Source: Mesorhizobium sp. Pch-S
Lineage (GTDB): Bacteria > Pseudomonadota > Alphaproteobacteria > Rhizobiales > Rhizobiaceae
Reading direction: 5' to 3'
Length of the DNA: 64,000 nucleotides
Assembly: GCF_004136315.1 (NCBI RefSeq)
Contig: NZ_CP029562.1
Coordinates: 5,417,501 to 5,481,500, forward strand
In this document: positions 1-64,000 of the stretch, in pieces
Layout of the letters: every line of letters begins with the position of its first letter
Position numbering within the stretch: position 1 is the first letter of the stretch
Program-made: the position numbers and the translations under genes
The notes under the pieces: generated by a model
What the model was told of the DNA's origin: nothing
Databases searched by the model: none
Seen by the model: only the letters and a program-made list of their open reading frames with translations

Positions 1-81
1 CCGCAGCTCAAGATCGAGCCCGAGAAGGACAAGCCGATCACCATCAACTATGACGAGCTGGTGAAGAGCTGGCAGAAGTAA
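1..81 (+). CDS. 3' end of ABC transporter substrate-binding protein (partial)
   Basis: The window opens inside a coding sequence; 26 codons are visible before a TAA at 79-81. The peptide ends in ITINYDELVKSWQK, which resembles the C-terminus of extracytoplasmic sugar or glycerol binding proteins of ABC importers. In rhizobia the glycerol importer genes (glpSTPQUV) can lie just upstream of glpK, and glpK follows here 142 bases later on the same strand. That context makes a GlpV-like glycerol-binding protein likely, but 26 residues cannot prove the family or the substrate. Confidence 0.5.
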   Translation, partial: PQLKIEPEKDKPITINYDELVKSWQK

Positions 82-172
82 GCTGGTGTGGGCCTGGAGC
101 GTGATCCGGAAAAGTGGGAACCGGTTTTCGGAAAGATCACGCTCCAACAGAAAGGCCCGTATCCGAAACAAG

Positions 173-197
173 GGGAGGCGGCGTCATGCCGTCTCCC
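173..197 (+). terminator. Intergenic hairpin between binding-protein gene and glpK
   Basis: Arms GGGAGGCGGC (173-182) and GCCGTCTCCC (188-197) pair over 10 bp with one G-T, around a 5-base loop, followed by TTCTCGT rather than a long T run. It lies after the binding-protein stop and 27 bases before glpK. It may protect the 3' end of the upstream mRNA or partly terminate, giving less kinase than binding protein. A related, stronger structure sits after aapJ at 5135-5160. Confidence 0.5.
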
Positions 198-223
198 TTC
201 TCGTATCGCCATGAGGGGAAGAG

Positions 224-1714
224 ATGACAGGTTTCGTGTTAGCGATCGACCAGGGCACGACATCCTCGCGTGCGATCCTGTTCGACGGCGCCATGAAAGT
301 GGCCGGCGTCGGCCAGCAGGAGTTCACCCAACACTTTCCGGCATCGGGCTGGGTCGAGCACGATCCGGAAGAAATCTGGGCGAGCGTCGTCCAAACCGTC
401 AAGGCCGCGCTCAAAAAGGCGGGTCGCAAGGCCTCCGACATTGCCGCCATAGGCATCACCAACCAGCGCGAGACGGTTGTCATCTGGGACAAGGCGACAG
501 GCAAGCCGATCCACAACGCCATCGTCTGGCAGGATCGTCGTACCGCGCCGCTGTGCGCGAAGCTGCGCAAGCAGGGGCTGGAGCCGAAATTCACCAGGAA
601 GACCGGTCTGCTGCTCGATCCCTATTTCTCGGGTACCAAGATCGCCTGGATGCTGGACAAGGTGAAGGGAGCGAGGAAGCGCGCCGAGCGTGGCGAGTTG
701 CTGGCCGGGACCATCGACAGCTTCCTGATCTGGCGGCTGACCGGCGGCAAGGTGCATGCGACCGACGCCACCAACGCCTCACGCACGCTGGTCTACAACA
801 TCGCCACCAATGCCTGGGATGATGAACTGCTGCGCATCCTGAACATCCCGGCACAACTGCTGCCACAGGTGAAGGATTGCGCCGACGACTTCGGCGTGAC
901 GGAAAAAGATCTGTTCGGCGCTGAAATCAGGATCCTCGGCGTCGCCGGTGACCAGCAGGCGGCGACGATAGGCCAGGCCTGTTTCGAGCCGGGCATGATG
1001 AAATCCACTTATGGCACCGGCTGCTTTGCGCTTCTGAACACCGGCGCCGACATCGTGCGCTCGAAGAACCGGCTGCTGACGACCATCGCCTATCGCCTGA
1101 ACGGCAAGACCACCTATGCCCTGGAAGGCTCGATCTTCGTCGCGGGCGCGGCGGTGCAATGGCTGCGCGACGGTATCAAGGTGATCGGCAAGGCCGAACA
1201 CAGCGGCGAACTCGCAGCCCAGGCCGACGAGGCCCAGAATGTTTATCTGGTGCCGGCTTTCGTCGGGCTCGGCGCGCCGCATTGGGACGCCGACGCACGC
1301 GGTGCGATCTACGGGCTGACACGCAATTCCGGCCCGGCGGAGTTTGCCCGCGCGGCACTGGAATCAGTCGCCTATCAGACGCGCGACCTGCTCGATGCGA
1401 TGAAGAAGGACTGGAAGACCGGAAACGGCAAGACGGTGCTGCGTGTCGATGGCGGCATGGTGGCGTCTGCCTGGACGATGCAGCGGCTCGCCGACCTTCT
1501 CGATGCACCGGTCGATCGACCGACCATCCTGGAGACCACGGCGCTCGGTGCTGCCTGGCTGGCCGGCTCGAAGGCCGGGGTGTGGCCGAAGATGAAGGAC
1601 TTCGCCAAGGCGTGGTCACTCGACCGCCGCTTCAAGCCGGAAATGGATGCGAAGATCCGCACAGCCAAGCTCAAGGGCTGGCACGACGCCGTCAGGCGAA
1701 CCCTGACGGCCTGA
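224..1714 (+). CDS. glpK: Glycerol kinase
   Basis: 496 residues, the normal length for GlpK (FGGY carbohydrate kinase family). It phosphorylates glycerol with ATP to sn-glycerol 3-phosphate in the cytoplasm, trapping imported glycerol. Visible marks are the N-terminal phosphate-binding segment DQGTTSSRA (residues 9-17), the catalytic-base segment GDQQAA with Asp near 243, and the second FGGY signature around [17 protein letters not shown]. The ATG at 224 follows GAGGGGAAGAG, a good ribosome binding site. It is read with the upstream ABC binding-protein gene, consistent with a glycerol uptake operon, and is the last gene of that operon because terminator-like hairpins follow at 1688-1740. Confidence 0.95.
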
Positions 1715-1740
1715 TTTCGACGCCCATGGGCGTTGTTTTT
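1688..1740 (+). terminator. Two consecutive hairpins ending the glpK transcript
   Basis: Arms GCCGTCAGG (1688-1696) and CCTGACGGC (1702-1710) form a perfect 9-bp stem across the last glpK codons. A second palindrome ACGCCCATGGGCGT (1720-1733) is followed by TGTTTTT. The second has the layout of a weak factor-independent terminator. Both lie between glpK and the tRNA gene. Confidence 0.6.
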
Positions 1741-1901
1741 GCTGCGAAAAAGCTGGTTGTCCGCAGCGGTTTGGAAATCGGCTTTTTTCCGGTTGACCAT
1801 GGGGGGCACTCTCCCTATGTTCCGCCCACTTTTCAGGCGGACCGGCATTCGGAAACGCGGTCGGCAAAAGCCGGGCGATGTTCCGGCCAGAAAGCCAGGA
1901 T

Positions 1902-1976
1902 GGGCCGGTAGCTCAGCGGTAGAGCACGTGACTTTTAATCATGTGGTCGAGGGTTCGATCCCCTCCCGGCTCACCA
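1902..1976 (+). tRNA. tRNA-Lys (anticodon TTT)
   Basis: A full cloverleaf can be drawn. The acceptor stem is GGGCCGG with CCGGCTC (one G-T pair), the D stem GCTC/GAGC, the anticodon stem CGTGA/TCATG with loop CTTTTAA (anticodon TTT, lysine AAA/AAG), and the T stem GAGGG/CCCTC with loop TTCGATC. The discriminator is A and CCA is encoded (1974-1976). It follows glpK by 187 bases. tRNA 3' ends are common integration sites, but no duplicated 3' end or integrase is seen. Confidence 0.96.
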
Positions 1977-2088
1977 TCTTAACCAGCTGAAGAATTTGAT
2001 ATTGTTCTAATTTAGCGTGCTGCTACGCTGTGCAAAACGCGCGTGGCCCAATTGCCTCTTACGATGCCCGCAGCACAGTGGGCCCATC

Positions 2089-2481
2089 ATGGCGGCGGAG
2101 TTGGATACAGTCCTGTTCGAAATGGCGGTTCGGGCTGCCAGCGCGCTGCCGACCAGTTTTTCGGAAAAGGTGACGGATATCGCCGTGCGCACTGCAGGGC
2201 AGCTTGCCTTTGATGTCCGGGTCGAGGGTGACTACCGTTTCCAGCGGATCGCCGGCATCCGGTACGGCGGCGATGTCGGTATCCTGGCGCTGACCAAGAA
2301 CGGCCAGTCGGTCGACAGCTGCCGGGTCAACGGCGCACTGGCGGGTTTCATAGAACCGCTGGAGAACTGGAACGGCCTGTCACTGCAGGCGCAGGCGCAG
2401 ACCGATATCCTTGGCCATACCAGCCTGCTGGTTGCCGCGCTCAGGAATGCCGGCAGCCTGCCCAACCGATCGGCCGATTGA
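2089..2481 (+). CDS. Hypothetical protein (130 aa)
   Basis: I do not recognise this family. The protein is soluble, without signal peptide or membrane segments, with an alternating hydrophobic pattern through its middle (FDVRVEGDYRFQRIAGIRYGGD) that suggests beta strands. I chose the ATG at 2089; an in-frame GTG at 2017 would add 24 residues rich in Cys, Arg and Trp that look non-native. Neither start has a convincing ribosome binding site. It lies alone between tRNA-Lys and the convergent metC. Base composition matches its neighbours, so it is probably a real gene. Confidence 0.55.
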   Translation: MAAELDTVLFEMAVRAASALPTSFSEKVTDIAVRTAGQLAFDVRVEGDYRFQRIAGIRYGGDVGILALTKNGQSVDSCRVNGALAGFIEPLENWNGLSLQAQAQTDILGHTSLLVAALRNAGSLPNRSAD

Positions 2482-2521
2482 AGGGCGGCGCGCAAGCGAG
2501 CGCGCCGCTGTTTCTGAAAGG

Positions 2522-3691
2522 TCAGGCGTCGCGCGCGGCTGTCAGGCCGGCTGCCAGATCGGCCTTCAGATCCTCGATATCCTCGAGCCCGATCTGCAAG
2601 CGGATCAGCGGGCCTTCATAAGGGCCCTTGGCGATGATGCGGTCGCCGAGAAAGACTGGGACGGCAAGGCTCTCGTAACCGCCCCAGGAATAGCCGAGAC
2701 CGAAGATCTTCAGCGCATCCAGGAAGGCGTGTGCCTGCTTCTGGCCACCGCCGGAAAGGACGATGGAAAAGACGCCGCTGGCACCGCTGAAATCACGCTT
2801 CCACAAAGCATGATCAGGATGGCTGGGCAAAGCTGGGTGCAGCACGCGTGCCACGCCGGCCTGTGTTTCCAGCCAGCCTGCGATATCCAGGGCGTTCCTG
2901 CCGTGATGGTCCAGCCGAACGCCCATGGTGCGCAGGCCGCGCAGCACCTGGTAGACGTCGTTGGGACCGGCGCAGCAACCCAGGGCATCAAAACCGGCGA
3001 GCAGCCGCGGCCAGCAAGCCTCGTTGGCCGAAACAGTGCCCAGAAGCACGTCTGAGTGACCGCCCGGATATTTGGTGGCTGCATGAATGGAAATGTCGAC
3101 GCCATGCTCGAGCGGACGCAGATAAAGCGGCGTCGCCCAGGTGTTGTCCATCATGACAACCGCGCCGATCGCGTGCGCTTCCTTCGAGATCGCCGGTATG
3201 TCCTGCACTTCATAGGTGTTCGAGGCCGGCGATTCGGTGAAGACGATCCTGGTGTTCGGCCGGAACAAGGCCTTGATGCCGGCCCCGATACGCGGCTCGT
3301 AGTATTCCACATCCACACCCATGCGCTTCAGCATGGTGTCGCAGAAGTGCCGGGTCGGCCGGTAAATGCTGTCGACCACCAGAATGTGGTCGCCGGCCGA
3401 GGCGAATGCGAGCAGCGGTACCGTCACAGCCGCCAGGCCCGATGGGACGATGATGGTACCGGCCGAGCCCTCGAGTTCGTCGATGGCCGCAGCGAGCGCG
3501 TCCGACGTCGGCGTTCCATGCGTGCCGTAGGTGTATTTCTGGCTGCGGGAGTTCATGGTCGCGGCATCGGGGTAGAGCACGGTCGAGGCATGCACCACAG
3601 GAGGGTTGACGAAGCCGAAGAAATCGCGCGGATCATTGCCGCTATGGGCGAGCCGCGTATTGATGCCCCAATTGCCGTTGTTTCTTGCCAT
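2522..3691 (-). CDS. metC: Cystathionine beta-lyase
   Basis: 389 residues of the Cys/Met-metabolism PLP enzyme family (fold type I). It cleaves cystathionine to homocysteine, ammonia and pyruvate in methionine biosynthesis. The PLP lysine is Lys207 in the motif SIHAATKYPGGHSD; YTYGTHGTPT (residues 53-62) and PSGLAAV (83-89) are family cofactor and substrate segments. The N-terminus LAHSGNDPRDFFGFVNPPVVHASTV matches the bacterial MetC subgroup rather than MetB or MetZ. It is divergent from the aap operon across a 398-base gap and convergent with the small gene at 2089. Cystathionine gamma-synthase activity cannot be excluded from sequence alone. Confidence 0.88.
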   Translation of the reverse strand: MARNNGNWGINTRLAHSGNDPRDFFGFVNPPVVHASTVLYPDAATMNSRSQKYTYGTHGTPTSDALAAAIDELEGSAGTIIVPSGLAAVTVPLLAFASAGDHILVVDSIYRPTRHFCDTMLKRMGVDVEYYEPRIGAGIKALFRPNTRIVFTESPASNTYEVQDIPAISKEAHAIGAVVMMDNTWATPLYLRPLEHGVDISIHAATKYPGGHSDVLLGTVSANEACWPRLLAGFDALGCCAGPNDVYQVLRGLRTMGVRLDHHGRNALDIAGWLETQAGVARVLHPALPSHPDHALWKRDFSGASGVFSIVLSGGGQKQAHAFLDALKIFGLGYSWGGYESLAVPVFLGDRIIAKGPYEGPLIRLQIGLEDIEDLKADLAAGLTAARDA

Positions 3692-4089
3692 GATCCTGCT
3701 GCCTGCTGAGGTTGGGAAGGGATAGAGCGGGCAGGCCTGACGCGCAACCTCCGGGCGGTCGCCAGCCTCTTGCTTCAGATAGACCAGCGGTGCAGAACTC
3801 GACCTCCTTTTTGAGCAATTTGGAGTTGAATTTCGTCGATCTGCCGAATGATGCGGCAGCCACGAGCAAACCTTTGTTCGAGCGTCGATATTATTTGCTG
3901 GTTGGTCGCCATGGTTCGGTCATTTTTCTTGACCTCACGGGAATTATCGCCTTCGATGTTCTTCGTGAACGGGAACAGCTCGTGCGTCGGCTAGGGAGCC
4001 GCGTTCCGGAAGTGGGCCGGGATGGCTGGTGGGGTTCGCACAAAAAATCGGGCAATGCGCCCAAACAACCGAAAAAGGGTCTGAGGGTT
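3692..4089. promoter_or_regulatory. Divergent control region metC / aapJ
   Basis: This 398-base gap must hold the promoters of metC (minus) and aapJQMP (plus). I see one short hairpin, CTGCCG (3841-3846) with CGGCAG (3854-3859), and a possible -35 TTGACC near 3929 without a good -10. No sigma-54 element of the TGGCAC-N5-TTGC type and no second gene is visible. The reading frame of aapJ is open upstream to 3712, but that stretch has no signal peptide at its start and does not look like protein. Confidence 0.4.
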
Positions 4090-5121
4090 ATGAAACACAT
4101 TGCAATCGGCATTCTGGCAGCGGCGACGATGGGTCTGATGGCGTCCGCTGCTTCGGCTGCAAGCACTCTTGAGGCCGTCAAGGCCAAGGGTTTTGTCCAG
4201 TGCGGCGTCAATACCGGCCTCTCGGGCTTCTCGTCGCCGGACGACAAGGGCGAATGGAAGGGTCTGGACGCTGATTTCTGTCGCGCGGTTGCAGCTGCCG
4301 TCTTCGGCGACGGCACTAAGGTCAAGTTTACGCCGCTGTCCGCCAAGGAACGTTTTACCGCCCTGCAGTCGGGCGAAATCGATCTTCTGTCGCGCAACAC
4401 AACCTGGACGATCAACCGCGACACCGCGCTCGGCCTGAACTTCGCCGGCGTCACCTATTATGATGGCCAGGGCTTCATGGTGAACGCCAAGAAGCTGCCG
4501 GGCGTCAACTCCGCACTCCAGCTTTCGGGCGCTGCGGTTTGCGTGCAGTCCGGCACGACCACCGAACTCAACCTCGCCGACTACTTCAAGGCGAACAAGA
4601 TGGAGTACAATCCGGTCGTCTTCGAGAAGGTCGAGGAAGCCAATGCGGCCTATGATTCCGGCCGCTGCGACGCTTATACCACCGACCAGTCCGGCCTCTA
4701 CGGCATTCGCCTGACGCTGTCGTCGCCGGCCGACCATGTCGTGCTTCCGGAAATCATCTCCAAGGAGCCGCTTGGACCGGCCGTCCGCCAGGGTGACGAC
4801 CAGTGGTACCACATCGTCAAGTGGACCTATTTCGCGCTGCTGCAAGCTGAAGAGCTTGGCATCACCCAGGCCAATGTCGACGAACTGAAGGCTTCGGGTG
4901 GCCCTGAAGTGAAGCGCGTGCTCGGCCAGGAAGCCGACACCAAGCTTGGCACCGACCTCGGCGTTACCAACGACTGGGTCGTCAACATCGTCAAGTCCGT
5001 CGGCAATTACGGCGAAATGTTCGAGCGCAATGTCGGCGCCGGCAGCCCGCTCAAGATTGCGCGCGGCCTCAATGGCCTCTGGACGAAGGGCGGCCTGCAA
5101 TACGCTCCGCCGATCCGCTGA
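4090..5121 (+). CDS. aapJ: General L-amino acid ABC transporter, periplasmic binding protein
   Basis: 343 residues, family 3 extracellular solute-binding protein. It captures a broad range of L-amino acids in the periplasm and delivers them to AapQM. I start it at the ATG at 4090 because a clean signal peptide follows (MKHIAIGILAAATMGLMASA, cleavage near residue 23). The mature start LEAVKAKGFVQCGVNTGLSG is typical of AapJ; the open frame further upstream is not. Two to three cysteines near FVQCGV and DADFCRAV are family features. It is the first gene of aapJQMP and is followed by a 26-bp palindrome, the usual arrangement that keeps binding protein above permease levels. Confidence 0.95.
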   Translation: MKHIAIGILAAATMGLMASAASAASTLEAVKAKGFVQCGVNTGLSGFSSPDDKGEWKGLDADFCRAVAAAVFGDGTKVKFTPLSAKERFTALQSGEIDLLSRNTTWTINRDTALGLNFAGVTYYDGQGFMVNAKKLPGVNSALQLSGAAVCVQSGTTTELNLADYFKANKMEYNPVVFEKVEEANAAYDSGRCDAYTTDQSGLYGIRLTLSSPADHVVLPEIISKEPLGPAVRQGDDQWYHIVKWTYFALLQAEELGITQANVDELKASGGPEVKRVLGQEADTKLGTDLGVTNDWVVNIVKSVGNYGEMFERNVGAGSPLKIARGLNGLWTKGGLQYAPPIR

Positions 5122-5134
5122 TCGAGAACATCGT

Positions 5135-5160
5135 CCGGGAGGCAGCATGCTGCCTCCCGG
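5135..5160 (+). terminator. Perfect 26-bp palindrome between aapJ and aapQ
   Basis: The sequence from 5135 to 5160 is fully self-complementary (half-site CCGGGAGGCAGCA) and is followed by TTTCTC. It lies 14 bases after the aapJ stop and 24 before aapQ. It is likely an RNA hairpin that stabilises aapJ mRNA and attenuates read-through into the permease genes, as in many binding-protein operons. Confidence 0.75.
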
Positions 5161-5183
5161 TTTCTCATTCAGGGGATTGACCC

Positions 5184-6371
5184 ATGGCATCGCAGGAAGT
5201 TCTTCGCGAGGAGCCCACTCGCGGCTCCTTGATCAATGACCCGAGAGTTCGCAGCATCTTCGTCCAGGTCGTGGCCGCCCTGACGTTGATCCTGCTTATC
5301 TGGTGGATTGTCGACAACACCATCGAAAACCTTCAGCGCCTGCGTATCGCGTCCGGCTTCGCGTTTCTAAAGGGACGCGCCGGCTTCGATATCGCCGACA
5401 GCGCCATAGCCTATTCCTCGGACAACACATATGGCCGTGCCATCCTTGTCGGCCTGATCAACACGGCGATCGTGGCCCTTGCCGGCATCATCACGGCAAC
5501 CATCATCGGTTTCATGGTCGGTATCGGCCGGCTCTCCAACAACTGGCTGATCCGCAAGATCTGCACGGTCTATGTCGAGGTGTTTCGCAACATCCCGCCG
5601 CTACTGGTCATCTTCTTCTGGTATTTCGGCGTGCTGTCAGTGCTGCCATTGCCGCGCGACAGCATCGAATTGCCGTTCGGTTCCTACGTGAACAGCCGCG
5701 GGTTCTACTTCCCGCGCGCTGTCTGGGGTGAGGGGGCGTGGCTGATCCTGCTGGCCTTTGTGCTTGGCATCGCCATGTCATGGTTCGTGGCGCGCAGGGC
5801 GCGCCAGAGGCAGATGGCAACCGGCCAGCAATTTCCGGTGTTCTGGACCTCGGTCGCGCTGATCGTCGGGCTGCCGTTGCTCGCCTATGTCGCCAGCGGC
5901 TTTCCGCTTTCCTTCGACCTGCCGAAGAAGTCGACCTTCAACCTGACCGGCGGCTTCCAGGTCAAGCCGGAATTCCTGTCGCTTTACCTGGCGCTGTCCT
6001 TCTATACCGCGTCCTTTATCGCCGAGATCGTGCGTGCCGGCATTCGCGGCGTGAGCAGGGGGCAGACAGAAGCCGCGGGAGCGCTCGGATTGCGCTCAGG
6101 TCCGATCCTTCGCCTCGTCGTTGTTCCTCAGGCGATGCGTATCGTCATTCCGCCGCTGACCAGCCAGTATCTCAACCTGACCAAGAATTCGTCGCTGGCA
6201 ATCGCGATCGGCTATCCCGATCTGACTGCCATCGCTGGAACCGTGCTCAACCAGACGGGCCAGGCGATTGAACCCATCATCATCATGATGGCGGTCTATC
6301 TCGGTCTCAGCCTGCTGACGTCGGCCATCATGAACGTGGTCAATGCCAAGATGGCACTGGTGGAAAGGTAA
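5184..6371 (+). CDS. aapQ: General L-amino acid ABC transporter, permease AapQ
   Basis: 395 residues, one of two membrane subunits of the broad-specificity amino-acid importer. A transmembrane segment lies near residues 28-48 ([17 protein letters not shown]), then several helices. The C-terminal half carries the binding-protein-dependent transport signature with the EAA loop near [24 protein letters not shown], which contacts the ATPase. The family insert between helices ([20 protein letters not shown]) is present and marks AapQ. ATG 5184 follows AGGGG. Only 4 bases separate it from aapM, so the two are co-translated. Confidence 0.95.
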
Positions 6372-6375
6372 GGTC

Positions 6376-7533
6376 ATGACACAGACTGATCTTTCCTGGG
6401 TTCGTACCGAGATGGCGCAGGCGATGCCTGCGCCTGCGGGAGAGCGCGGGCTCGTTGCCTGGGTCCGCAAGAACCTTTTTGCCTCGGTTGGTGACACCGT
6501 CCTGACCCTTCTCGGGCTGGTGCTGCTCGCCATGGTCCTGCCGCCGATCATCGACTGGGCCTTCGTCCAGGCGCAATGGACAGGGGCTGATCGCACGGTG
6601 TGCGCGACCGTGGCACAGGGAGGCGTCCAGCCCGATGGCTGGTCCGGCGCCTGCTGGGCTTTCGTCAACGCCAAGTTCGGCCAGTTCATGTTTGGACGCT
6701 ATCCGCTGGAAGAACGCTGGCGGCCGATCCTGGTCGGCATCCTGTTTGTCGCTTTGCTTGCGCCGCTTTTGATCCCGCGTATTCCGCACAAGGGGCTCAA
6801 TGCGGTGCTGTTCTTCCTGGTCCTGCCGATCGTGGCGTTCGTCCTGCTGGTGGGTGGCATGTTCGGCCTGCCCCATGTCGAGACGCCGTTGTGGGGCGGC
6901 CTGCTGGTGACGCTGACGCTGTCCTTTGTCGGCATTGTCGTCTCATTGCCGCTTGGCATCCTGCTGGCACTTGGCCGGCGCTCCAAGATGCCCGTCGTCA
7001 AGATGATCTGCGTCGTCTTCATCGAGACGATCCGCGGTATCCCGCTTATCACGGTGCTGTTCATGGCCAGCGTCATGCTGCCGTTGTTCCTGCCGGCAGG
7101 CGTGACCTTCGACAAGTTCCTTCGCGCTCTGATCGGCGTTTCGCTGTTTGCCGCGGCCTATATGGCCGAGGTGGTGCGCGGCGGCCTCCAGGCGATCCCG
7201 AAGGGACAGTACGAGGGTGCCGATTCGCTCGGGCTGAGCTACTGGCAGAAGATGTATTTCATCGTGCTGCCACAGGCGCTGAAGCTGGTCATTCCGGGTA
7301 TCGTCAACACGTTCATCGGCATGTTCAAGGACACCAGCCTGGTCTACATCATCTCGATGTTCGACCTGTTGGCGATCGTGCGCCAGAATTTCTCCGACGC
7401 TTCATGGGCATCGCCGCAGACACCTGCGTCGGGGCTTATTTTCGCTGCGGTGGTATTCTGGCTGTTCTGCTTCGGCATGTCCCGCTATTCTATGTTCATG
7501 GAACGCCGGCTAGACACTGGCTACAAGCGCTGA
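6376..7533 (+). CDS. aapM: General L-amino acid ABC transporter, permease AapM
   Basis: 385 residues, the second permease. It has an N-terminal helix near residues 40-60, further helices, and an EAA loop in [25 protein letters not shown] larger N-terminal periplasmic part ([15 protein letters not shown] segment and [12 protein letters not shown]) separates it from simple HisM-type permeases. I use ATG 6376, four bases after aapQ stops; the frame is open 11 codons upstream but that part overlaps the aapQ end. It works with AapQ as the heterodimeric channel, powered by AapP. Confidence 0.95.
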
Positions 7534-7577
7534 CCGCAAGCCGGGTAGCGTAAGAATCAACAAGGGGAAAATGGCTT

Positions 7578-8381
7578 ATGGCCTCTGAGAATGCAGTCAG
7601 CGCGGAAGAGCTGAGCGTCAACACCAAGAAGATGCATGTGTCGGATACCGACGTAGCGATCGAAATCGTCGGCATGCACAAGTGGTATGGCGAGTTCCAT
7701 GTGCTGAAGGACATCAACCTGAAGGTGATGCGCGGCGAGCGCATCGTCATCTGTGGTCCTTCGGGCTCGGGCAAATCGACGATGATCCGTTGCATCAACC
7801 GTCTGGAAGAGCACCAGAAGGGCAAGATCATCGTCGACGGCAAGGAACTGACCAACGATCTGAAGAAGATCGATGAAGTGCGCCGCGAGGTCGGCATGGT
7901 GTTCCAGCACTTCAACCTGTTCCCGCACCTGACGATCCTTGAGAACTGCACGCTGGCGCCGATCTGGGTGCGCAAGATCCCGAAGAAGCAGGCGGAAGAG
8001 ACCGCCATGCATTTCCTGAAGCGGGTCAAGATCCCGGAGCAGGCACACAAATATCCGGGCCAGCTGTCGGGTGGCCAGCAGCAGCGCGTGGCGATCGCAC
8101 GTTCGCTGTGCATGAACCCGCGCATCATGCTGTTCGATGAGCCGACGTCGGCGCTGGATCCGGAAATGATCAAGGAGGTTCTGGAAACGATGGTCGGTCT
8201 TGCCGAAGAGGGCATGACGATGCTGTGCGTGACGCACGAGATGGGTTTCGCGCGCAAGGTGGCCAACCGCGTGATCTTCATGGATCAGGGCCAGATCGTG
8301 GAAGAGAACACGCCGGTGGAGTTCTTCGATCATCCCCGTCACGAGCGCACAAAGCTCTTCCTCAGCCAGATCCTGCACTGA
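7578..8381 (+). CDS. aapP: General L-amino acid ABC transporter, ATP-binding protein
   Basis: 267 residues, the cytoplasmic ATPase of the Aap importer. Walker A is GPSGSGKST (60-68), the ABC signature is LSGGQQQR, Walker B is IMLFDEP with the D-loop SALD, and the switch histidine is in CVTHEMGFA. An N-terminal extension of about 25 residues before the first strand is usual for AapP. ATG 7578 follows AAGGGGAAA; a nearer ATG at 7571 is in another frame and stops at once. Last gene of aapJQMP, closed by the terminator at 8404-8433. Confidence 0.96.
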
Positions 8382-8403
8382 TCGCGCTGCCTGCAATTTT
8401 CGA

Positions 8404-8433
8404 AAAAGGCCCCGTCGCAAGGCGGGGCCTTTT
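8404..8433 (+). terminator. Terminator of aapJQMP
   Basis: GGCCCCG (8408-8414) pairs with CGGGGCC (8423-8429) over an 8-base loop, flanked by AAAA upstream and TTTT downstream. This is a strong factor-independent terminator 27 bases after aapP. Confidence 0.85.
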
Positions 8434-8487
8434 GCTTGGGCCGGCAAAAGGGTTGCCCATGGGTGGTGGTTGCTGCGGGACATCGAG

Positions 8488-9162
8488 ATGAGAAGAGCCT
8501 TTCGCCTGGTTCTCCGTGTTGTGGCTCTGGTCGCCGGCATTGCCGTCCTGGGTACGGTTGTGCCAAGGCCGCTTTGGTCGACAGATGCGGATGAAGGCCC
8601 GCTCACGCGCCGCATCTACGTCATCAGCAATCCCATCCATACCGACATTGCCGTTCCGCTCGATGCGGCGGTCCTGGAACGCTTCCGCTTCCTTGCCGAA
8701 GACGGCATCCCGGCAAATGAGGAGGGCGTACGCTACCTCATCTTCGGTTGGGGAGGCCGGGCCTTCTATCTCGAAACGCCGACCTGGTCGCAACTGAAAG
8801 CAGCGCCGGTGTTCAAGGCGCTAACGGTTGACGCCGCTGCAATGCATGTCGATATCGCAGGTGCCATCCCCGAGCAGCATCCGGCCGTGGCTGGTTATGA
8901 CATCAGCGAAGCGCGGTTCACGGCGCTGCTGGACTTCATAGACTCAAGCTTCTCGCGGCAGGCGGACCGGCCGAAATTCATTCCGGATGCCGGCTACTCC
9001 ACCAGCGACGGATTCTACGAGGCCGAAGGTGCCTTCAACGCGCTTGTCGGCTGCAATACCTGGACGGCCAAGGCCCTGCGGGTGGCCGGGCTCAAGACGG
9101 GCTGGTGGAACCCGTTGCCGTGGTCGCTGAACCTTTCGATGCAACTCTACAATCGGCAGTGA
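8488..9162 (+). CDS. DUF2459 / TIGR02117 family protein
   Basis: 224 residues. An N-terminal membrane segment (FRLVLRVVALVAGIAVLGTV) suggests a membrane-anchored or exported protein. The motif YVISNPIHTDIAVPLDAA and the block IFGWGGRAFYLETPTWSQLKA are marks of the TIGR02117 family, once called urease-associated; its biochemical role is unknown. ATG 8488 is chosen over an upstream TTG at 8470 because GGGAC lies about 10 bases before it and the membrane segment then starts at once. It stands alone after the aap terminator and is convergent with the monooxygenase gene, 9 bases apart. No urease genes are nearby. Confidence 0.8.
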   Translation: MRRAFRLVLRVVALVAGIAVLGTVVPRPLWSTDADEGPLTRRIYVISNPIHTDIAVPLDAAVLERFRFLAEDGIPANEEGVRYLIFGWGGRAFYLETPTWSQLKAAPVFKALTVDAAAMHVDIAGAIPEQHPAVAGYDISEARFTALLDFIDSSFSRQADRPKFIPDAGYSTSDGFYEAEGAFNALVGCNTWTAKALRVAGLKTGWWNPLPWSLNLSMQLYNRQ

Positions 9163-9171
9163 ATGGGGCCG

Positions 9172-10410
9172 TCAGGCTTTGCGAGCGGCGCCCGTATCCG
9201 GCATATGCCAGCCGTAAAGCCAGTCGAGATCCGAGGCGAGGCGGTGCTGCGGACGCAAAGCCAGCACAAGATTGCGCGCCAGTGCCACCGGACCCGTCGC
9301 ATGCCAGGCGAGATGGTTGAGTGCGCCGCGTCGCGCCACCTTGGCTACGCGCGGCTTGCGCTGTTGTTCCCAGGTTGCCAGCGCATGGGCGATGCTGGCC
9401 GGGGATTCGGCAATGCACGCGGCAAGCGTGGCGGCATCCTCGATCGCCATGCCCGCGCCCTGTGCTGCAAAAGGTGTCATGGCGTGTGCCGCATCGCCAA
9501 TCAGGGCAACGCCTTGCGGCAGTGTCCATGACTGTTTCTGGTCGACCGCATGCAGCGGCCAGGCCAGCCAGGTTCCCGCTTCCGCAATCAGTCTCTCCAG
9601 CGCAGGGGCCGCGCCTTTCAGCGCTCCGGTCAGGATTGCAGGATCGGCATGACCGGACCAGCCCTCGGCAATGCGCTCGCCTTTGGTGAAGGCCACCAGG
9701 TTGATCGCCGCTCCCGCGCTGACCGGATAGGCAATGAGATGAAAACCGGAATGCAGGAAAGCGGTGACACAGCCGGCTGCGCCGACGGAAGCAAAGGTCC
9801 TGCCGGCAGTACTGTCCGCGGCAATGGTAATACGCCAGGCGAGCTCGCCGGTGAAACGGCTTTTGCCGGCAAGTCCTGGCAGTTCCCTGACTTTTGACCA
9901 GACGCCATCCGCACCGATCAGCAATGAGCCGATTGGCCGAACCTCTGTTCCCTCTTGATCGAAGGTGCCGACAAGGTTTTCAGGGGAGGTGCCGATGTCC
10001 GTGAGCGTCGCGCCGGTGATCAGCCGAATGCCCGCCGTTTCGGCCACTCGCGCAACCAGCGCCGCCTGTACATCGGCGCGGTGGGCTGTGAGATAAGGCG
10101 CCTGCCAGCGCTGTTCGGCGAAGGCACCAAGCGGGACGCGCGCGCGTTCCTTCAGACTGGCCGCGTCCTTGAGCGCAACGGCTTCCGGCCTGACTGCCAT
10201 CGGCAGCAACCGCTCCAGCACGTCGAGGCTTGCCAGGATCCGTGTCGCGTTCGGGGAGAGCTGGATACCCGCGCCGACGGTTTCGAGGCGCGGTGCCTGT
10301 TCATAAATTTCGACCGCGAAGCCGCGCTGCGCGAAGGCGAGCGCGGCTGTCAGTCCGGCAATGCCGCCACCCGCGATCACGACCGGGCGAGACCGCGTAT
10401 CCATGGTCAT
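9172..10410 (-). CDS. FAD-dependent monooxygenase (salicylate hydroxylase-like)
   Basis: 412 residues, group A flavoprotein hydroxylase (UbiH/PHBH-like). The FAD-binding GGGIAGL motif is at residues 14-20, followed by the glutamate-containing EIYEQAPRL. The middle motif LIGADGVWSKVR and the C-terminal GVALIGDAAHAMTPFAAQGAGMAIEDA bind the ribityl and pyrophosphate parts of FAD and NAD(P)H. These enzymes insert one oxygen atom into aromatic substrates; 3-hydroxybenzoate 6-hydroxylase, salicylate hydroxylase and FAD oxidoreductases of unknown substrate share this pattern. ATG 10410 or 10404 may be used. The zinc-finger gene upstream on the same strand is 18 bases away and probably co-transcribed. 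Confidence 0.85.
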   Translation of the reverse strand: MTMDTRSRPVVIAGGGIAGLTAALAFAQRGFAVEIYEQAPRLETVGAGIQLSPNATRILASLDVLERLLPMAVRPEAVALKDAASLKERARVPLGAFAEQRWQAPYLTAHRADVQAALVARVAETAGIRLITGATLTDIGTSPENLVGTFDQEGTEVRPIGSLLIGADGVWSKVRELPGLAGKSRFTGELAWRITIAADSTAGRTFASVGAAGCVTAFLHSGFHLIAYPVSAGAAINLVAFTKGERIAEGWSGHADPAILTGALKGAAPALERLIAEAGTWLAWPLHAVDQKQSWTLPQGVALIGDAAHAMTPFAAQGAGMAIEDAATLAACIAESPASIAHALATWEQQRKPRVAKVARRGALNHLAWHATGPVALARNLVLALRPQHRLASDLDWLYGWHMPDTGAARKA

Positions 10411-10428
10411 GACCGGACGATCGGAAGA

Positions 10429-10674
10429 TCAGGCGGCGCGATCGACGTAGAGGCAGCCTGCCGGGACCGTTTCGGTCGCTTTCAGCTTGGCCGAATAGCG
10501 ATAAAGGGTCGAGCAGTAGGGGCAGACCTTCTCGTCGTCGCTGCCGAGATCGAGAAAGACGTGCGGGTGATCGAAGGGCGGGTTGGCACCAACGCACATG
10601 AATTCGCGTACGCCGATCTCGATTGCCGGATGGCCCGCATCGTTCTGGAAATGGGGAATGGAACCGCCGGCCAT
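10429..10674 (-). CDS. CHCC zinc-finger domain protein
   Basis: 81 residues. The zf-CHCC ligands are visible: Cys27, a His in DHPH (36 or 38), Cys51 and Cys54 (CPYC). This small domain is related to the NDUFS6 accessory subunit of mitochondrial complex I, and alphaproteobacterial versions may attach to or help assemble complex I. ATG ATG at 10677/10674 follows AAGGAG; the second gives the better 6-base spacing. The open frame runs much further upstream, but that part is antisense to ppk1. It is divergent from ppk1. Confidence 0.82.
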   Translation of the reverse strand: MAGGSIPHFQNDAGHPAIEIGVREFMCVGANPPFDHPHVFLDLGSDDEKVCPYCSTLYRYSAKLKATETVPAGCLYVDRAA

Positions 10675-10747
10675 CATCGTCTCCTTCAGCGCGTACGACA
10701 TGCGTTTGAAGCATATCTGTGTTCTTTGCAAGTTCGATGAAATGAAA

Positions 10748-10767
10748 CTGTCGCAAAACCCTGTCAC
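10748..10767 (+). promoter_or_regulatory. Possible PhoB-binding direct repeat upstream of ppk1
   Basis: CTGTCGC (10748-10754) and CTGTCAC (10761-10767) form a direct repeat 53 bases before the ppk1 ATG. The Pho box is two CTGTCAT-like repeats with an 11-base period; here the period is 13, so the match is imperfect. A perfect palindrome CCGGTTAACCGG follows at 10781-10792. PhoB control of polyphosphate kinase is known in other bacteria and would fit. Confidence 0.3.
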
Positions 10768-10819
10768 AGGATAAATTGAGCCGGTTAACCGGTGTGACTC
10801 GCTGGAGAGAAAGGCGGAC

Positions 10820-13015
10820 ATGAACGAGCTCAAGCCGGTCCAGGCCGACTTCATCAATGTCGAAACGGCAAGCGTCGAGGGCGGAAATCCTGACCGCTTC
10901 GTCAATCGCGAGTTCTCCTGGCTGCAATTCAACCGCCGTGTGCTGGAGGAATCGCTCAACGCGCACCATCCGCTGCTCGAGCGCGTCCGCTTCCTGTCGA
11001 TCTCCGCTGCCAATCTGGATGAGTTCTTCATGGTGCGTGTCGCCGGCCTTGCGGGGCAGGTACGCGAAGGCATCGTGCTGAAAAGCCCGGATGGGCGCAC
11101 GCCGGAGCAGCAGCTCGAGCAGTTGCTGCGCGAAGTGGAGCGCCTGCAGGAGGATCAGCAGAAGAGCCTGTCGGCGTTGATGGCGCTGCTCAACAAGGAG
11201 GGCATCGAAACGGTCGCCGGCGATGTGCTGACCAAGGATGAAAGGATCTGGCTGGAGGAACATTTCCAGGAACAGGTCTTCCCGGTGCTGACGCCGCTGT
11301 CGATCGACCCTGCACACCCGTTCCCATTCATTCCCAATCTCGGCTTTTCGATCGCCCTGCAGCTGCGTCATCGCAAGAACGGTGAGACGATGAGCGCGCT
11401 GCTGCGTTTGCCGCAGGCCCTGAAACGCTACATCCGCCTGCCGGATCGCAAGGGCCATGTGCGTTTCATTCCGCTCGAGGCGGTGGTCGGCCTCTATATC
11501 GGCAAGCTTTTCCCGGGCTATGAGGTCACAGGTTCCGGCACGTTCCGCATCATCCGCGACAGCGATATCGAGGTGGAAGAGGAGTCCGAGGATCTCGTGC
11601 GGCTGTTCGAGACGGCGTTGAAGCGCCGCCGCCGCGGCTCGGTGATCCGTATCGAGTTCGACAATCTGATGCCGGAAGAGCTGCGCGAGTTCGTTGCGGG
11701 CGAACTTGGCGTCTCGTCGAGCCGGATCAGCGTTTTGACAGGGCCACTGGCGCTCAGCCAGATTTCCGAGATCGTCTCCATCGCCCGCGACGACCTGAAG
11801 TTCGTGCCATACAATCCGCGCTTTCCGGAACGCATCCGCGAACATGGCGGCGACTGTTTCGCCGCCATCCGCGAGAAGGACATCGTCGTCCATCACCCGT
11901 ATGAATCATTCGACGTCGTGGTGCAGTTCCTGCGCCAGGCAGCGGCGGATCCTGAAGTCGTCGCCATCAAGCAGACACTCTATCGCACCTCCAACGACAG
12001 CCCGATCGTGCGCGCGCTGGCTGATGCCGCGGAGGCTGGCAAGTCGGTGACTGCGCTGGTCGAATTGAAGGCGCGTTTCGACGAGGAGGCCAACATCCGC
12101 TGGGCGCGCGACCTCGAGCGCGCCGGCGTGCAGGTCGTGTTCGGTTTCCTCGAACTGAAGACCCATGCCAAGATGTCACTGGTGGTGCGGCGTGAAGACG
12201 GCAGGCTGCGCAACTACGTGCACCTTGGCACGGGCAACTACCATCCGATCACGGCGCGCATCTATACCGATCTGTCCTTCTTCACGACCGACGCACGCAT
12301 TGCCCGCGATGTCGCGCAGATCTTCAACTTCATCACCGGTTACGCCGAGCCGACCGGCGAGATGCGTCTTGCGCTGTCTCCCTACACGCTGCGCAGCCGC
12401 ATCCTGGATCATATCAAGGAAGAGATCGAACACGCACACAATGGCAAACCAGCGCGCATCTGGATGAAGATGAACTCGCTGGTCGACCCGACCATCATCG
12501 ACGCGCTCTACGATGCCAGCCGTGCAGGAGTGGAAATCGATCTCGTCGTGCGCGGCATCTGTTGTCTGAGGCCACAGGTTCCGGGACTTTCCGAGAACAT
12601 CCGCGTGAAGTCGATCATCGGCCGCTTCCTCGAGCACAGCCGCATCTACTGCTTCGGCAACGGACATGGACTGCCGTCCGATGACGCCGTCGTCTACATC
12701 TCGTCGGCAGACCTGATGCCGCGCAACCTCGATCGTCGCGTCGAATGCATGGTGCCGATCACCAATCCAACTGTGCATGAGCAGATCCTTGGCCAGATCA
12801 TGCTGGGCAACATCATGGACAACCAGCAAAGTTTCGAAGTATTGGCCGACGGTACCTCGCGGCGCCTTGTGCCTGATGAGGGCGAAGAGCCGTTCAACGC
12901 GCAGGAATATTTCATGACCAATCCTAGCCTGTCGGGACGGGGCGATGCCTTGAAGTCGCATGCGCCGAAGCGCATCGCGCAGTTCAAGCGCCGCAAGAAG
13001 GACATGGCCGGCTGA
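10820..13015 (+). CDS. ppk: Polyphosphate kinase 1
   Basis: 731 residues, full length for PPK1. It reversibly polymerises the gamma-phosphate of ATP into inorganic polyphosphate. The N domain begins with [18 protein letters not shown]; the phosphorylated catalytic histidine is His449 in [13 protein letters not shown]; the second active-site histidine is His606 in [13 protein letters not shown] 10820 follows GGAGAGAAAGGCGGAC. It overlaps ppx by one base (TGATG), so the synthesis and breakdown enzymes are translationally coupled. Confidence 0.97.
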
Positions 13016-14550
13016 TGATGGCCGCTTCCCAGGGGCGGCTGCAGGACCGCCGCCCGCTGTCGATCATCGATATCGGCTCGAACTCGATCCGCCTCGTCGT
13101 CTATGAGGGGCTGGCGCGCTCGCCGACCGTGCTGTTCAACGAGAAGATGCTGGCCGGCCTTGGTCGTGGCATCGTTTCGACGGGCAAGCTGGATCCCGAA
13201 GCGGTGACGCGCTCGATGGAGGAATTCCGCCGTTTCCGGGCTCTGTCCGAACAGGCCGGCGCGGAACGCATGTATGTGCTGGCCACTGCAGCCGCACGCG
13301 AGGCTGTCAACGGTCCGGATTTCATCCATCGCGCCGAACAGGTTCTCGGTACCGACATCCATGTGCTGAGCGGCCGCCAGGAAGCCTATTATTCGGCGCT
13401 CGGCGTCATTTCCGGCTTTCATCCGGCCAACGGCATCGCTGGCGACCTTGGCGGTGGCAGCCTGGAACTGATCGACATCAACGGGGAAGTGATCGGAGAC
13501 GGCATCACGTTGCCGCTCGGTGGCCTGCGACTTCAGGACATGGCCAAGAATTCGCTGGCGCAAGCGACACGCATTGCCAAGACGCAGCTGGCCAAGGCCA
13601 AGCTGCTCAAGGGCGGCCAGGGCAGGGCCTTCTACGCCGTTGGCGGTACCTGGCGAAACCTGGCGCGTCTCCATATGGAGATGAACAACTATCCGCTTGG
13701 TGTCATGCATCACTATGAGATCGGCGTGGAAAGTGCGCTGGCTTTTCTCAGGCAGGTCGGCAAGGGTGACGTGGAAAAGGTCAAAGGCATCGAAGGTGTG
13801 TCGAAGAACCGCCGGTCGCTGCTGCCCTATGGCGCTATCGTGCTGCAGGAAATCCTCGGCGCGATGCAGCCATCGAAGATCGTCGTGTCGGCGATCGGCG
13901 TGCGCGAAGGCTATCTCTATTCGCTGCTCGACGAGGTCGAGCGCAAGGCCGATCCGCTGATCTCGGCGGCCGAGGAACTGGCCCGGCTGCGTTCGCGTTC
14001 GGTGACCCACGCGCACGAGCTGGTCGACTGGACCGGGAAGTCGTTCGAGGCGTTCGGGATCGAGGAAACCGTCGATGAGGCGCGCTATCGCCGGGCCGCC
14101 TGCCTGCTCGCCGATATCGGCTGGCGCGCGCATCCTGAATATCGTGGCCGCCAATCGCTCAACATCATCGCGCACGCCTCCTTCATCGGCGTCGACCATC
14201 CGGGCCGGGCATTCCTCGCCCTGGCCAATGCCTATCGCCATGACGGCGTGTTCAACGAGAGCATTGCGCCTGAGATCAAGGCACTGGCGACGCCACGCTA
14301 CCTGGAGCGGGCGCGTATCCTGGCCGGCATGATGCGTGTCGTCTACCTGCTCACGGCATCGATGCCTGGCGTGATGCCGCGCCTGCGCTGGGAGAACCGT
14401 GGCAATGGCGCGCTCGCGCTGGTCATCCCGGCCGACCTTGCCGGTCTCTACGGAGAGCGTCCGGCGGGGCGTTTGGCGCAACTTGCCAAGATCACCAACC
14501 GCCGGCTCTTCCTGGCGGTGGATGGCGGCCCGAGCGTGAGCGCCAAGTAG
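13015..14550 (+). CDS. ppx: Exopolyphosphatase (Ppx/GppA family)
   Basis: 511 residues. The ASKHA-fold phosphate loop SIIDIGSNSIRLVVYE is near residues 16-31 and the second signature IAGDLGGGSLELIDI lies near residue 140. It removes terminal phosphates from polyphosphate, and some family members hydrolyse pppGpp. The C-terminal HD-like helical region (residues about 310 to 500) is present. Start ATG 13015 overlaps the ppk stop by one base; a second ATG follows directly. The ppk-ppx pair sets the cellular polyphosphate level. No separate terminator is visible before the convergent DoxX gene 6 bases away. Confidence 0.93.
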   Translation: MMAASQGRLQDRRPLSIIDIGSNSIRLVVYEGLARSPTVLFNEKMLAGLGRGIVSTGKLDPEAVTRSMEEFRRFRALSEQAGAERMYVLATAAAREAVNGPDFIHRAEQVLGTDIHVLSGRQEAYYSALGVISGFHPANGIAGDLGGGSLELIDINGEVIGDGITLPLGGLRLQDMAKNSLAQATRIAKTQLAKAKLLKGGQGRAFYAVGGTWRNLARLHMEMNNYPLGVMHHYEIGVESALAFLRQVGKGDVEKVKGIEGVSKNRRSLLPYGAIVLQEILGAMQPSKIVVSAIGVREGYLYSLLDEVERKADPLISAAEELARLRSRSVTHAHELVDWTGKSFEAFGIEETVDEARYRRAACLLADIGWRAHPEYRGRQSLNIIAHASFIGVDHPGRAFLALANAYRHDGVFNESIAPEIKALATPRYLERARILAGMMRVVYLLTASMPGVMPRLRWENRGNGALALVIPADLAGLYGERPAGRLAQLAKITNRRLFLAVDGGPSVSAK

Positions 14551-14556
14551 CCGCGC

Positions 14557-14955
14557 CTAGCGCTTCAATGCGTCTATCGAATAACCACCTGCGCCCGCAG
14601 CGGCGAGTGCCAGGAAGCCGCCTGCAATGGCGATATCCTTCATCAGCATCTGTGTGTGCAGGAAAGCGAGTGTGGGATCATCACCCTGGCCATAATGGCC
14701 AAGATAACCGGCGACCAGACAAAATGCGCCAAGCAAGGCGGCGGTGATACGGGTTCGGAAGCCAGCCAGGATGGCAAGTCCGGCAATCAGCTCGAACAGA
14801 CCGACTCCCCAGGCCGCAAGCTGCGGCGAGGGCAGGCCCAGACCGCTGAAATAACGCGTCGCACCGCCTATGTCGCCAAGCGTCTGGATACCGGCAGGTA
14901 CAAACAAGGCTGCCAGCAAAAGCCGGGACAGAAGCAGAAGAAGATTGGTTTGCAT
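14557..14955 (-). CDS. DoxX family membrane protein
   Basis: 132 residues with four predicted membrane segments (LLLLLSRLLLAALFVPAGI; WGVGLFELIAGLAILAGF; ITAALLGAFCLVAGYLG; IAIAGGFLALAAAGAGGYSI). The motif FELIAGLAILAGFRTRITA is typical of DoxX/SURF4-like quinone-linked inner-membrane proteins of uncertain function. ATG 14955 has GGGAGG six bases upstream; the frame continues upstream but without sense. It is a paralogue of the next gene at 15135, sharing the C-terminal pattern GGFL-LA-GAG-YSID. Convergent with ppx. Confidence 0.85.
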   Translation of the reverse strand: MQTNLLLLLSRLLLAALFVPAGIQTLGDIGGATRYFSGLGLPSPQLAAWGVGLFELIAGLAILAGFRTRITAALLGAFCLVAGYLGHYGQGDDPTLAFLHTQMLMKDIAIAGGFLALAAAGAGGYSIDALKR

Positions 14956-15082
14956 GTCGTGCCTCCCATCAGAGGTGCCGCTGATGCAGTTTACATCGGT
15001 TGCAGGCATGCAGACACCAGATCAATTCCAGCGAGCGTGTCGCGGTTTGCGGGAAGACAAAAATGGAAACGTTCTGACAACG

Positions 15083-15112
15083 AAAAAGGGCGCGGAGTTC
15101 ATCCACGCCCTT
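15083..15112 (-). terminator. Terminator of the second DoxX gene
   Basis: On the minus strand AAGGGCG (15112-15106) pairs with CGCCCTT (15092-15086) around an inner TGGA/TCCG stem, and a T run follows. It lies 23 bases after the stop of the DoxX gene at 15135-15554 and separates the two DoxX units. Confidence 0.8.
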
Positions 15113-15134
15113 CGGTTTCTGCTTCGTGGATCGA

Positions 15135-15554
15135 TTAGCCGCGACGGCCGTCGATCGAATAGGCGCCGGCGCCGATCAGCGCGAGCAACAGGAAGCCGCC
15201 GGTGATGGCGAGGTTCTTCTGCAGCATCAGCGGGTTGAGCGGCTGCGAGAAATCGAGATGCGCGGCTGCCGTTGCGCCGAGAACGAAGATGGCAAGGACA
15301 ATCGCAGCGATGCGGGTTTGGAAGCCGACCAGGATGGCCAGGCCGCCGACCAGCTCCACCAGACCGACAACGACGGCGGTGACGGATGGAACCGGCAGAC
15401 CAAGGCTGCCAAAGAAGCCAGCAGTGCCGGCCAGATCGGTTAGCTTCGCGTAACCGGCCAGAATGAACAGGATGGACAGGAAGATGCGGCTGACAAGAAT
15501 GACAGCCGAAGCGTTTGAGGTAACGCCGGAAGTGGCGGATGAGTTGACGGACAA
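15135..15554 (-). CDS. DoxX family membrane protein, paralogue
   Basis: 139 residues with four membrane segments (ILVSRIFLSILFILAGYAKL; VVVGLVELVGGLAILVGF; IAAIVLAIFVLGATAAA; NLAITGGFLLLALIGAGAYSI). It belongs to the DoxX family and is a clear tandem paralogue of the gene at 14557. No ATG is available near the start; the TTG at 15554 with GGAGGG four bases upstream fits best, and longer frames from TTG 15611 add a non-membrane stretch. The function is unknown; DoxX proteins are linked to redox balance and thiosulfate-quinone chemistry in other organisms. Confidence 0.8.
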   Translation of the reverse strand: MSVNSSATSGVTSNASAVILVSRIFLSILFILAGYAKLTDLAGTAGFFGSLGLPVPSVTAVVVGLVELVGGLAILVGFQTRIAAIVLAIFVLGATAAAHLDFSQPLNPLMLQKNLAITGGFLLLALIGAGAYSIDGRRG

Positions 15555-15668
15555 GGTACCCTCCAATGGCAAGCGTCCCCCCGGGAACGCAACACCATCA
15601 AGGTAGCGCAATTTCAGCGTTCACTAAAGACGGTTGTCCGGCAACACATCGTTCACAGGTTCGCGGTG

Positions 15669-17066
15669 TTATCCGGGGTGCGTCATGTCTTCCGGCTTGA
15701 CGAGGCGGTCGAAGTCGGCGTCGCTGACATAGCCGCCGCCGACGGCCTCCTCGCGCAACGTGGTGCCGTTCTTGTGCGCGGTCTTGGCGATCTTGGCGGC
15801 ATTGTCGTAGCCGATCGTCGGCGCCAGGGCTGTGACCAGCATGAGCGAGCGTTCGAGCGCCGCCTTGATGTTGTCCTCGCGAGCCTCGATGCCGACCACG
15901 CAGTTGTCGGTGAACGAGACTGCTGCGTCGGATAGCAGCTGCACCGACTGCAGGAAGTTGTAGGCCATCAGCGGATTGTAGACGTTGAGCTCGAAATGGC
16001 CCTGGCTACCGGCGAAGGTGAGGGCAGCATTGTTGCCGAACACCTGCACGCAGACCTGGGTCAGCGCTTCGCACTGGGTCGGATTGACCTTGCCGGGCAT
16101 GATCGAGGATCCAGGCTCGTTTTCCGGCAAGGACAGCTCGCCCAGACCCGAGCGCGGGCCGGACCCGAGGAAACGGATGTCGTTGGCGATCTTGAACAGG
16201 GCCGCCGCGGTCGCGTTGATGGCACCGTGCGAGAACACCATGGAATCGTGGGCGGCGAGTGCCTCGAACTTGTTTGGAGCCGAGGTGAAGGCGATGCCGG
16301 TGATCTTGGCGATGTTTGTCGCGACCTTTTCGGCGAAGCCGATAGGGGCGTTGAGGCCGGTGCCGACAGCTGTGCCGCCCTGCGCAAGCTCCTGCAGGCC
16401 GGGCAGCGTCAGCTCGATGCGTTTGATGGAGGAGGCAACCTGAGCGGCGTAACCGCCGAACTCCTGGCCGAGCGTCAGCGGTGTGGCGTCCTGCGTATGG
16501 GTGCGGCCGATCTTGACGATGTGGTCAAAGGCTTTTGCCTTGGCATCGAGCGCGGCGTGCAGATGCTTCAGGGCCGGCAGAAGATCGTGCACGATGCGTT
16601 CGGCGCAGGCGATGTGCATCGCGGTTGGATAGGTGTCGTTCGACGACTGGCTCATGTTGACGTGATCGTTCGGGTGCACCGGCTTCTTGGAGCCCATCGT
16701 GCCACCGAGCAGTTCTATCGCCCGGTTCGAGATCACCTCATTGGCGTTCATGTTGGATTGCGTGCCCGAGCCCGTCTGCCAGACGACGAGCGGGAAATGA
16801 TCATTGAGCTTGCCGTCGATCACTTCCTGCGCGGCTTCGATGATGGTCTTGCCAAGTGCAGGGTCGAGGCGGCCCAGTTCCATGTTGGCTTCCGCCGCGG
16901 CGCGTTTGACAATGCCGAGCGCCCTCACCACCGAAAGCGGCTGCTTTTCCCAGCCGATCTTGAAATTGCCGAGCGAACGCTGCGCCTGTGCACCCCAGTA
17001 GCGATCGCTGGCCACTTCGATCGGGCCGAACGTATCGGTTTCGGTTCTGGTCTTGTCAGCGCTCAC
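15669..17066 (-). CDS. fumC: Fumarate hydratase, class II
   Basis: 465 residues, iron-independent class II fumarase. It interconverts fumarate and malate in the TCA cycle. The superfamily signature [15 protein letters not shown] lies near residue 320 and contains the mobile catalytic serine loop. The active-site block [18 protein letters not shown] (about residues 97-114) and the [19 protein letters not shown] block are intact. ATG 17066 is chosen. It is transcribed away from the DoxX pair and has a 138-base gap to the DUF4406 gene upstream. Confidence 0.97.
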
Positions 17067-17130
17067 GGCCTCACTCCAATCTGATATGGTGGCAAGGGCC
17101 TATCGCGTTGCACAATACGCTTCAAGCGAA

Positions 17131-17179
17131 GAATGCGCGGCATCCGAAACCAAATCGGTTGAAGCTGAACCGCGCATTC
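17131..17179. other. Nested hairpin upstream of fumC
   Basis: GAATGCGCGG (17131-17140) and CCGCGCATTC (17170-17179) are perfect 10-bp arms; the loop holds a second small stem CCGA/TCGG. It lies between the DUF4406 stop (17205, minus) and the fumC start (17066, minus). No T run follows on either strand, so a simple terminator is unlikely; an mRNA 3' structure or fumC leader is possible. CGCTTCAAGCG occurs on both sides (17118-17128 and 17201-17211). Confidence 0.45.
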
Positions 17180-17204
17180 ATGACGGGTGTTTTACAGCGG
17201 CGCT

Positions 17205-17582
17205 TCAAGCGGCAGAGGGCACTTCGGAGAGATCGAAATACACCGGCAGGCCACGCTCGCGCGCCAGACGGACGTCTTCGTCCGCGCCCTTCGAGGCGCC
17301 GGGCAGGCGCAGCACCGCATCGCAATGGCGCAGCAGGCGTTCGGCGACGGGATAGGCAAATTCATCATAAATCGGGTCGGACACGCCGGTCGATCCGGCC
17401 TGCTTTCCAAGCGGCAGTGCCACCCATTCCCCGATCATCGGGATGTGGCCGGCCCTGAACAGCGGTACCGCGACGCTTTCCAGGCGATCCAGATTGGCGG
17501 CCATCTTGTCGGGATCGTCATTGGTTCCTGAGCGATAAGGACCAGCGATGAGGATCAGCACTGGTTTTCCCCTTTCTGTCAT
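17205..17582 (-). CDS. DUF4406 / nucleoside 2-deoxyribosyltransferase-like protein
   Basis: 125 residues from ATG 17582 (an ATG at 17624 would add 14 residues without a visible binding site). The start KPVLILIAGPYRSG, the block GEWVALPLGKQAG and the C-terminal KGADEDVRLARERGLPVYF resemble the DUF4406 and nucleoside 2-deoxyribosyltransferase fold, which binds nucleotides or sugar phosphates. The true reaction is unknown. It is divergent from the DeoR regulator at 17672, and the shared 89-base gap holds repeated TCGTGCA boxes, so that regulator may control it. Confidence 0.7.
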   Translation of the reverse strand: MTERGKPVLILIAGPYRSGTNDDPDKMAANLDRLESVAVPLFRAGHIPMIGEWVALPLGKQAGSTGVSDPIYDEFAYPVAERLLRHCDAVLRLPGASKGADEDVRLARERGLPVYFDLSEVPSAA

Positions 17583-17597
17583 GACAAATTCTGAATG

Positions 17598-17643
17598 TGC
17601 ACGAGTAAAGAGTTTTTCATACATTTTCGTGCAGATTCGTGCA
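17598..17643. promoter_or_regulatory. Candidate DeoR-family operator
   Basis: TGCACGA (17598-17604) and TCGTGCA (17627-17633) form an inverted repeat, and TTCGTGCA is repeated at 17636-17643 exactly 10 bases after the copy at 17626-17633. The boxes lie between two divergent genes, one of them a DeoR-family regulator. Position and one-turn spacing suggest binding sites for that regulator. Confidence 0.5.
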
Positions 17644-17671
17644 ATATTATGAAATATCAGGCAGGTAAAAA

Positions 17672-18424
17672 ATGCTGACCAGCCAACGCAAGCTACTGAT
17701 CCTCGAGCTTCTGGAGCGTGACGGCGAGGTGGTGGCCAAACGGCTCAGCCAGGATCTGGCGATTTCCGAGGACACGATCCGGCGCGACCTGCGCGAACTC
17801 GCGGCTGAAGGTCTGTTGCAGCGCGTGCATGGCGGTGCGCTGCCGGCTTCGCCGACAACAGCGGCGCTGCCCGTCCGCAGGGGGATGGCTGTCGAGGCCA
17901 AGGCCACGCTCGGGCGCAAGGCCGCCGAAAGGATCGAACCCGGTCGAACAGTCATTTTCGACGGAGGCACCACCAATCTGGAGATCGTTCGCCACGTACC
18001 ACGTGACCTTCGTTTCACCGCGATCACCCATAGTCCGGAGATCGCCGTCGCGCTGGAGGGGCATGCCGCCGAGATCGTTCTGATCGGCGGAAAACTGTTC
18101 CGGCATTCGATGGTTGCCGTCGGGGCGCTGGCAATTGAAGGAATTGCGCGCATTCGTGCCGACCTTTTGTTCCTCGGGGTAACCGGCGTGCACGCCGAGG
18201 AGGCACTGACGACGGGCGATATCGAGGAAGCGGCGATCAAACGCGCGTTGATCAGCCGGGCCGCCGAGACGGTTGTCCTGGCGACGACAGAAAAACTCGG
18301 GGCGGTGTCGCCTTGCCTTGTGGCTCCGCTCGAAGATGTCACGACGCTGATCGTCGCGAGGGATACGCCGGAGGCGATGACGGCACCGCTGGTGGCACGG
18401 GGGCTTGCGGTCGTCCGGGCATGA
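17672..18424 (+). CDS. DeoR/GlpR family transcriptional regulator
   Basis: 250 residues. The N-terminal winged helix-turn-helix contains the family signature VVAKRLSQDLAISEDTIRRDLRELAAEGLLQRVHGGA (residues about 21-57). The C-terminal sugar-phosphate sensor domain shows IFDGGTTNLEIVRHV and LFLGVTGVHAEEALTTGD. Such proteins repress sugar or nucleoside catabolic genes and are released by a phosphorylated sugar. GlpR is one member, but glpK is 16 kb away and no sugar operon adjoins. The likely targets are its own promoter and the divergent DUF4406 gene. ATG 17672 follows GGCAGGTAAAAA. Confidence 0.88.
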   Translation: MLTSQRKLLILELLERDGEVVAKRLSQDLAISEDTIRRDLRELAAEGLLQRVHGGALPASPTTAALPVRRGMAVEAKATLGRKAAERIEPGRTVIFDGGTTNLEIVRHVPRDLRFTAITHSPEIAVALEGHAAEIVLIGGKLFRHSMVAVGALAIEGIARIRADLLFLGVTGVHAEEALTTGDIEEAAIKRALISRAAETVVLATTEKLGAVSPCLVAPLEDVTTLIVARDTPEAMTAPLVARGLAVVRA

Positions 18425-18479
18425 GGTCAGTCTTGTGCCAGCTGGACGAGAGTGTGGGCGGCATGCTGAAGTAAGCGCC

Positions 18480-19610
18480 ATGGCCGGCCAGCTTCCATTC
18501 CCGATATCGCGCCGTGCACTGCTTGCCGGCATTGGAGCCGCGGGTGCAAACATGATCGCGCCTGGCCTTGTCCAAGGTCAGGCGGCTGCAGGCGTGCCGC
18601 CAGTCGATGCCACGTTCCTGTTCATCGCCGATATCCATGCCTGCCGCATGGCCAGCGGGCTCAGCCCCAATTGCCTGCAGGAGGGCAAGACCGATGCGGC
18701 GCTGCTGCGCCATATCGCGGCGCTGAACGGTATTGGAGACAAGTCATGGCCGGCCGAGATCAATGGTGTTGGCTCTGCTCTGCGCTCCGCCGGCAGCCGG
18801 ATCGGTACGCCGCTGGGTATCATCGTCGGTGGTGACATGACCGATGATGGCGGCGGCCAGGTGACGCAACCAAGCGAAGGCACCCAACTGCTCCAGTTCA
18901 GCCAGCGCTACCAACAGGGTATCGGGCCGGATCGCGTGAACGTGCCGGTCTATGTCGGCCTCGGCAATCACGACCTCGACCAGAATGGGCCACCACCCCA
19001 CGCCGACTGGTACCGACGTGAACTGCGCGACTATGTCGAGGTCAATCATCGTGCCGGAGTGTTCTTCAAGCCGCCGGTTTCGGTCGCCGACTATGATGTC
19101 GCCTCCGATTGCTACTCCTGGGACTGGGGCGGGCTGCATCTGGTGCAATTGCATCGCTTCGGGGGCGACACGGCGTTCGGCGCCGCAAGCAGCCTGCCAT
19201 GGCTGAAACGCAACCTTGCGGCCAACGCAGCGGACGGAAGGCCCGTGGTGTTGTTCCAGCACTACGGTTGGGACAGTTTTTCACTCGAACGCTGGGATCC
19301 GCAGAAATCCACCTTCGATGACGACGGCTCCGGTGCGCCGCACTGGTGGAACGATGAGGATCGTGAAGCGCTGCTGGCGGCTATCAAAGGCTACAACGTC
19401 GTCGCCGTCTTTCACGGTCACCAGCACGAAACGCCGATGATCTATCAGCGGGACGGGCTGGATATCGTCAAGCCGAAGGCCAGCTTCATGGGCGGCTTCG
19501 CGCTGGTGAGGATCACCAATGCCGGCATGGATGTGGCGCTAGGCGAGGCGACTGATGACATTGGCAATGTGATGTTCACAAATGCGTTGGCGCGTCGTTG
19601 GCAAGGCTGA
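18480..19610 (+). CDS. Tat-exported metallophosphoesterase
   Basis: 376 residues, calcineurin-like phosphoesterase. The metal-binding motifs are present in order: DIH (Asp51, His53), GGDM (Asp119), GNHD (Asn163, His164, Asp165), a histidine in FQHYGW, and FHGHQHE. A twin-arginine signal SRRALLAG (10-17) followed by a hydrophobic stretch suggests folded export to the periplasm. Its substrate is unknown; phosphodiesters or phosphoesters are typical. ATG 18480 places the Tat motif correctly; upstream codons do not look native. It starts 55 bases after the DeoR gene and may be in the same transcript. Confidence 0.85.
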   Translation: MAGQLPFPISRRALLAGIGAAGANMIAPGLVQGQAAAGVPPVDATFLFIADIHACRMASGLSPNCLQEGKTDAALLRHIAALNGIGDKSWPAEINGVGSALRSAGSRIGTPLGIIVGGDMTDDGGGQVTQPSEGTQLLQFSQRYQQGIGPDRVNVPVYVGLGNHDLDQNGPPPHADWYRRELRDYVEVNHRAGVFFKPPVSVADYDVASDCYSWDWGGLHLVQLHRFGGDTAFGAASSLPWLKRNLAANAADGRPVVLFQHYGWDSFSLERWDPQKSTFDDDGSGAPHWWNDEDREALLAAIKGYNVVAVFHGHQHETPMIYQRDGLDIVKPKASFMGGFALVRITNAGMDVALGEATDDIGNVMFTNALARRWQG

Positions 19611-19917
19611 GGATCGATGACATTCCCGCCGCAGAAGGTCGAAAAATCTCGCCAATCCGTAAGGTGACGGGCAGGCGGCGGCGAGACATAGCCATTATGC
19701 CTGCTTCCTGAGCCAGCCTGCTCCGTTGGGCACAGTGGCTGCACACAAGGCTTTCTATGAAACAGGCAGGCTGCCTTGCCATGATAAGGACCGCAGCGCT
19801 CCATCATTTTATCATAAAGCCCTGCCACCTCATCGTCGCGCCGATGGCTGCGCGGTGATGGTTCCTTTGCGTGCCGGATCGCGACCAGCTGCGGCTTTCC
19901 AAACTGGGTCTGAACGC
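19611..19917. other. Intergenic region before the two-component genes
   Basis: 307 bases without a gene. The only structure I see is an inverted repeat ATGATAA (19781-19787) / TTATCAT (19809-19815), which may be a regulator site for the two-component operon. The reading frame of the response regulator is open upstream to 19726, but the encoded residues do not resemble a receiver domain. Confidence 0.35.
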
Positions 19918-20594
19918 ATGCGCATCCTTATGCTGGAGGACGACAAGAAAACGGCGGCCTTCGTCGCCAAGGGACTGAACGAGGCCGGGCATATCTGTGA
20001 CCACCTGGCCGACGGCCGTGACGCACTGTTCCAGGCAACCCGCGAAGCCTATGACGTCTTCGTCGTCGATCGCATGACGCCGGGGCTCGACGGGCTTTCC
20101 GTCGTGAAATCGCTGCGTGCCGCGGGCGTCATGACGCCGGTGATTTTCCTGACCTCGGTAGGAGGGGTGGATGATCGGGTCGAGGGATTGCAGGCGGGTG
20201 CAGACGACTATCTGGTGAAACCCTTCGCCTTTTCTGAGCTTCTGGCGCGCCTGCAGGCGCTCGGTCGCCGTCCGCCGGTGCAGGAGCAGAAGACCGTGCT
20301 CAAGGTGGCTGACCTCGAAATGGATCTGGTCAAGCGTCATGTGGCGCGGCAGGGACAGTCCATCGAGCTGCAGCCGCGTGAGTTCCGGCTCCTGGAGGTT
20401 CTGATGCGCGGCGAGGGCAGGGTGATCACCCGCACCATGCTGCTGGAGCGGGTCTGGGACTTTCATTTCGATCCCAAGACCAGCGTGGTCGAAATCATGT
20501 CAGCCGTCTGCGCGCCAAGATCGACCGCCCCTTCACGGTGCCATTGCTCCATACCGTCCGGAACACCGGCTACAGCCTCTATGCGTCCCGTTGA
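19918..20594 (+). pseudogene. OmpR-family response regulator, frameshifted near its C-terminus
   Basis: The receiver domain is complete (EDD at residues 7-9, phospho-acceptor Asp51, Lys101 in LVKPF) and the winged-helix DNA-binding domain is normal up to SVVEI. After codon 193 the expected ending SRLRAKIDRPF...NTGYSLYASR is found in another frame (20502 to the TGA at 20592-20594). Restoring one base between 20496 and 20500, for example reading ATCCATGTC, gives the usual VVEIHVSRLR. As written, translation loses the last recognition part and runs on in frame into the histidine kinase. It could be a real mutation or a sequencing error. ATG 19918 starts MRILMLEDD. Confidence 0.85.
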
Positions 20595-21960
20595 AAGTCT
20601 GCTGCGCTCGACGCCATTCCGGCTGGCGCTGGCCTTCTCGGCCTTCGTTATTCTCGCCTTCCTGCTGACCGGTGGCATCGTCTACCAGACGATGAGCGCG
20701 AACCTTGATCGGCGTCTCGATGATTCCGTCCGGCAAGCCTATTCGATGATCGCGACGACCTATGCCGAGAGCGACGTCGACGACCTCATCATCGCTGTTA
20801 ACAGCCACGCCGTCGGCAATGCGGGCAATGACCAGCTGATCTCCCTGACCGGCGCGCAAGGTGAGAGTCTGGCGGGTAACCTTTCAGCGATCGATCTGCC
20901 CGAGGGGTTTGCCATCGTGCCGGAAGGCACTCCGGGTTTCCCCGAGACAGCACCATACAGGGCCTATTCGGGCAAGGTCGGCTCGACCAACCTCACCGTC
21001 GCACAGAGTTTCAAGGAAACGGAAGAGCTGGAAAGCCTGCTGCTGGCGAGCTTTGTCTGGGCTGCTGCGATTGTCGCTGGCCTTGCCATTGCCGGTGGCG
21101 CATTCCTGGCATCCCGCGTGCAGCGCCGGCTGGATGCGATTGGCGATACGATGGTGGCCGTCTCGCAAGGCAAGCTCGAGGCCCGTATTCCGCAGCTCGG
21201 CCGCGATGACGACATCGATGGGGTCTCGATACAGATCAATGCTGCGCTCGACCGGCTCGGTTCGCTGGTGGAGGGCATGCGGCAAGTCAGCAGCGATATT
21301 GCTCATGACCTGAAAACACCGCTCAACCGCCTGCACATGATCCTTGACGGCGCTGCTGACAAGGCGGGCAAGCGGGTGGATGTTTCGCCGGATCTCGCCG
21401 AAGCCCGTGCAGAAAGCACGCAGATCAACGAGACGTTCGATGCATTGCTGCGGATCGCGCAGATCGAAGCGGGCGCACGCAGGGCACGTTTCGTTCAGCT
21501 CGACCTCACCGAGGTGGTGGCATCGGTTGCGGATATCTACGCCGAAGTCGCCAAGGATGACGGCAAGGTACTGCTTATCGAAAATTGCATAGCTGGCGAT
21601 ATGATCACCGGCGACCGCGAACTGCTGACCCAGCTCTTCGCCAACCTGATCGAAAACGCCATCCGCCACACCCCGGAAGGGACGCGGATCGAAATTTCAG
21701 CGAACCGACAGGCCGATAGTCTTGTCGCCGAGGTGCGCGACAACGGCCCGGGCATCCCCAGTGAAGAGCAGGAGAAGGTTTTTCGGCGCCTCTACCGGCT
21801 GGACAAGAGCCGCTCGACACCGGGAACCGGCCTGGGACTGAGCCTGGTCAAGGCAATCGCTGACCTGCACGGCGCCGCCGTTTCGATGCAGCCGCGCAAT
21901 CCGGGCATTGCTGCAGTCGTTGTCTTCCCGATCCTGACGGGTCAGCTTTCGGCCCGATGA
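20581..21960 (+). CDS. Sensor histidine kinase
   Basis: 459 residues. Membrane segment 1 (residues about 15-37), a periplasmic sensor region (about 40-150), membrane segment 2 (about 155-177), HAMP, then HisKA with the phosphorylated His242 in SSDIAHDLKTPLNRL. The ATPase domain has the N box NLIENAIRH, G1 DNGPGIP, F box VFRRLYRLD and G2 GTGLGLSL. ATG 20581 overlaps the true end of the regulator gene by 14 bases, the usual coupling. The kinase is intact, but its frame is joined to the upstream regulator frame because of the single-base loss near 20498. The signal it senses is unknown. It ends 19 bases past the stop of the convergent kinase gene. Confidence 0.9.
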   Translation: MRPVESLLRSTPFRLALAFSAFVILAFLLTGGIVYQTMSANLDRRLDDSVRQAYSMIATTYAESDVDDLIIAVNSHAVGNAGNDQLISLTGAQGESLAGNLSAIDLPEGFAIVPEGTPGFPETAPYRAYSGKVGSTNLTVAQSFKETEELESLLLASFVWAAAIVAGLAIAGGAFLASRVQRRLDAIGDTMVAVSQGKLEARIPQLGRDDDIDGVSIQINAALDRLGSLVEGMRQVSSDIAHDLKTPLNRLHMILDGAADKAGKRVDVSPDLAEARAESTQINETFDALLRIAQIEAGARRARFVQLDLTEVVASVADIYAEVAKDDGKVLLIENCIAGDMITGDRELLTQLFANLIENAIRHTPEGTRIEISANRQADSLVAEVRDNGPGIPSEEQEKVFRRLYRLDKSRSTPGTGLGLSLVKAIADLHGAAVSMQPRNPGIAAVVVFPILTGQLSAR

Positions 21961-22847
21961 TCCGCCAGAACGGCATCGATGACCCGTTCAGACAAACGGA
22001 TCTCCTCGGCGCTTCGGCTGATCTGACCCGAAACCGTGATCATCGCCTTCCACAAGGTCCAGGCGCGGCCGCGCGCCCAGGTGCCGGTGTCGAGTGGCAG
22101 GGCCTGGCGGAAGGCACGACGGCTTCCGTTTTGAAACAGCGTCCACGCAATCGCCAGGTCGCAGGCGGGATCGCCAACCGCTGAACTGCCGAAGTCGATG
22201 ACCGCGCAAAGGTTGCCATCCTTCACCAGGAGGTTGCCCCATGCAATGTCGCCATGCACCCAGACCGGCGCATGTCGCCACCGCGTAGCGAGGGCCTCTT
22301 CCCAGAGCGTACGTGCCGTCTTCGTGTCGATCCGGCCGTCAAGCAGGCGAAAGGCCTCGCGGGTCTGGTCGTCATAGACGGCAAGGGAGCCGCCGCGGAA
22401 GTAGTTCTGCGGTCCGGCTGCCGGTCCGTCGATGGCGTCGATGCGATGGAGTGCCGTCAGGAAGCCGGCCAGGTCAACGGCGAACTCGTCGAGGTCGCCG
22501 ATGCGCCCGTCCGTCGCCGTCTCGCCTTCCAACCAGCCATAGACAGACCATGGCCAGGGATAGCCTTCGCCAGGCTCGCCCAGGGCGAGGGGTGCCGGGA
22601 TCGGCAAGGGCAGGTGCGATGCCAGCTTCGGCAGCCAATGCTGTTCCCTTGCCACTTGCGCGGCATAGCCGACGGCGCTCGGCAGGCGCACGCTCATTTC
22701 ATCGCCCAGCAGGAAGGTGCGGTTGTCCCAGCCGCCGGGTTCGACCTTGCGGATCGGCAGATGCGCCCACTGTGGAAACTGCGTGCCGATCAGCCGCCGT
22801 ACCAGCGTCGTATCAATCTCGACCGTGATCTCGGATGTCTCCGACAA
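21942..22847 (-). CDS. Aminoglycoside phosphotransferase family protein
   Basis: 301 residues. The kinase-like catalytic loop VWVHGDIAWGNLLVKDG and the metal-binding VIDFGSSAVGDPACDLAIAW are intact, as is the nucleotide-binding start GGWDNRTFLLGDEMSVRLP. Family members phosphorylate small hydroxylated compounds such as aminoglycosides, homoserine or choline; the substrate here cannot be told and resistance should not be assumed. I prefer a TTG start at 22847 (GAGG upstream, protein then begins with SETSEITVEID), because the ATG at 22898 lies inside a hairpin (22886-22913). The 3' end overlaps the histidine kinase gene by 19 bases, convergent. Confidence 0.82.
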   Translation of the reverse strand: MSETSEITVEIDTTLVRRLIGTQFPQWAHLPIRKVEPGGWDNRTFLLGDEMSVRLPSAVGYAAQVAREQHWLPKLASHLPLPIPAPLALGEPGEGYPWPWSVYGWLEGETATDGRIGDLDEFAVDLAGFLTALHRIDAIDGPAAGPQNYFRGGSLAVYDDQTREAFRLLDGRIDTKTARTLWEEALATRWRHAPVWVHGDIAWGNLLVKDGNLCAVIDFGSSAVGDPACDLAIAWTLFQNGSRRAFRQALPLDTGTWARGRAWTLWKAMITVSGQISRSAEEIRLSERVIDAVLADHRAES

Positions 22848-22885
22848 GGCTAGCCTCGATGCGTGTTGGGACCTTCGCAGAAGAA

Positions 22886-22913
22886 GAAAGGGCGACATTT
22901 CTGCCGCCCTTTC
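22886..22913 (-). repeat. Second copy of the groEL-terminator-like hairpin
   Basis: GAAAGGGCG (22886-22894) pairs with CGCCCTTTC (22905-22913). The stem closely resembles the groEL terminator 170 bases away (23054-23080). On the minus strand it is followed by TTCTTCTTC. It may be a back-up terminator for groESL or the 5' leader of the phosphotransferase gene. Confidence 0.5.
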
Positions 22914-23053
22914 CCGGATGTTGCCTGAGAAGGGTAGCCGTAGACGGACTTCGTTAAAAAACCATGTCGTTGCCGGGACTTACCAGCGGATCGTGAAAAT
23001 TGTCCCGATGTCGGGAATGCCGAAAATCCGTGATTGAAACGACCGTGTCAAAG

Positions 23054-23080
23054 AAAAAGGGCGGCATTGCTGCCGCCCTT
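23054..23080 (-). terminator. Terminator of groESL
   Basis: On the minus strand a perfect 10-bp stem AAGGGCGGCA / TGCCGCCCTT with a 4-base loop is followed by TTTTTC. It lies 27 bases after the groEL stop. Confidence 0.88.
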
Positions 23081-23106
23081 CACAAGCTTGAGCCGGTTGG
23101 CCGGAC

Positions 23107-24750
<1,644 letters not shown>

Positions 24751-24810
24751 TTACTCCTGGGCTTAAGCGCCCGAAATCAAGATTGGATGGTGCGGATGAA
24801 CGGCGGATGA

Positions 24811-25107
24811 TCAGCCGATGATGCCCATGATGTCGGATTCCTTCATGATCAGAAGGTCTTCACCATTGAGCTTCACTTCGGTGCCCGACCACTTGCCGAA
24901 CAGGACGCGGTCGCCAGCCTTGACATCCAGCGGAACCAGCTTGCCGGCCTCGTCACGAGCGCCCGAGCCGACGGCGATGACTTCGCCTTCCTGCGGCTTT
25001 TCCTTGGCGGTGTCCGGGATGATGATCCCGCCAGCCGTCTTTTCTTCGGATTCAACCCGGCGAACGACCACGCGGTCATGAAGCGGGCGGAACTTCGACT
25101 TTGCCAT
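24811..25107 (-). CDS. groES: Co-chaperonin GroES (10 kDa)
   Basis: 98 residues, the heptameric lid of GroEL. The start [34 protein letters not shown] includes the mobile loop (residues about 17-33) that contacts GroEL, and the dome segment [11 protein letters not shown] is present. It is first in the groESL operon. The leader holds a perfect CIRCE, and ATG 25107 is preceded by a GAGGAAAT-type binding site. Confidence 0.98.
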
Positions 25108-25170
25108 TTGATTTCCTCGGTGCGAAAGGTGAGAAAGAATTTCCTCCGTCCGGCCCTGCCGGACCTTCGG

Positions 25171-25197
25171 TTAGCACTCTCTGTGGGTGAGTGCTAA
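25171..25197 (-). promoter_or_regulatory. CIRCE element (HrcA operator)
   Basis: TTAGCACTC (25171-25179), nine bases, GAGTGCTAA (25189-25197): an exact match to the CIRCE consensus. It lies between the groES promoter and ATG. HrcA is expected to bind it and repress groESL until heat or misfolded protein titrates GroEL. Confidence 0.97.
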
Positions 25198-25206
25198 CGT
25201 GGCGGT

Positions 25207-25235
25207 GAGATAATCCCGCCCATGGTGAGAGTCAA
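25207..25235 (-). promoter_or_regulatory. groES promoter
   Basis: On the minus strand TTGACT (25235-25230) and TATCTC (25212-25207) are separated by 17 bases, a good housekeeping sigma-factor promoter directly upstream of CIRCE. A start of transcription near 25200 would place CIRCE in the first transcribed bases, as usual. Confidence 0.7.
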
Positions 25236-25371
25236 GGTGCAGCGCGGCATCTGGCCGCATGAAATTGGCGTTTTATCCTGGCTGCTCCAGTCTCTGGAGG
25301 ATGCTCTCCGGCCACACCGATCCTGCTGGGGCAAAATATGCTAATCTCACGGCATCCATGAACGGCGGGTG

Positions 25372-26190
25372 ATGGCCATGCTCAAAGCGGACCAGGTCTT
25401 CGCGGGCTCTATACCCGAGAACTATGATCGCCATATGGTGCCATTGATTTTCGAGCCATATGCCGGGGATCTTGCGCGACGCGTTGTTTCCTTCTCGCCC
25501 GGCGCCGTTCTGGAAATCGCTGCCGGTACCGGAGTGGTCACCCGCGCGTTGGCGCCACGATTGTCTCCTGACGCAAAATATGTGGTGACCGACCTCAATC
25601 AGCCGATGCTGGACTACGCTGCCTCCAGGCAGGAGCCAGACCACCGTGTCACATGGCGGCAGGCAGATGCTCTGGCGCTGCCCTTCGAGGATGCCGCCTT
25701 CGATCTCGTTTGCTGTCAGTTCGGGGCGATGTTCTTTCCCGACCGCGTGGCGGCCTATGGCGAAGCGAAACGGGTGCTAAAGCCCGGCGGGCATTTCCTG
25801 TTCAGCGTATGGGATCGCATCGAGGAGAATGTCCTGGCAAATGAAGTGACGAATGCTCTCGCTGAAGTCTTTCCAAACGATCCGCCGCGTTTCCTGGCAC
25901 GCACGCCGCACGGCTATCACGACAGGGAACTGATCCGTAGCGACGTGGAGAACGCAGGGTTTTCTCACATCGAGATCGATACGAGGGCAGAACAGAGCCG
26001 CGCATCCTCGCCGATGCTACCGGCTGTCGCCTACTGCAAGGGCACCGTGCTGAGGACCGAGATCGAGGCCAGGGATGCGGGAAAACTGGATGCTGCGACC
26101 GACTATGTCGCAAGGGCAATTGCGGAAAAACACGGGCAGGGTGAGATCGTCGCAAAGATCCAGGCCCACATCATTTTAGCCATGGCCTGA
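25372..26190 (+). CDS. Class I SAM-dependent methyltransferase
   Basis: 272 residues. Motif I VLEIAAGTGVVTRALA (near residues 47-62), the acidic motif TDLNQPMLDYA, and LPFEDAAFDLVCCQFGAMFFPD followed by RVLKPGGHFLFSVWD place it in the UbiE/Methyltransf_11 group. The acceptor is unknown; small-molecule substrates are usual. ATG 25372 is preceded by GGCGGGTG; a GTG at 25369 is possible. It is a single gene, divergent from groESL and convergent with the TetR gene. Confidence 0.85.
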   Translation: MAMLKADQVFAGSIPENYDRHMVPLIFEPYAGDLARRVVSFSPGAVLEIAAGTGVVTRALAPRLSPDAKYVVTDLNQPMLDYAASRQEPDHRVTWRQADALALPFEDAAFDLVCCQFGAMFFPDRVAAYGEAKRVLKPGGHFLFSVWDRIEENVLANEVTNALAEVFPNDPPRFLARTPHGYHDRELIRSDVENAGFSHIEIDTRAEQSRASSPMLPAVAYCKGTVLRTEIEARDAGKLDAATDYVARAIAEKHGQGEIVAKIQAHIILAMA

Positions 26191-26286
26191 TTCCCGGTAT
26201 TTCAGTTCCGAGGGGCGTGCCCAAAAGCGAGGCACGATCAGGGCATGTCCGTCTTCCGCGGAAACATACTTTTTCCTGGAATTGCC

Positions 26287-26922
26287 CTAGTCGAAAAATG
26301 TGCGCAACTGGCCATGGATGATCGACTTGTAGTCTTCGATCGTGCGTTGTCCCGCCGCCTTGTCCTGCGTCAGCGCCAGCCGAACGACGCCACCCGCAAG
26401 CTGAAAGAACAGGAACACCAGGCGCCGAAATGCCTCGCGCCGCTCCGGCTTCAGCAGGTGCACGAGCTGGTCGCAGAAGACATCGGCCTGATGATGCGTT
26501 TCGGCGATGTCGAGGTTCTGCAGTGCCTTGTCGGCCTGGATGGCGTTTTGGAGGTCCTGGATGGCCGGGTCTCCGGCAACGCGTTCGTAATAGTCGTCGA
26601 GCATCCTGTCTGAAGCCGCGATCATGCTCTCCAGCCCGTCGATGTCTGCCGCAATCTCCTGCTGTCGCGCTCGCGTCACCTCGGAGAAGCGCTCATAAAG
26701 CGTGGCCAGGATCGCCGATTTGTTCGGGAAGTAGTGATAGACGGTGGCAATCGGTCCGCCGGCCAGCGCGCCAACTTCCTTCATGGTAACGGCGTCGATG
26801 CCTTTTTCGCCGATCAGTCGCTTGGCTGTGGCCAGGATGGCATCGATGCGCTCCCGGCTGCGCTCCTGTTTCGGTCGCCGGCGCAACTGTGATCCGGCGG
26901 CTGTACGCTTGGCCTGTTTCAT
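26287..26922 (-). CDS. TetR family transcriptional regulator
   Basis: 211 residues from ATG 26922 (GTG 26937 would add five). The N-terminal helix-turn-helix is clear: RERIDAILATAKRLIGEKGIDAVTMKEVGALAGGPIATVYHYFPNKSAILATLYERF. The C-terminal ligand domain is unique, as usual. It is divergent from the MFS-oxidase-PLP operon at 27059, so repression of that operon, with the transported or oxidised compound as ligand, is the simplest model. The 136-base gap contains short repeats TGAT-N5-ATCA (about 26981-26993) and GCTGA-N7-TCAGC (27007-27023) that could be operators. Confidence 0.85.
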   Translation of the reverse strand: MKQAKRTAAGSQLRRRPKQERSRERIDAILATAKRLIGEKGIDAVTMKEVGALAGGPIATVYHYFPNKSAILATLYERFSEVTRARQQEIAADIDGLESMIAASDRMLDDYYERVAGDPAIQDLQNAIQADKALQNLDIAETHHQADVFCDQLVHLLKPERREAFRRLVFLFFQLAGGVVRLALTQDKAAGQRTIEDYKSIIHGQLRTFFD

Positions 26923-27058
26923 GAGCCGGCTGTCCACACTTTCATGGGGTCCTCGTCACCAGATCCGCATTGACAAGAAAGATGATTATGTATCAGTTTT
27001 CAAGATGCTGATTGATTGTCAGCTTTTGGCTTGAGGCAACGGACGTTGGGAGGCGCCT

Positions 27059-28243
27059 GTGGACTCGACGAATTCCGCGCATGCTGGAGATGGAGACTGG
27101 CTGGTCGGCAATCCGACACCACGGCAGCTCGCCGCAGCTTTGTGGACCGGCTCGGTGGGCTTGCTTGTCCTTGGGCTGCAGCCGGTTCTGCTCGGCGCGC
27201 TGTTCACGCAGGGCCATGTCAGCGGTGATGAACTGGCCCTGGTGGCAACCGCGGAGCTGGTCTCCATAGGTATCGGTTCGGCCGTCGTGGCAATGGCGCT
27301 TCCGGCGCGCAACATGCGCGGGAAGAGCGCGATCCTGCTCTTGCTCCTGGCCCTGGCCAATGTGTGGACAGCCTATGTGGGGAGCGCAAACATGCTGATC
27401 GCTGCCCGTGCCTTGGCCGGCCTTGCCGAGGGGGGGCTGGTGGCGGTGGCGACCGAACTGATCGCACGCTCGCGCAGAGCGGAACGCATCGGCGGTTATT
27501 TCGTGTCGCTGCAGACCCTGGCTCAGTGCATCCTGGCGCTGTTGCTGGCACTCGCGGTGATCCCGGCCTACGGCGCAAGCGGCGGGTTCGTCACGCTGGC
27601 CGTGGTGTGTGTGCTGTCGCTCGCGGTCGCACGTGCGGTGCCGGATGACTATACGGACCTGCCGAAAGACGAGCGTTTCTCGAATGTGCTGACGCCTGGC
27701 GCCATCACCGCACTGCTTTCCATCTTCTGTTATTTCATGTTCTTCGGTTCGGTCTGGGCCTTCCTGGAACCACTCGGCGAGCAATATGGCATTGACGGCC
27801 GAACGGTCGGCCTGATCGTCTCGGCAAGCCTCGCTGCGCAGATCCTCGGTGCGATGACGGCAACCGTCTTCGAGGCGCGCATCGACTATCGGCTGGCCAT
27901 AACAGGGGTGGGCATCGTTGCCGTGCTTGCATGCATGGTTCTGGCCGGCGGGCCGGCGTTGACCACCTTCTGGGTAGCCGCACTGACCATGGGTTTCATC
28001 CTGCTCTTCATCGTTCCCTATCAGATCCGGTTGGCGATCACTTCCGACGAGACGCGCACGGCAGCGCTGCTGGTGCCTGCGGCGCAACTGTTCGGGCTGG
28101 CACTGGGCCCGGTCGCTGCTTCATTGCTCATCGATGAAGGCGATTTCCGCGCCGTGCCGGAGTTCGCGGCGGCCAGCGTCATCGCCTCCGTCGCCCTGCT
28201 TGGCCTTTTTGTCGCCCTGTCACGCCACCGCGCGGCTGCCTGA
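27059..28243 (+). CDS. MFS transporter
   Basis: 394 residues with about 12 hydrophobic segments, starting at LAAALWTGSVGLLVLGLQPVLLGAL. The arginine-rich loop between helices 2 and 3 (PARNMRGKSAILL) and RALAGLAEGGLVAV resemble sugar- or aromatic-acid-type major facilitator proteins. The substrate is unknown. GTG 27059 is used, with GGGAGG five bases upstream. It heads a three-gene operon with an aldonolactone oxidase-like flavoprotein and a PLP enzyme, suggesting it imports or exports their substrate or product, with control by the divergent TetR gene. Confidence 0.85.
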   Translation: MDSTNSAHAGDGDWLVGNPTPRQLAAALWTGSVGLLVLGLQPVLLGALFTQGHVSGDELALVATAELVSIGIGSAVVAMALPARNMRGKSAILLLLLALANVWTAYVGSANMLIAARALAGLAEGGLVAVATELIARSRRAERIGGYFVSLQTLAQCILALLLALAVIPAYGASGGFVTLAVVCVLSLAVARAVPDDYTDLPKDERFSNVLTPGAITALLSIFCYFMFFGSVWAFLEPLGEQYGIDGRTVGLIVSASLAAQILGAMTATVFEARIDYRLAITGVGIVAVLACMVLAGGPALTTFWVAALTMGFILLFIVPYQIRLAITSDETRTAALLVPAAQLFGLALGPVAASLLIDEGDFRAVPEFAAASVIASVALLGLFVALSRHRAAA

Positions 28244-28257
28244 AGCGAGGATAGTTT

Positions 28258-29541
28258 ATGACCAACGCCATGCGCTGGACGAACTGGTCGGGCTTTGTCG
28301 CAGGCTCGCCGCAGCAGATATTGACCCCGGATAGCCTCGACGGCGTCGTCGAGGCGGTGAAGACCGCCCCAGGTCCACTGCGTGTCGTCGGGGCAGGACA
28401 TTCCTTCACGCCGCTGGCGAGGACGGACGGCACGATGCTGTCGCTGGAGAAGTTCGAAGGGCTGGTTTCGCATGACGAAGCCGCCGCTGTCGCACGCGTC
28501 CGAGCCGGTACCAGGCTCGGCTCGCTGATGCAGCTGCTGCAGGAGGTCGGACAGGGTCTGCCCAATATGGGCGACATCGACAAGCAGGCAATCGGTGGTG
28601 CACTCGGAACCGCGACGCACGGATCGGGGCGGGTGCTTGGTGCCTATCATACGCAGCTCCAGGCGACACAGTTCGTCGATGGGCGAGGCGGGCTGCGCGA
28701 ACTCACGTTGGAGATGGATCGCGACTTGATCCACGCCACGGGGGTGGCGCTTGGAAGTTTCGGCGTGTTGACGGAAGTCACGTTGAAGAACATCCCGACC
28801 TACAGGCTGCACCGGCGCAAATGGGTGCTGCCGATCAAGGAAATGCTGGCGCAATTCGAGCCGATGATGGGCGCGCATCGGTCCGCCGAATTCTACTATG
28901 TTCCCTTTTCCGGCCATGCCCAGTTCATTGCCAGCGACCTTTCCGACACACCGGTGAGTCCAAGGCCGCCGGAAGAGGATGAGGCGGGTCTGGCCACGCT
29001 GCGCAAGCTGCGCACGGCGCTGCGCCGGGCACCCTGGCTGCGCGGATTGATCATCCGCTCCGTCATGGCCAGGCTGCCGGCGGAGGACTACGTGCAGGAT
29101 TGGCTCAACGTCTACGCCAGCGATCGCCGCACCCGCTTCAACGAAATGGAGTATCATCTGCCTTTCGAGGAAGGTCCCAGGGCCCTGGCCGAAATCATCG
29201 AGCTGACAGAAAAGCGCTTTCCGGAGGTCTATTTCCCGATGGAGGTCCGCTCTGTCGCAGCCGACGAATTCTGGCTGAGTCCTTTCTACCGGCGACCGAC
29301 CTGCTCGATTGCGATCCATCACGACGCGGCCAATGATCCGCTGCCGTTCATGCGCGCGGCGGAGCCGATTTTCCGCAGATATGGCGGGCGCCCGCATTGG
29401 GGAAAGATGCACAGCCTGAAGGCCACGGATTTCGAGACGCTCTATCCGCGCTGGAGGGACGCGATGGATGTGCGGCGCGACATCGATCCGCAAGGTCGTT
29501 TCGTTTCGCCCTATATGGCAGACCTGTTCGGTTTGAAGTGA
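28258..29541 (+). CDS. FAD-linked aldonolactone/alditol oxidase-like protein
   Basis: 427 residues of the vanillyl-alcohol-oxidase superfamily, D-arabinono-1,4-lactone oxidase group. The FAD-binding segment VVGAGHSFTPLARTDG holds His48, the position at which relatives attach FAD covalently. GDIDKQAIGGALGTATHGSG is the second FAD block, and the C-terminal HWGKMHSL motif is typical of aldonolactone and alditol oxidases. Such enzymes oxidise a sugar lactone or polyol with O2 or a dehydrogenase acceptor. It follows the MFS gene by 14 bases and overlaps the PLP gene by one base, so all three are co-translated. The substrate is unknown. Confidence 0.85.
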   Translation: MTNAMRWTNWSGFVAGSPQQILTPDSLDGVVEAVKTAPGPLRVVGAGHSFTPLARTDGTMLSLEKFEGLVSHDEAAAVARVRAGTRLGSLMQLLQEVGQGLPNMGDIDKQAIGGALGTATHGSGRVLGAYHTQLQATQFVDGRGGLRELTLEMDRDLIHATGVALGSFGVLTEVTLKNIPTYRLHRRKWVLPIKEMLAQFEPMMGAHRSAEFYYVPFSGHAQFIASDLSDTPVSPRPPEEDEAGLATLRKLRTALRRAPWLRGLIIRSVMARLPAEDYVQDWLNVYASDRRTRFNEMEYHLPFEEGPRALAEIIELTEKRFPEVYFPMEVRSVAADEFWLSPFYRRPTCSIAIHHDAANDPLPFMRAAEPIFRRYGGRPHWGKMHSLKATDFETLYPRWRDAMDVRRDIDPQGRFVSPYMADLFGLK

Positions 29542-30689
29542 TGGACGGCTATTTTCAAACCATGACGGTGGCGTTGCGCGAGGCCGGCCTGTTCAAGCCT
29601 TGCCTTGTGCTGGATCGCGACCGGCTCGACGGCAATGTTTCGTTGACCCGGCAGAAGCTGGCTCCTGAATTTGCACTTCGGCTGGTCGACAAGTCGCTGG
29701 CCTGCCTGCCGCTGCTTTCCCGCATTGCCGATACCTTGGGCGCGTCACGGTTCATGACCTTCCACCTGCCGATCAGTGAGGCGGTTCTCAGGGCTTTTCC
29801 GAAGGCGGATCTGCTGTTCGGCAAGCCGATGCCGGTCGAAGCGGCCCGGCGGGTTCTGGCGTGCAAGCACGATGACTGGAGGCGTGTCTGCTGGTTGATC
29901 GATACGGAAGCGCGGCTCGAGCAGTACATGGTGATGGCCGAGGCGCTGGGCTGTGAGCTGCGCATCGCCTTCGAGGTTGATATCGGCCTGCATCGCGGCG
30001 GCATTGCCGAACCGGCGGCGCTGGCGCACGCGCTGCAGCGGGTACGACAGCATCCCCTGCTGCGTTGCGAAGGCATCATGGGTTACGAGGCGCACGCGCC
30101 GCATATTCCGGATCTGTTCGGCGGGCCGGAAAAAGCGTTGGCGCAGTCGGTCGCCGCATTCCAGGCTTTCGTCTCCTGCCTGGGGCCGGACGAGCGGCAG
30201 ATTCTGAACATCGGCGGCTCGAAAACCGCGTTGCTGCATGGGGCGCGGACGCAGGCCAACGAAGTGTCGATCGGTTCGGCGTTCGTGCTGCCGAGCGACT
30301 TCGATACCGCTGGTCTCACCGGCTTCCAGCCGGCGGCGTTCATCGCGACGCCGGTGCTGAAGGTGGTGGAGGCGCAACTGCCAGGCCCGGCTTTCGTCGG
30401 CCGGGCGTTGCAGATGCTTGGCCGGTTCCCACGCCGAGGCTGCTACATCTATGGCGGCAAGTGGATGGCGAAGCCGGTCTTTCCCGAAGGAGCATGGGAG
30501 GAGGCGACACTTGGCCAGTCCTCCAATCAGCAGTTCATGGCACTGCCAGCCGATGCGACGCTTCAACCGGACGATTTCTTCTTTCTGCGTCCCACGCAGT
30601 CCGAATTCGTCTTGCAACAGTTCGGCACCATCGCGGTGTTTTCGCAAGGACATATCATCGAACACTGGCCGGTCTTGCCGTTGGGCTGA
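29541..30689 (+). CDS. PLP-dependent amino acid deaminase/aldolase-like enzyme (alanine racemase fold)
   Basis: 382 residues, DSD1/D-threonine aldolase relatives with an N-terminal alanine-racemase-type barrel. The PLP lysine is Lys51 in LRLVDKSLACLPLL. IAFEVDIGLHRGGI and ILNIGGSKTALLHG are cofactor and active-site blocks. The C-terminal metal-binding region of D-serine dehydratases is only partly recognisable. Enzymes of this group deaminate or cleave D-amino acids. The coupling to a lactone-oxidase-like flavoprotein (one-base ATGA-type overlap) suggests a hydroxy-amino-acid or amino-sugar pathway; that is inference. Confidence 0.78.
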   Translation: MDGYFQTMTVALREAGLFKPCLVLDRDRLDGNVSLTRQKLAPEFALRLVDKSLACLPLLSRIADTLGASRFMTFHLPISEAVLRAFPKADLLFGKPMPVEAARRVLACKHDDWRRVCWLIDTEARLEQYMVMAEALGCELRIAFEVDIGLHRGGIAEPAALAHALQRVRQHPLLRCEGIMGYEAHAPHIPDLFGGPEKALAQSVAAFQAFVSCLGPDERQILNIGGSKTALLHGARTQANEVSIGSAFVLPSDFDTAGLTGFQPAAFIATPVLKVVEAQLPGPAFVGRALQMLGRFPRRGCYIYGGKWMAKPVFPEGAWEEATLGQSSNQQFMALPADATLQPDDFFFLRPTQSEFVLQQFGTIAVFSQGHIIEHWPVLPLG

Positions 30690-30747
30690 CGCGTCGCTGT
30701 GAAAAGCCCTTGGGAGGGCTTGATCGTTGCTTCAGGCATCCATATAT

Positions 30748-30772
30748 TTGACTTAGTCAACAATATCGTTGA
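30748..30772 (+). promoter_or_regulatory. Candidate MarR operator
   Basis: TTGACTTAGTCAA (30748-30760) is a palindrome apart from its centre base, and TCAAC (30757-30761) with GTTGA (30768-30772) forms a second overlapping inverted repeat. They lie 30-54 bases before the MarR-GNAT start, fitting self-regulation. Confidence 0.55.
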
Positions 30773-30801
30773 CGCAGTCCATTGATGCCTTAGAGGTTCC
30801 C

Positions 30802-31737
30802 ATGTCTGCTTTTTCCAGCCCCAATGATGAGCAGGTCGCCTGCGTGCGCGCTTTCAACCGCTTCTACACGCGTCAGATCGGCCTGCTCGAGGAGGTGCTG
30901 CTGAAGAGCCCGTTTTCGCTGAGTGAGGCGCGAGTCCTGTTCGACCTGGCCCAGCGCGACGGCCAGAGCGCCGCAGAGCTCGGGCGTGAGCTTGGCCTCG
31001 ATGCCGGCTATCTCAGCCGCATGCTCAAGAAGTTCGAGGAGCGCGGGTTGGTGTTGCGCCAGGCCCAGGCCGATGACGCCAGGCAATCGGCAATCGCGCT
31101 GACCGATGCCGGCAGGCGGACATTCGCGGGCCTGGATGAAGCCTCCAACAATGAAATAGGCACGCTGCTGGACCAACTGCCGGCTGAGCGTCGCGAGACG
31201 CTGGTGACAGCGATGATGACGATCATGCGGCTGTTGGGCGACGGAATTGAACCCAAGGTGCCCTATATCCTGCGGCCGCTGCAGACGGGCGATGTCGGCT
31301 GGATCACCCATCGGCAGGGCCTGCTTTATGCGCAGGAATATGGTTGGGACGAGACCTACGAGGCGCTGGTTGCCGAAATCCTCGTCGGTTTCGTCCGGTT
31401 TTATGATCCGAAGAAGGAGCGCGCCTGGGTCGCGGAACGCAATGGCGAAGTGGTGGGATCGGTCTTCGCCGTGCACCAGTCCGACGATGTGGCGAAGCTC
31501 AGGCTGCTTTATGTCGAGCCATCGGCACGCGGACTTGGCATTGGCAAGCGACTGGTGGATGAATGCATCGCCTTTGCCCGCTCGCGCGGCTACAAGACGC
31601 TGACCTTATGGACCAACGACATTCTTGTTGCGGCGCGACGCATCTATCAGGATGCAGGGTTTAAGCTGGCCAAGGAGGAGCGTCACACGTCCTTTGGCAA
31701 GGAACTCGTCGGTCAGATCTGGAACCTGGAGCTTTAG
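30802..31737 (+). CDS. MarR-type regulator fused to GNAT acetyltransferase
   Basis: 311 residues in two parts. Residues 1-140 are a MarR winged helix (SLSEARVLFDLAQRDGQSAAELGRELGLDAGYLSRMLKKFEERGLVLR). Residues about 152-311 are a GNAT N-acetyltransferase with the acetyl-CoA loop SARGLGIGKRLV and the C-terminal YKTLTLWTNDILVAARRIYQDAGF. This fusion is a known architecture in rhizobia and relatives, but its acetyl acceptor is generally unknown. ATG 30802 gives the usual N-terminus MSAFSSPNDEQ; an in-frame GTG/ATG upstream would overlap the operator. A palindrome upstream suggests self-regulation. Confidence 0.88.
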   Translation: MSAFSSPNDEQVACVRAFNRFYTRQIGLLEEVLLKSPFSLSEARVLFDLAQRDGQSAAELGRELGLDAGYLSRMLKKFEERGLVLRQAQADDARQSAIALTDAGRRTFAGLDEASNNEIGTLLDQLPAERRETLVTAMMTIMRLLGDGIEPKVPYILRPLQTGDVGWITHRQGLLYAQEYGWDETYEALVAEILVGFVRFYDPKKERAWVAERNGEVVGSVFAVHQSDDVAKLRLLYVEPSARGLGIGKRLVDECIAFARSRGYKTLTLWTNDILVAARRIYQDAGFKLAKEERHTSFGKELVGQIWNLEL

Positions 31738-31903
31738 TCACGTCGAGCGTGCGCTGCACGATCGCAACATTGTTCTGTTTCCCGCAGAGCCTGGTGCATG
31801 ACCGTGCCCGTGGTGATCGTATAGAGGGCACTGCTTTGCTTTTCCCGGCCGAGCCGAAGCGCGACACTTCGAACATTCGATGCAGTCGAACTGGAGACGA
31901 GCG

Positions 31904-32425
31904 ATGGCCTTCCGTTTCAAGGATGTTTTCGACAACACAAAAACCGCGCTCGGCGCTGATGCCAGCCAGGCGGCCGTGACCTTCCAGGCGCGTTCGCAGC
32001 TTGCTGATGGATTCCGTTCGAATGTAGCGATCCGTCAGTTCAGCATCGGTGTCGATGAGCCGCCGGCGCTGGCCGGCCAGGATACGGCTCCAAACCCGGT
32101 CGAATATGTTCTGGCGGCGCTCGGTTCATGCCAGGAGATCACATACCGGCTTTACGCCGACGCACTTGGCATTCCGCTCGACAGTGTATCGGTGCAGTTG
32201 AGCGGTGATATCGATCTGCGCGGCTTCTTTAACGTCGACCCCAAAGTTCGACCGGGCTATCAGCGCATCAATGCCGAGGTTTTCATCGACAGTCCGGCGT
32301 CCGAGGCCGACATCGCCCGGCTCAAGGAAACCGTCGACCGGCACTGCCCGGTGCTCGACATCCTGCGCAACCCGACGCCAGTCGAGTTGCAACTCACCAC
32401 AAAAGTGCGGCAGGCGGCGGAGTAG
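31904..32425 (+). CDS. OsmC family protein
   Basis: 173 residues. The two redox cysteines of the OsmC/Ohr superfamily are visible: Cys76 in AALGSCQEITYRLYADALGI and Cys148 in VDRHCPVLDILRNPTPV. The protein is expected to be a dimer that reduces organic or fatty-acid hydroperoxides, although this subgroup is less well characterised than Ohr. ATG 31904 has GGAG upstream; an in-frame ATG at 31880 is weaker. It is monocistronic, ending at the terminator 32484-32512. Confidence 0.87.
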   Translation: MAFRFKDVFDNTKTALGADASQAAVTFQARSQLADGFRSNVAIRQFSIGVDEPPALAGQDTAPNPVEYVLAALGSCQEITYRLYADALGIPLDSVSVQLSGDIDLRGFFNVDPKVRPGYQRINAEVFIDSPASEADIARLKETVDRHCPVLDILRNPTPVELQLTTKVRQAAE

Positions 32426-32483
32426 GGGCGCTCAAGCCTGGCCAGCAAGCCACCTGGCCTTGGTCCAGTTCGAAGATTTGTCA

Positions 32484-32512
32484 GGGTCGAACCGTCGGGT
32501 TCGGCCCTTTTT
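32484..32512 (+). terminator. Terminator after the OsmC gene
   Basis: GGGTCGAACC (32484-32493) pairs with GGTTCGGCCC (32498-32507), one G-T, loop GTCG, followed by TTTTT. It is a strong factor-independent terminator. Confidence 0.85.
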
Positions 32513-32612
32513 GTCATGCCGTCGCGCGTATGCGTCCGTGTCAGGATGTTCCGGCGTCGGCGCATGGCTGTCATGCAAATTTGCCCGATCACGTCTTGTG
32601 TGATCGGCTTGA

Positions 32613-32632
32613 ATAGTAAGCATGCTTATTAT
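32613..32632 (+). promoter_or_regulatory. MarR operator overlapping the promoter of marR-emrA-emrB
   Basis: A 20-bp inverted repeat with perfect core TAAGCATGCTTA and one mismatched pair outside. It covers the likely -10 (TTATAT near 32629) and lies 12 bases before the MarR ATG. This is the expected place for repression by the MarR protein encoded next. Confidence 0.72.
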
Positions 32633-32643
32633 ATCTCACGCTC

Positions 32644-33138
32644 ATGACCTCGAACACGGAACATACGCTTGGCTTTCTGGTCCACACCGTGGGCCGGCTG
32701 TTGCGCAAGCGCCTGGAGCAGATGGCGATCGATACGCATCTTTCCGCCGCCCAGTGGCGGTTGCTGTTCTGGGTCGCGAAGGAAGAAGGAACGACCCAGG
32801 CCCGTATTGCTGAGTTTCTGGAAATCGAGCCCATCAGCGTTTCGCGCATGCTCGATCGCATGGAACAGGGCGGCTGGGTCGAACGCCGGGCTGATCTCAA
32901 CGATCGCCGCGTGCGCGCGATTTTCCTGACCGAGCTCGGGCGGGAAGCCTTTGTCTACGTGAAGAGTTTTGTCGGCGAGGTCACCGAAGAGGCTTTTGCC
33001 GGCATATCGAAGGCCGACCAGAAGATCATCATGCAGGGGCTCGAGAGGGTCATCGAGAACCTGAACAGCAACATAACGTCTTCCCAAGACATTGAAGATG
33101 GCACCGAAGCCAAGACCTTAGAAAGTGCACCCCAATGA
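32644..33138 (+). CDS. MarR family transcriptional regulator of an efflux operon
   Basis: 164 residues. The winged helix is complete: LSAAQWRLLFWVAKEEGTTQARIAEFLEIEPISVSRMLDRMEQGGWVERRADLNDRRVRAIFLTELG, with the DxRxR-type wing. It lies at the head of an emrA-emrB operon and overlaps emrA by four bases (ATGA). It is therefore very likely the repressor of its own operon and is released by efflux substrates. A 20-bp palindrome overlapping the promoter is the probable site. Confidence 0.92.
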   Translation: MTSNTEHTLGFLVHTVGRLLRKRLEQMAIDTHLSAAQWRLLFWVAKEEGTTQARIAEFLEIEPISVSRMLDRMEQGGWVERRADLNDRRVRAIFLTELGREAFVYVKSFVGEVTEEAFAGISKADQKIIMQGLERVIENLNSNITSSQDIEDGTEAKTLESAPQ

Positions 33139-34316
33139 ACGCCGTGTCCAAGATCGATGAGAAAGATGCTGCCAAGCTCGATATGGAACAGCCGACCCCG
33201 GCTGCCCAGCCGGCCATAGCAGCGCCGCCTCCGGTGGAAACGCTGGCGGTGCCGCAGAAGAAGAAGTCCCGCGGCCTTCGCTTCTTCCTGATGGTTTCGG
33301 TGCCGCTGATCCTCGTGGCTGCCGGCGGCTATTACTACGTGACCGGTGGTCGCTATGAAGAAACAGAAAACGCCAACCTGCAGCAGGCGACGCTTTCGAT
33401 CGCAGCCAATGTCCCCGGTCGTATCGTTGAAGTGAACGTTGCCGACAACAAGCCGGTGAGGAAAGGCGACGTGCTGTTCGCCGTCGACCCCGAACCCTAC
33501 AAGATCGCTCTCGCGCAGGCCGATGCCGCTGTCGCCAACGCGCGGCTCGGTGTCGAGCAGTTGCGTTCCGCCTACAGGCAGGCCCAGGCCAAGGAATTGT
33601 CGGCATCGAGCGAGGTCACCTATGCGCAGTCGCAATATGACCGTGCCGTTGATCTGGTGAAGAAGGGTATCAACCCGCAATCCACCCTCGACCAGGCCCG
33701 CAACGACCTCGACAAGGCCAAGCAGGATCTCTCTGTTGCGGTCCAGGGTATCGACAGCGCCAAGGCTGCGCTGGATGGCAATCCCGATATTGCCACGGAC
33801 CAGCATCCGACCGTGCTGGCCGCGTTTGCCGCACGCGACAAGGCTGCTTTCGACCTTTCCCAGGCGACCGTGCGGGCACCCGACGATGGTGTTGCCTACA
33901 AGGCCGCATCCTTCCGCGTCGGTCAGTATGTCGGCGTCGGCACGCCGCTGTTCGCGCTGGTCGAGACCGGCGATACGTGGATCGATGCCAACTTCAAGGA
34001 AACGCAGCTGACCCGCATGAAGCCGGGCCAGAAGGCCGAGGTCGTGCTCGATACCTATCCGGACAAGACCTTCGAGGCGACTGTGCAGGCGATCGGCGCC
34101 GGCACCGGAGCGCAATTCTCGCTGCTGCCGGCACAGAACGCCACCGGAAACTGGGTCAAGGTCACGCAGCGCATCCCCGTGCGCCTGCAACTTGACGACA
34201 AGGATGCCGAGCTCGCGTTGCGCGCGGGCATGAGCGCCTCCGTCACCGTCGACACCGGTGTCTCGCGCGGTTTTGGCGGCCTGTTCGGCAAGGCTTTCGC
34301 CGGCGAGGCCAAGTAA
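33135..34316 (+). CDS. emrA: HlyD/EmrA family membrane fusion protein
   Basis: 393 residues. A proline-rich cytoplasmic N-terminus (about 55 residues) is followed by one membrane segment (FFLMVSVPLILVAAGGYYYV). Then come the biotinyl-lipoyl-like domain (ENANLQQATLSIAANVPGRIVEVNVADNKPVRKGDVLFAVD), a coiled-coil hairpin with SEVTYAQSQYDRAVDLVKKGI, and the beta-barrel domain. It links the EmrB pump to an outer-membrane channel such as TolC. It overlaps the MarR gene by four bases. The symbol is by family; the drugs exported are unknown. Confidence 0.88.
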   Translation: MNAVSKIDEKDAAKLDMEQPTPAAQPAIAAPPPVETLAVPQKKKSRGLRFFLMVSVPLILVAAGGYYYVTGGRYEETENANLQQATLSIAANVPGRIVEVNVADNKPVRKGDVLFAVDPEPYKIALAQADAAVANARLGVEQLRSAYRQAQAKELSASSEVTYAQSQYDRAVDLVKKGINPQSTLDQARNDLDKAKQDLSVAVQGIDSAKAALDGNPDIATDQHPTVLAAFAARDKAAFDLSQATVRAPDDGVAYKAASFRVGQYVGVGTPLFALVETGDTWIDANFKETQLTRMKPGQKAEVVLDTYPDKTFEATVQAIGAGTGAQFSLLPAQNATGNWVKVTQRIPVRLQLDDKDAELALRAGMSASVTVDTGVSRGFGGLFGKAFAGEAK

Positions 34317-34589
34317 GAAAACGGTTCGTTGGAACCGGAGCACAGTTTTACGAGGAGGATCGGATTGCCGGCGGGCCGGCGCGGCAGGTGAGACGGGTTG
34401 AGACGGTGCACATGCGCCGTCCTGGCCGGATCAGCCTTCGTCGCTACCCGCCAAGAGTTTCCGGGCGGCAGGCACCTCAAGCGGGCGCCACCGTTAACCC
34501 CCAAAACGGCTGGCATCTTCCCGAGTTGGGTCGCCTGCCGCCCGGAAAGCCCGCAGGCCACCGATCATTCCGGACTGGACAATGTTGCC

Positions 34590-36122
34590 ATGAGCGCAGA
34601 TCAAACCTTTCGCGAAGTTCCGAACCGCGGGCTGGCCACGGTCGCCATCATGGCGGCGACGGTCATGCAGGTGCTCGATACCACGATCGCCAACGTCGCG
34701 TTGCCGTCGATGTCGGGCGACCTCGGCGCTTCTCCTGACACCATCAACTGGGTGCTGACGTCCTATATCGTCGCGGCAGCCATCGTCACGCCGATGACGG
34801 GCTGGCTCTCGGACAAATTCGGACGCAAGGAGTTGTTCCTCGGTTCGGTCGTCGGCTTTGTCGCCTTTTCGCTCTTGTGCGGTATTGCCTGGAGCCTGGA
34901 GACGATGGTGCTGTTCCGCCTGATGCAAGGCGTGTTCGGCGCATCAATCGTGCCGTTGTCGCAGCTTTTCCTGATGGACATCAATCCCAAGGAGCGGCGC
35001 GGACAGGCGATGGCAATCTGGGGGGCCGGCATCATGGTTGGCCCCGTGGTCGGCCCAACCTTGGGCGGCTGGCTGACCGACAGCTATAACTGGCGCTGGG
35101 TATTCCTTATCAATCTGCCGGTCGGCATCGTCGCCTTCCTCGGCATGGCTGCGTTCCTGCCAAGCATCCCGAAGCGCTTGCGCGGCTTCGATTTCTTCGG
35201 CTTCGCCATGTTGTCGCTTGGTGTCGGAGCGTTGCAGTTGATGCTCGACCGCGGGCCGGACGCGGACTGGTTCTCGTCCATCGAAATCTGGATCGAGACC
35301 GGCCTGGCGTTGATCGGCTTCTGGGTGTTCATCGTCCACACCGTCACCGCGGAGCGGCCGTTCATCGATGCCAAGATCTTCCGCGACCGCAATTTCGCGA
35401 CTGCGCTGGTGTTCATTTTCATCATCGGCGTCATTCTGCTCGCCGGTATGGCGTTGCTGCCGCCGATGCTCTCGGCCATCTTCGGCTATCCGACGGTGAC
35501 GACGGGCATGGTGATGGCACCGCGCGGCGTCGGTACCATGATCTCGATGCTGGCGGTCGGACGCCTGATGAAGATGGTCGACCCGAAGAAGCTGATCTTC
35601 ATCGGCATGCTGCTCACGGCCTATTCATTCTACATGATGTCTGCCTTCACGCCACAGATGGATGCCTGGCCGATCGTGACGTCGGGCATCGTGCAGGGCT
35701 TGGGGCTCGGCCTGGTGTTCGTGCCGATTTCGACCATGGCGTTCTCGACGCTCAATCCAGCCAACCTGCCGGACGCGACATCGCTGTTCACGCTGGTGCG
35801 CAACATCGGTTCGTCGATCGGTATCTCGGCCTTTACGGCGGTGCTGACACAGAACACGCAGATCAACCACGTCGAGTTGTCGACATTCATCAATCCGTTC
35901 AATCCGAACTTGTGGCTCGCCAACCCCTCGGCGGCGCTGGGTGATCGCACCGCGCTCGCGCAGGTCGACGGTCTGGTCAACATCCAGGCGCAGATGATCT
36001 CCTATGTCTCGGACTTCAAGCTGATGGCACTTGTCACGGCATGCGCCATACCGCTGTTGTTGCTGCTGAGGTCGCCCAAGCAGGCACCGGCCGGTGGTGC
36101 GCCGGCAGTGCATATGGAGTGA
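34590..36122 (+). CDS. emrB: DHA2 family MFS drug exporter (EmrB/QacA type)
   Basis: 510 residues with about 14 membrane segments. The start LATVAIMAATVMQVLDTTIANVALPSMSGDL contains motif D1 and GWLSDKFGRKELFLGS is motif A; MVGPVVGPTLGGWLTDSYNWRWVFLINLPVG is motif C. It exports hydrophobic compounds by proton antiport together with EmrA. ATG 34590 begins MSADQTF; the frame is open further upstream, but that 273-base gap after emrA has no protein-like sequence and only a GC-rich hairpin near 34368. The gap is unusually long for an emrAB operon. Confidence 0.92.
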   Translation: MSADQTFREVPNRGLATVAIMAATVMQVLDTTIANVALPSMSGDLGASPDTINWVLTSYIVAAAIVTPMTGWLSDKFGRKELFLGSVVGFVAFSLLCGIAWSLETMVLFRLMQGVFGASIVPLSQLFLMDINPKERRGQAMAIWGAGIMVGPVVGPTLGGWLTDSYNWRWVFLINLPVGIVAFLGMAAFLPSIPKRLRGFDFFGFAMLSLGVGALQLMLDRGPDADWFSSIEIWIETGLALIGFWVFIVHTVTAERPFIDAKIFRDRNFATALVFIFIIGVILLAGMALLPPMLSAIFGYPTVTTGMVMAPRGVGTMISMLAVGRLMKMVDPKKLIFIGMLLTAYSFYMMSAFTPQMDAWPIVTSGIVQGLGLGLVFVPISTMAFSTLNPANLPDATSLFTLVRNIGSSIGISAFTAVLTQNTQINHVELSTFINPFNPNLWLANPSAALGDRTALAQVDGLVNIQAQMISYVSDFKLMALVTACAIPLLLLLRSPKQAPAGGAPAVHME

Positions 36123-36201
36123 GGGCACTAAGGGATCAGGGCAGTGAGGCAGCTGACGAGCGGGAACGGGACGTTCCTCCTGTTCCTAGTCCCTTGTCCT
36201 G

Positions 36202-36723
36202 CTATCTCCCCATCACCAGCGCCCAGTAGCGCCAGTCCGGTCGCTTGGCATCCGCGACATAGGCGAGGCCGAAGCGTGTGAAACGTGGGTCGAGCATGTT
36301 GCGCCGGTGCGGCGGCGAATTCATCCACATGTCGAACAGGCGGGTAAGGTCCATGCGGCCTTGCGCGATGTTTTCGGCTGCTGCTCCTTCGATGCCGTTG
36401 TCGGACACGCGCGAAGCGAAATCCTTGCCCCAGCCGGTGGTGTGCTCCATGCGGCCGGCACCTGCCATGAAGCGCGCCTGCTGCAGGGCAGCCTGTTCCA
36501 GTTGCGAATCCGGCGCCATCGCCGGCAGTCCTGCACTGGACCGTATCTTTCCGACCAGCGCGGAGGCAGACGATGAAGCGCCGCCGCCTTCGCCGGTCGA
36601 GCGAACCGTGCCGCATCCAGCGAGCGCGACGAGCAACCCGCCGCCGGCGAGTGCGAGGAAGCCTCGGCGGGGAAGCCGGGGACGATGATCTGCCGATGGC
36701 GAAGGGTCGAAGGAGGAGAGCAT
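36202..36723 (-). CDS. CAP-domain (SCP/PR-1-like) lipoprotein
   Basis: 173 residues. An N-terminal export signal has an RR pair (19-20) and a lipobox LAGC (34-37), so the mature protein is lipid-anchored at Cys37. The CAP domain is visible in RMEHTTGWGKDFASRVSDNGIEG, AAENIAQG, LFDMWMNSPPHRRNMLDPRFTRFGLAYV and the C-terminal WALVMG. Bacterial CAP proteins are secreted and of uncertain role. ATG 36723 has GGGAG five to six bases upstream; longer frames up to 36807 add an unlikely Cys- and Arg-rich stretch. It faces the emrB end and is divergent from DUF2189. Confidence 0.86.
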   Translation of the reverse strand: MLSSFDPSPSADHRPRLPRRGFLALAGGGLLVALAGCGTVRSTGEGGGASSSASALVGKIRSSAGLPAMAPDSQLEQAALQQARFMAGAGRMEHTTGWGKDFASRVSDNGIEGAAAENIAQGRMDLTRLFDMWMNSPPHRRNMLDPRFTRFGLAYVADAKRPDWRYWALVMGR

Positions 36724-36905
36724 TAAATCTCCCATAACGGTGATCATGGCTTTTAGCAGGCAGGACGTGTCGGACCTCAACAATCTGTGATGGCGGCAGC
36801 GCGACAATATCGGCGAAAACTGCTAGTCTTCCTCCGTTGATTGAGTGGCAGCCACGGGCGGCCATCCTGGCGATGACCGCCCTCCAACCCGACGGGAGGA
36901 AGGTA

Positions 36906-37724
36906 ATGGCCGGTTTTCACGTCATGGCAGGTGCGCACGGGCTCGAATTGCCCACGGTGCGCCGCATCACCATCTCGGATCTTTTTGATGCGCTGAAGCG
37001 CGGCGCCGAGGATTTCTGGGCCAAGCCGTCGCATTACGTCTTTCTCGGGCTGATCTATCCGATCGTAGGCCTGATCCTGACGCAATGGTCGTCGGGCTCC
37101 AATGCCATCCAGCTTATCTATCCGCTGATGACCGGTTTTGCGCTGGTCGGCCCGTTTGCGGCGATAGGCCTCTATGAGATGTCGCGGCGACGGGAACGCG
37201 GCATGGATACGTCCTGGAAACGCGCACTGGATGTGCGCCATTCGCCGGCGCTGCCGTCCATCGCAGTCATCGGCATCATGCTGATGGCGATCTTCCTGCT
37301 CTGGCTGTTCACCGCGCAGTCGATCTACATGGCCTATTTCGGCGAACAGCCGCCGGCATCGATGGGGACGTTCATCCGGGACGTGCTGACAACCGGGCAG
37401 GGGCTCGGGCTGATCGTCTGGGGGAACGTGACCGGCTTCCTTTTCGCGCTGGTGGTGCTGGCCACGACGGTCATCGCTTTCCCGCTTCTGCTCGACCGCG
37501 ACGTCGGCGTTGTGTCGGCCATCGATACCTCGGTGCGGGCCGTCGTCATGAACCCGGTGCCGATGCTGGCATGGGGCTTGATCGTGGCTGTGCTTCTGGT
37601 GATCGGCTCGATCCCGATCTTCGCCGGCCTTGCCATCGTCATGCCGATCCTCGGCCATGCCACCTGGCATCTCTACCGCAAGGTGGTTGAGCCGGAAGCA
37701 AGGGTCGAGCGGCGGCCGATGTAG
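36906..37724 (+). CDS. DUF2189 domain membrane protein
   Basis: 272 residues with about six membrane segments. The start LELPTVRRITISDLFDALKRGAEDFWAKPSHYVFLGLIYPIVGL and the loop GPFAAIGLYEMSRRRERGMDTSWKRALD are characteristic of DUF2189, a family sometimes linked to cytochrome c oxidase regions but without a proven function. ATG 36906 follows GGGAGGAAGGTA; an earlier in-frame TTG at 36837 lies in front of the binding site. Convergent with the LysE gene, 25 bases apart. Confidence 0.86.
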   Translation: MAGFHVMAGAHGLELPTVRRITISDLFDALKRGAEDFWAKPSHYVFLGLIYPIVGLILTQWSSGSNAIQLIYPLMTGFALVGPFAAIGLYEMSRRRERGMDTSWKRALDVRHSPALPSIAVIGIMLMAIFLLWLFTAQSIYMAYFGEQPPASMGTFIRDVLTTGQGLGLIVWGNVTGFLFALVVLATTVIAFPLLLDRDVGVVSAIDTSVRAVVMNPVPMLAWGLIVAVLLVIGSIPIFAGLAIVMPILGHATWHLYRKVVEPEARVERRPM

Positions 37725-37749
37725 CTATTGCTCAGCCCTGGTGGGCAAT

Positions 37750-38382
37750 TCAGCGCTGGCTTTCGGTCGCCATCCGGACAGCCAGCGCAGCAAGCACCGT
37801 GCCCATCAGCCAGCGCTGGATCAGCATCCACAACGGACGGCCAGCCAGGAACACCGCGATGGAGCCCGCCGTCACGGCAATGACGGCGTTGACCGACAGA
37901 CTGATGGCGATCTGGGTTACGCCCAGCACCAGGAGCTGCGACAGCACCTGGCCCTTTTCCGGGTCGATGAACTGCGGCAGCAGTGACAGGTAGAGGACCG
38001 CCACCTTTGGATTCAAGAGGTTGGTCATCAACCCCATCATGAACAGCTTGCGCGGCCGGTCGCGTGGCAGGTCGCGCACCTGGAAAGGTGAACGACCGCC
38101 AGGCCTCAAGGCCTGCCAGGCAAGATAGAGCAGATAGAGCGCTCCGGCGAGCCGCAAGGCATCATAGGCATAAGGAACGGCCAGCAGCAGTGCGGTGATG
38201 CCGAAGGCGGCGGAAAACACGTAGAACAGGAAGCCGACGGCAACGCCACCCAGCGAGATCAATCCGGCTTTGGGTCCTTGCGAGAGCGAACGCGAGATCA
38301 GGTAGACCATGTTCGGGCCGGGCGTCAGCACCATGCCGAGGCAGATCAACGCGAAGGCGATGTGATTGGTGGTATCGGGCAC
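37750..38382 (-). CDS. LysE/RhtB family amino acid exporter
   Basis: 210 residues with about six membrane segments, the normal size. The N-terminal motif FALICLGMVLTPGPNMVYLISRSLSQGPKAGLISLGGVAVG is the LysE signature (TPGPN), and LMTNLLNPKVAVLYLSLLPQFID is the second conserved block. Such proteins export lysine, homoserine, threonine or related amino acids. GTG 38382 with GGGGGA upstream is used; longer frames lack membrane features. A 249-base gap separates it from the divergent HAD gene; I see no riboswitch I can name in that gap. Confidence 0.86.
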   Translation of the reverse strand: MPDTTNHIAFALICLGMVLTPGPNMVYLISRSLSQGPKAGLISLGGVAVGFLFYVFSAAFGITALLLAVPYAYDALRLAGALYLLYLAWQALRPGGRSPFQVRDLPRDRPRKLFMMGLMTNLLNPKVAVLYLSLLPQFIDPEKGQVLSQLLVLGVTQIAISLSVNAVIAVTAGSIAVFLAGRPLWMLIQRWLMGTVLAALAVRMATESQR

Positions 38383-38631
38383 GGCTGTCCCCCAGGCAAG
38401 ACGCCATCTCTCGGCGCTGGCGGAAATTGCATCTTTGCCGTGCACGGCGCAAGAGCGCGTCCCGCCGGTTGATTGCGCCAGCACGGAATCCTCCTTGTGG
38501 CCACTGCCCGGTTACGGCGAAAGCTGGTGACAGGCGAGAACGCTTCGGCTAATCCGGGGCCGTCCTGGCAGTGTCTGGTGCCCCAAGCCGATGGCCGGAG
38601 ACCCCAACCGCGGCCTTTTTCCTGGGATGCC

Positions 38632-39492
38632 ATGACGGACCTTTTTGAGACGATCGAGACGTTGACCGCTGTGTCAGGCCGCTACGACGCGCTGCTGTGC
38701 GATGTGTGGGGAGTGGTCCACAATGGCGAAACGCATTTTCCTGCGGCGGCGGCTGCCCTGGCCGAAGCGCGCCACGCTGGTGTTGCAGTCGTTCTGATCA
38801 CCAACTCGCCGCGCCGCAGTGCGGATGTAATCACCCAGATGCGGCTGATCGGCGTGCCGGATGGCACTTTCGATCGTGTCGTCAGTTCCGGCGATGTCAC
38901 GCGCGATCTCATCGCCGAGGGACCGCGCAAGGTGTTCCACCTCGGCCCCGACCGCGACATGACCATCTATGACGGGCTCGACGTGGAAATCTCCGAAGAG
39001 TTCGAAGCGCAGGTGGTCGTCTGCACGGGCATGTTCGATGACGAGGCCGAGACACCGGAGGACTATGCGGAGATGCTGACCAGGCTGCGCGCCCGCAACC
39101 TGCCGTTCATCTGCGCCAACCCCGACATCATCGTCGAGCGCGGCGAAAGGCTGATCTGGTGCGCCGGCGCGCTCGCTCGCGACTATGCGCAACTTGGTGG
39201 TCGTACGCTGATCGCCGGCAAGCCGCACGCGCCGATCTATGCTGCCGCCATGAAGGCTGCGGCGGAAGTGCTCGGCCGCGAGATTCCCCGCAGCCGTGCG
39301 CTGGCCATTGGCGACGGTATGATGACCGATGTGAAGGGCGGTGCCGACAACGGTTTCGACGTGCTTTACATCTCCGGCGGTATTCACGCCCGTGACTACG
39401 GTGATCCGCTGCGGCCTGATCCCGCTCTGCTTGCTGCCTTCCTCGAAAAGCACGGTTATCGGCCGGTTGCCGTCATGCCGCGGCTGAAATAG
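38632..39492 (+). CDS. HAD hydrolase, TIGR01459 family (class IIA-like)
   Basis: 286 residues. HAD motif I LLCDVWGVVHNG has nucleophile Asp24, with Trp in place of the second Asp two residues on, as typical for this subfamily. Motif II is VVLITNSPRR and motif IV is ALAIGDGMMTDVKGGADNGFD. It resembles NagD/pyridoxal-phosphatase-type enzymes; the substrate is unknown. Its stop is 10 bases before ribF, and a phosphatase next to the FMN/FAD enzyme is a recurrent alphaproteobacterial order, so a role in flavin or pyridoxal nucleotide turnover is possible. Confidence 0.86.
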   Translation: MTDLFETIETLTAVSGRYDALLCDVWGVVHNGETHFPAAAAALAEARHAGVAVVLITNSPRRSADVITQMRLIGVPDGTFDRVVSSGDVTRDLIAEGPRKVFHLGPDRDMTIYDGLDVEISEEFEAQVVVCTGMFDDEAETPEDYAEMLTRLRARNLPFICANPDIIVERGERLIWCAGALARDYAQLGGRTLIAGKPHAPIYAAAMKAAAEVLGREIPRSRALAIGDGMMTDVKGGADNGFDVLYISGGIHARDYGDPLRPDPALLAAFLEKHGYRPVAVMPRLK

Positions 39493-39502
39493 GAAGGCCG
39501 GC

Positions 39503-40537
39503 ATGAACGGGCCGTTCGAGCGCATTGCAGGTGACACGGTGCTGCCCTCGCGGCTGCGCGGTGGCGTTGTGGCAATCGGCAATTTTGACGGCGTTCATCG
39601 CGGGCACCAGGCCGTGCTGCAGCAAGCGCTCGACGAAGCGCAGCGGCGCGGCGTGCCGGCGCTGGTGCTGACTTTCGAGCCGCATCCGCGCACCGTCTTT
39701 CGGCCGGACATGCCCCTGTTCGTGCTGACGCCGCCGCCGGTGAAAGCCAGGTTGTTGTCAGATTTCGGCTTCGACGCGGTCATCGAGCAGGAATTCACGC
39801 GTGAGTTCTCGCATCGTTCAGCTGAAGCCTTCATCACCGATATCCTCGAACGCAATCTCGGCATTTCCTGCGCCGTCACAGGCTTCGATTTTCATTTCGG
39901 CAAGGACCGCCAGGGCGGTCCTGCCTTTCTCGCTGCGGCCGGCCAACGCCATGGCTTTGGCGTCGTACAGGTCGAGGCGTTCTGCGATGAAGGCACCGAG
40001 GTCATCTCGTCGAGCCGGATTCGTGCCTTGCTCACGGAGGGCAGGCCGGAAGAGGCGGCGGGCCTGCTCGGCTACCGCTTTACGGTAGAAAGTGAAGTGA
40101 TCGGCGGACAGCAGCTTGGCCGCACGCTCGGCTTCCCGACCGCAAACATGAGGCTTTCGCCGCAAACAATTCTGAAGGAAGGCATTTATGCCGTCCGGTT
40201 CCGTCGACAGGACGGTTCGATCCATGACGGGGTGGCCAGTTTCGGGCGCCGCCCGACAGTGGATGACAACGGCGCGCCCTTGCTCGAAACCTTCCTGTTC
40301 GATTTCTCGGACAGTCTCTATGGCGAAACCTGCGAAGTTTCGTTCTTCGCCTATCTGCGGGGCGAAGTGAAGTTTGAAGGCCTTGATCCGCTCGTGGTTC
40401 AGATGAAGCGCGACGAGGCGGAGGCAAGGGCACTTCTTGCCGGTGTCAGGCCGCTGTCAGCCCTCGATGCGAAGATCGCATTCCAGAATGTTGCGCGTCC
40501 GTCCGGACGCGCAACGGACGAAAATCGATCGGGCTAG
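39503..40537 (+). CDS. ribF: Bifunctional riboflavin kinase / FAD synthetase
   Basis: 344 residues. It makes FMN from riboflavin and FAD from FMN. The N-terminal adenylyltransferase domain has AIGNFDGVHRGHQAVLQQAL and the ISSSRIRALL segment. The C-terminal kinase domain has TLGFPTANM and SFGRRPTVDD, with the catalytic glutamate in LLETFLFDFSDSLYGE. The final residues (about NVARPSGRATDENRSG) are encoded by an inverted repeat (40491-40514) related to the dispersed repeats at 41226-41265 and 47041-47075. The stop overlaps the end of the convergent HdeD gene by four bases. Confidence 0.95.
   Translation: MNGPFERIAGDTVLPSRLRGGVVAIGNFDGVHRGHQAVLQQALDEAQRRGVPALVLTFEPHPRTVFRPDMPLFVLTPPPVKARLLSDFGFDAVIEQEFTREFSHRSAEAFITDILERNLGISCAVTGFDFHFGKDRQGGPAFLAAAGQRHGFGVVQVEAFCDEGTEVISSSRIRALLTEGRPEEAAGLLGYRFTVESEVIGGQQLGRTLGFPTANMRLSPQTILKEGIYAVRFRRQDGSIHDGVASFGRRPTVDDNGAPLLETFLFDFSDSLYGETCEVSFFAYLRGEVKFEGLDPLVVQMKRDEAEARALLAGVRPLSALDAKIAFQNVARPSGRATDENRSG
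40491..40514 (+). repeat. Palindromic repeat unit inside the 3' end of ribF
   Basis: TTGCGCGTCC (40491-40500) and GGACGCGCAA (40505-40514) are perfect 10-bp arms around GTCC. The same core GCGCGTCC...GGACGCGC occurs in the intergenic repeat at 41238-41257. It also lies downstream of the convergent HdeD gene and may serve as a transcript-end hairpin for that strand. Confidence 0.7.
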
Positions 40538-41097
40538 GTCTTGCTGCCCTTCAGGGCCAAACCAAAGGCGATGTAGGTCCAGCCCTGGAAGACGAGGTCG
40601 ATGGCCAGGAACAGGCCGAGTACCCACAGGCTGTTGACTGGCCATTGCAGGGCGATCAGCAGGCCTGCCAGTGCCGTGATGATGCCGCCAGCGATGATCC
40701 AGCCCGAACCCTTGTCTGCACGGTGCTGGTAGCCGATCGAGGCACGAACCAGCCCGGCAGCGACCAGCGCTATGGCCAGCAGCAGGGTGAAGACGGTTGA
40801 AGCGAGCAGCGGATTGTAGAAGGCGAAGAAGCCGGCCACCGCATAAAGCAGGCCGCTGAGCAGCCAGTAGAAGAAGCGTCCCCAGGTCTTCACGCCGAAA
40901 GCATGGATGATTTCGATGGCTCCGGCCATCAACATCAGCCAGCCCACGAAATAGACCGATGCGACGGTGGCGATGAACAGGTTGCCGAAGGCGATGCCAC
41001 CAAAGATCAGCAACAAGACGCCGAGTGCCACGAACCATCCCCATTTGGAACGGGCCTCGCCGATCACATTCTTCAGTTCGTCCGTGGGCAGGGTCAT
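40534..41097 (-). CDS. HdeD family membrane protein (DUF308)
   Basis: 187 residues with about six membrane segments in the DUF308 pattern (ALGVLLLIFGGIAFGNLFIATVASVYFVGWLMLMAGAIEIIHAF, repeated in the second half). E. coli HdeD is linked to acid resistance, but many alphaproteobacterial homologues have no known role. ATG 41097 follows GGAGAGGACGGCC, giving the N-terminus MTLPTDELKNVIGEARSKWGW; longer frames would run into the palindromic repeat region. Confidence 0.85.
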   Translation of the reverse strand: MTLPTDELKNVIGEARSKWGWFVALGVLLLIFGGIAFGNLFIATVASVYFVGWLMLMAGAIEIIHAFGVKTWGRFFYWLLSGLLYAVAGFFAFYNPLLASTVFTLLLAIALVAAGLVRASIGYQHRADKGSGWIIAGGIITALAGLLIALQWPVNSLWVLGLFLAIDLVFQGWTYIAFGLALKGSKT

Positions 41098-41163
41098 GGC
41101 CGTCCTCTCCAGAGTTGTGCCTGTCACAAGCGGGACGATAACGCCGTGCCAATATGACGTCCA

Positions 41164-41360
41164 GCGCATGATCCCGAAAATCGGGATCGATTTTCGGGAA
41201 GGATCATGCGCCAAATCAAAGTGTTAGAGCGTCCTTTGCGCGTCCGAAAGGACGCGCGGCGCTCTGGAGCATTTTGTAGTCAAATGGAATCATTTGGCGT
41301 TACAAAAATGCGGCGAAAACAAACTTAGCGTTTCCGCGTTTCCGTGAAATACGGAAACGC
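41164..41360. repeat. Compound palindromic intergenic repeat, copy A
   Basis: Four hairpins in a row fill the gap between the HdeD and MipA genes. (1) GCGCATGATCC (41164-41174) / GGATCATGCGC (41201-41211), enclosing CGAAAATC / GATTTTCG. (2) AGAGC with GCGCGTCC / GGACGCGC and GCTCT (41226-41265). (3) GCATTTTGTA, CAAATG / CATTTG, TACAAAAATGC (41269-41311). (4) GCGTTTCCGT / ACGGAAACGC (41336-41360) followed by TCTAG. Units 1-2 recur at 46976-47075 and unit 4 at 46433-46467. The type matches small dispersed palindromic elements of rhizobial genomes. The rest of the 372-base gap holds no gene. Confidence 0.85.
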
Positions 41361-41469
41361 TCTAGTGACGGAGCCGAAACCGAATGTGTTTGAGAAATGG
41401 GGATTTAAATCAAATTTTACCAAGAGGCCCGCATAGACAACGCAACGGTGAGTTGTGCATGGTGTTGTG

Positions 41470-42279
41470 ATGAGTCCTGCAAAGTCCCTCCCGGCGGCTA
41501 TTGCCGCTGTCGTTTTCCTTGCGCCGGCCAGCGCGCGCGCCGAAGGTGATTTCTTCGGCTGGATACGCGGTGACTGGTATCTGGAGGTCGGGGTCACCGG
41601 TCTGGTCGCTCCGAACTTCGAAGGCGGCAAGAAATACCTGCTTGGAGCCGAGCCGATCATCTCGCTTGGCAAGGCCGGTGGCGACACGAAATTCTCGTCC
41701 CGCAACGACAATATCTCGCTTGGTCTCTACGACAACGGCAATTTCCGCGCCGGCTTGAACGGCAAGCTCCTGCTGCGCCGCGACAGCGACACGCAAGGGC
41801 TGGAAGGGCTGGATCCCGTGCGCTGGGGCGGGGAGCTCGGCGGCTTCGCTGAATTCTACCCGCTGGACTGGCTGCGCGTGCGTGGCGAAGTCCGGCAGGG
41901 AGTGCGGGCCCATCACGGTGTCGTTGCCGACTTTGCAGCCGATGCCTTCTATGACGTCACCCCGGAAGTGCGCATTTCCGGCGGTCCGCGCATGTCATTC
42001 GCCTCTGCCAGCTATTTCGATGCCTACTACGGCGTCAATGCCGCGGAATCCGCGGCCACCGGCCTTGCCGAGTACAAGCCGGGCGGCGGCCTGAAATCGG
42101 TTGGCGTCGGCGGCGCCGTTACCTGGAAGGTCACTGACCCCATCACGGCGAGCCTGTTCGGTGAGTATAGCCGACTGACGGGTCCGGCGGCCGATTCCAG
42201 CCTGGTCAGGCAGAACGGCTCGAAGGACCAGTTCACCTTTGGCATTTCGACCAGCTATCGCTTCGACTTCAAGCTATAA
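41470..42279 (+). CDS. MipA/OmpV family outer membrane protein
   Basis: 269 residues. A signal peptide MSPAKSLPAAIAAVVFLAPA ends near ARA-EGDFF (about residue 26). The mature part has an alternating beta pattern with aromatic residues and a C-terminal Phe-rich strand (FGISTSYRFDFKL), typical of an outer-membrane barrel. WYLEVGVTGLVAPNFEGGKKY and GEVRQGVRAHHGVVADFAADAFYDVTP are MipA/OmpV family blocks. E. coli MipA scaffolds murein enzymes, but alphaproteobacterial members are not characterised. ATG 41470 is preferred; upstream in-frame codons reach 41455 without a better site. Confidence 0.86.
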   Translation: MSPAKSLPAAIAAVVFLAPASARAEGDFFGWIRGDWYLEVGVTGLVAPNFEGGKKYLLGAEPIISLGKAGGDTKFSSRNDNISLGLYDNGNFRAGLNGKLLLRRDSDTQGLEGLDPVRWGGELGGFAEFYPLDWLRVRGEVRQGVRAHHGVVADFAADAFYDVTPEVRISGGPRMSFASASYFDAYYGVNAAESAATGLAEYKPGGGLKSVGVGGAVTWKVTDPITASLFGEYSRLTGPAADSSLVRQNGSKDQFTFGISTSYRFDFKL

Positions 42280-42431
42280 TCGAATACGACAGGGAAGCGC
42301 TTTATTCCTGTCAGCTTATCCGCTAAAAGCGCGGCCATGACAGCTTTTTCGCGCCCTCGCGGCATCGCGATACGAATTAGTGGCCCGGTGTTCCGGACGG
42401 CCTGAGGTCGTCGGAGCCGCCGGGGCTTCTC

Positions 42432-42477
42432 GCGCGAGCTGCTCTCGCGCTTTTTCCATAACATGTTCCAAAACATG
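42432..42477 (+). terminator. Hairpin with T run plus second stem in the ileS leader
   Basis: GCGCGAG (42432-42438) / CTCGCGC (42444-42450), loop CTGCT, then TTTTT (42451-42455) has the form of an intrinsic terminator. CATGTT (42462-42467) / AACATG (42472-42477) follows. They lie 153 bases after mipA and 53-98 before ileS, so they may end the mipA transcript or attenuate ileS. The remaining 250-base gap has no gene. Confidence 0.65.
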
Positions 42478-42529
42478 CTAGTTCAACGCCCGAGGCTCGC
42501 CGCCGACGGGCAACGCATATGGCAGATCG

Positions 42530-45466
42530 ATGAACGACAAAGCTGAAACCCTCGACTATTCGAAGACCCTTTATTTGCCGCAGACGGAATTCCCGATGCG
42601 CGCCGGCCTGCCGGAAAAGGAACCGGTGCTGGTCAAGCGCTGGCAGGATATGGACCTCTACAAGCGCCTGCGCGAAACCGCTGCCGGTCGCCCGAAATAC
42701 GTGCTGCATGACGGCCCACCATATGCCAACGGCAACATCCATATCGGGCATGCGCTGAACAAGATCCTGAAGGACATCATCGTCCGCTCATTCCAGATGC
42801 GCGGCTTCGATTCCAACTATGTGCCGGGCTGGGATTGCCATGGCCTGCCGATCGAGTGGAAGATCGAGGAAGAGAACTATCGTTCGAAGGGCAAGTCCAA
42901 GCCGGATCTGACACAGCCGGCCGCGATGGTGGCATTCCGCCAGGAGTGCCGTGCCTATGCCGAAAAGTGGATCAAGGTTCAGGGCGATGAATTCCAGCGC
43001 CTCGGCGTCGTTGGCGATTTCGACAACCCTTACACCACCATGGCCTACCACGCGGAAGCGCGCATCGCCGGAGAACTGTTGAAATTCGCGACGAGCGATC
43101 AACTCTATCGCGGCTCCAAGCCCGTGATGTGGTCGGTGGTCGAACGCACCGCGCTGGCTGAAGCCGAGATCGAATACCAGGACTATGAGAGCGACACGAT
43201 CTGGGTGAAGTTCCCGGTCAACGGTGCGGCCGAGGAGTTTGCCGGGGCACATGTCGTCATCTGGACGACCACACCCTGGACGATCCCGGGCAACCGCGCC
43301 GTCGCCTATTCGCCGCGCGTCACCTACGGTCTCTACGAGGTCACGGCGGCGGAGAACGATTTCGGCCCGCAGCCGGGCGAGAAGCTGATCTTTGCCGACG
43401 CGCTTGCCGAGGATTCGTCTGCAAAGGCAAAGGTGACCATGAAGCGGCTCCGCAACATCTCTGCGGAAGAGCTTGGCGGCTTTACGCTTTCGCATCCCCT
43501 GAAGGGTCTTGGTGGCGGCTACGACTTCGTCGTGCCGATGGTCGCGGGCGACCATGTCACCGACGATGCCGGTACCGGTTTCGTGCACACGGCCCCTAGC
43601 CATGGCCGCGAAGACTTCGAAGCCTGGATGGATGCTGCTCCGGAATTGCGCAAGCAAGGCATCGACGTCGCCATCCCGTTCCCGGTTGACGATGCGGGAT
43701 TTTACACCAAGGACGCGCCGGGCTTCGGTCCGGACCGCGAAGGCGGGCCTGCGCGCGTCATCGACGACAACGGCAAGAAGGGCGACGCCAACAAAGTCGT
43801 GATCGAGGCGCTGATCGCGGTCAACGCGCTGTTTGCGCGCGGACGCATGAAGCACCAGTATCCGCACTCCTGGCGTTCGAAGAAGCCGATCATCTTCCGC
43901 AACACGCCGCAGTGGTTCGTCTATATGGACAAGGAACTCGGCGACGGCACCACGCTGCGCAGCCGGGCGCTGAAGGCGATCGACGACACCCGCTTCGTTC
44001 CGGCAGCCGGCCAGACGCGCCTGCGCTCCATGATCGAGGAGCGCCCCGACTGGGTGCTGTCGCGCCAGCGTGCCTGGGGCGTGCCGATCGCCGTCTTTGC
44101 CGACGTCGACGGCAATGTGCTGCAGGACGAGGCGGTCAATGCCCGTATCGTCGAGGCCTTCGAGACGGAAGGGGCGGATGCCTGGTTCGCCGAAGGCGCA
44201 CGCGAGCGCTTCCTGGGTTCTCGTGCCAACGAGGCGTGGACGCAGGTCATGGACATCCTCGACGTCTGGTTTGATTCCGGCTCGACCCATACCTTCACGC
44301 TGGAGGATCGTCCCGACCTGAAATGGCCGGCCGACGTCTATCTGGAAGGGTCCGACCAGCATCGCGGCTGGTTCCATTCCTCGCTGCTGGAAAGCTGCGG
44401 CACCAGGGGCAGGGCACCCTACGATACGGTCGTCACCCATGGCTTCACCATGGATGAGGAAGGCCGCAAGATGTCGAAATCGCTCGGCAACACCGTTGTG
44501 CCGCAGGACGTCATCAAGCAGTCCGGCGCCGACATCCTGCGCCTGTGGGTGGCAACGACCGACTACTGGGAGGACCAGCGGCTCGGCAAGACCATCCTGC
44601 AGACCAACATCGACGCCTACCGCAAGCTGCGCAACACCATCCGCTGGATGCTGGGCACGCTGGCGCATGATGACGGCGCAGAAGTGCCGCTTGACGAAAT
44701 GCCGGAACTGGAGCGGCTGATGCTGCACCGGCTGGCCGAACTCGACGAACTGGTACGTTCGGGATTTGATGCCTTCGAGTTCAAGCGCATCACGCGCGCG
44801 CTGCTCGACTTCATGGTCGTCGAGCTCTCGGCCTTCTATTTCGACATCCGCAAGGACGCGCTTTACTGCGATGCGCCTTCCAGCGTGAAGCGCAAGGCAT
44901 CGGTGCAGGTGGTACGCCACCTGTTCGACTGCCTGGTGAAATGGCTTGCGCCACTTTTGCCCTTCACCACGGAGGAGGCTTGGCTGGACCGCAATCCACA
45001 GGCCGAATCGTTGCATCTCGAACAGATGCCGGCGGTGCCTTCCGCCTGGCGCAACGACGCACTTGCCGAGAAATGGCGCAAGGTGCGGCAGGTGCGCGGC
45101 GTCGTTACCGGTGCTCTGGAGCTGGAGCGCGCGAAGAAGACCATCGGCTCGTCGCTGGAGGCCGTGCCGATCGTGTATCTCGATGATGTTAGCCTGGAAA
45201 CGGCTCTTGCCGGTATCGACCTGGCCGAGATCAGCATCACATCGGATCTCGTCATCTCGCATGATCCGGCCCCTGCCGATGCTTTCGCGCTGCGCGAAGT
45301 GCCCGGTGTTGCCGTCGTCATTGCCAAGGCGGAAGATCGCGGCCTGGTCAAATGCGCGCGTTCGTGGCGGTATACCGCGGATGTTGGCTCGGACGCGGCC
45401 TATCCGGACGTATCGGCTCGTGATGCTGCAGCCCTGCAGGAAATGAAGTCGCTCGGCCGGTTTTAG
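42530..45466 (+). CDS. ileS: Isoleucyl-tRNA synthetase
   Basis: 978 residues, class Ia aminoacyl-tRNA synthetase that charges tRNA-Ile and edits valine. HIGH is at 71-74 ([10 protein letters not shown]), the editing domain includes [15 protein letters not shown] and [16 protein letters not shown], and KMSKS begins at Lys647. The C-terminal region aligns with the E. coli zinc-finger ([13 protein letters not shown]...YPDVSARD) but only the first of the usual four cysteines remains, so this finger probably does not bind zinc. ATG 42530 begins [17 protein letters not shown]. It is a single-gene unit with a strong hairpin in front and another at 45482-45515 behind. Confidence 0.97.
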
Positions 45467-45481
45467 GTTGTTGGAGACGTC

Positions 45482-45515
45482 GCAACGCCGGTGGTAGTAC
45501 AGCTGCCGGCGTTGC
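45482..45515 (+). terminator. Hairpin after ileS
   Basis: GCAACGCCGG (45482-45491) and CCGGCGTTGC (45506-45515) are perfect 10-bp arms, 16 bases after the ileS stop. No long T run follows (CCTTAACCC), so it is a weak terminator or an mRNA 3'-end stabiliser. Confidence 0.6.
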
Positions 45516-45645
45516 CCTTAACCCGGCGTTGAGGTAAAGACGCGAAATTCCGACGAACAACAATGACAAACTATCGCCGGATTCCCGTTGAATGAGCGCA
45601 TAGCGTTTTCATTTCCGGGCCACCGGGGCTGGCCAGAGGTCGAGA

Positions 45646-46341
45646 GTGACAAGAAACAGCATGACCGAGAGACACCGCGCGCGTGCGCTGGTTCTGGTGC
45701 CGCTTTTGGTGTCCGGCTTTGCGCTGACTGGCTGCGTCGGTTCACCGACCTACGGTACAGGCACGCCGGCAGGCGAACAGTTGCTTGGCGACGTGTCCAA
45801 CGCGATCTCGCTGCGCCCACCAAAGCGCGATGCCATCGACTACAAGCCGCGTGCGACGCTGGTGAAGCCGAAAGCTGGCGCAAAGGAAGCCCTGCCGGCG
45901 CCGCAGGATTCAATCACGCAGACCGCAGGCGGCGAATGGCCGGAATCGCCAGAGCAGCGCCGGGCGCGCTTGCGGGCTGAGGCGACTGCCAACGAGAACA
46001 ATCCGAACTACGAACCCGGCATCGTTGCCGACGACGTGCAGACCGATCCGGTCGCCGTGCGCAAGGCTATGGCCGAATCGGGTTCGAGCCATCCGCCTCC
46101 CCCGGATAGCGGTCAGGCTGTTGCCCGCCGGGCTGAAGTGGCCAAACGTGTCGCTGCAAGCCAGCAGAGCACGCCGGCTACCCGCCGCTTCCTGACGGAC
46201 CCGCCGGTCGCTTACCGCACGGCCTCGGACACGGCCCCGCAGGGTGAACTCGGCGAGGATGAATACAAGAAAGAGCGGCGCCTGAAGAAAGAAGCCCAGG
46301 CCAAGGGCGGCAAGTCGGGCTGGTTCGACTGGTGGAACTAG
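45646..46341 (+). CDS. Hypothetical lipoprotein
   Basis: 231 residues from GTG 45646, which has AGAGG six bases upstream; ATG 45661 is an alternative with a weaker site. The signal ALVLVPLLVSGFALTGC ends in a lipobox LTGC, so the protein is a predicted lipoprotein. The rest is low in hydrophobic residues and rich in Pro, Ala, Lys and Glu (AEATANENNPNYEPG, ending KKERRLKKEAQAKGGKSGWFDWWN), probably largely disordered. I do not recognise the family. It has its own terminator (46366-46393). Confidence 0.75.
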   Translation: MTRNSMTERHRARALVLVPLLVSGFALTGCVGSPTYGTGTPAGEQLLGDVSNAISLRPPKRDAIDYKPRATLVKPKAGAKEALPAPQDSITQTAGGEWPESPEQRRARLRAEATANENNPNYEPGIVADDVQTDPVAVRKAMAESGSSHPPPPDSGQAVARRAEVAKRVAASQQSTPATRRFLTDPPVAYRTASDTAPQGELGEDEYKKERRLKKEAQAKGGKSGWFDWWN

Positions 46342-46365
46342 GCTGCTGAAAGGCCTTAGAAAATG

Positions 46366-46393
46366 AACGCCGCTGCCTTGCAGCGGCGTTTTT
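46366..46393 (+). terminator. Terminator after the lipoprotein gene
   Basis: AACGCCGCTGC (46366-46376) / GCAGCGGCGTT (46380-46390), 3-base loop, followed by TTT. Eleven perfect base pairs make this a strong intrinsic terminator. Confidence 0.92.
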
Positions 46394-46432
46394 CGTTGGA
46401 GCGGTATTTTTGAGCAATTTCGGGAAAAATGT

Positions 46433-46467
46433 AGCGGTTTTTTCCGTCCGGAATGGAAACGCTCTAG
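46433..46467. repeat. Palindromic repeat unit overlapping the tadA stop
   Basis: AGCG...TTTTTTCC, GTCC, GGAA...GGAAACGCTCTAG: related to hairpin 4 of copy A (41336-41364), sharing GGAAACGCTCTAG. It overlaps the stop codon of tadA (46464-46466) on the minus strand and could act as its transcript-end hairpin. Confidence 0.6.
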
Positions 46468-46910
46468 CGGCGATCCCGGAAGAAGTCCTTGAGAATGGCT
46501 GAGGATTCCGCTTCCGCGAACCCTGCATAGACATCCGGGACGTGATGGCAGGTGGGAGCCGAAAAGAAGCGCGGTCCATTGACGACCGCGCCGCCTTTTT
46601 CGTCGGCAGCGCCGAAATAGAGCCGGCGCAGGCGGGCAAAGGAAATCGCACCTGCACACATCACGCAAGGTTCCAGCGTTACATAGAGATCGTGGTCGGT
46701 CAGTCTTTCGCTGGCAAGTTTCCGGCAAGCTTCGCGGATCGCCAGGATTTCCGCGTGCGCAGTCGGGTCCGACAGTTCCCGGGTGCGGTTGCCCGCGGCG
46801 GCAACAATCGTGTCGCCGTGCACCACGACCGCGCCGACCGGCACTTCACCGCGCGCTGCGGCAGCCTCGGCTTCTTTCAGTGCGGCTGCCATGAAATTCG
46901 GTCGTTTCAC
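46464..46910 (-). CDS. tadA: tRNA-specific adenosine deaminase
   Basis: 148 residues. It converts A34 to inosine in the anticodon of tRNA-Arg(ACG). The zinc deaminase site is complete: His52 and Glu54 (HAE), Cys82 and Cys85 (PCVMC). GEVPVGAVVVHGDTI and FGAADEKGGAVVNG are TadA-typical. GTG 46910 starts MKRPNFMAAALKEAE; an ATG six codons on is a possible alternative. It is divergent from rluB across a 234-base gap that holds a dispersed palindromic repeat, and faces the lipoprotein gene. Confidence 0.95.
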   Translation of the reverse strand: MKRPNFMAAALKEAEAAAARGEVPVGAVVVHGDTIVAAAGNRTRELSDPTAHAEILAIREACRKLASERLTDHDLYVTLEPCVMCAGAISFARLRRLYFGAADEKGGAVVNGPRFFSAPTCHHVPDVYAGFAEAESSAILKDFFRDRR

Positions 46911-46975
46911 GCTGTTTCAGCTCCAGAATGGGCTTAGAATAGTCCTCGCCACCCGGCGGCGATCCTGTTATCTAG

Positions 46976-47075
46976 CGCGCGACTTCGAAAACCGATATCG
47001 ATTTTCGAACCGGATCACGCGCACAACAGAAGCGTTACAGCGTCCTGACGCGTCGTTTCCGACGCGCGACGCCGT
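46976..47075. repeat. Compound palindromic intergenic repeat, copy B
   Basis: Homologous to units 1 and 2 of copy A (41164-41265), same orientation. A 26-bp near-perfect palindrome TTCGAAAAC...TTTTCGAA (46984-47009) is flanked by GCGCG and CGCGC. Then comes AGCGTTACAGCGTCCTGACG, and a second hairpin CGCGTCG (47049-47055) / CGACGCG (47060-47066). It lies between tadA and rluB. Confidence 0.8.
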
Positions 47076-47144
47076 GACCGTGCGACAAGTCAAGGAAATA
47101 GGGCGGAGTGCCAATCGCATTTCAGCTCTGGTGAGCAAGGCAAG

Positions 47145-49232
47145 ATGGACGACAAAGACAACAAGCCGCCGCGTTCGCGCGGTCCCAGATCAGACGGTCC
47201 ACGCAGCCGCGAGCCCGGCAAAGGCGGAAAGCCTGGCTTTGGCAAGAAGCCGTTCGCCAAGCGTTTCGATGGCGACAAGGCAACAGGCGAGCGGCCGCGC
47301 GGCGACTTCAAGCCGGGTGGCGGCAAGCCATGGCAGAAGCGTGAGGATGGCGGCAAGCGCCCCTTTGAGAAGGGTGCACGCGGCGAAGGCAAGCCTTTCG
47401 TCAAGCGCGACGGCCCACGCAAACCCTATGCGCCGCGCGAAGACCATGCGGCAGAAGGCGAGCGGCCGAGGCGCGATTTTTCGGATCGTCCTCGCAGCGC
47501 GCGCTCGGAAGGTGACTTCCGGCAGGACCGCAAGCCATACGAGAAGCGCGAAGGCGGTGGCTCCTACGGCAAGCGGCCTTTCGAGCAGGGCTCTCGCGGC
47601 GAAGGCAAGCCTTTCGTCAAGCGCGACGGTCCGCGCAAACCTTATGCATCGCGCGAGGGTCATTCAGCGGATGCCGAGCGCCCAAAGCGCGACTTTGGCG
47701 GCGACCGGCCGCGGGGCCCGCGGCCCGAAGGGGGCTTTCGTTCGGATCGCAAGCCTTATGAACAACGCGAAGGTTCAGGCAATCAACGTCCTGGCCGCTT
47801 CGAACGCGGGGAGCGCAAATTCGACGGCGAGCGCGCAGAACGCCGTTTTGACAAGGAACCCGGAGAACGCCGTTTCGAGCGCCCGAAGCGCGAGTTCGAC
47901 GGCGAACGCAAGCCGTTCCAGAAACGTGACGGGGTTGCGTCCAAGCGGCCCTTCGACAAGGGACCACGCCGCGAAGCTGCGGCGCGCGCTCCTGCTTCGA
48001 GCGAAGTGGCCGAGACCGGCGAGCGCATCGCCAAGCGGCTGGCGCGCGCCGGCATTGCTTCGCGGCGCGACGCCGAGGAGCTGATCGCAGCCGGCCGCGT
48101 CAAGGTCAACGGCAAGGTGCTGACTTCACCAGCCGTCAACGTGGCAACGGACGATGTCATCCATCTCGACGGTACCGAAATTCCGCCGATCGAGCGCACC
48201 CGGCTGTTCCTGTTCCACAAGCCGGCTGGCGTGGTCACCACCAATCGTGACCCGGAAGGTCGCAAGACCGTCTTTGACGTGCTGCCAGCCGAACTGCCGC
48301 GATTGATGACCATCGGCCGCCTCGACATCAACACCGAAGGCCTGCTGCTGCTTACCAATGACGGTGGCTTGTCGCGAGTGCTGGAATTGCCTGCCACAGG
48401 TTGGCTCCGTCGCTACCGCGTGCGCGTACACGGCAAGGTCGAGGAGCAGGCGCTGGCCGATCTCAGGGACGGCATCGCAGTCGACGGCGTTTTCTACGGC
48501 GCGATCGAGGCTTCCCTGGAGCGCACGCAAGGCACCAACGCCTGGCTGACCATCGGCTTGCGCGAAGGCAAGAATCGTGAGGTCAAGAACATCCTCGGCG
48601 CGCTCGGCCTCGAAGTGACACGGCTGATCCGCGTTTCCTATGGTCCGTTCCAGCTGGGTGAATTGCCGGAAGGCCATGTGCAGGAGATCAAGGGCCGCAC
48701 CCTGCGCGAGCAGCTCGGCGAAACCTTGATCGAGGAAGCCGGCGCCAATTTCGACGCCGATATCACCATGCCTTTCTCGAACAAGCCGGTGCGCCGCACC
48801 GAGCCGCGCCCTGAAGAGAAGCCTCGGCCCCGGCCGCTGCGCGATGGCGACCATCGTCCGGCCGGTGAGGGAGGCTTGATCAAGGCGCGCAAACGGCGCG
48901 AAGGCAGTCGGGACGAGGCGCTCGGCAAGCTGTCGACCAAGCCTGATCGTGGAGGTTTTGGCGATCGCGGCGGTTTCGCCAAGGGCAGCGGCGGCAAAGG
49001 CTTCGGCGAGCGCGGCCCGAAGAAAGGCGAGCGAGAGCAGAGGCCAATCGATCCACCCGGCCAGCGCCGTGCCAATGTCTGGATGGCGCCTGGCGCCAGA
49101 CCGCAGGGCGCCAAGGCGGAGCGGTCGGAAAAGCCCGGTTCTGGCAAAGCTGGTCCACGCGGCCGTTCCTTTGACGACAAGGGCGGTGCTCCTCGCGGCA
49201 AGGGACCGGGCAAAGGCCCTCGGTCGCGCTGA
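47145..49232 (+). CDS. rluB: 23S rRNA pseudouridine synthase with long disordered extensions
   Basis: 695 residues, about twice the core family size. Residues 1-290 are a basic, disordered stretch rich in Arg, Gly, Lys, Pro and Asp with a 72-residue tandem duplication (71-142 and 143-214). Residues about 293-340 are the S4 RNA-binding domain (ERIAKRLARAGIASRRDAEELIAAGRVKVNG). Residues about 352-535 are the RsuA/RluB catalytic domain with Asp394 in GRLDINTEGLLLLTND. A second basic tail (about 545-695) follows. It modifies uridine, probably U2605 of 23S rRNA by homology. ATG 47145 begins MDDKDNKPPRSRG. It overlaps rsmD by one base; both act on rRNA. Confidence 0.92.
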   Translation: MDDKDNKPPRSRGPRSDGPRSREPGKGGKPGFGKKPFAKRFDGDKATGERPRGDFKPGGGKPWQKREDGGKRPFEKGARGEGKPFVKRDGPRKPYAPREDHAAEGERPRRDFSDRPRSARSEGDFRQDRKPYEKREGGGSYGKRPFEQGSRGEGKPFVKRDGPRKPYASREGHSADAERPKRDFGGDRPRGPRPEGGFRSDRKPYEQREGSGNQRPGRFERGERKFDGERAERRFDKEPGERRFERPKREFDGERKPFQKRDGVASKRPFDKGPRREAAARAPASSEVAETGERIAKRLARAGIASRRDAEELIAAGRVKVNGKVLTSPAVNVATDDVIHLDGTEIPPIERTRLFLFHKPAGVVTTNRDPEGRKTVFDVLPAELPRLMTIGRLDINTEGLLLLTNDGGLSRVLELPATGWLRRYRVRVHGKVEEQALADLRDGIAVDGVFYGAIEASLERTQGTNAWLTIGLREGKNREVKNILGALGLEVTRLIRVSYGPFQLGELPEGHVQEIKGRTLREQLGETLIEEAGANFDADITMPFSNKPVRRTEPRPEEKPRPRPLRDGDHRPAGEGGLIKARKRREGSRDEALGKLSTKPDRGGFGDRGGFAKGSGGKGFGERGPKKGEREQRPIDPPGQRRANVWMAPGARPQGAKAERSEKPGSGKAGPRGRSFDDKGGAPRGKGPGKGPRSR
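47355..47786 (+). repeat. Tandem duplication inside rluB (2 x 216 bases)
   Basis: Codons 71-142 (47355-47570) and 143-214 (47571-47786) encode parallel 72-residue units. Both run KRPFE-G-RGEGKPFVKRDGP, RKPYA-RE, ERP-RDF, DRPR, EG-FR-DRKPYE-REG. DNA identity is high in the GGCGAAGGCAAGCCTTTCGT block, showing an in-frame duplication that is not very old or is kept by selection. Confidence 0.85.
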
Positions 49233-49786
49233 TGCGGGTTGTCGGCGGTGAATTTCGCGGACGGCCGCTGGCGACACCGCGTGACCATTCCATTCGCCCG
49301 ACCACCGATCGTGCGCGTGAGGCCGTATTCAACGTGTTGGCGCATCGTTTTGGCGAGAAGCTGGAGGGCGCCCGCGTCCTTGACCTCTTTGCCGGTACCG
49401 GCGCGCTCGGCCTCGAGGCACTCTCGCGCGGCGGTTCTTATGCGGTTTTCATCGAGGAATCGGCGGAAGGGCGTGGATTGATCCGCTCCAATGTCGAGGC
49501 CTTCGGTCTCACCGGCCGTACCAAGATCTTCCGTCGTGATGCCACCAACCTCGGTGAGGCCGGGACGATGGCGCCGTTCGGCCTGCTGTTCGCCGATCCG
49601 CCCTATGGCAAAGGCCTGGGCGAGTTGGCCCTGCAATCCGCACGGGCCGGCGGATGGCTGGCGCCCGGCGCTCTTTGCGTGGTTGAGGAGACGGCAGCCG
49701 CCCTCTTTCAGCCGGGGGCAGGTTTTTCGGTGATCGACGAACGCAATTACGGCGAAACCGTCATTCGCTTCATCGAGGCCGCCTGA
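49232..49786 (+). CDS. rsmD: 16S rRNA (guanine(966)-N2)-methyltransferase
   Basis: 184 residues. It methylates G966 of 16S rRNA. SAM motif I is RVLDLFAGTGALGLEALSRG and the N6/N2-amine catalytic motif is FADPPYGKG (residues about 126-134). The N-terminus MRVVGGEFRGRPLATPRDHSIRPTTDRAREAVFNVL is diagnostic of RsmD. ATG 49232 overlaps the rluB stop by one base, so the two rRNA-modifying enzymes are translationally coupled. Confidence 0.96.
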   Translation: MRVVGGEFRGRPLATPRDHSIRPTTDRAREAVFNVLAHRFGEKLEGARVLDLFAGTGALGLEALSRGGSYAVFIEESAEGRGLIRSNVEAFGLTGRTKIFRRDATNLGEAGTMAPFGLLFADPPYGKGLGELALQSARAGGWLAPGALCVVEETAAALFQPGAGFSVIDERNYGETVIRFIEAA

Positions 49787-49872
49787 CACGACCTTTTCGC
49801 CCTGCGGCCTGACTTCGGCCCATATTTGCGGCAAGACGGGCAGGAGCATGCAAGGAGAATCGGCGAGGGCGC

Positions 49873-51264
49873 ATGGTTGCAGATAAAGCGAAGCGGTCGA
49901 TGGGAATTCGCAAAGATTGGCCGCGCCGCCTGTTGCTTGCGGCATCGCTAGGCGCCTTGATGACAACATCGGCACGGGCCGAGCAGGCGCCTTCTGAAGG
50001 GACGATCAGCCAGTTCACGCTGGGCAACGGCATGCAGGTGGTGGTTATTCCCGACCATCGCGCACCGATCGTGACCCACATGGTGTGGTACAAGATCGGC
50101 AGTGCCGACGAACCGCCGGGAAAGTCCGGCATCGCGCACTTCTTCGAACACCTGATGTTCAAGGCCACCAGCAATCATCCTGCCGGTGCGCTCGATCAGG
50201 CTGTCGCAGACATAGGCGGCAACGACAATGCCTTCACATCCTATGATTTCACCGCTTTTCACGAGACGGTGCCACCATCGGCGCTTGGCGAGATGATGGG
50301 TTTCGAGGCGGATCGCATGCGCAACCTCGTGTTGAGCGATGAAGCCGTGACCACCGAGCGCGATGTCATCATGGAAGAGCGCCGCTCGCGCATCGACAAC
50401 GATCCGCAGGCGCAGCTCGACGAGGCTGTCAACGCAACGCTTTACATGAACCAGCCCTACCGTATCCCCGTGATCGGCTGGATGCAGGAAATCGAACAGC
50501 TCAACCGCGTCGACGCCAAGGCATTCTACGACCGTTATTACGCGCCGAATAATGCCGTCCTGGTCATCGCCGGTGATGTCGAGCCTGAAGCCGTGCGCAA
50601 GCTGGCGGAGGAGAATTACGGCAAGGTGCCACGCGGGCCGGACCTGCCGCCGCGCATCCGCCCCAAGGAGCCGGAAAAAACGACGGCGCGTTCGGTAACG
50701 CTCGCCGACGCGCGTGTCAGCGTGCCGAACTTTTCCATGCAATGGGTCGTGCCGTCCTACAACACCGCCAAACCGGGCGAGGCAGAAGCGCTCGACCTGC
50801 TGGGCGAGATCCTTGGCGGAGGCACGCGCAGCCGCCTCTATCAGGAACTTGTCGTAAAGCAGGGTATCGCGGCCAGCGTGGGTGCAGGTTTCCAGGGCCG
50901 GGCTCTGGATGACACGGTCTTCGCCGCCTATGCCACACCGCGCGGAACCGCCAAGCTCGCGGATGTTGAGAAGGCTGTTGGCGTCGAAATCGAAAAGATC
51001 GCGCGTGACGGCGTCAATACGGACGAACTGGAGCGGGCCAAGAACCGTTTCATTCGCTCGATGATCTTCGCCCGTGACCGGCAGGATTCGATGGCCAATA
51101 TCTATGGCAGCGTGTTGACCACAGGCGGTACGGTCAAGGATGTCGAAGAATGGCCGGAGCGCGTCCGCAAGGTGAGTGCCGAAGAGGTCAAGACGGCGGC
51201 CCAACGCTATCTGGTCCTCGACAAAGTGGTGACGGGCTACCTCCTGCCCAAGGCGGAGAACTGA
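49873..51264 (+). CDS. M16 family zinc peptidase, catalytic subunit
   Basis: 463 residues. A signal-type N-terminus ([21 protein letters not shown], cleavage near 36) suggests export to the periplasm. The inverted zinc motif HFFEH is at residues 89-93, with the third ligand Glu169 in VIMEER, 76 residues on. In the C-terminal half, the site where M16 peptidases carry the R/Y substrate-binding pair reads [11 protein letters not shown]: the Arg and Tyr are missing. The next gene has the opposite pattern, so the two are expected to form one active heterodimer. ATG 49873 starts with a charged stretch before the signal. Confidence 0.9.
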
Positions 51265-51267
51265 GCG

Positions 51268-52623
51268 ATGCCGGTGTCGAACTCTGCCCATGCCAACACG
51301 ATTAATCTGGCGATCCGTCTGTTGCTTGGCCTGATCTTCCTGGTCTTGCCGGTGTTCACGGCGTCGGCTGCGATGAACATCCAGGAGGTGAAGTCCGACA
51401 AGGGCATCACCGCCTGGCTGGTCGAGGACTACACCGTGCCGATCGTGACCGTGCGCTTCGTTTTCGACGGTGGTGCCAGCCAGGACCCCTCCGGCAAGGA
51501 AGGCACGGCCAATCTGATGGCTGGCCTGTTCGACGAAGGGGCAGGCGAACTCGACAGCGATACCTTCCAGATCAAGCTCGACGACGTCGGCGCGGAGATG
51601 AGTTTCGAAGAGACCCGTGACGGTTTCTACGGCACGATGCGCATGCTGGCAGAGAAGCGGGATGATGCGCTCGGCCTGCTCAAGCTGGCGATCGAAGAGC
51701 CGCGTTTTGATCCTGCGCCGGTGGAGCGCATCCGGGCGCAGATCATTTCCGGCATCGAGTCAAACGCACGCAATCCTGAAACCATTGCCCAGGCGAAATG
51801 GCGCAAGGCGCTGTATGGCGATCATCCTTATGCCAATCCTGAAAACGGCACCAAGGAGAGTGTTGCCGCGATCACCCAGGACGATCTGCGCGCGTTCCAC
51901 AAAGCGATGTTCGGGCGCGACGGTTTGCATGTCGCCGTCGTCGGCGCGATCGATGCTGAAACATTGAAGCGCAAGCTCGACGAGATCTTCGGCGGTCTCC
52001 CGGAAAAGCAGCAATTGCGGCCGCTTGCCGATGTCGATCTGAAACTTGGCCAGACTGTCGAGGTCAACTACGACCAGCCGCAGACGTCGTTGCAGTGGGC
52101 TTTCCCGGGCGTTGCGCGCGATGCACCGGACTTTTACGCCGCTGCGCTCCTCAATGAGATCCTGGGTGGCCAGGCCTACACATCGCGCCTCTATCAGGAA
52201 GTGCGGGAGAAGCGGGGGCTTGCGTACGGCGTCTCCTCATCGCTGGTCGACCGCCGCCATTCGGCCATGTTGACCGTCGGTACAGCAACGCGCTCGGACC
52301 GGGCCGCTGAAACTCTGAAGATCGTGCGCGATGTGGTGCAGCGCTTGGCGACGGAAGGACCGACGGATCAGGAGCTGGCGGCTGTGAAGAAGAATCTCAT
52401 CGGCGCTTACGCCATCAACAATCTGGATTCATCGAGTTCCATCGCCAATACGCTGGTCGAACTGCAACTCGACAGGCTGGGCATTGACTACATCCAGCGC
52501 CGTAGCGCCTATATCGATGGTGTGACGCTGGACGAGGTGAAGGCCGTGGCCAAGAAACTGTTGTCGGTCGATCCGGCGATCCTGGTGGTCGGGCCAGCGC
52601 TCGCCACGGGGGGCAAGGGTTGA
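51268..52623 (+). CDS. M16 family peptidase, substrate-binding subunit (no zinc motif)
   Basis: 451 residues. An N-terminal membrane/signal segment (LAIRLLLGLIFLVLPVFTASA) is followed by an M16 domain. The HxxEH motif is absent: the equivalent region reads GKEGTANLMAGLFDEGAGE. The R/Y pair is present in EVREKRGLAYGVSSS (Arg313, Tyr320). This matches the known arrangement of two-chain M16B peptidases, where one subunit carries zinc and the other the R/Y pair. It starts 3 bases after the catalytic subunit stops, and overlaps the patatin gene by four bases (TTGA). Confidence 0.9.
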   Translation: MPVSNSAHANTINLAIRLLLGLIFLVLPVFTASAAMNIQEVKSDKGITAWLVEDYTVPIVTVRFVFDGGASQDPSGKEGTANLMAGLFDEGAGELDSDTFQIKLDDVGAEMSFEETRDGFYGTMRMLAEKRDDALGLLKLAIEEPRFDPAPVERIRAQIISGIESNARNPETIAQAKWRKALYGDHPYANPENGTKESVAAITQDDLRAFHKAMFGRDGLHVAVVGAIDAETLKRKLDEIFGGLPEKQQLRPLADVDLKLGQTVEVNYDQPQTSLQWAFPGVARDAPDFYAAALLNEILGGQAYTSRLYQEVREKRGLAYGVSSSLVDRRHSAMLTVGTATRSDRAAETLKIVRDVVQRLATEGPTDQELAAVKKNLIGAYAINNLDSSSSIANTLVELQLDRLGIDYIQRRSAYIDGVTLDEVKAVAKKLLSVDPAILVVGPALATGGKG

Positions 52624-53458
52624 GCCCGTCTTTTTCCATCGCATTCGGTGGTGGCGGCGCGCGTGGCCTGGCGCATATCCACGTCATCGAGGCGCTGGAC
52701 GAATTGGGCATTAAACCCGTCGCGATCGCCGGTTCCTCGATCGGCGCGCTGATGGGGGCAGGGGTTGCCTCAGGCATGAGTGGCCGTGACATCCACGACT
52801 ATGCGCGCTCCATACTTGGCACCCGTGCCCAGGTGGCGAGCCGCATGTGGCGTGCACGCCCGGGTACCTTGGCCGAGGCGATGGAAGGCGGTTTTCGCTT
52901 CGGTCAGTTCAATGTCGAACGCATCCTCAAAGCCTTCCTGCCGGAAGTCGTGCCGGCCAGCTTCGAAGAGCTGAAGATTCCGCTCAAAGTGACGGCGACC
53001 GACTATTTCGGCCACAAGCTGGCGGTGTTCGACAGTGGCGAACTGCATTCGGCGCTGGCCGCCTCGGCGGCGATCCCGGCGGTGTTCCGACCGGTCATGC
53101 GCGATGGCCGCATGCTGATCGACGGTGGCATCTACAATCCCGTTCCGTTCGACCTGCTCGAAGGCGTTGCCGATATCACCATCGCCGTCGATGTCGTCGG
53201 TGGCCCGGAAGAGGGCAGCAAGAGGCCGACATCGATCGACCTGATGTTCGGTGGACCCAGCTGCTGATGCAGTCGATCATCGCCAACAAGCTGACGCAGT
53301 GCAGCCCCGACATCCTGATCCGCCCGCCAGTCTCGCGTTTTCGCGTTCTCGACTTCATGAAGATCGACGCCGTGATGGCGGAAACGGAGGCGGTGAAGGA
53401 CGAGGTGAAACGCGCTGTCGAAGCCGCGCTGGAGGCGCGGCTGGAGCCGCAGGGGTAG
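52620..53458 (+). pseudogene. Patatin-like phospholipase, frameshifted near residue 211
   Basis: The patatin core is complete: oxyanion loop GGGGARG (10-16), nucleophile Ser40 in GSSIG and Asp168 in DGG. The first frame then ends at a TGA (53265-53267) right after LMFGGPSC. The normal family ending TQLLMQSIIANKLTQCSPDI...ARLEPQG continues one frame over from 53255 to the TAG at 53456-53458. Adding one base between 53252 and 53255 restores a single protein of about 279 residues. Either a real truncation or a one-base sequencing loss. The TTG start at 52620 overlaps the M16 stop and follows GGGGGGCAAGGG. The substrate is probably a lipid ester. Confidence 0.85.
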
Positions 53459-53477
53459 CGTCGCTTTTTGCCCGGAT

Positions 53478-53894
53478 TCAGTGCGCGAATACCTGTTCCA
53501 TCGAACGGAAGCCCTTGAATTCGAGGGCATTACCGGAAGGGTCGCGGATGAACAGCGTGGCCTGTTCGCCCGGTTGGCCCTTGAAGCGCACCATCGGTCG
53601 CTCGAGCCAGTCGATATCGTTGCGTGCCTCGAGCCGGGTGGCGAGCTTTTCCCACTCGTCCATCAATAGCACTGCGCCGAAATGCGGAATCGGCACCGCT
53701 ACCCCTTCGACGGCACCGTCGCGTTGCGCGAGAGCTATACTGGGGCGCAGATGCGCCGACATCTGGTGGCCGTAGAGATCGAAGTCGACCCAGGTCTCCG
53801 AAGAGCGTCCGATGCGGCAGCCGAGCACTTCTTCGTAGAAGGCACGTGTTTCATTCAGATCGCGCACGGGAAAAGCGAGGTGGAAGGGCGTCAT
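53478..53894 (-). CDS. VOC family protein (glyoxalase/bleomycin-resistance fold)
   Basis: 138 residues. The start FHLAFPVRDLNETRAFYEEVLGCRIGRSS and the C-terminal LFIRDPSGNALEFKGFRSM are classic for the vicinal-oxygen-chelate fold, with a metal-binding His near residue 5 and Glu near 126. The enzyme type (dioxygenase, isomerase or binding protein) is not clear; close relatives are annotated as lactoylglutathione lyase-like. ATG 53894 has a weak binding site. It lies next to a SnoaL-like gene and an imine-reductase-like gene on the same strand. Confidence 0.85.
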   Translation of the reverse strand: MTPFHLAFPVRDLNETRAFYEEVLGCRIGRSSETWVDFDLYGHQMSAHLRPSIALAQRDGAVEGVAVPIPHFGAVLLMDEWEKLATRLEARNDIDWLERPMVRFKGQPGEQATLFIRDPSGNALEFKGFRSMEQVFAH

Positions 53895-53973
53895 GGCTGG
53901 ATCTTTCGCGTCGGGCCTGAAAGTTTTCAGAACACAACCACATGTGTGGGCCAGTCGCAAACAGCAGCCTTGC

Positions 53974-54360
53974 TCATGCCGTCCCGGAGTTCCGGCTAAC
54001 AGAGGCCAATGGTCCGAAGAAGCCGGTGATACGGGTTATGCGCCTTTGGCCAGGATCGAGGAAGGCGATGTCCAGACCTTCGGGAAACGACGAACCATCC
54101 GGCAGAGCGAACCTCCAGGCGAAACGCGCAACGCCATGGTGAACATCCACGTCACTTGTGCGGATGATGCGGGCACCCGGATATCTCGCCTGGATTCCCG
54201 CTATATGGGCAAGCAGTTCTTCTGCACCGGTCGCATGGACGGTCGGATCCGAATAGGTGGCGCCATCATTCCAGACCGACAGCAACAATGTGCGGCGTCT
54301 TTGCGCATCCTGGTCCGACCAGGATGCGCAATATGTATCGATGAGATGCGTCAAGGACAT
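53974..54360 (-). CDS. SnoaL-like / nuclear transport factor 2-fold protein
   Basis: 128 residues. The start THLIDTYCASWSDQDAQRRRTLLLSVWNDGATYSDP, followed by ATGAEELLAHI and FPEGLDIAFLDPGQRRITRITGFFG, fits the NTF2/SnoaL fold used by isomerases, cyclases and small-molecule binders. Catalytic residues cannot be assigned. ATG 54360 has GAGAGG eight bases upstream and directly follows the stop of the dehydrogenase gene. A perfect 15-bp-arm palindrome (54301-54331) covers codons for CASWSDQDAQ. It may share a pathway with the dehydrogenase. Confidence 0.8.
   Translation of the reverse strand: MSLTHLIDTYCASWSDQDAQRRRTLLLSVWNDGATYSDPTVHATGAEELLAHIAGIQARYPGARIIRTSDVDVHHGVARFAWRFALPDGSSFPEGLDIAFLDPGQRRITRITGFFGPLASVSRNSGTA
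54301..54331. repeat. Perfect 31-bp odd palindrome inside the SnoaL-like gene
   Basis: TTGCGCATCCTGGTC (54301-54315), centre C, GACCAGGATGCGCAA (54317-54331). Fifteen perfect pairs are far beyond chance in 64 kb. It lies in coding sequence (residues about 11-20 of the SnoaL-like protein), 30 bases from its start, so it could form an mRNA hairpin near the ribosome start or reflect local inversion/duplication. Confidence 0.85.
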
Positions 54361-54361
54361 C

Positions 54362-55243
54362 CTATCCGGCCTCTCCCATGAACTGCGACAGTGCGGCGAA
54401 ATCGTCGTGCAGATGGCCTGCGGCAATCCCTCGCCGGAAGATGGCATCATAACCATCGACCACGGTACGGTCGATCTTGCGCACGTCCATCAGTTCCACC
54501 AGGTGTCGGAATGCGCTGTAGTGGGGAGAGATCGATGAAAGCGTCTCGTCGTCCGCGGCCAGCCGTCCTGCCTCGGTGCGCTTGATCAGGTCCGTGACGA
54601 GTCCTTCGACCACCGGGGCGGTTGCCGTCCATTGTCGCGCCAGTTCGCCGAGATCGATGCTTTCGGCTCGGCACACGGCGATGGATTGCAGCGCGCCGAA
54701 CAGCGATCCCCACATCAGCGCAAGCAAGGCACTGTCCAGCGCGTTCGCCAGCCCGAGATCGTCGCCGACATGCTGGACATTGCCACCCAACGCCTGCAGC
54801 ATCTCCTTGCTTTGCTCGAAGACCTGTCGTGGTCCCGATACCAGGATGGTGCCGTGCTCCGTGCCGATGAAATCCGGCGTGGCCATGATCGCACCATCGA
54901 GATAAGTCACGCCGTATTCCGTTGCCCATTCGCCGGCTTCACGCGCGCCGTTCGGCGTACCGGACGTCAGTTCCACCACCAGCTTGCCGCGAAGAGCCGA
55001 GGCGACATCACCGCGCAGCAATACGGCGGTTGCCGGATAGTCGGTGACGTTGACGACGATGATCTCGCTCGCCTCGACAGCATCCAGCACAGACGCTGCA
55101 ACGGTAGCACCCGCGGCGGCAAGCGCCGCTGTCTTTTCGATGGTCCTGTTCCAGACCGTGGTGGAATGTCCGCCCTTCAAAAGCGCGTGGGCGAGCGCGG
55201 CTCCCATGCGTCCGGTTCCCAAAACAGTGATTGCAGGCTTCAT
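54362..55243 (-). CDS. NAD(P)-dependent oxidoreductase, imine-reductase-like
   Basis: 293 residues. An N-terminal Rossmann motif ITVLGTGRMGAALAHALLKGGH (GxGxxG at 9-14) and the 6-phosphogluconate/3-hydroxyisobutyrate dehydrogenase block VELTSGTPNGAREAGEWATEYGVTYLDGAIMATP are followed by a C-terminal helical domain. That domain has ALDSALLALMWGSLFGALQSIAV, resembling imine reductases, which pair as domain-swapped dimers. It may reduce an imine or a hydroxy acid; the substrate is unknown. Divergent from the HxlR gene, which probably controls it, and followed directly by the SnoaL-like gene. Confidence 0.85.
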   Translation of the reverse strand: MKPAITVLGTGRMGAALAHALLKGGHSTTVWNRTIEKTAALAAAGATVAASVLDAVEASEIIVVNVTDYPATAVLLRGDVASALRGKLVVELTSGTPNGAREAGEWATEYGVTYLDGAIMATPDFIGTEHGTILVSGPRQVFEQSKEMLQALGGNVQHVGDDLGLANALDSALLALMWGSLFGALQSIAVCRAESIDLGELARQWTATAPVVEGLVTDLIKRTEAGRLAADDETLSSISPHYSAFRHLVELMDVRKIDRTVVDGYDAIFRRGIAAGHLHDDFAALSQFMGEAG

Positions 55244-55346
55244 GATGACACTCCATATCGATCGGCTGAACGGACGGCTTTCCTGCCGTTGGCCGAGAGC
55301 TATGAGGTGGAAGGCGGCAGGCCAATACGCACGGAAGCGTAAGTGG

Positions 55347-55360
55347 TTACCCTCTGGTAA
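55347..55360. promoter_or_regulatory. Possible HxlR operator
   Basis: TTACC (55347-55351), four bases, GGTAA (55356-55360), in the 128-base divergent gap and 12 bases before the HxlR ATG. The inverted repeat and place suit a regulator site; identity is not proven. Confidence 0.45.
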
Positions 55361-55371
55361 GGAGAACGGGG

Positions 55372-55698
55372 ATGAACAGACCGTTGGAAAATGGCTTCTC
55401 GATCGCGATGAAGCTGGTCGCCGGCAAGTGGAAGATCGATATCCTGTGCGCGCTCTCCACGGCGCCGCGCAGGTTCGGTCGGCTTCGCCATTCCATCCCC
55501 GATATCAGTGAAAAGATGCTGGCACAGCAATTGCGCGAAATGGAGGCCGACGGGCTCGTCAAGAGGCAGGCCTATCCGGGGTTGCCGGCCAAGGTCGTCT
55601 ATTCGCTGACGGAAAGCGGCGCGGCGCTCTGCGCCGGCGCGGAAGGACTGTGCCGCTGGAGTGAACAGTTCCCGGGCCATGTCGAAGCTCGGGCATAG
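55372..55698 (+). CDS. HxlR family transcriptional regulator
   Basis: 108 residues, the normal size for a stand-alone HxlR winged helix. AMKLVAGKWKIDILCALSTAPRRFGRLRHSIPDISEKMLAQQLREMEADGLVKRQAYPGLPAKVVYSLTESG covers the family signature. HxlR members sense thiols, aldehydes or small electrophiles. Cysteines (CALS, ALCAG, GLCRW) could serve that role. It is divergent from the dehydrogenase gene with a small inverted repeat between, suggesting control of that operon. ATG 55372 follows GGAGAACGGGG. Confidence 0.88.
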   Translation: MNRPLENGFSIAMKLVAGKWKIDILCALSTAPRRFGRLRHSIPDISEKMLAQQLREMEADGLVKRQAYPGLPAKVVYSLTESGAALCAGAEGLCRWSEQFPGHVEARA

Positions 55699-55815
55699 GT
55701 TCAGCTGCTACGCTGCGGCGGATTGGCTTTCGGCATTGCGCAGACCCGACGGGGACAATAGATGGAGCTACGGCGCCCGCGCAAAGGCGCGGTCGCGGAA
55801 AAGCAGGAAATCAGC

Positions 55816-57159
55816 ATGGCCGATACGCTCGACACTTCGAAATTGACCGATCGCGTTGCTGCGCTCGTTGACGCTGCCAGGAAGGCTGGCGCCGATGCAG
55901 CGGACGCCGTCGTGGTGCTCGGCCGCTCCACCAGCGTTTCGGTTCGGCTCGGCAAGGTGGAAAATACCAATGCGTCGGAAAGCGAAGACGTGTCGCTGCG
56001 CGTTTTCGTCGGCAATCGCGTCGCCTCCGTTTCAGCCACCGCTGCCTCGGACCCAAAATCGCTGGCCGAAAGAGCGGTGGCGATGGCGAAGGTCTCTCCC
56101 GAAGATCCGTATCAGGGGCTGGCGGATTCCTCGCTGCTCGCGAACGGAGCGAACGATCTCGACCTGTTCGACAAGACGGATGTCTCCGCCGACCGCCTGC
56201 GCGAGGATGCTCTTGCCGCTGAAGAGGCGGCGCTTGCGGTCAAAGGCGTGACCAATTCTGGTGGCAGTGCAGCCGGCGCCGGCATGGGCGGACTGGTGCT
56301 CGCAACATCGCATGGCTTCCTCGGCCAGTATGCCGCCACGCGCTTTTCTCGCTCCGCCAGCGTGATCGCGGGTGAGGGCACCGGCATGGAACGGGACTAT
56401 GATTACTCGTCCCGCCTGCATTTTGCCGACCTCGACGATCCGGAGGCGATCGGCCGCAGTGCCGGTGAGCGGGCCGTGAAGCGCATCGGCGCACGCAAGG
56501 TTCCGACCGGCACCGTTACGGTCGTGTTCGATCCGCGCGTCGCGCGTGGTATCGCCGGCCATCTCGCAGGCGCCATCAACGGCGCTTCTGTGGCGCGCAA
56601 GACCTCGTTCCTGCGCGATATGATGGGCAAGCAGATGGCTTCGGCTGCGATCACCGTAACCGACGAGCCGCTGCGCCGGCGTGGGCAGGCTTCGCGTCCG
56701 TTCGATGGCGAGGGCGTTGGTGGTGAAAAGCTCCTGATGGTCGACAAGGGTGTGCTCAGCCACTGGTTCCTGTCGACCTCGGCGGCGCGTGAGCTTGGCC
56801 TTGTCACCAACGGCCGCGGCGCTCGCAGCGGTTCGCAGGTTTCGCCATCATCCACCAATCTCGCCATCGAAGCGGGTGATCGTTCGCCCGAGGAGTTGAT
56901 CGGCGCCTTGAAGAGCGGCTTCTATGTGACGGAAGTGTTCGGCCAGGGCGTCAACATGGTGACCGGCGAATACAGCCGTGGTGCATCCGGTTTCTGGATC
57001 GAGAACGGCGAACTCACCTATCCGGTCTCCGAGGTGACGATCGCCTCGAACCTCAAGACGATGTTCCTCGGACTGGTGCCGGCCAATGACCTCGACCGCG
57101 AATACGGCACTGCTGCGCCGACATTGCTCATCGAAGGAATGACCCTTGCCGGAAGTTGA
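55816..57159 (+). CDS. pmbA: TldD/PmbA family metalloprotease subunit
   Basis: 447 residues. PmbA pairs with TldD as a zinc-dependent peptidase that trims unfolded peptides such as microcin precursors and CcdA. GKVENTNASESEDVSLRVFVGNRVASVSATA, SHGFLGQYAATRFSRSASVIAGEGTGMERDYDYSS and the C-terminal SGFWIENGELTYPVSEVTIASNL are family blocks. The zinc ligands sit in TldD, so PmbA alone is likely inactive. ATG 55816 follows AGGAAATCAGC. It overlaps the inositol-phosphatase gene by 14 bases and heads the lipid A block. Confidence 0.92.
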   Translation: MADTLDTSKLTDRVAALVDAARKAGADAADAVVVLGRSTSVSVRLGKVENTNASESEDVSLRVFVGNRVASVSATAASDPKSLAERAVAMAKVSPEDPYQGLADSSLLANGANDLDLFDKTDVSADRLREDALAAEEAALAVKGVTNSGGSAAGAGMGGLVLATSHGFLGQYAATRFSRSASVIAGEGTGMERDYDYSSRLHFADLDDPEAIGRSAGERAVKRIGARKVPTGTVTVVFDPRVARGIAGHLAGAINGASVARKTSFLRDMMGKQMASAAITVTDEPLRRRGQASRPFDGEGVGGEKLLMVDKGVLSHWFLSTSAARELGLVTNGRGARSGSQVSPSSTNLAIEAGDRSPEELIGALKSGFYVTEVFGQGVNMVTGEYSRGASGFWIENGELTYPVSEVTIASNLKTMFLGLVPANDLDREYGTAAPTLLIEGMTLAGS

Positions 57160-57952
57160 TGCAGCGAGCCGCACCGGCGTGGATGAAGACCTTGCCTTGT
57201 TGCGTGACGCTGCACGCGAGGCCGGCGCGATCGCGCTGCGTTATTTCGGCAAGAACCCGGAAGTCTGGATGAAGGGTGGCACGTCTCCGGTGAGCGAGGC
57301 CGATTATGCGGCAGACACCTATCTGCGCGACACGCTGCTGGCGGCCCGGCCGGATTATGGCTGGCTGTCGGAAGAAACAGCTGATGGTCCGGAGCGCCTG
57401 AGGGCGCGTCGCATCTTCGTCGTCGATCCGATCGATGGAACGCGTGGCTTTCTCGATGGCCAGAAATTCTGGTGTGTCAGCGTCGCGGTGGTCGAAGATG
57501 GCAAGCCGATCGCCGGTGTGCTCGAATGTCCGGCAGCTAGCGAAACCTATTGGGCGACCCCTGGCGGGGGTGCCTACCTCAACGGCGAGCGCATCAAGGT
57601 TCGCAACACGCCGGCCGTTGCTGAGCTGGGTGGGCCGAAAGCCTTGCAGGACCTGGTGCCGGAGCCCTGGCAAGGAAGGCTGAAGCGCACGACCTATATC
57701 CCGTCCCTGGCTTATCGGCTGGCGATGATCGCCAAGGGCAGTCTGGACGCGACTTTCGTCAAGCCGAATGCGCATGATTGGGATATCGCTGCCGCCGAGC
57801 TCATTCTGCGTGAGGCGGGCGGGCGGCTGATCGACAGCCAAGGGACCACGCCTGCCTTCGGCAAGGAGAAGGTCAGCCATGGTGCGCTGGCCGCTGGAAG
57901 CGGCGAAATGCTCGCGATGATGGCGGGCGTGATTTCCGGCCACGCCGGCTGA
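57146..57952 (+). CDS. Inositol monophosphatase family protein (CysQ-like)
   Basis: 268 residues. The metal-binding motifs are intact: SEETAD with Glu76/Glu77, DPIDGTRGF with Asp94 and Asp97, and HDWDIAAAELILREAGGRLID. The family dephosphorylates inositol phosphate, fructose 1,6-bisphosphate or 3'-phosphoadenosine 5'-phosphate; the last (CysQ) is likely for this alphaproteobacterial subgroup but not proven. TTG 57146 is used, with AAGGA upstream, inside the pmbA 3' end (14-base overlap). Co-transcription with pmbA and the lipid A genes is probable. Confidence 0.86.
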   Translation: MPEVDAASRTGVDEDLALLRDAAREAGAIALRYFGKNPEVWMKGGTSPVSEADYAADTYLRDTLLAARPDYGWLSEETADGPERLRARRIFVVDPIDGTRGFLDGQKFWCVSVAVVEDGKPIAGVLECPAASETYWATPGGGAYLNGERIKVRNTPAVAELGGPKALQDLVPEPWQGRLKRTTYIPSLAYRLAMIAKGSLDATFVKPNAHDWDIAAAELILREAGGRLIDSQGTTPAFGKEKVSHGALAAGSGEMLAMMAGVISGHAG

Positions 57953-58026
57953 GGCGTTTCATAGGTTTCAAAATTGGCGGCTTTGGTCTAGACCAAGCAC
58001 CAAATCACATGATGTGAAGGACGGAC

Positions 58027-58272
58027 ATGACCGGGGAAGACGGAAAGAAACAGCTTTTGCACCTGGTGTTCGGTGGCGAACTGACGACGCTGGGCGGCAG
58101 CGAGTTCCGCGATCTCGACGCGCTCGACATCGTCGGCATCTATCCCGACTACCAGTCGGCGCTGAACGCCTGGAAGTCCAAGGCGCAGGCCAGCGTCGAC
58201 AACGCGCATATGCGCTATTTCGTCGTGCACCTGCATCGCCTGCTCGACCCACAGGGCCAGGCCAGCGCGTGA
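58027..58272 (+). CDS. DUF4170 protein
   Basis: 81 residues. LLHLVFGGELTTLGGSEFRDLDALDIVGIYPDYQSALNAWKSKAQASVDNAHMRYFVVHLHRLLDP matches DUF4170, a small alphaproteobacterial family without known function. ATG 58027 is used. It always seems to sit in this lipid A gene neighbourhood and ends in GTGA, overlapping a possible GTG start of the acyltransferase, so the two are translationally coupled. Confidence 0.9.
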   Translation: MTGEDGKKQLLHLVFGGELTTLGGSEFRDLDALDIVGIYPDYQSALNAWKSKAQASVDNAHMRYFVVHLHRLLDPQGQASA

Positions 58273-58274
58273 CG

Positions 58275-59066
58275 ATGGAAGAACAGGTGGCGAAACCGCA
58301 GGCCGATCAACCCGCGGCCGGACGGAAACGCTCCAACAGCGCGCTGAAGCCGCTGTGGAAGAAGGTTCGCGAGCCGCTTGCACAGTCTCGTTTCGTCAAG
58401 GGCCTGATCGTCAGCCTGTTCACACTGACGATGCGATTCATCCGGCTCACCAATCCTCGCCTCGCACAGTCTGCCAGGTTCAGCGACAAGGAATATGAAG
58501 GCATCGAGCCGGGCATCATCGCGCTGTGGCACGGTCAACACATCCTGATGCCGGCTTTCTACCCTTCGAAGCGTGGACTGGTCGCCATGGTCTCGCGAAG
58601 TGCCGATGCCGAGATCAACGCCCAGGTGATCGAACGCTTCGGTATCGAGACCGTGCGCGGGTCGGGTGGCCGGGCGGATGCCCGCCATGTCGACAAGGGT
58701 GGGGCCAAGGCACTGATCGGCCTCAAGAAATCGCTGATGGCCGGCAAGAATGTCTGCATGATCGCCGATATTCCGCACGGCACGCCGCGCGATGCCGGCC
58801 TCGGCGTTATCCTGCTTGCCAAGCTGTCGGGGCGTCCGATCATCCCGGCAGCACTTGCCACCAGCCGTCGCAAGGTTCTGGAGAAGAGCTGGGACAAGAC
58901 CACCATCAACCTGCCGTTCGGCCGCTCGGCGATCGCGGCTGGCGAGCCCATCTTCGTGGCGAGCAATGCCGACGAGGCCGAGATGGAACGCAAGCGTGTC
59001 GAGCTCACCGACGCGCTCAATGCGGCTACCGCCAAGGCCTACAATATGGTGGATGCGCCACGATGA
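58275..59066 (+). CDS. DUF374 lysophospholipid acyltransferase family protein
   Basis: 263 residues. After one membrane segment (FVKGLIVSLFTLTMRFIRLT) come the acyltransferase marks ALWHGQHILMPAFYPSKRG (His in the HX4D-like position), GSGGRADARHVDKGGAKAL and CMIADIPHGTPRDAGLGVILLAKLSGRPIIP. DUF374 proteins resemble LpxL/LpxM-type late acyltransferases but their substrate is unproven. It overlaps waaA by four bases (ATGA), and lies in front of waaA and lpxK, so a lipid A or core acylation is a reasonable guess. GTG 58269 is an alternative start overlapping DUF4170. Confidence 0.85.
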   Translation: MEEQVAKPQADQPAAGRKRSNSALKPLWKKVREPLAQSRFVKGLIVSLFTLTMRFIRLTNPRLAQSARFSDKEYEGIEPGIIALWHGQHILMPAFYPSKRGLVAMVSRSADAEINAQVIERFGIETVRGSGGRADARHVDKGGAKALIGLKKSLMAGKNVCMIADIPHGTPRDAGLGVILLAKLSGRPIIPAALATSRRKVLEKSWDKTTINLPFGRSAIAAGEPIFVASNADEAEMERKRVELTDALNAATAKAYNMVDAPR

Positions 59067-60379
59067 GCGAGCGCTGGGCCCGGGTGATGCTTTCGCTCTA
59101 CCGCGCAGCCGGTTCGGCCGCCTATCCCTTGGCTGGTCCCTATGTCGCCTGGCGTGCCTCCAAGGGTAAGGAAGACCGTGCCCGCAGCCGCGAGCGCTAC
59201 GGCGTTGCCAGCCAGGAGCGACCGGACGGGCCGTTGATCTGGGTGCATGCGGCAAGCGTCGGTGAAACAAACGCGGTCGTGCCGCTGGTCCGCTCAATCC
59301 TCGACTACGGCGTGACAGTGGTGCTCACCACCGGAACCGTCACTTCGGCGAAACTGGTGACAGAGCGGCTGGGTGATCGCGTCATCCATCAATATGTGCC
59401 GCTGGACCTGAGGCCGGCGGTGAGCCGTTTCCTCAATCACTGGCATCCCGACCTCGTCATCATCGCCGAATCCGAGATCTGGCCGAACACCATCCTTGAG
59501 CTCGGCGCGCGCAGCGTGCCACAGGTGCTGGTGAATGGGCGGCTGTCGGATCGTTCCTTCGCTTCGTGGAAGAAGCGTTCCAACATCGCCGAGGCGCTGT
59601 TCGAGAATCTTGCCCATGTCGTCGCGCAATCGGAGGTCGACGGAGAGCGTTTCCGGGCCCTCGGTGCGCGGCCGGTGACGGTTTCCGGCAACCTGAAGGT
59701 CGATACGCCGCCGCCGCCGGTGAACGCAGGTGAATTGGCCTTGCTGAGCCGCCAGATCGACGGGCGCCCGACCTGGGCCGCCATTTCCACCCATGACGGT
59801 GAAGAAGTTATCGCCGCCGAAGTACACAAGACCCTGGCGTCGCGCCATCCCGGCCTGCTGACCATTGTCGTGCCGCGCCACCCAAACCGCGCCGAAGAGC
59901 TCATCGAGGCGTTCGCCGGAATGGGGCTCACCGTTGCACGGCGCAGTCTGGACGACCAGATCACGCCCGATGTCGACATCCTGCTTGGTGACACGATCGG
60001 CGAGATGGGACTCTATCTCAGGCTCACCGAGATCGCTTTTGTCGGCCGTTCATTGACGTCGGAAGGCGGACAGAACCCGCTCGAACCGGCGATGCTCGAG
60101 ACAGCGGTGCTTGCTGGTCGCAATGTGCAGAATTTTCGCGATTCCTATCAAAGGCTGCTGGATGCCGGGGCCGCCAAGCTGGTGCGGGATCGCCCGATGC
60201 TGGCTGGCGCTGTCAACTTCCTGCTCTCCAATGAAAGTGCGCGCCGCGATATGATGGCGGCCGGTGCGGCGACCGTCGAGCAGATGCGTGGCGCGCTGGC
60301 CACCACGCAGAGAGCGCTCGAGCCCTATATCCAGCCGCTTGTCGTCAAAGCGCGTCTCAAGGCGGCGGGAGGCCGCTAG
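59063..60379 (+). CDS. waaA: 3-deoxy-D-manno-octulosonic acid (Kdo) transferase
   Basis: 438 residues, GT-30 family. It adds Kdo residues from CMP-Kdo to lipid IVA at the inner membrane. The N-terminal membrane segment (LYRAAGSAAYPLAGPYVAW) is followed by IWVHAASVGETNAVVPLVR with the catalytic glutamate near residue 60, HPDLVIIAESEIWPN, and the C-terminal SLTSEGGQNPLEPAMLETAVLAGRNVQNFRDSYQ. ATG 59063 overlaps the acyltransferase stop (ATGA), and only one base separates its stop from lpxK. Upstream open codons back to 58526 lie inside the acyltransferase gene and are not part of it. Confidence 0.95.
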   Translation: MSERWARVMLSLYRAAGSAAYPLAGPYVAWRASKGKEDRARSRERYGVASQERPDGPLIWVHAASVGETNAVVPLVRSILDYGVTVVLTTGTVTSAKLVTERLGDRVIHQYVPLDLRPAVSRFLNHWHPDLVIIAESEIWPNTILELGARSVPQVLVNGRLSDRSFASWKKRSNIAEALFENLAHVVAQSEVDGERFRALGARPVTVSGNLKVDTPPPPVNAGELALLSRQIDGRPTWAAISTHDGEEVIAAEVHKTLASRHPGLLTIVVPRHPNRAEELIEAFAGMGLTVARRSLDDQITPDVDILLGDTIGEMGLYLRLTEIAFVGRSLTSEGGQNPLEPAMLETAVLAGRNVQNFRDSYQRLLDAGAAKLVRDRPMLAGAVNFLLSNESARRDMMAAGAATVEQMRGALATTQRALEPYIQPLVVKARLKAAGGR

Positions 60380-60380
60380 C

Positions 60381-61409
60381 ATGGCGAGCGAAGCGCCGCC
60401 GTTCTGGTGGGAGAAACCGGACTGGCGCGCGCATCTGCTTTCACCCGTCTCCTGGATCTATGGCGCTGTTGCTGGCCGCCGCATGCGCTCGGCGAAACGC
60501 GAAAAGATAGATGCGCCAGTGCTTTGCGTCGGAAATTTCACAGTCGGCGGTTCCGGCAAGACGCCGGTCGCCATTGCGCTTGCCAGGCACGCGAAACAGC
60601 AGGGACTGAAGCCCGGCTTTCTGTCGCGCGGTCATGGCGGCTCCTTTGCCGAGCCGCATATCGTTGATCTGGATCACGATGCGGCCAAGCATGTCGGTGA
60701 TGAGCCGCTGCTTCTTGCCGAACACGCGCCGGCGGCGGTGTCGCCGAACCGTGCCGCCGGGGCGCGCATGCTGATCGAGAAAGCCGGCTGCGATTTTCTC
60801 ATCATGGACGACGGCTTCCAGAGCGCGCGCATCCACATCGATTTTGCGCTTGTCGTGGTGGATGCTCGCTATGGCATCGGTAACGGCCGGGTCATTCCAG
60901 GCGGACCGCTAAGGGCGCCGGTGCTCACACAGCTTCTCTATGCGGATGCCTTGCTCAGGATGGGCGAAGGCAGTGCTGCCGATGCTGTCGTGCGGCAGGC
61001 AGCACGTGCCGGCAAGCCGATCTTTGCCGCGCGTGCCCGGCCACGCGACGCCAGGATGCTCGTCGGCAAGCGTCTGCTCGCCTTCGCCGGCATCGGCCAT
61101 CCGGAAAAATTCTATGACACCGTGGCGGAAGCTGGCGGCAAGGTGGCGCTCAGCCGATCATTCCCCGATCATCATGTCTATGCGGAGGATGAACTCGCCG
61201 AATTGCTCTCGACCGCCAAAGCTGCGGATCTCGGGCTCGTCACAACGGCCAAGGATGCGGCACGCCTGCGCCATGGCGCGACGCCGCCCGGATTCCTGGA
61301 AAAGCTCAGTGTGCTTGAGATCGAAACGGTGTTCGAGCCGGACCACACGCCGCAGCGTATTGTCGATGAAACCCTCGAAGCCTGGCGCAGGCGACGCGTG
61401 GGCGGATAG
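60381..61409 (+). CDS. lpxK: Tetraacyldisaccharide 4'-kinase
   Basis: 342 residues. It phosphorylates the 4'-position of the lipid A disaccharide before Kdo addition. The P-loop GNFTVGGSGKTPVA is at about 51-64; the second conserved block DFLIMDDGFQSARIHIDFALVVVDA carries the catalytic Asp pair. An N-terminal membrane-facing segment WRAHLLSPVSWIYGAVAGRRMR is family-typical. ATG 60381 follows GGGAGG, two bases after waaA stops. Last gene of the block on this strand. Confidence 0.95.
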   Translation: MASEAPPFWWEKPDWRAHLLSPVSWIYGAVAGRRMRSAKREKIDAPVLCVGNFTVGGSGKTPVAIALARHAKQQGLKPGFLSRGHGGSFAEPHIVDLDHDAAKHVGDEPLLLAEHAPAAVSPNRAAGARMLIEKAGCDFLIMDDGFQSARIHIDFALVVVDARYGIGNGRVIPGGPLRAPVLTQLLYADALLRMGEGSAADAVVRQAARAGKPIFAARARPRDARMLVGKRLLAFAGIGHPEKFYDTVAEAGGKVALSRSFPDHHVYAEDELAELLSTAKAADLGLVTTAKDAARLRHGATPPGFLEKLSVLEIETVFEPDHTPQRIVDETLEAWRRRRVGG

Positions 61410-61429
61410 GTTCCTGGAAAGAACAGTCG

Positions 61430-61663
61430 TCAGCTGCGCTTGCGCAGATCCGGGTTGGATTCGATTTCGCGCTGCAGTGAAGCCGCTGCGCTGACGTAAG
61501 GTTCCTGCCGAGCCACGCTCCAGTATTTCAATTCGTCGAGCGCAATGTTTTCGCCGGTAACGGCGCAGCGCACGAAAGCGCCCGGGCTGGCGACCTGGAA
61601 ATCGCCGTCCAGATAGCGAATGCGGGCTTCCCGGCCACCGGGACCTTCGAAACGGTTCATCAT
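61430..61663 (-). CDS. DUF2093 protein
   Basis: 77 residues. MMNRFEGPGGREARIRYLDGDFQVASPGAFVRCAVTGENIALDELKYWSVARQEPYVSAAASLQRE is the DUF2093 family, a short alphaproteobacterial protein often found next to lpxK. Function unknown; a single Cys pair is not present, so a zinc site is not obvious. ATG 61663 or 61660 are both possible, with AGG upstream. Convergent with lpxK, 20 bases apart. Confidence 0.88.
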   Translation of the reverse strand: MMNRFEGPGGREARIRYLDGDFQVASPGAFVRCAVTGENIALDELKYWSVARQEPYVSAAASLQREIESNPDLRKRS

Positions 61664-61812
61664 CACGATCGACCTGTGCTCACACGGCCAAGCTTGTTGA
61701 CAACTCCTGACCTCAAGCGTTTCCGCCACAAAATACAGGCAAGGTCAAGCAGGGCACCAGCTTCACACAACGCAGACGGCCTACTCTCGGGCAAAATGCC
61801 ACTTGGATCATC

Positions 61813-62403
61813 ATGGTCGCTGCCATCTCCCGCCTCGCTTCCCTGCTCAAGCAGGCAACGGCCGGCGACATGCCACTCCCGACGGCCAGGCCTGATCCCG
61901 CCAAAACAGAGCTGATCAAGACGCTCGTCGCGCCCCGCGCACCACTTGGCGCGGAACCGATGCCGTCGCTGGCACCGCCGCTCGTCGTGCCGGGCAGAGT
62001 TGCGGCGATGCAAAAGGAAGTGTCATCTCAGATCATCGAGGCCTACCGCGCGGCGCTCGACCTGGAGGAATCGGTATCGATCAACCAGCGGCCGTCGACG
62101 GCGAGGGAAACTGGCGCGGAACCAGAGGTTCGACCTCAGTCGGGGTTGCCTGCCGGCCGGGATGACGCGAGCATCCGCAATCAACCATTGCCAGCCTACG
62201 CGCTTGCCTTGCCGCTGTCGGCAGCGGCCAGGCAGATTCAGGAAGAGGAGGCTGCCACGGGGAAGAGACGGTCGGTGCAGGCGAAGGCGTCACACTGGAC
62301 ATCGGAGGACGCTCCGCTGGGCGCGGCGATCAATGCCCGCACGATTGCCTTCGGGTTTGCGGCGTTGGCCCTGTTGCTTTTGATATTCCTTTTGGTGTTT
62401 TAG
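61813..62403 (+). CDS. Hypothetical tail-anchored protein
   Basis: 196 residues. I do not recognise the family. The body is hydrophilic and rich in Pro, Ala and Arg with predicted helix at QKEVSSQIIEAYRAALDLEES; the last 25 residues (IAFGFAALALLLLIFLLVF) form one membrane segment with almost nothing after it, a tail-anchored topology. ATG 61813 begins MVAAISRLASLLKQA. Its stop overlaps the 3' end of the LysR gene by four bases, convergent. Base use fits its neighbours, but function and even expression are uncertain. Confidence 0.6.
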   Translation: MVAAISRLASLLKQATAGDMPLPTARPDPAKTELIKTLVAPRAPLGAEPMPSLAPPLVVPGRVAAMQKEVSSQIIEAYRAALDLEESVSINQRPSTARETGAEPEVRPQSGLPAGRDDASIRNQPLPAYALALPLSAAARQIQEEEAATGKRRSVQAKASHWTSEDAPLGAAINARTIAFGFAALALLLLIFLLVF

Positions 62404-63344
62404 CTTCGGGCGAGCATCTCACGCTCCGCGTCCAGAAAACTCTGGAAGCGTTCCGACGGGACGCTGGCCGCTTCAGCGATACGCCGGGCGAGTTCCACGG
62501 CTGCGGCGCGCGGTTTTCCCGCCGGACGATCGAGCCAATAGGACACCGGGTTGAGTGCGGTGCGTCTGTCGACGGCCACGACACGTCCCGCCGAGACCTG
62601 ACCTTCGGCCAGGGGCGGTCGGGCGAGGGCAATGCCAAGCCCATAGGCGGCGGCATCCAGGACCAGATTGTAATCCTCGAAGCGGCGATCCTGCGGGCGA
62701 GGCCGGTAGTCGACGCCCTGTTCGCCGAACCATGCGCGCCAGCCGGAGGCGTCCGAATCGTGGATCAGCGGATATTTCAGAAGCCGCTCGGCATTGCCGG
62801 CGCCGACCTCCTTCGCCAATGCCGGCGAAGCGATCGGGAACATGTGCTCTTCGAACAGCTGCATGGCGATGCGTTCGGGAACACGTCCGCGCCCGCACCG
62901 AATGGAGAGGTCGATACCTTCGTCGGCGAGATCGATCTGACGGTTGTCGACGTCGAGAACGATCCTGATCTTTGGATCGCCGCTTTCCAGCTTCGCCATG
63001 CGTGGCATCAGCCAAAGCCCACTGATCGACGGGATGGTTGCCAGCCGCACCACGGCAGAGCCGCGCGGTTCGACCCAGCGGTCGGAATTGCTGGCAATCA
63101 AAGCGAACGCTTCGCTGGTGCGCAGATGCAGCCGATTGCCCTCGATGGTCAACGAGACGCCACGCGCCCCACGTTCGAACAGTTTTAGCCCGAACCAGTC
63201 CTCCAGCCGCGCGATCTGGCGGCTGACCGCACCGTGAGTGAGGTTGAGCTTTTCGGCGGCGGCAGAAAAGCTCCCTGTCTTGGCTGCGGCGTCGAAGGCG
63301 CGCAGGGTTTCGAGCGGAGGCAGTATATCCAAGCTGTGATCCAT
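62400..63344 (-). CDS. LysR family transcriptional regulator (GcvA-like)
   Basis: 314 residues. The N-terminal helix-turn-helix PPLETLRAFDAAAKTGSFSAAAEKLNLTHGAVSRQIARLEDWFGLKLFERGARGVSLT is clear. The effector domain contains VRLATIPSISGLWLMPRMAKLE and DLSIRCGRGRVPERIAMQLFEEHMFPIASP, resembling the GcvA/AmpR branch. ATG 63344 is chosen; GTG 63350 is possible. It is divergent from the EamA transporter at 63436 across 91 bases, so it probably regulates that gene. Confidence 0.92.
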   Translation of the reverse strand: MDHSLDILPPLETLRAFDAAAKTGSFSAAAEKLNLTHGAVSRQIARLEDWFGLKLFERGARGVSLTIEGNRLHLRTSEAFALIASNSDRWVEPRGSAVVRLATIPSISGLWLMPRMAKLESGDPKIRIVLDVDNRQIDLADEGIDLSIRCGRGRVPERIAMQLFEEHMFPIASPALAKEVGAGNAERLLKYPLIHDSDASGWRAWFGEQGVDYRPRPQDRRFEDYNLVLDAAAYGLGIALARPPLAEGQVSAGRVVAVDRRTALNPVSYWLDRPAGKPRAAAVELARRIAEAASVPSERFQSFLDAEREMLARS

Positions 63345-63435
63345 GTTCACAGCTCATCCTCGATTTCGTCGTTTGTCAACGACGCCGGAAAAGCGTTTTC
63401 TCCCCTTGCGACACCAGTTGGCGCGGAGAAGGATG

Positions 63436-64000
63436 ATGAGTGCCCCAATGAGCATGGCGAATTCGGAACAGCGCACGGATGTCACGGCAATGCTGGCAGT
63501 GGCACTGACCGTGGTCGGTTGGGCCTCTGCCTTTCCGGCGATCCGCGCCGGCCTCGCTGCCTTCGGGCCGCTGGAACTCGGCGCGTTGCGTTTTGCGATC
63601 GCCGCCGTGCCCGCGGTGATCTTCCTCGCCGTCAAGCGCCCGGCATTGCCCAAACTCAACGAACTTTGGCGCTTCGGCGTCGGCGGCGCGATCTTTGTCG
63701 CGCTCTATACGGCGATGCTGAACATCGGCGAAACCACAGTGTCGGCGGGGGCTGCAGCCTTCATCATCAATGTCAGCCCGATCTTCACGGCCATAATGGC
63801 GATGTTCCTGCTCGGCGAGCGGTTCCCGGCTCTCGCCTGGCTCGGTACTTTTGTCTCCTTCGCCGGTATCGGTGTCATTGCGATGGGTGAGGGCAACGGG
63901 TTGACGTTCAACACCGGCGCGCTGCTGATCCTCGGTTCGGCGCTGTGTTCGTCGGTCAACACGATCGTGCAGAAGCCGCTGTTTTCACGGCACCATCCGC
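63436..64000 (+). CDS. EamA/DMT family transporter (partial, cut by window end)
   Basis: The frame from ATG 63436 is open to the window edge (188 codons seen). TAMLAVALTVVGWASAFPAIRAGLAAFGPLELGALRFAIAAVPAV is the first EamA repeat, with the second helices ALYTAMLNIGETTVSAGAAAFIINVSPIFTAIMAMFLLGERF following. Such ten-helix proteins export amino acids or other small metabolites. GGAG lies seven bases upstream. It is divergent from a LysR gene, a common regulator-target pair. Confidence 0.9.
   Translation, partial: MSAPMSMANSEQRTDVTAMLAVALTVVGWASAFPAIRAGLAAFGPLELGALRFAIAAVPAVIFLAVKRPALPKLNELWRFGVGGAIFVALYTAMLNIGETTVSAGAAAFIINVSPIFTAIMAMFLLGERFPALAWLGTFVSFAGIGVIAMGEGNGLTFNTGALLILGSALCSSVNTIVQKPLFSRHHP

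Follow-up and report, generated by a model that had tools for sequence, protein, structure and literature searches.

A probable assembly error joins the genes of an ordinary OmpR-type two-component pair in Mesorhizobium sp. Pch-S

The fused frame and its parts

We analysed a stretch of 64,000 nucleotides (the window, G000:C1:5417501-5481500) from the genome of Mesorhizobium sp. Pch-S, which is assembled as 1 contig of 6,619,214 bases; the window contains no N. The parts of the fused frame lie on its forward strand. A single open frame runs from the ATG at 19918 to a stop codon ending at 21960 and comprises 680 amino acids and the stop, the same 681 codons, running into a kinase, that an earlier note on this DNA had reported. 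With an in-frame TTG at 19726 as an alternative start, the product would have 744 amino acids. The first 193 codons (19918–20496), identified by frame reading, Pfam and identity to the database protein P0122, encode a response regulator's receiver domain and the beginning of its winged helix. The regulator reads normally up to its codon 193 (...KTSVVEI), where the earlier note had also placed the break, and is followed by 28 unrelated, out-of-frame codons (20497–20580) that join it to the kinase. The sensor histidine kinase (20581–21960; assigned from its frame, Pfam and the database protein P0002) has 459 amino acids from the ATG at 20581. Its start overlaps by 14 bases the displaced C-terminus of the regulator (20502–20594), which translation and comparison with P0122 recovered in another frame as 30 identical residues, from SRLRAK to YASR (20502–20591), with their own TGA at 20592–20594, again as noted before.

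Pfam identified a receiver domain (PF00072, 75.8 bits, residues 3–112), a Trans_reg_C domain, HisKA and HATPase_c in the fused frame, which is therefore no chance open frame. The Trans_reg_C match is cut, covering 48 of 77 positions, whereas the regulator of the relative LU carries the complete domain with 83.7 bits; the suspected loss of the end of the DNA-binding domain is thus borne out for the fused frame. The nearest solved regulator by sequence is PDB entry 1kgs. The break falls within what is presumably the recognition helix, and the wing comes after it. As in other OmpR/PhoB two-component pairs, a regulator with receiver and winged helix adjoins a HAMP-type kinase, but the window has the last part of the DNA-binding domain shifted out of frame. 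The regulator accordingly shows the receiver domain of the OmpR/PhoB family without a complete winged helix in one frame, the remainder lying in another, and the kinase has the HisKA and HATPase_c domains of a HisKA-type sensor kinase in one frame with its own start. The nearest NCBIfam models describe heavy-metal response regulators (TIGR01387) and heavy-metal sensor kinases (TIGR01386). The intact LU proteins score below both curated cut-offs (244.4 bits against 279.2, and 186.9 bits against 292.55, respectively), so that neither is assigned to the heavy-metal subfamily and we claim no metal function.

The DNA of the window is one base shorter than that of LU and of another relative, 1M-11, at about 20493–20498, and otherwise collinear over 240 bases. 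The one-base loss proposed from the frames is therefore also seen in the alignment, in which the exact base is ambiguous. No run of four or more equal bases occurs in 20471–20530. Three weak direct repeats and one inverted pair were found in 19600–22000, none of them at the break, and a repeat-mediated deletion was rejected on this ground.

The gene pair in related genomes

All 146 genomes of the genus that were searched at the DNA level gave a match, mostly to a weaker homologue. We took the loci of the best 30 of the 146 genomes' matches, our own locus included, and merged duplicates (L006 with L012, L007 with L013). In all 29 distinct relative loci, the OmpR-type regulator is intact, at 225–227 amino acids and with a stop of its own, and the kinase forms a separate gene. 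This comparison of orthologous pairs, which the earlier note had proposed as a check, revealed no relative among the 29 that shares the fused frame. The kinase ATG overlaps the regulator stop by 14 bases in the three nearest relatives (LU, 1M-11 and G141), as in the window, and upstream of it no stop interrupts their kinase frame as far back as about codon 170 of the regulator, so that it spans some 50 terminal regulator codons. A loss of one base in this part therefore suffices to produce such a fused frame. The genome of the window also encodes two paralogous regulators, L002 and L003, each of 225 amino acids; L002 belongs to a second regulator pair of like kind, and its regulator is 64% identical. 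The kinase homologue at L033 (G017) matches in two frames near its C-terminus, and that copy may be frameshifted too.

A protein database search with the fused frame, which scored the 7,997 candidates with the most words in common, gave 4,516 matches. Among the best 120 of these there is no fused regulator-kinase protein, and none covers more than 68% of the fused frame. The intact regulator P0122 (225 amino acids, a cluster of 7) shares 190 of the 192 residues that precede the break, and its last 30 residues are those of the displaced C-terminus; the kinase P0002 (459 amino acids, a cluster of 23) is identical to that of the window at 455 of 459 residues.

The codon differences from relatives bear on the age of the lesion. 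Relative to LU, the 192 codons preceding the break show 58 synonymous and 10 non-synonymous codon differences, and the 31 codons past it, read in the old frame with the stop included, show 9 synonymous and 1 non-synonymous. The corresponding numbers against 1M-11 are 82 and 12 before the break and 11 and 3 past it. As the differences in the displaced C-terminus are mainly synonymous, decay as a pseudogene was rejected, and the undecayed end implies that the loss is either very recent or absent from the cell.

The gene neighbourhood varies among the relatives. A gene for a DUF347 membrane protein (PF03988) lies upstream of the regulator in all five loci tested from G141 and the group at about 70% (L014, L016, L021, L026 and L035), where it is a possible target of the regulator. 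It was not found among the upstream genes tested in LU and 1M-11, where other genes lie, and the upstream neighbour in the window is a metallophosphoesterase gene. A search of the window's own genome for DUF347 gave 0 matches, as did the controls of that search. A plasmid search returned five partial matches covering 24–32% of the query.

One-base losses across the assembly

We compared 800 kb of the window's own genome with stretches of LU, 1M-11 and G141 and scored uncompensated frame changes on either side of which mismatches were overrepresented at third codon positions, with limits that differed slightly between passes. With the own genome as target, 475 genes were compared with LU, 230 with 1M-11 and 401 with G141. 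Initial passes flagged 23 to 35 genes in each direction, most of which looked like over-long 5' ends of predicted frames. The census identified 17 sites in the own genome, 15 of which are one-base losses in conserved genes, the regulator included. Ten of the 15 were seen against at least two relatives in the census and two more by alignment (12 in all), and three against a single relative. The two remaining sites were left out, one being a gain of one base against 1M-11 only and the other a loss of two bases against LU only, in an alignment with other gaps; no one-base gain was confirmed in the own genome in this census. The LU regulator is absent from the census output, and the direct DNA alignment covers the regulator.

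According to the families of the intact relatives, the 14 other genes encode ribosomal protein S1, KDO-8-phosphate synthase, RuvX, an ABC-F ATPase, a MATE transporter, an MFS transporter, an AlkB-like oxygenase, a LysR-type regulator, a DeoR-type regulator, a patatin-like protein, a sulfatase-type protein, a carbon-nitrogen hydrolase, an EamA protein and a PF00144 protein. The window itself holds a second one-base loss, at about 53254 in a patatin-like phospholipase gene, seen against three relatives.

When the comparison genomes served as targets, about nine broken genes of mixed type turned up in 1,855 kb: five sites in 655 kb of LU (three of one base and two of two bases), one site in 400 kb of 1M-11, a gain, and three genes in 800 kb of G141, with frame changes of mixed sizes. 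Mirror images, namely the window's own fusion and the 1M-11 gene near the site of the one-base gain, were excluded from these counts. Comparison with two genomes settles two of the five LU sites, and a third falls in a messy alignment; the other two (a loss of two bases and a loss of one) were seen only against the window's genome, in which they could be gains. The three one-base losses in LU comprise one settled against two relatives, one in the messy alignment and one that is possibly a gain in the window's genome. In the G141 block at 1.36–1.76 Mb, one gene (census positions 433295–434651) carries four frame changes against two genomes; in contrast to the single losses of the window's genome, it resembles a real pseudogene.

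Three of the broken genes were searched for by family in the whole own genome. The gene rpsA (G000:C1, about 2260372) is present only as two neighbouring pieces in different frames, neither above the cut-off, with three other, weak matches. Similarly, kdsA (about 5732826) was found only as two neighbouring pieces in different frames, neither above the cut-off, and ruvX (about 5667308) only as two pieces, one of which passes the low cut-off. No intact rpsA, kdsA or ruvX was found by this search in the whole genome, so the split genes are the only full-length candidates. Ribosomal protein S1 is indispensable to Gram-negative bacteria, as are Kdo synthesis and RuvX/YqgF to Escherichia coli. A living strain without rpsA, kdsA and ruvX together is implausible, which implies that the assembly contains false one-base losses.

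Origin of the fused frame

The locus is very probably an ordinary OmpR-type two-component pair, and its fusion an assembly error. The same type of one-base lesion recurs in the assembly, also in the single-copy rpsA, kdsA and ruvX, whose essentiality is general background. Since 14 further one-base losses occur in 800 kb, including those in the only copies of these three genes, the base at the regulator was most likely lost by the assembly rather than by the cell. Alongside the frames, the intact relatives and the excess of one-base losses, which are direct observations, we infer that the loss in the regulator is most likely an error because it shares its class with the other losses in size, privacy and freshness. 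A sequencing error, which the earlier note had named as a possible outcome, is thus the most likely reading in light of the census and the split essential genes. The claim that a one-base loss joined the frames artificially holds, whereas its reading as a likely biological event is not supported, because the same assembly holds 14 more such losses.

Long-read assemblies are described in PMC12007338 as having conserved genes broken by small indels with false deletions as the main indel type, and the deletion errors as following homopolymers of two to eight. The lesions reported here may be of a similar kind, as they fragment conserved genes by small indels, mostly deletions. The absence of a homopolymer of at least four around the break, unlike the deletions described in that study, counts against an assembly error. 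So does the occurrence of one-base losses in LU (3 of its 5 sites), and likewise the fact that the regulator is not known as essential, so that a real loss would be tolerable.

With an assembly error, the regulator stop and the kinase start would overlap by 14 bases as in an ordinary pair, and the assembly would have dropped one base near 20495 as one among many false single-base deletions. The kinase frame, open over about the last 50 codons of the regulator, would then allow this single loss to merge the frames of both genes. The cell most likely makes two separate proteins. Judging from their families, the kinase would sense an envelope signal and phosphorylate the regulator, which would bind DNA via its complete winged helix.

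A genuine one-base deletion, very recent and confined to this strain, is unlikely. The base is absent from a one-contig assembly in a window without N, real one-base losses exist in related genomes (as in LU near 248207, seen against two genomes), and the L002 pair in the same genome means that the loss could be tolerated. However, the type and freshness of the lesion match those of the 14 other losses, some of them in genes that the cell should not lack, and all 29 relatives are intact. In this doubtful case, the regulator would lose the end of the recognition helix and the wing and would not bind DNA; ribosomes starting at 19918 would run into the kinase, and the kinase might also start at the ATG at 20581, beside which the regulator stop would no longer lie. 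It is distinctly improbable that the loss is real and gives a true receiver-kinase fusion, or a kinase uncoupled from DNA-binding output, as the beginning of a transition from two paired genes to a hybrid kinase, eased by the open kinase frame.

Hybrid histidine kinases combine receiver and kinase domains within one open frame. The window likewise has both in one open frame, but the receiver lies ahead of the kinase N-terminus, the two are joined by out-of-frame codons, and the fusion occurs in none of the 29 relatives. That the receiver-kinase fusion is functional and maintained by selection as a new hybrid kinase is very improbable. The 680 open codons and the good preservation of both parts would be consistent with it; however, the fusion is absent from the relatives and from the best 120 of the 4,516 protein matches, the 28 linking codons are regulator coding sequence out of frame whose old frame is still conserved, and the openness is accounted for by the kinase frame being open there in the intact relatives. 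The locus is accordingly not assigned to the conserved hybrid kinases. Programmed ribosomal frameshifting or transcriptional slippage restoring the regulator, which the intact displaced end and its conserved codons might suggest, can be dismissed as next to impossible because 20471–20530 offers no slippery run and the relatives need no shift.

Most likely, there is no new fused protein. Whether the base loss is real or an error, a single lost base in two overlapping genes has produced the "hybrid kinase" as an artefact, and such an annotation at this locus is not to be trusted. With 15 conserved genes in the sampled 800 kb showing a one-base loss, including the only rpsA, kdsA and ruvX, any other gene loss or fusion called from this assembly requires support at the level of the reads. 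The open kinase frame over the end of the regulator explains by geometry why an overlapping regulator/kinase pair that loses one base mimics a hybrid kinase.
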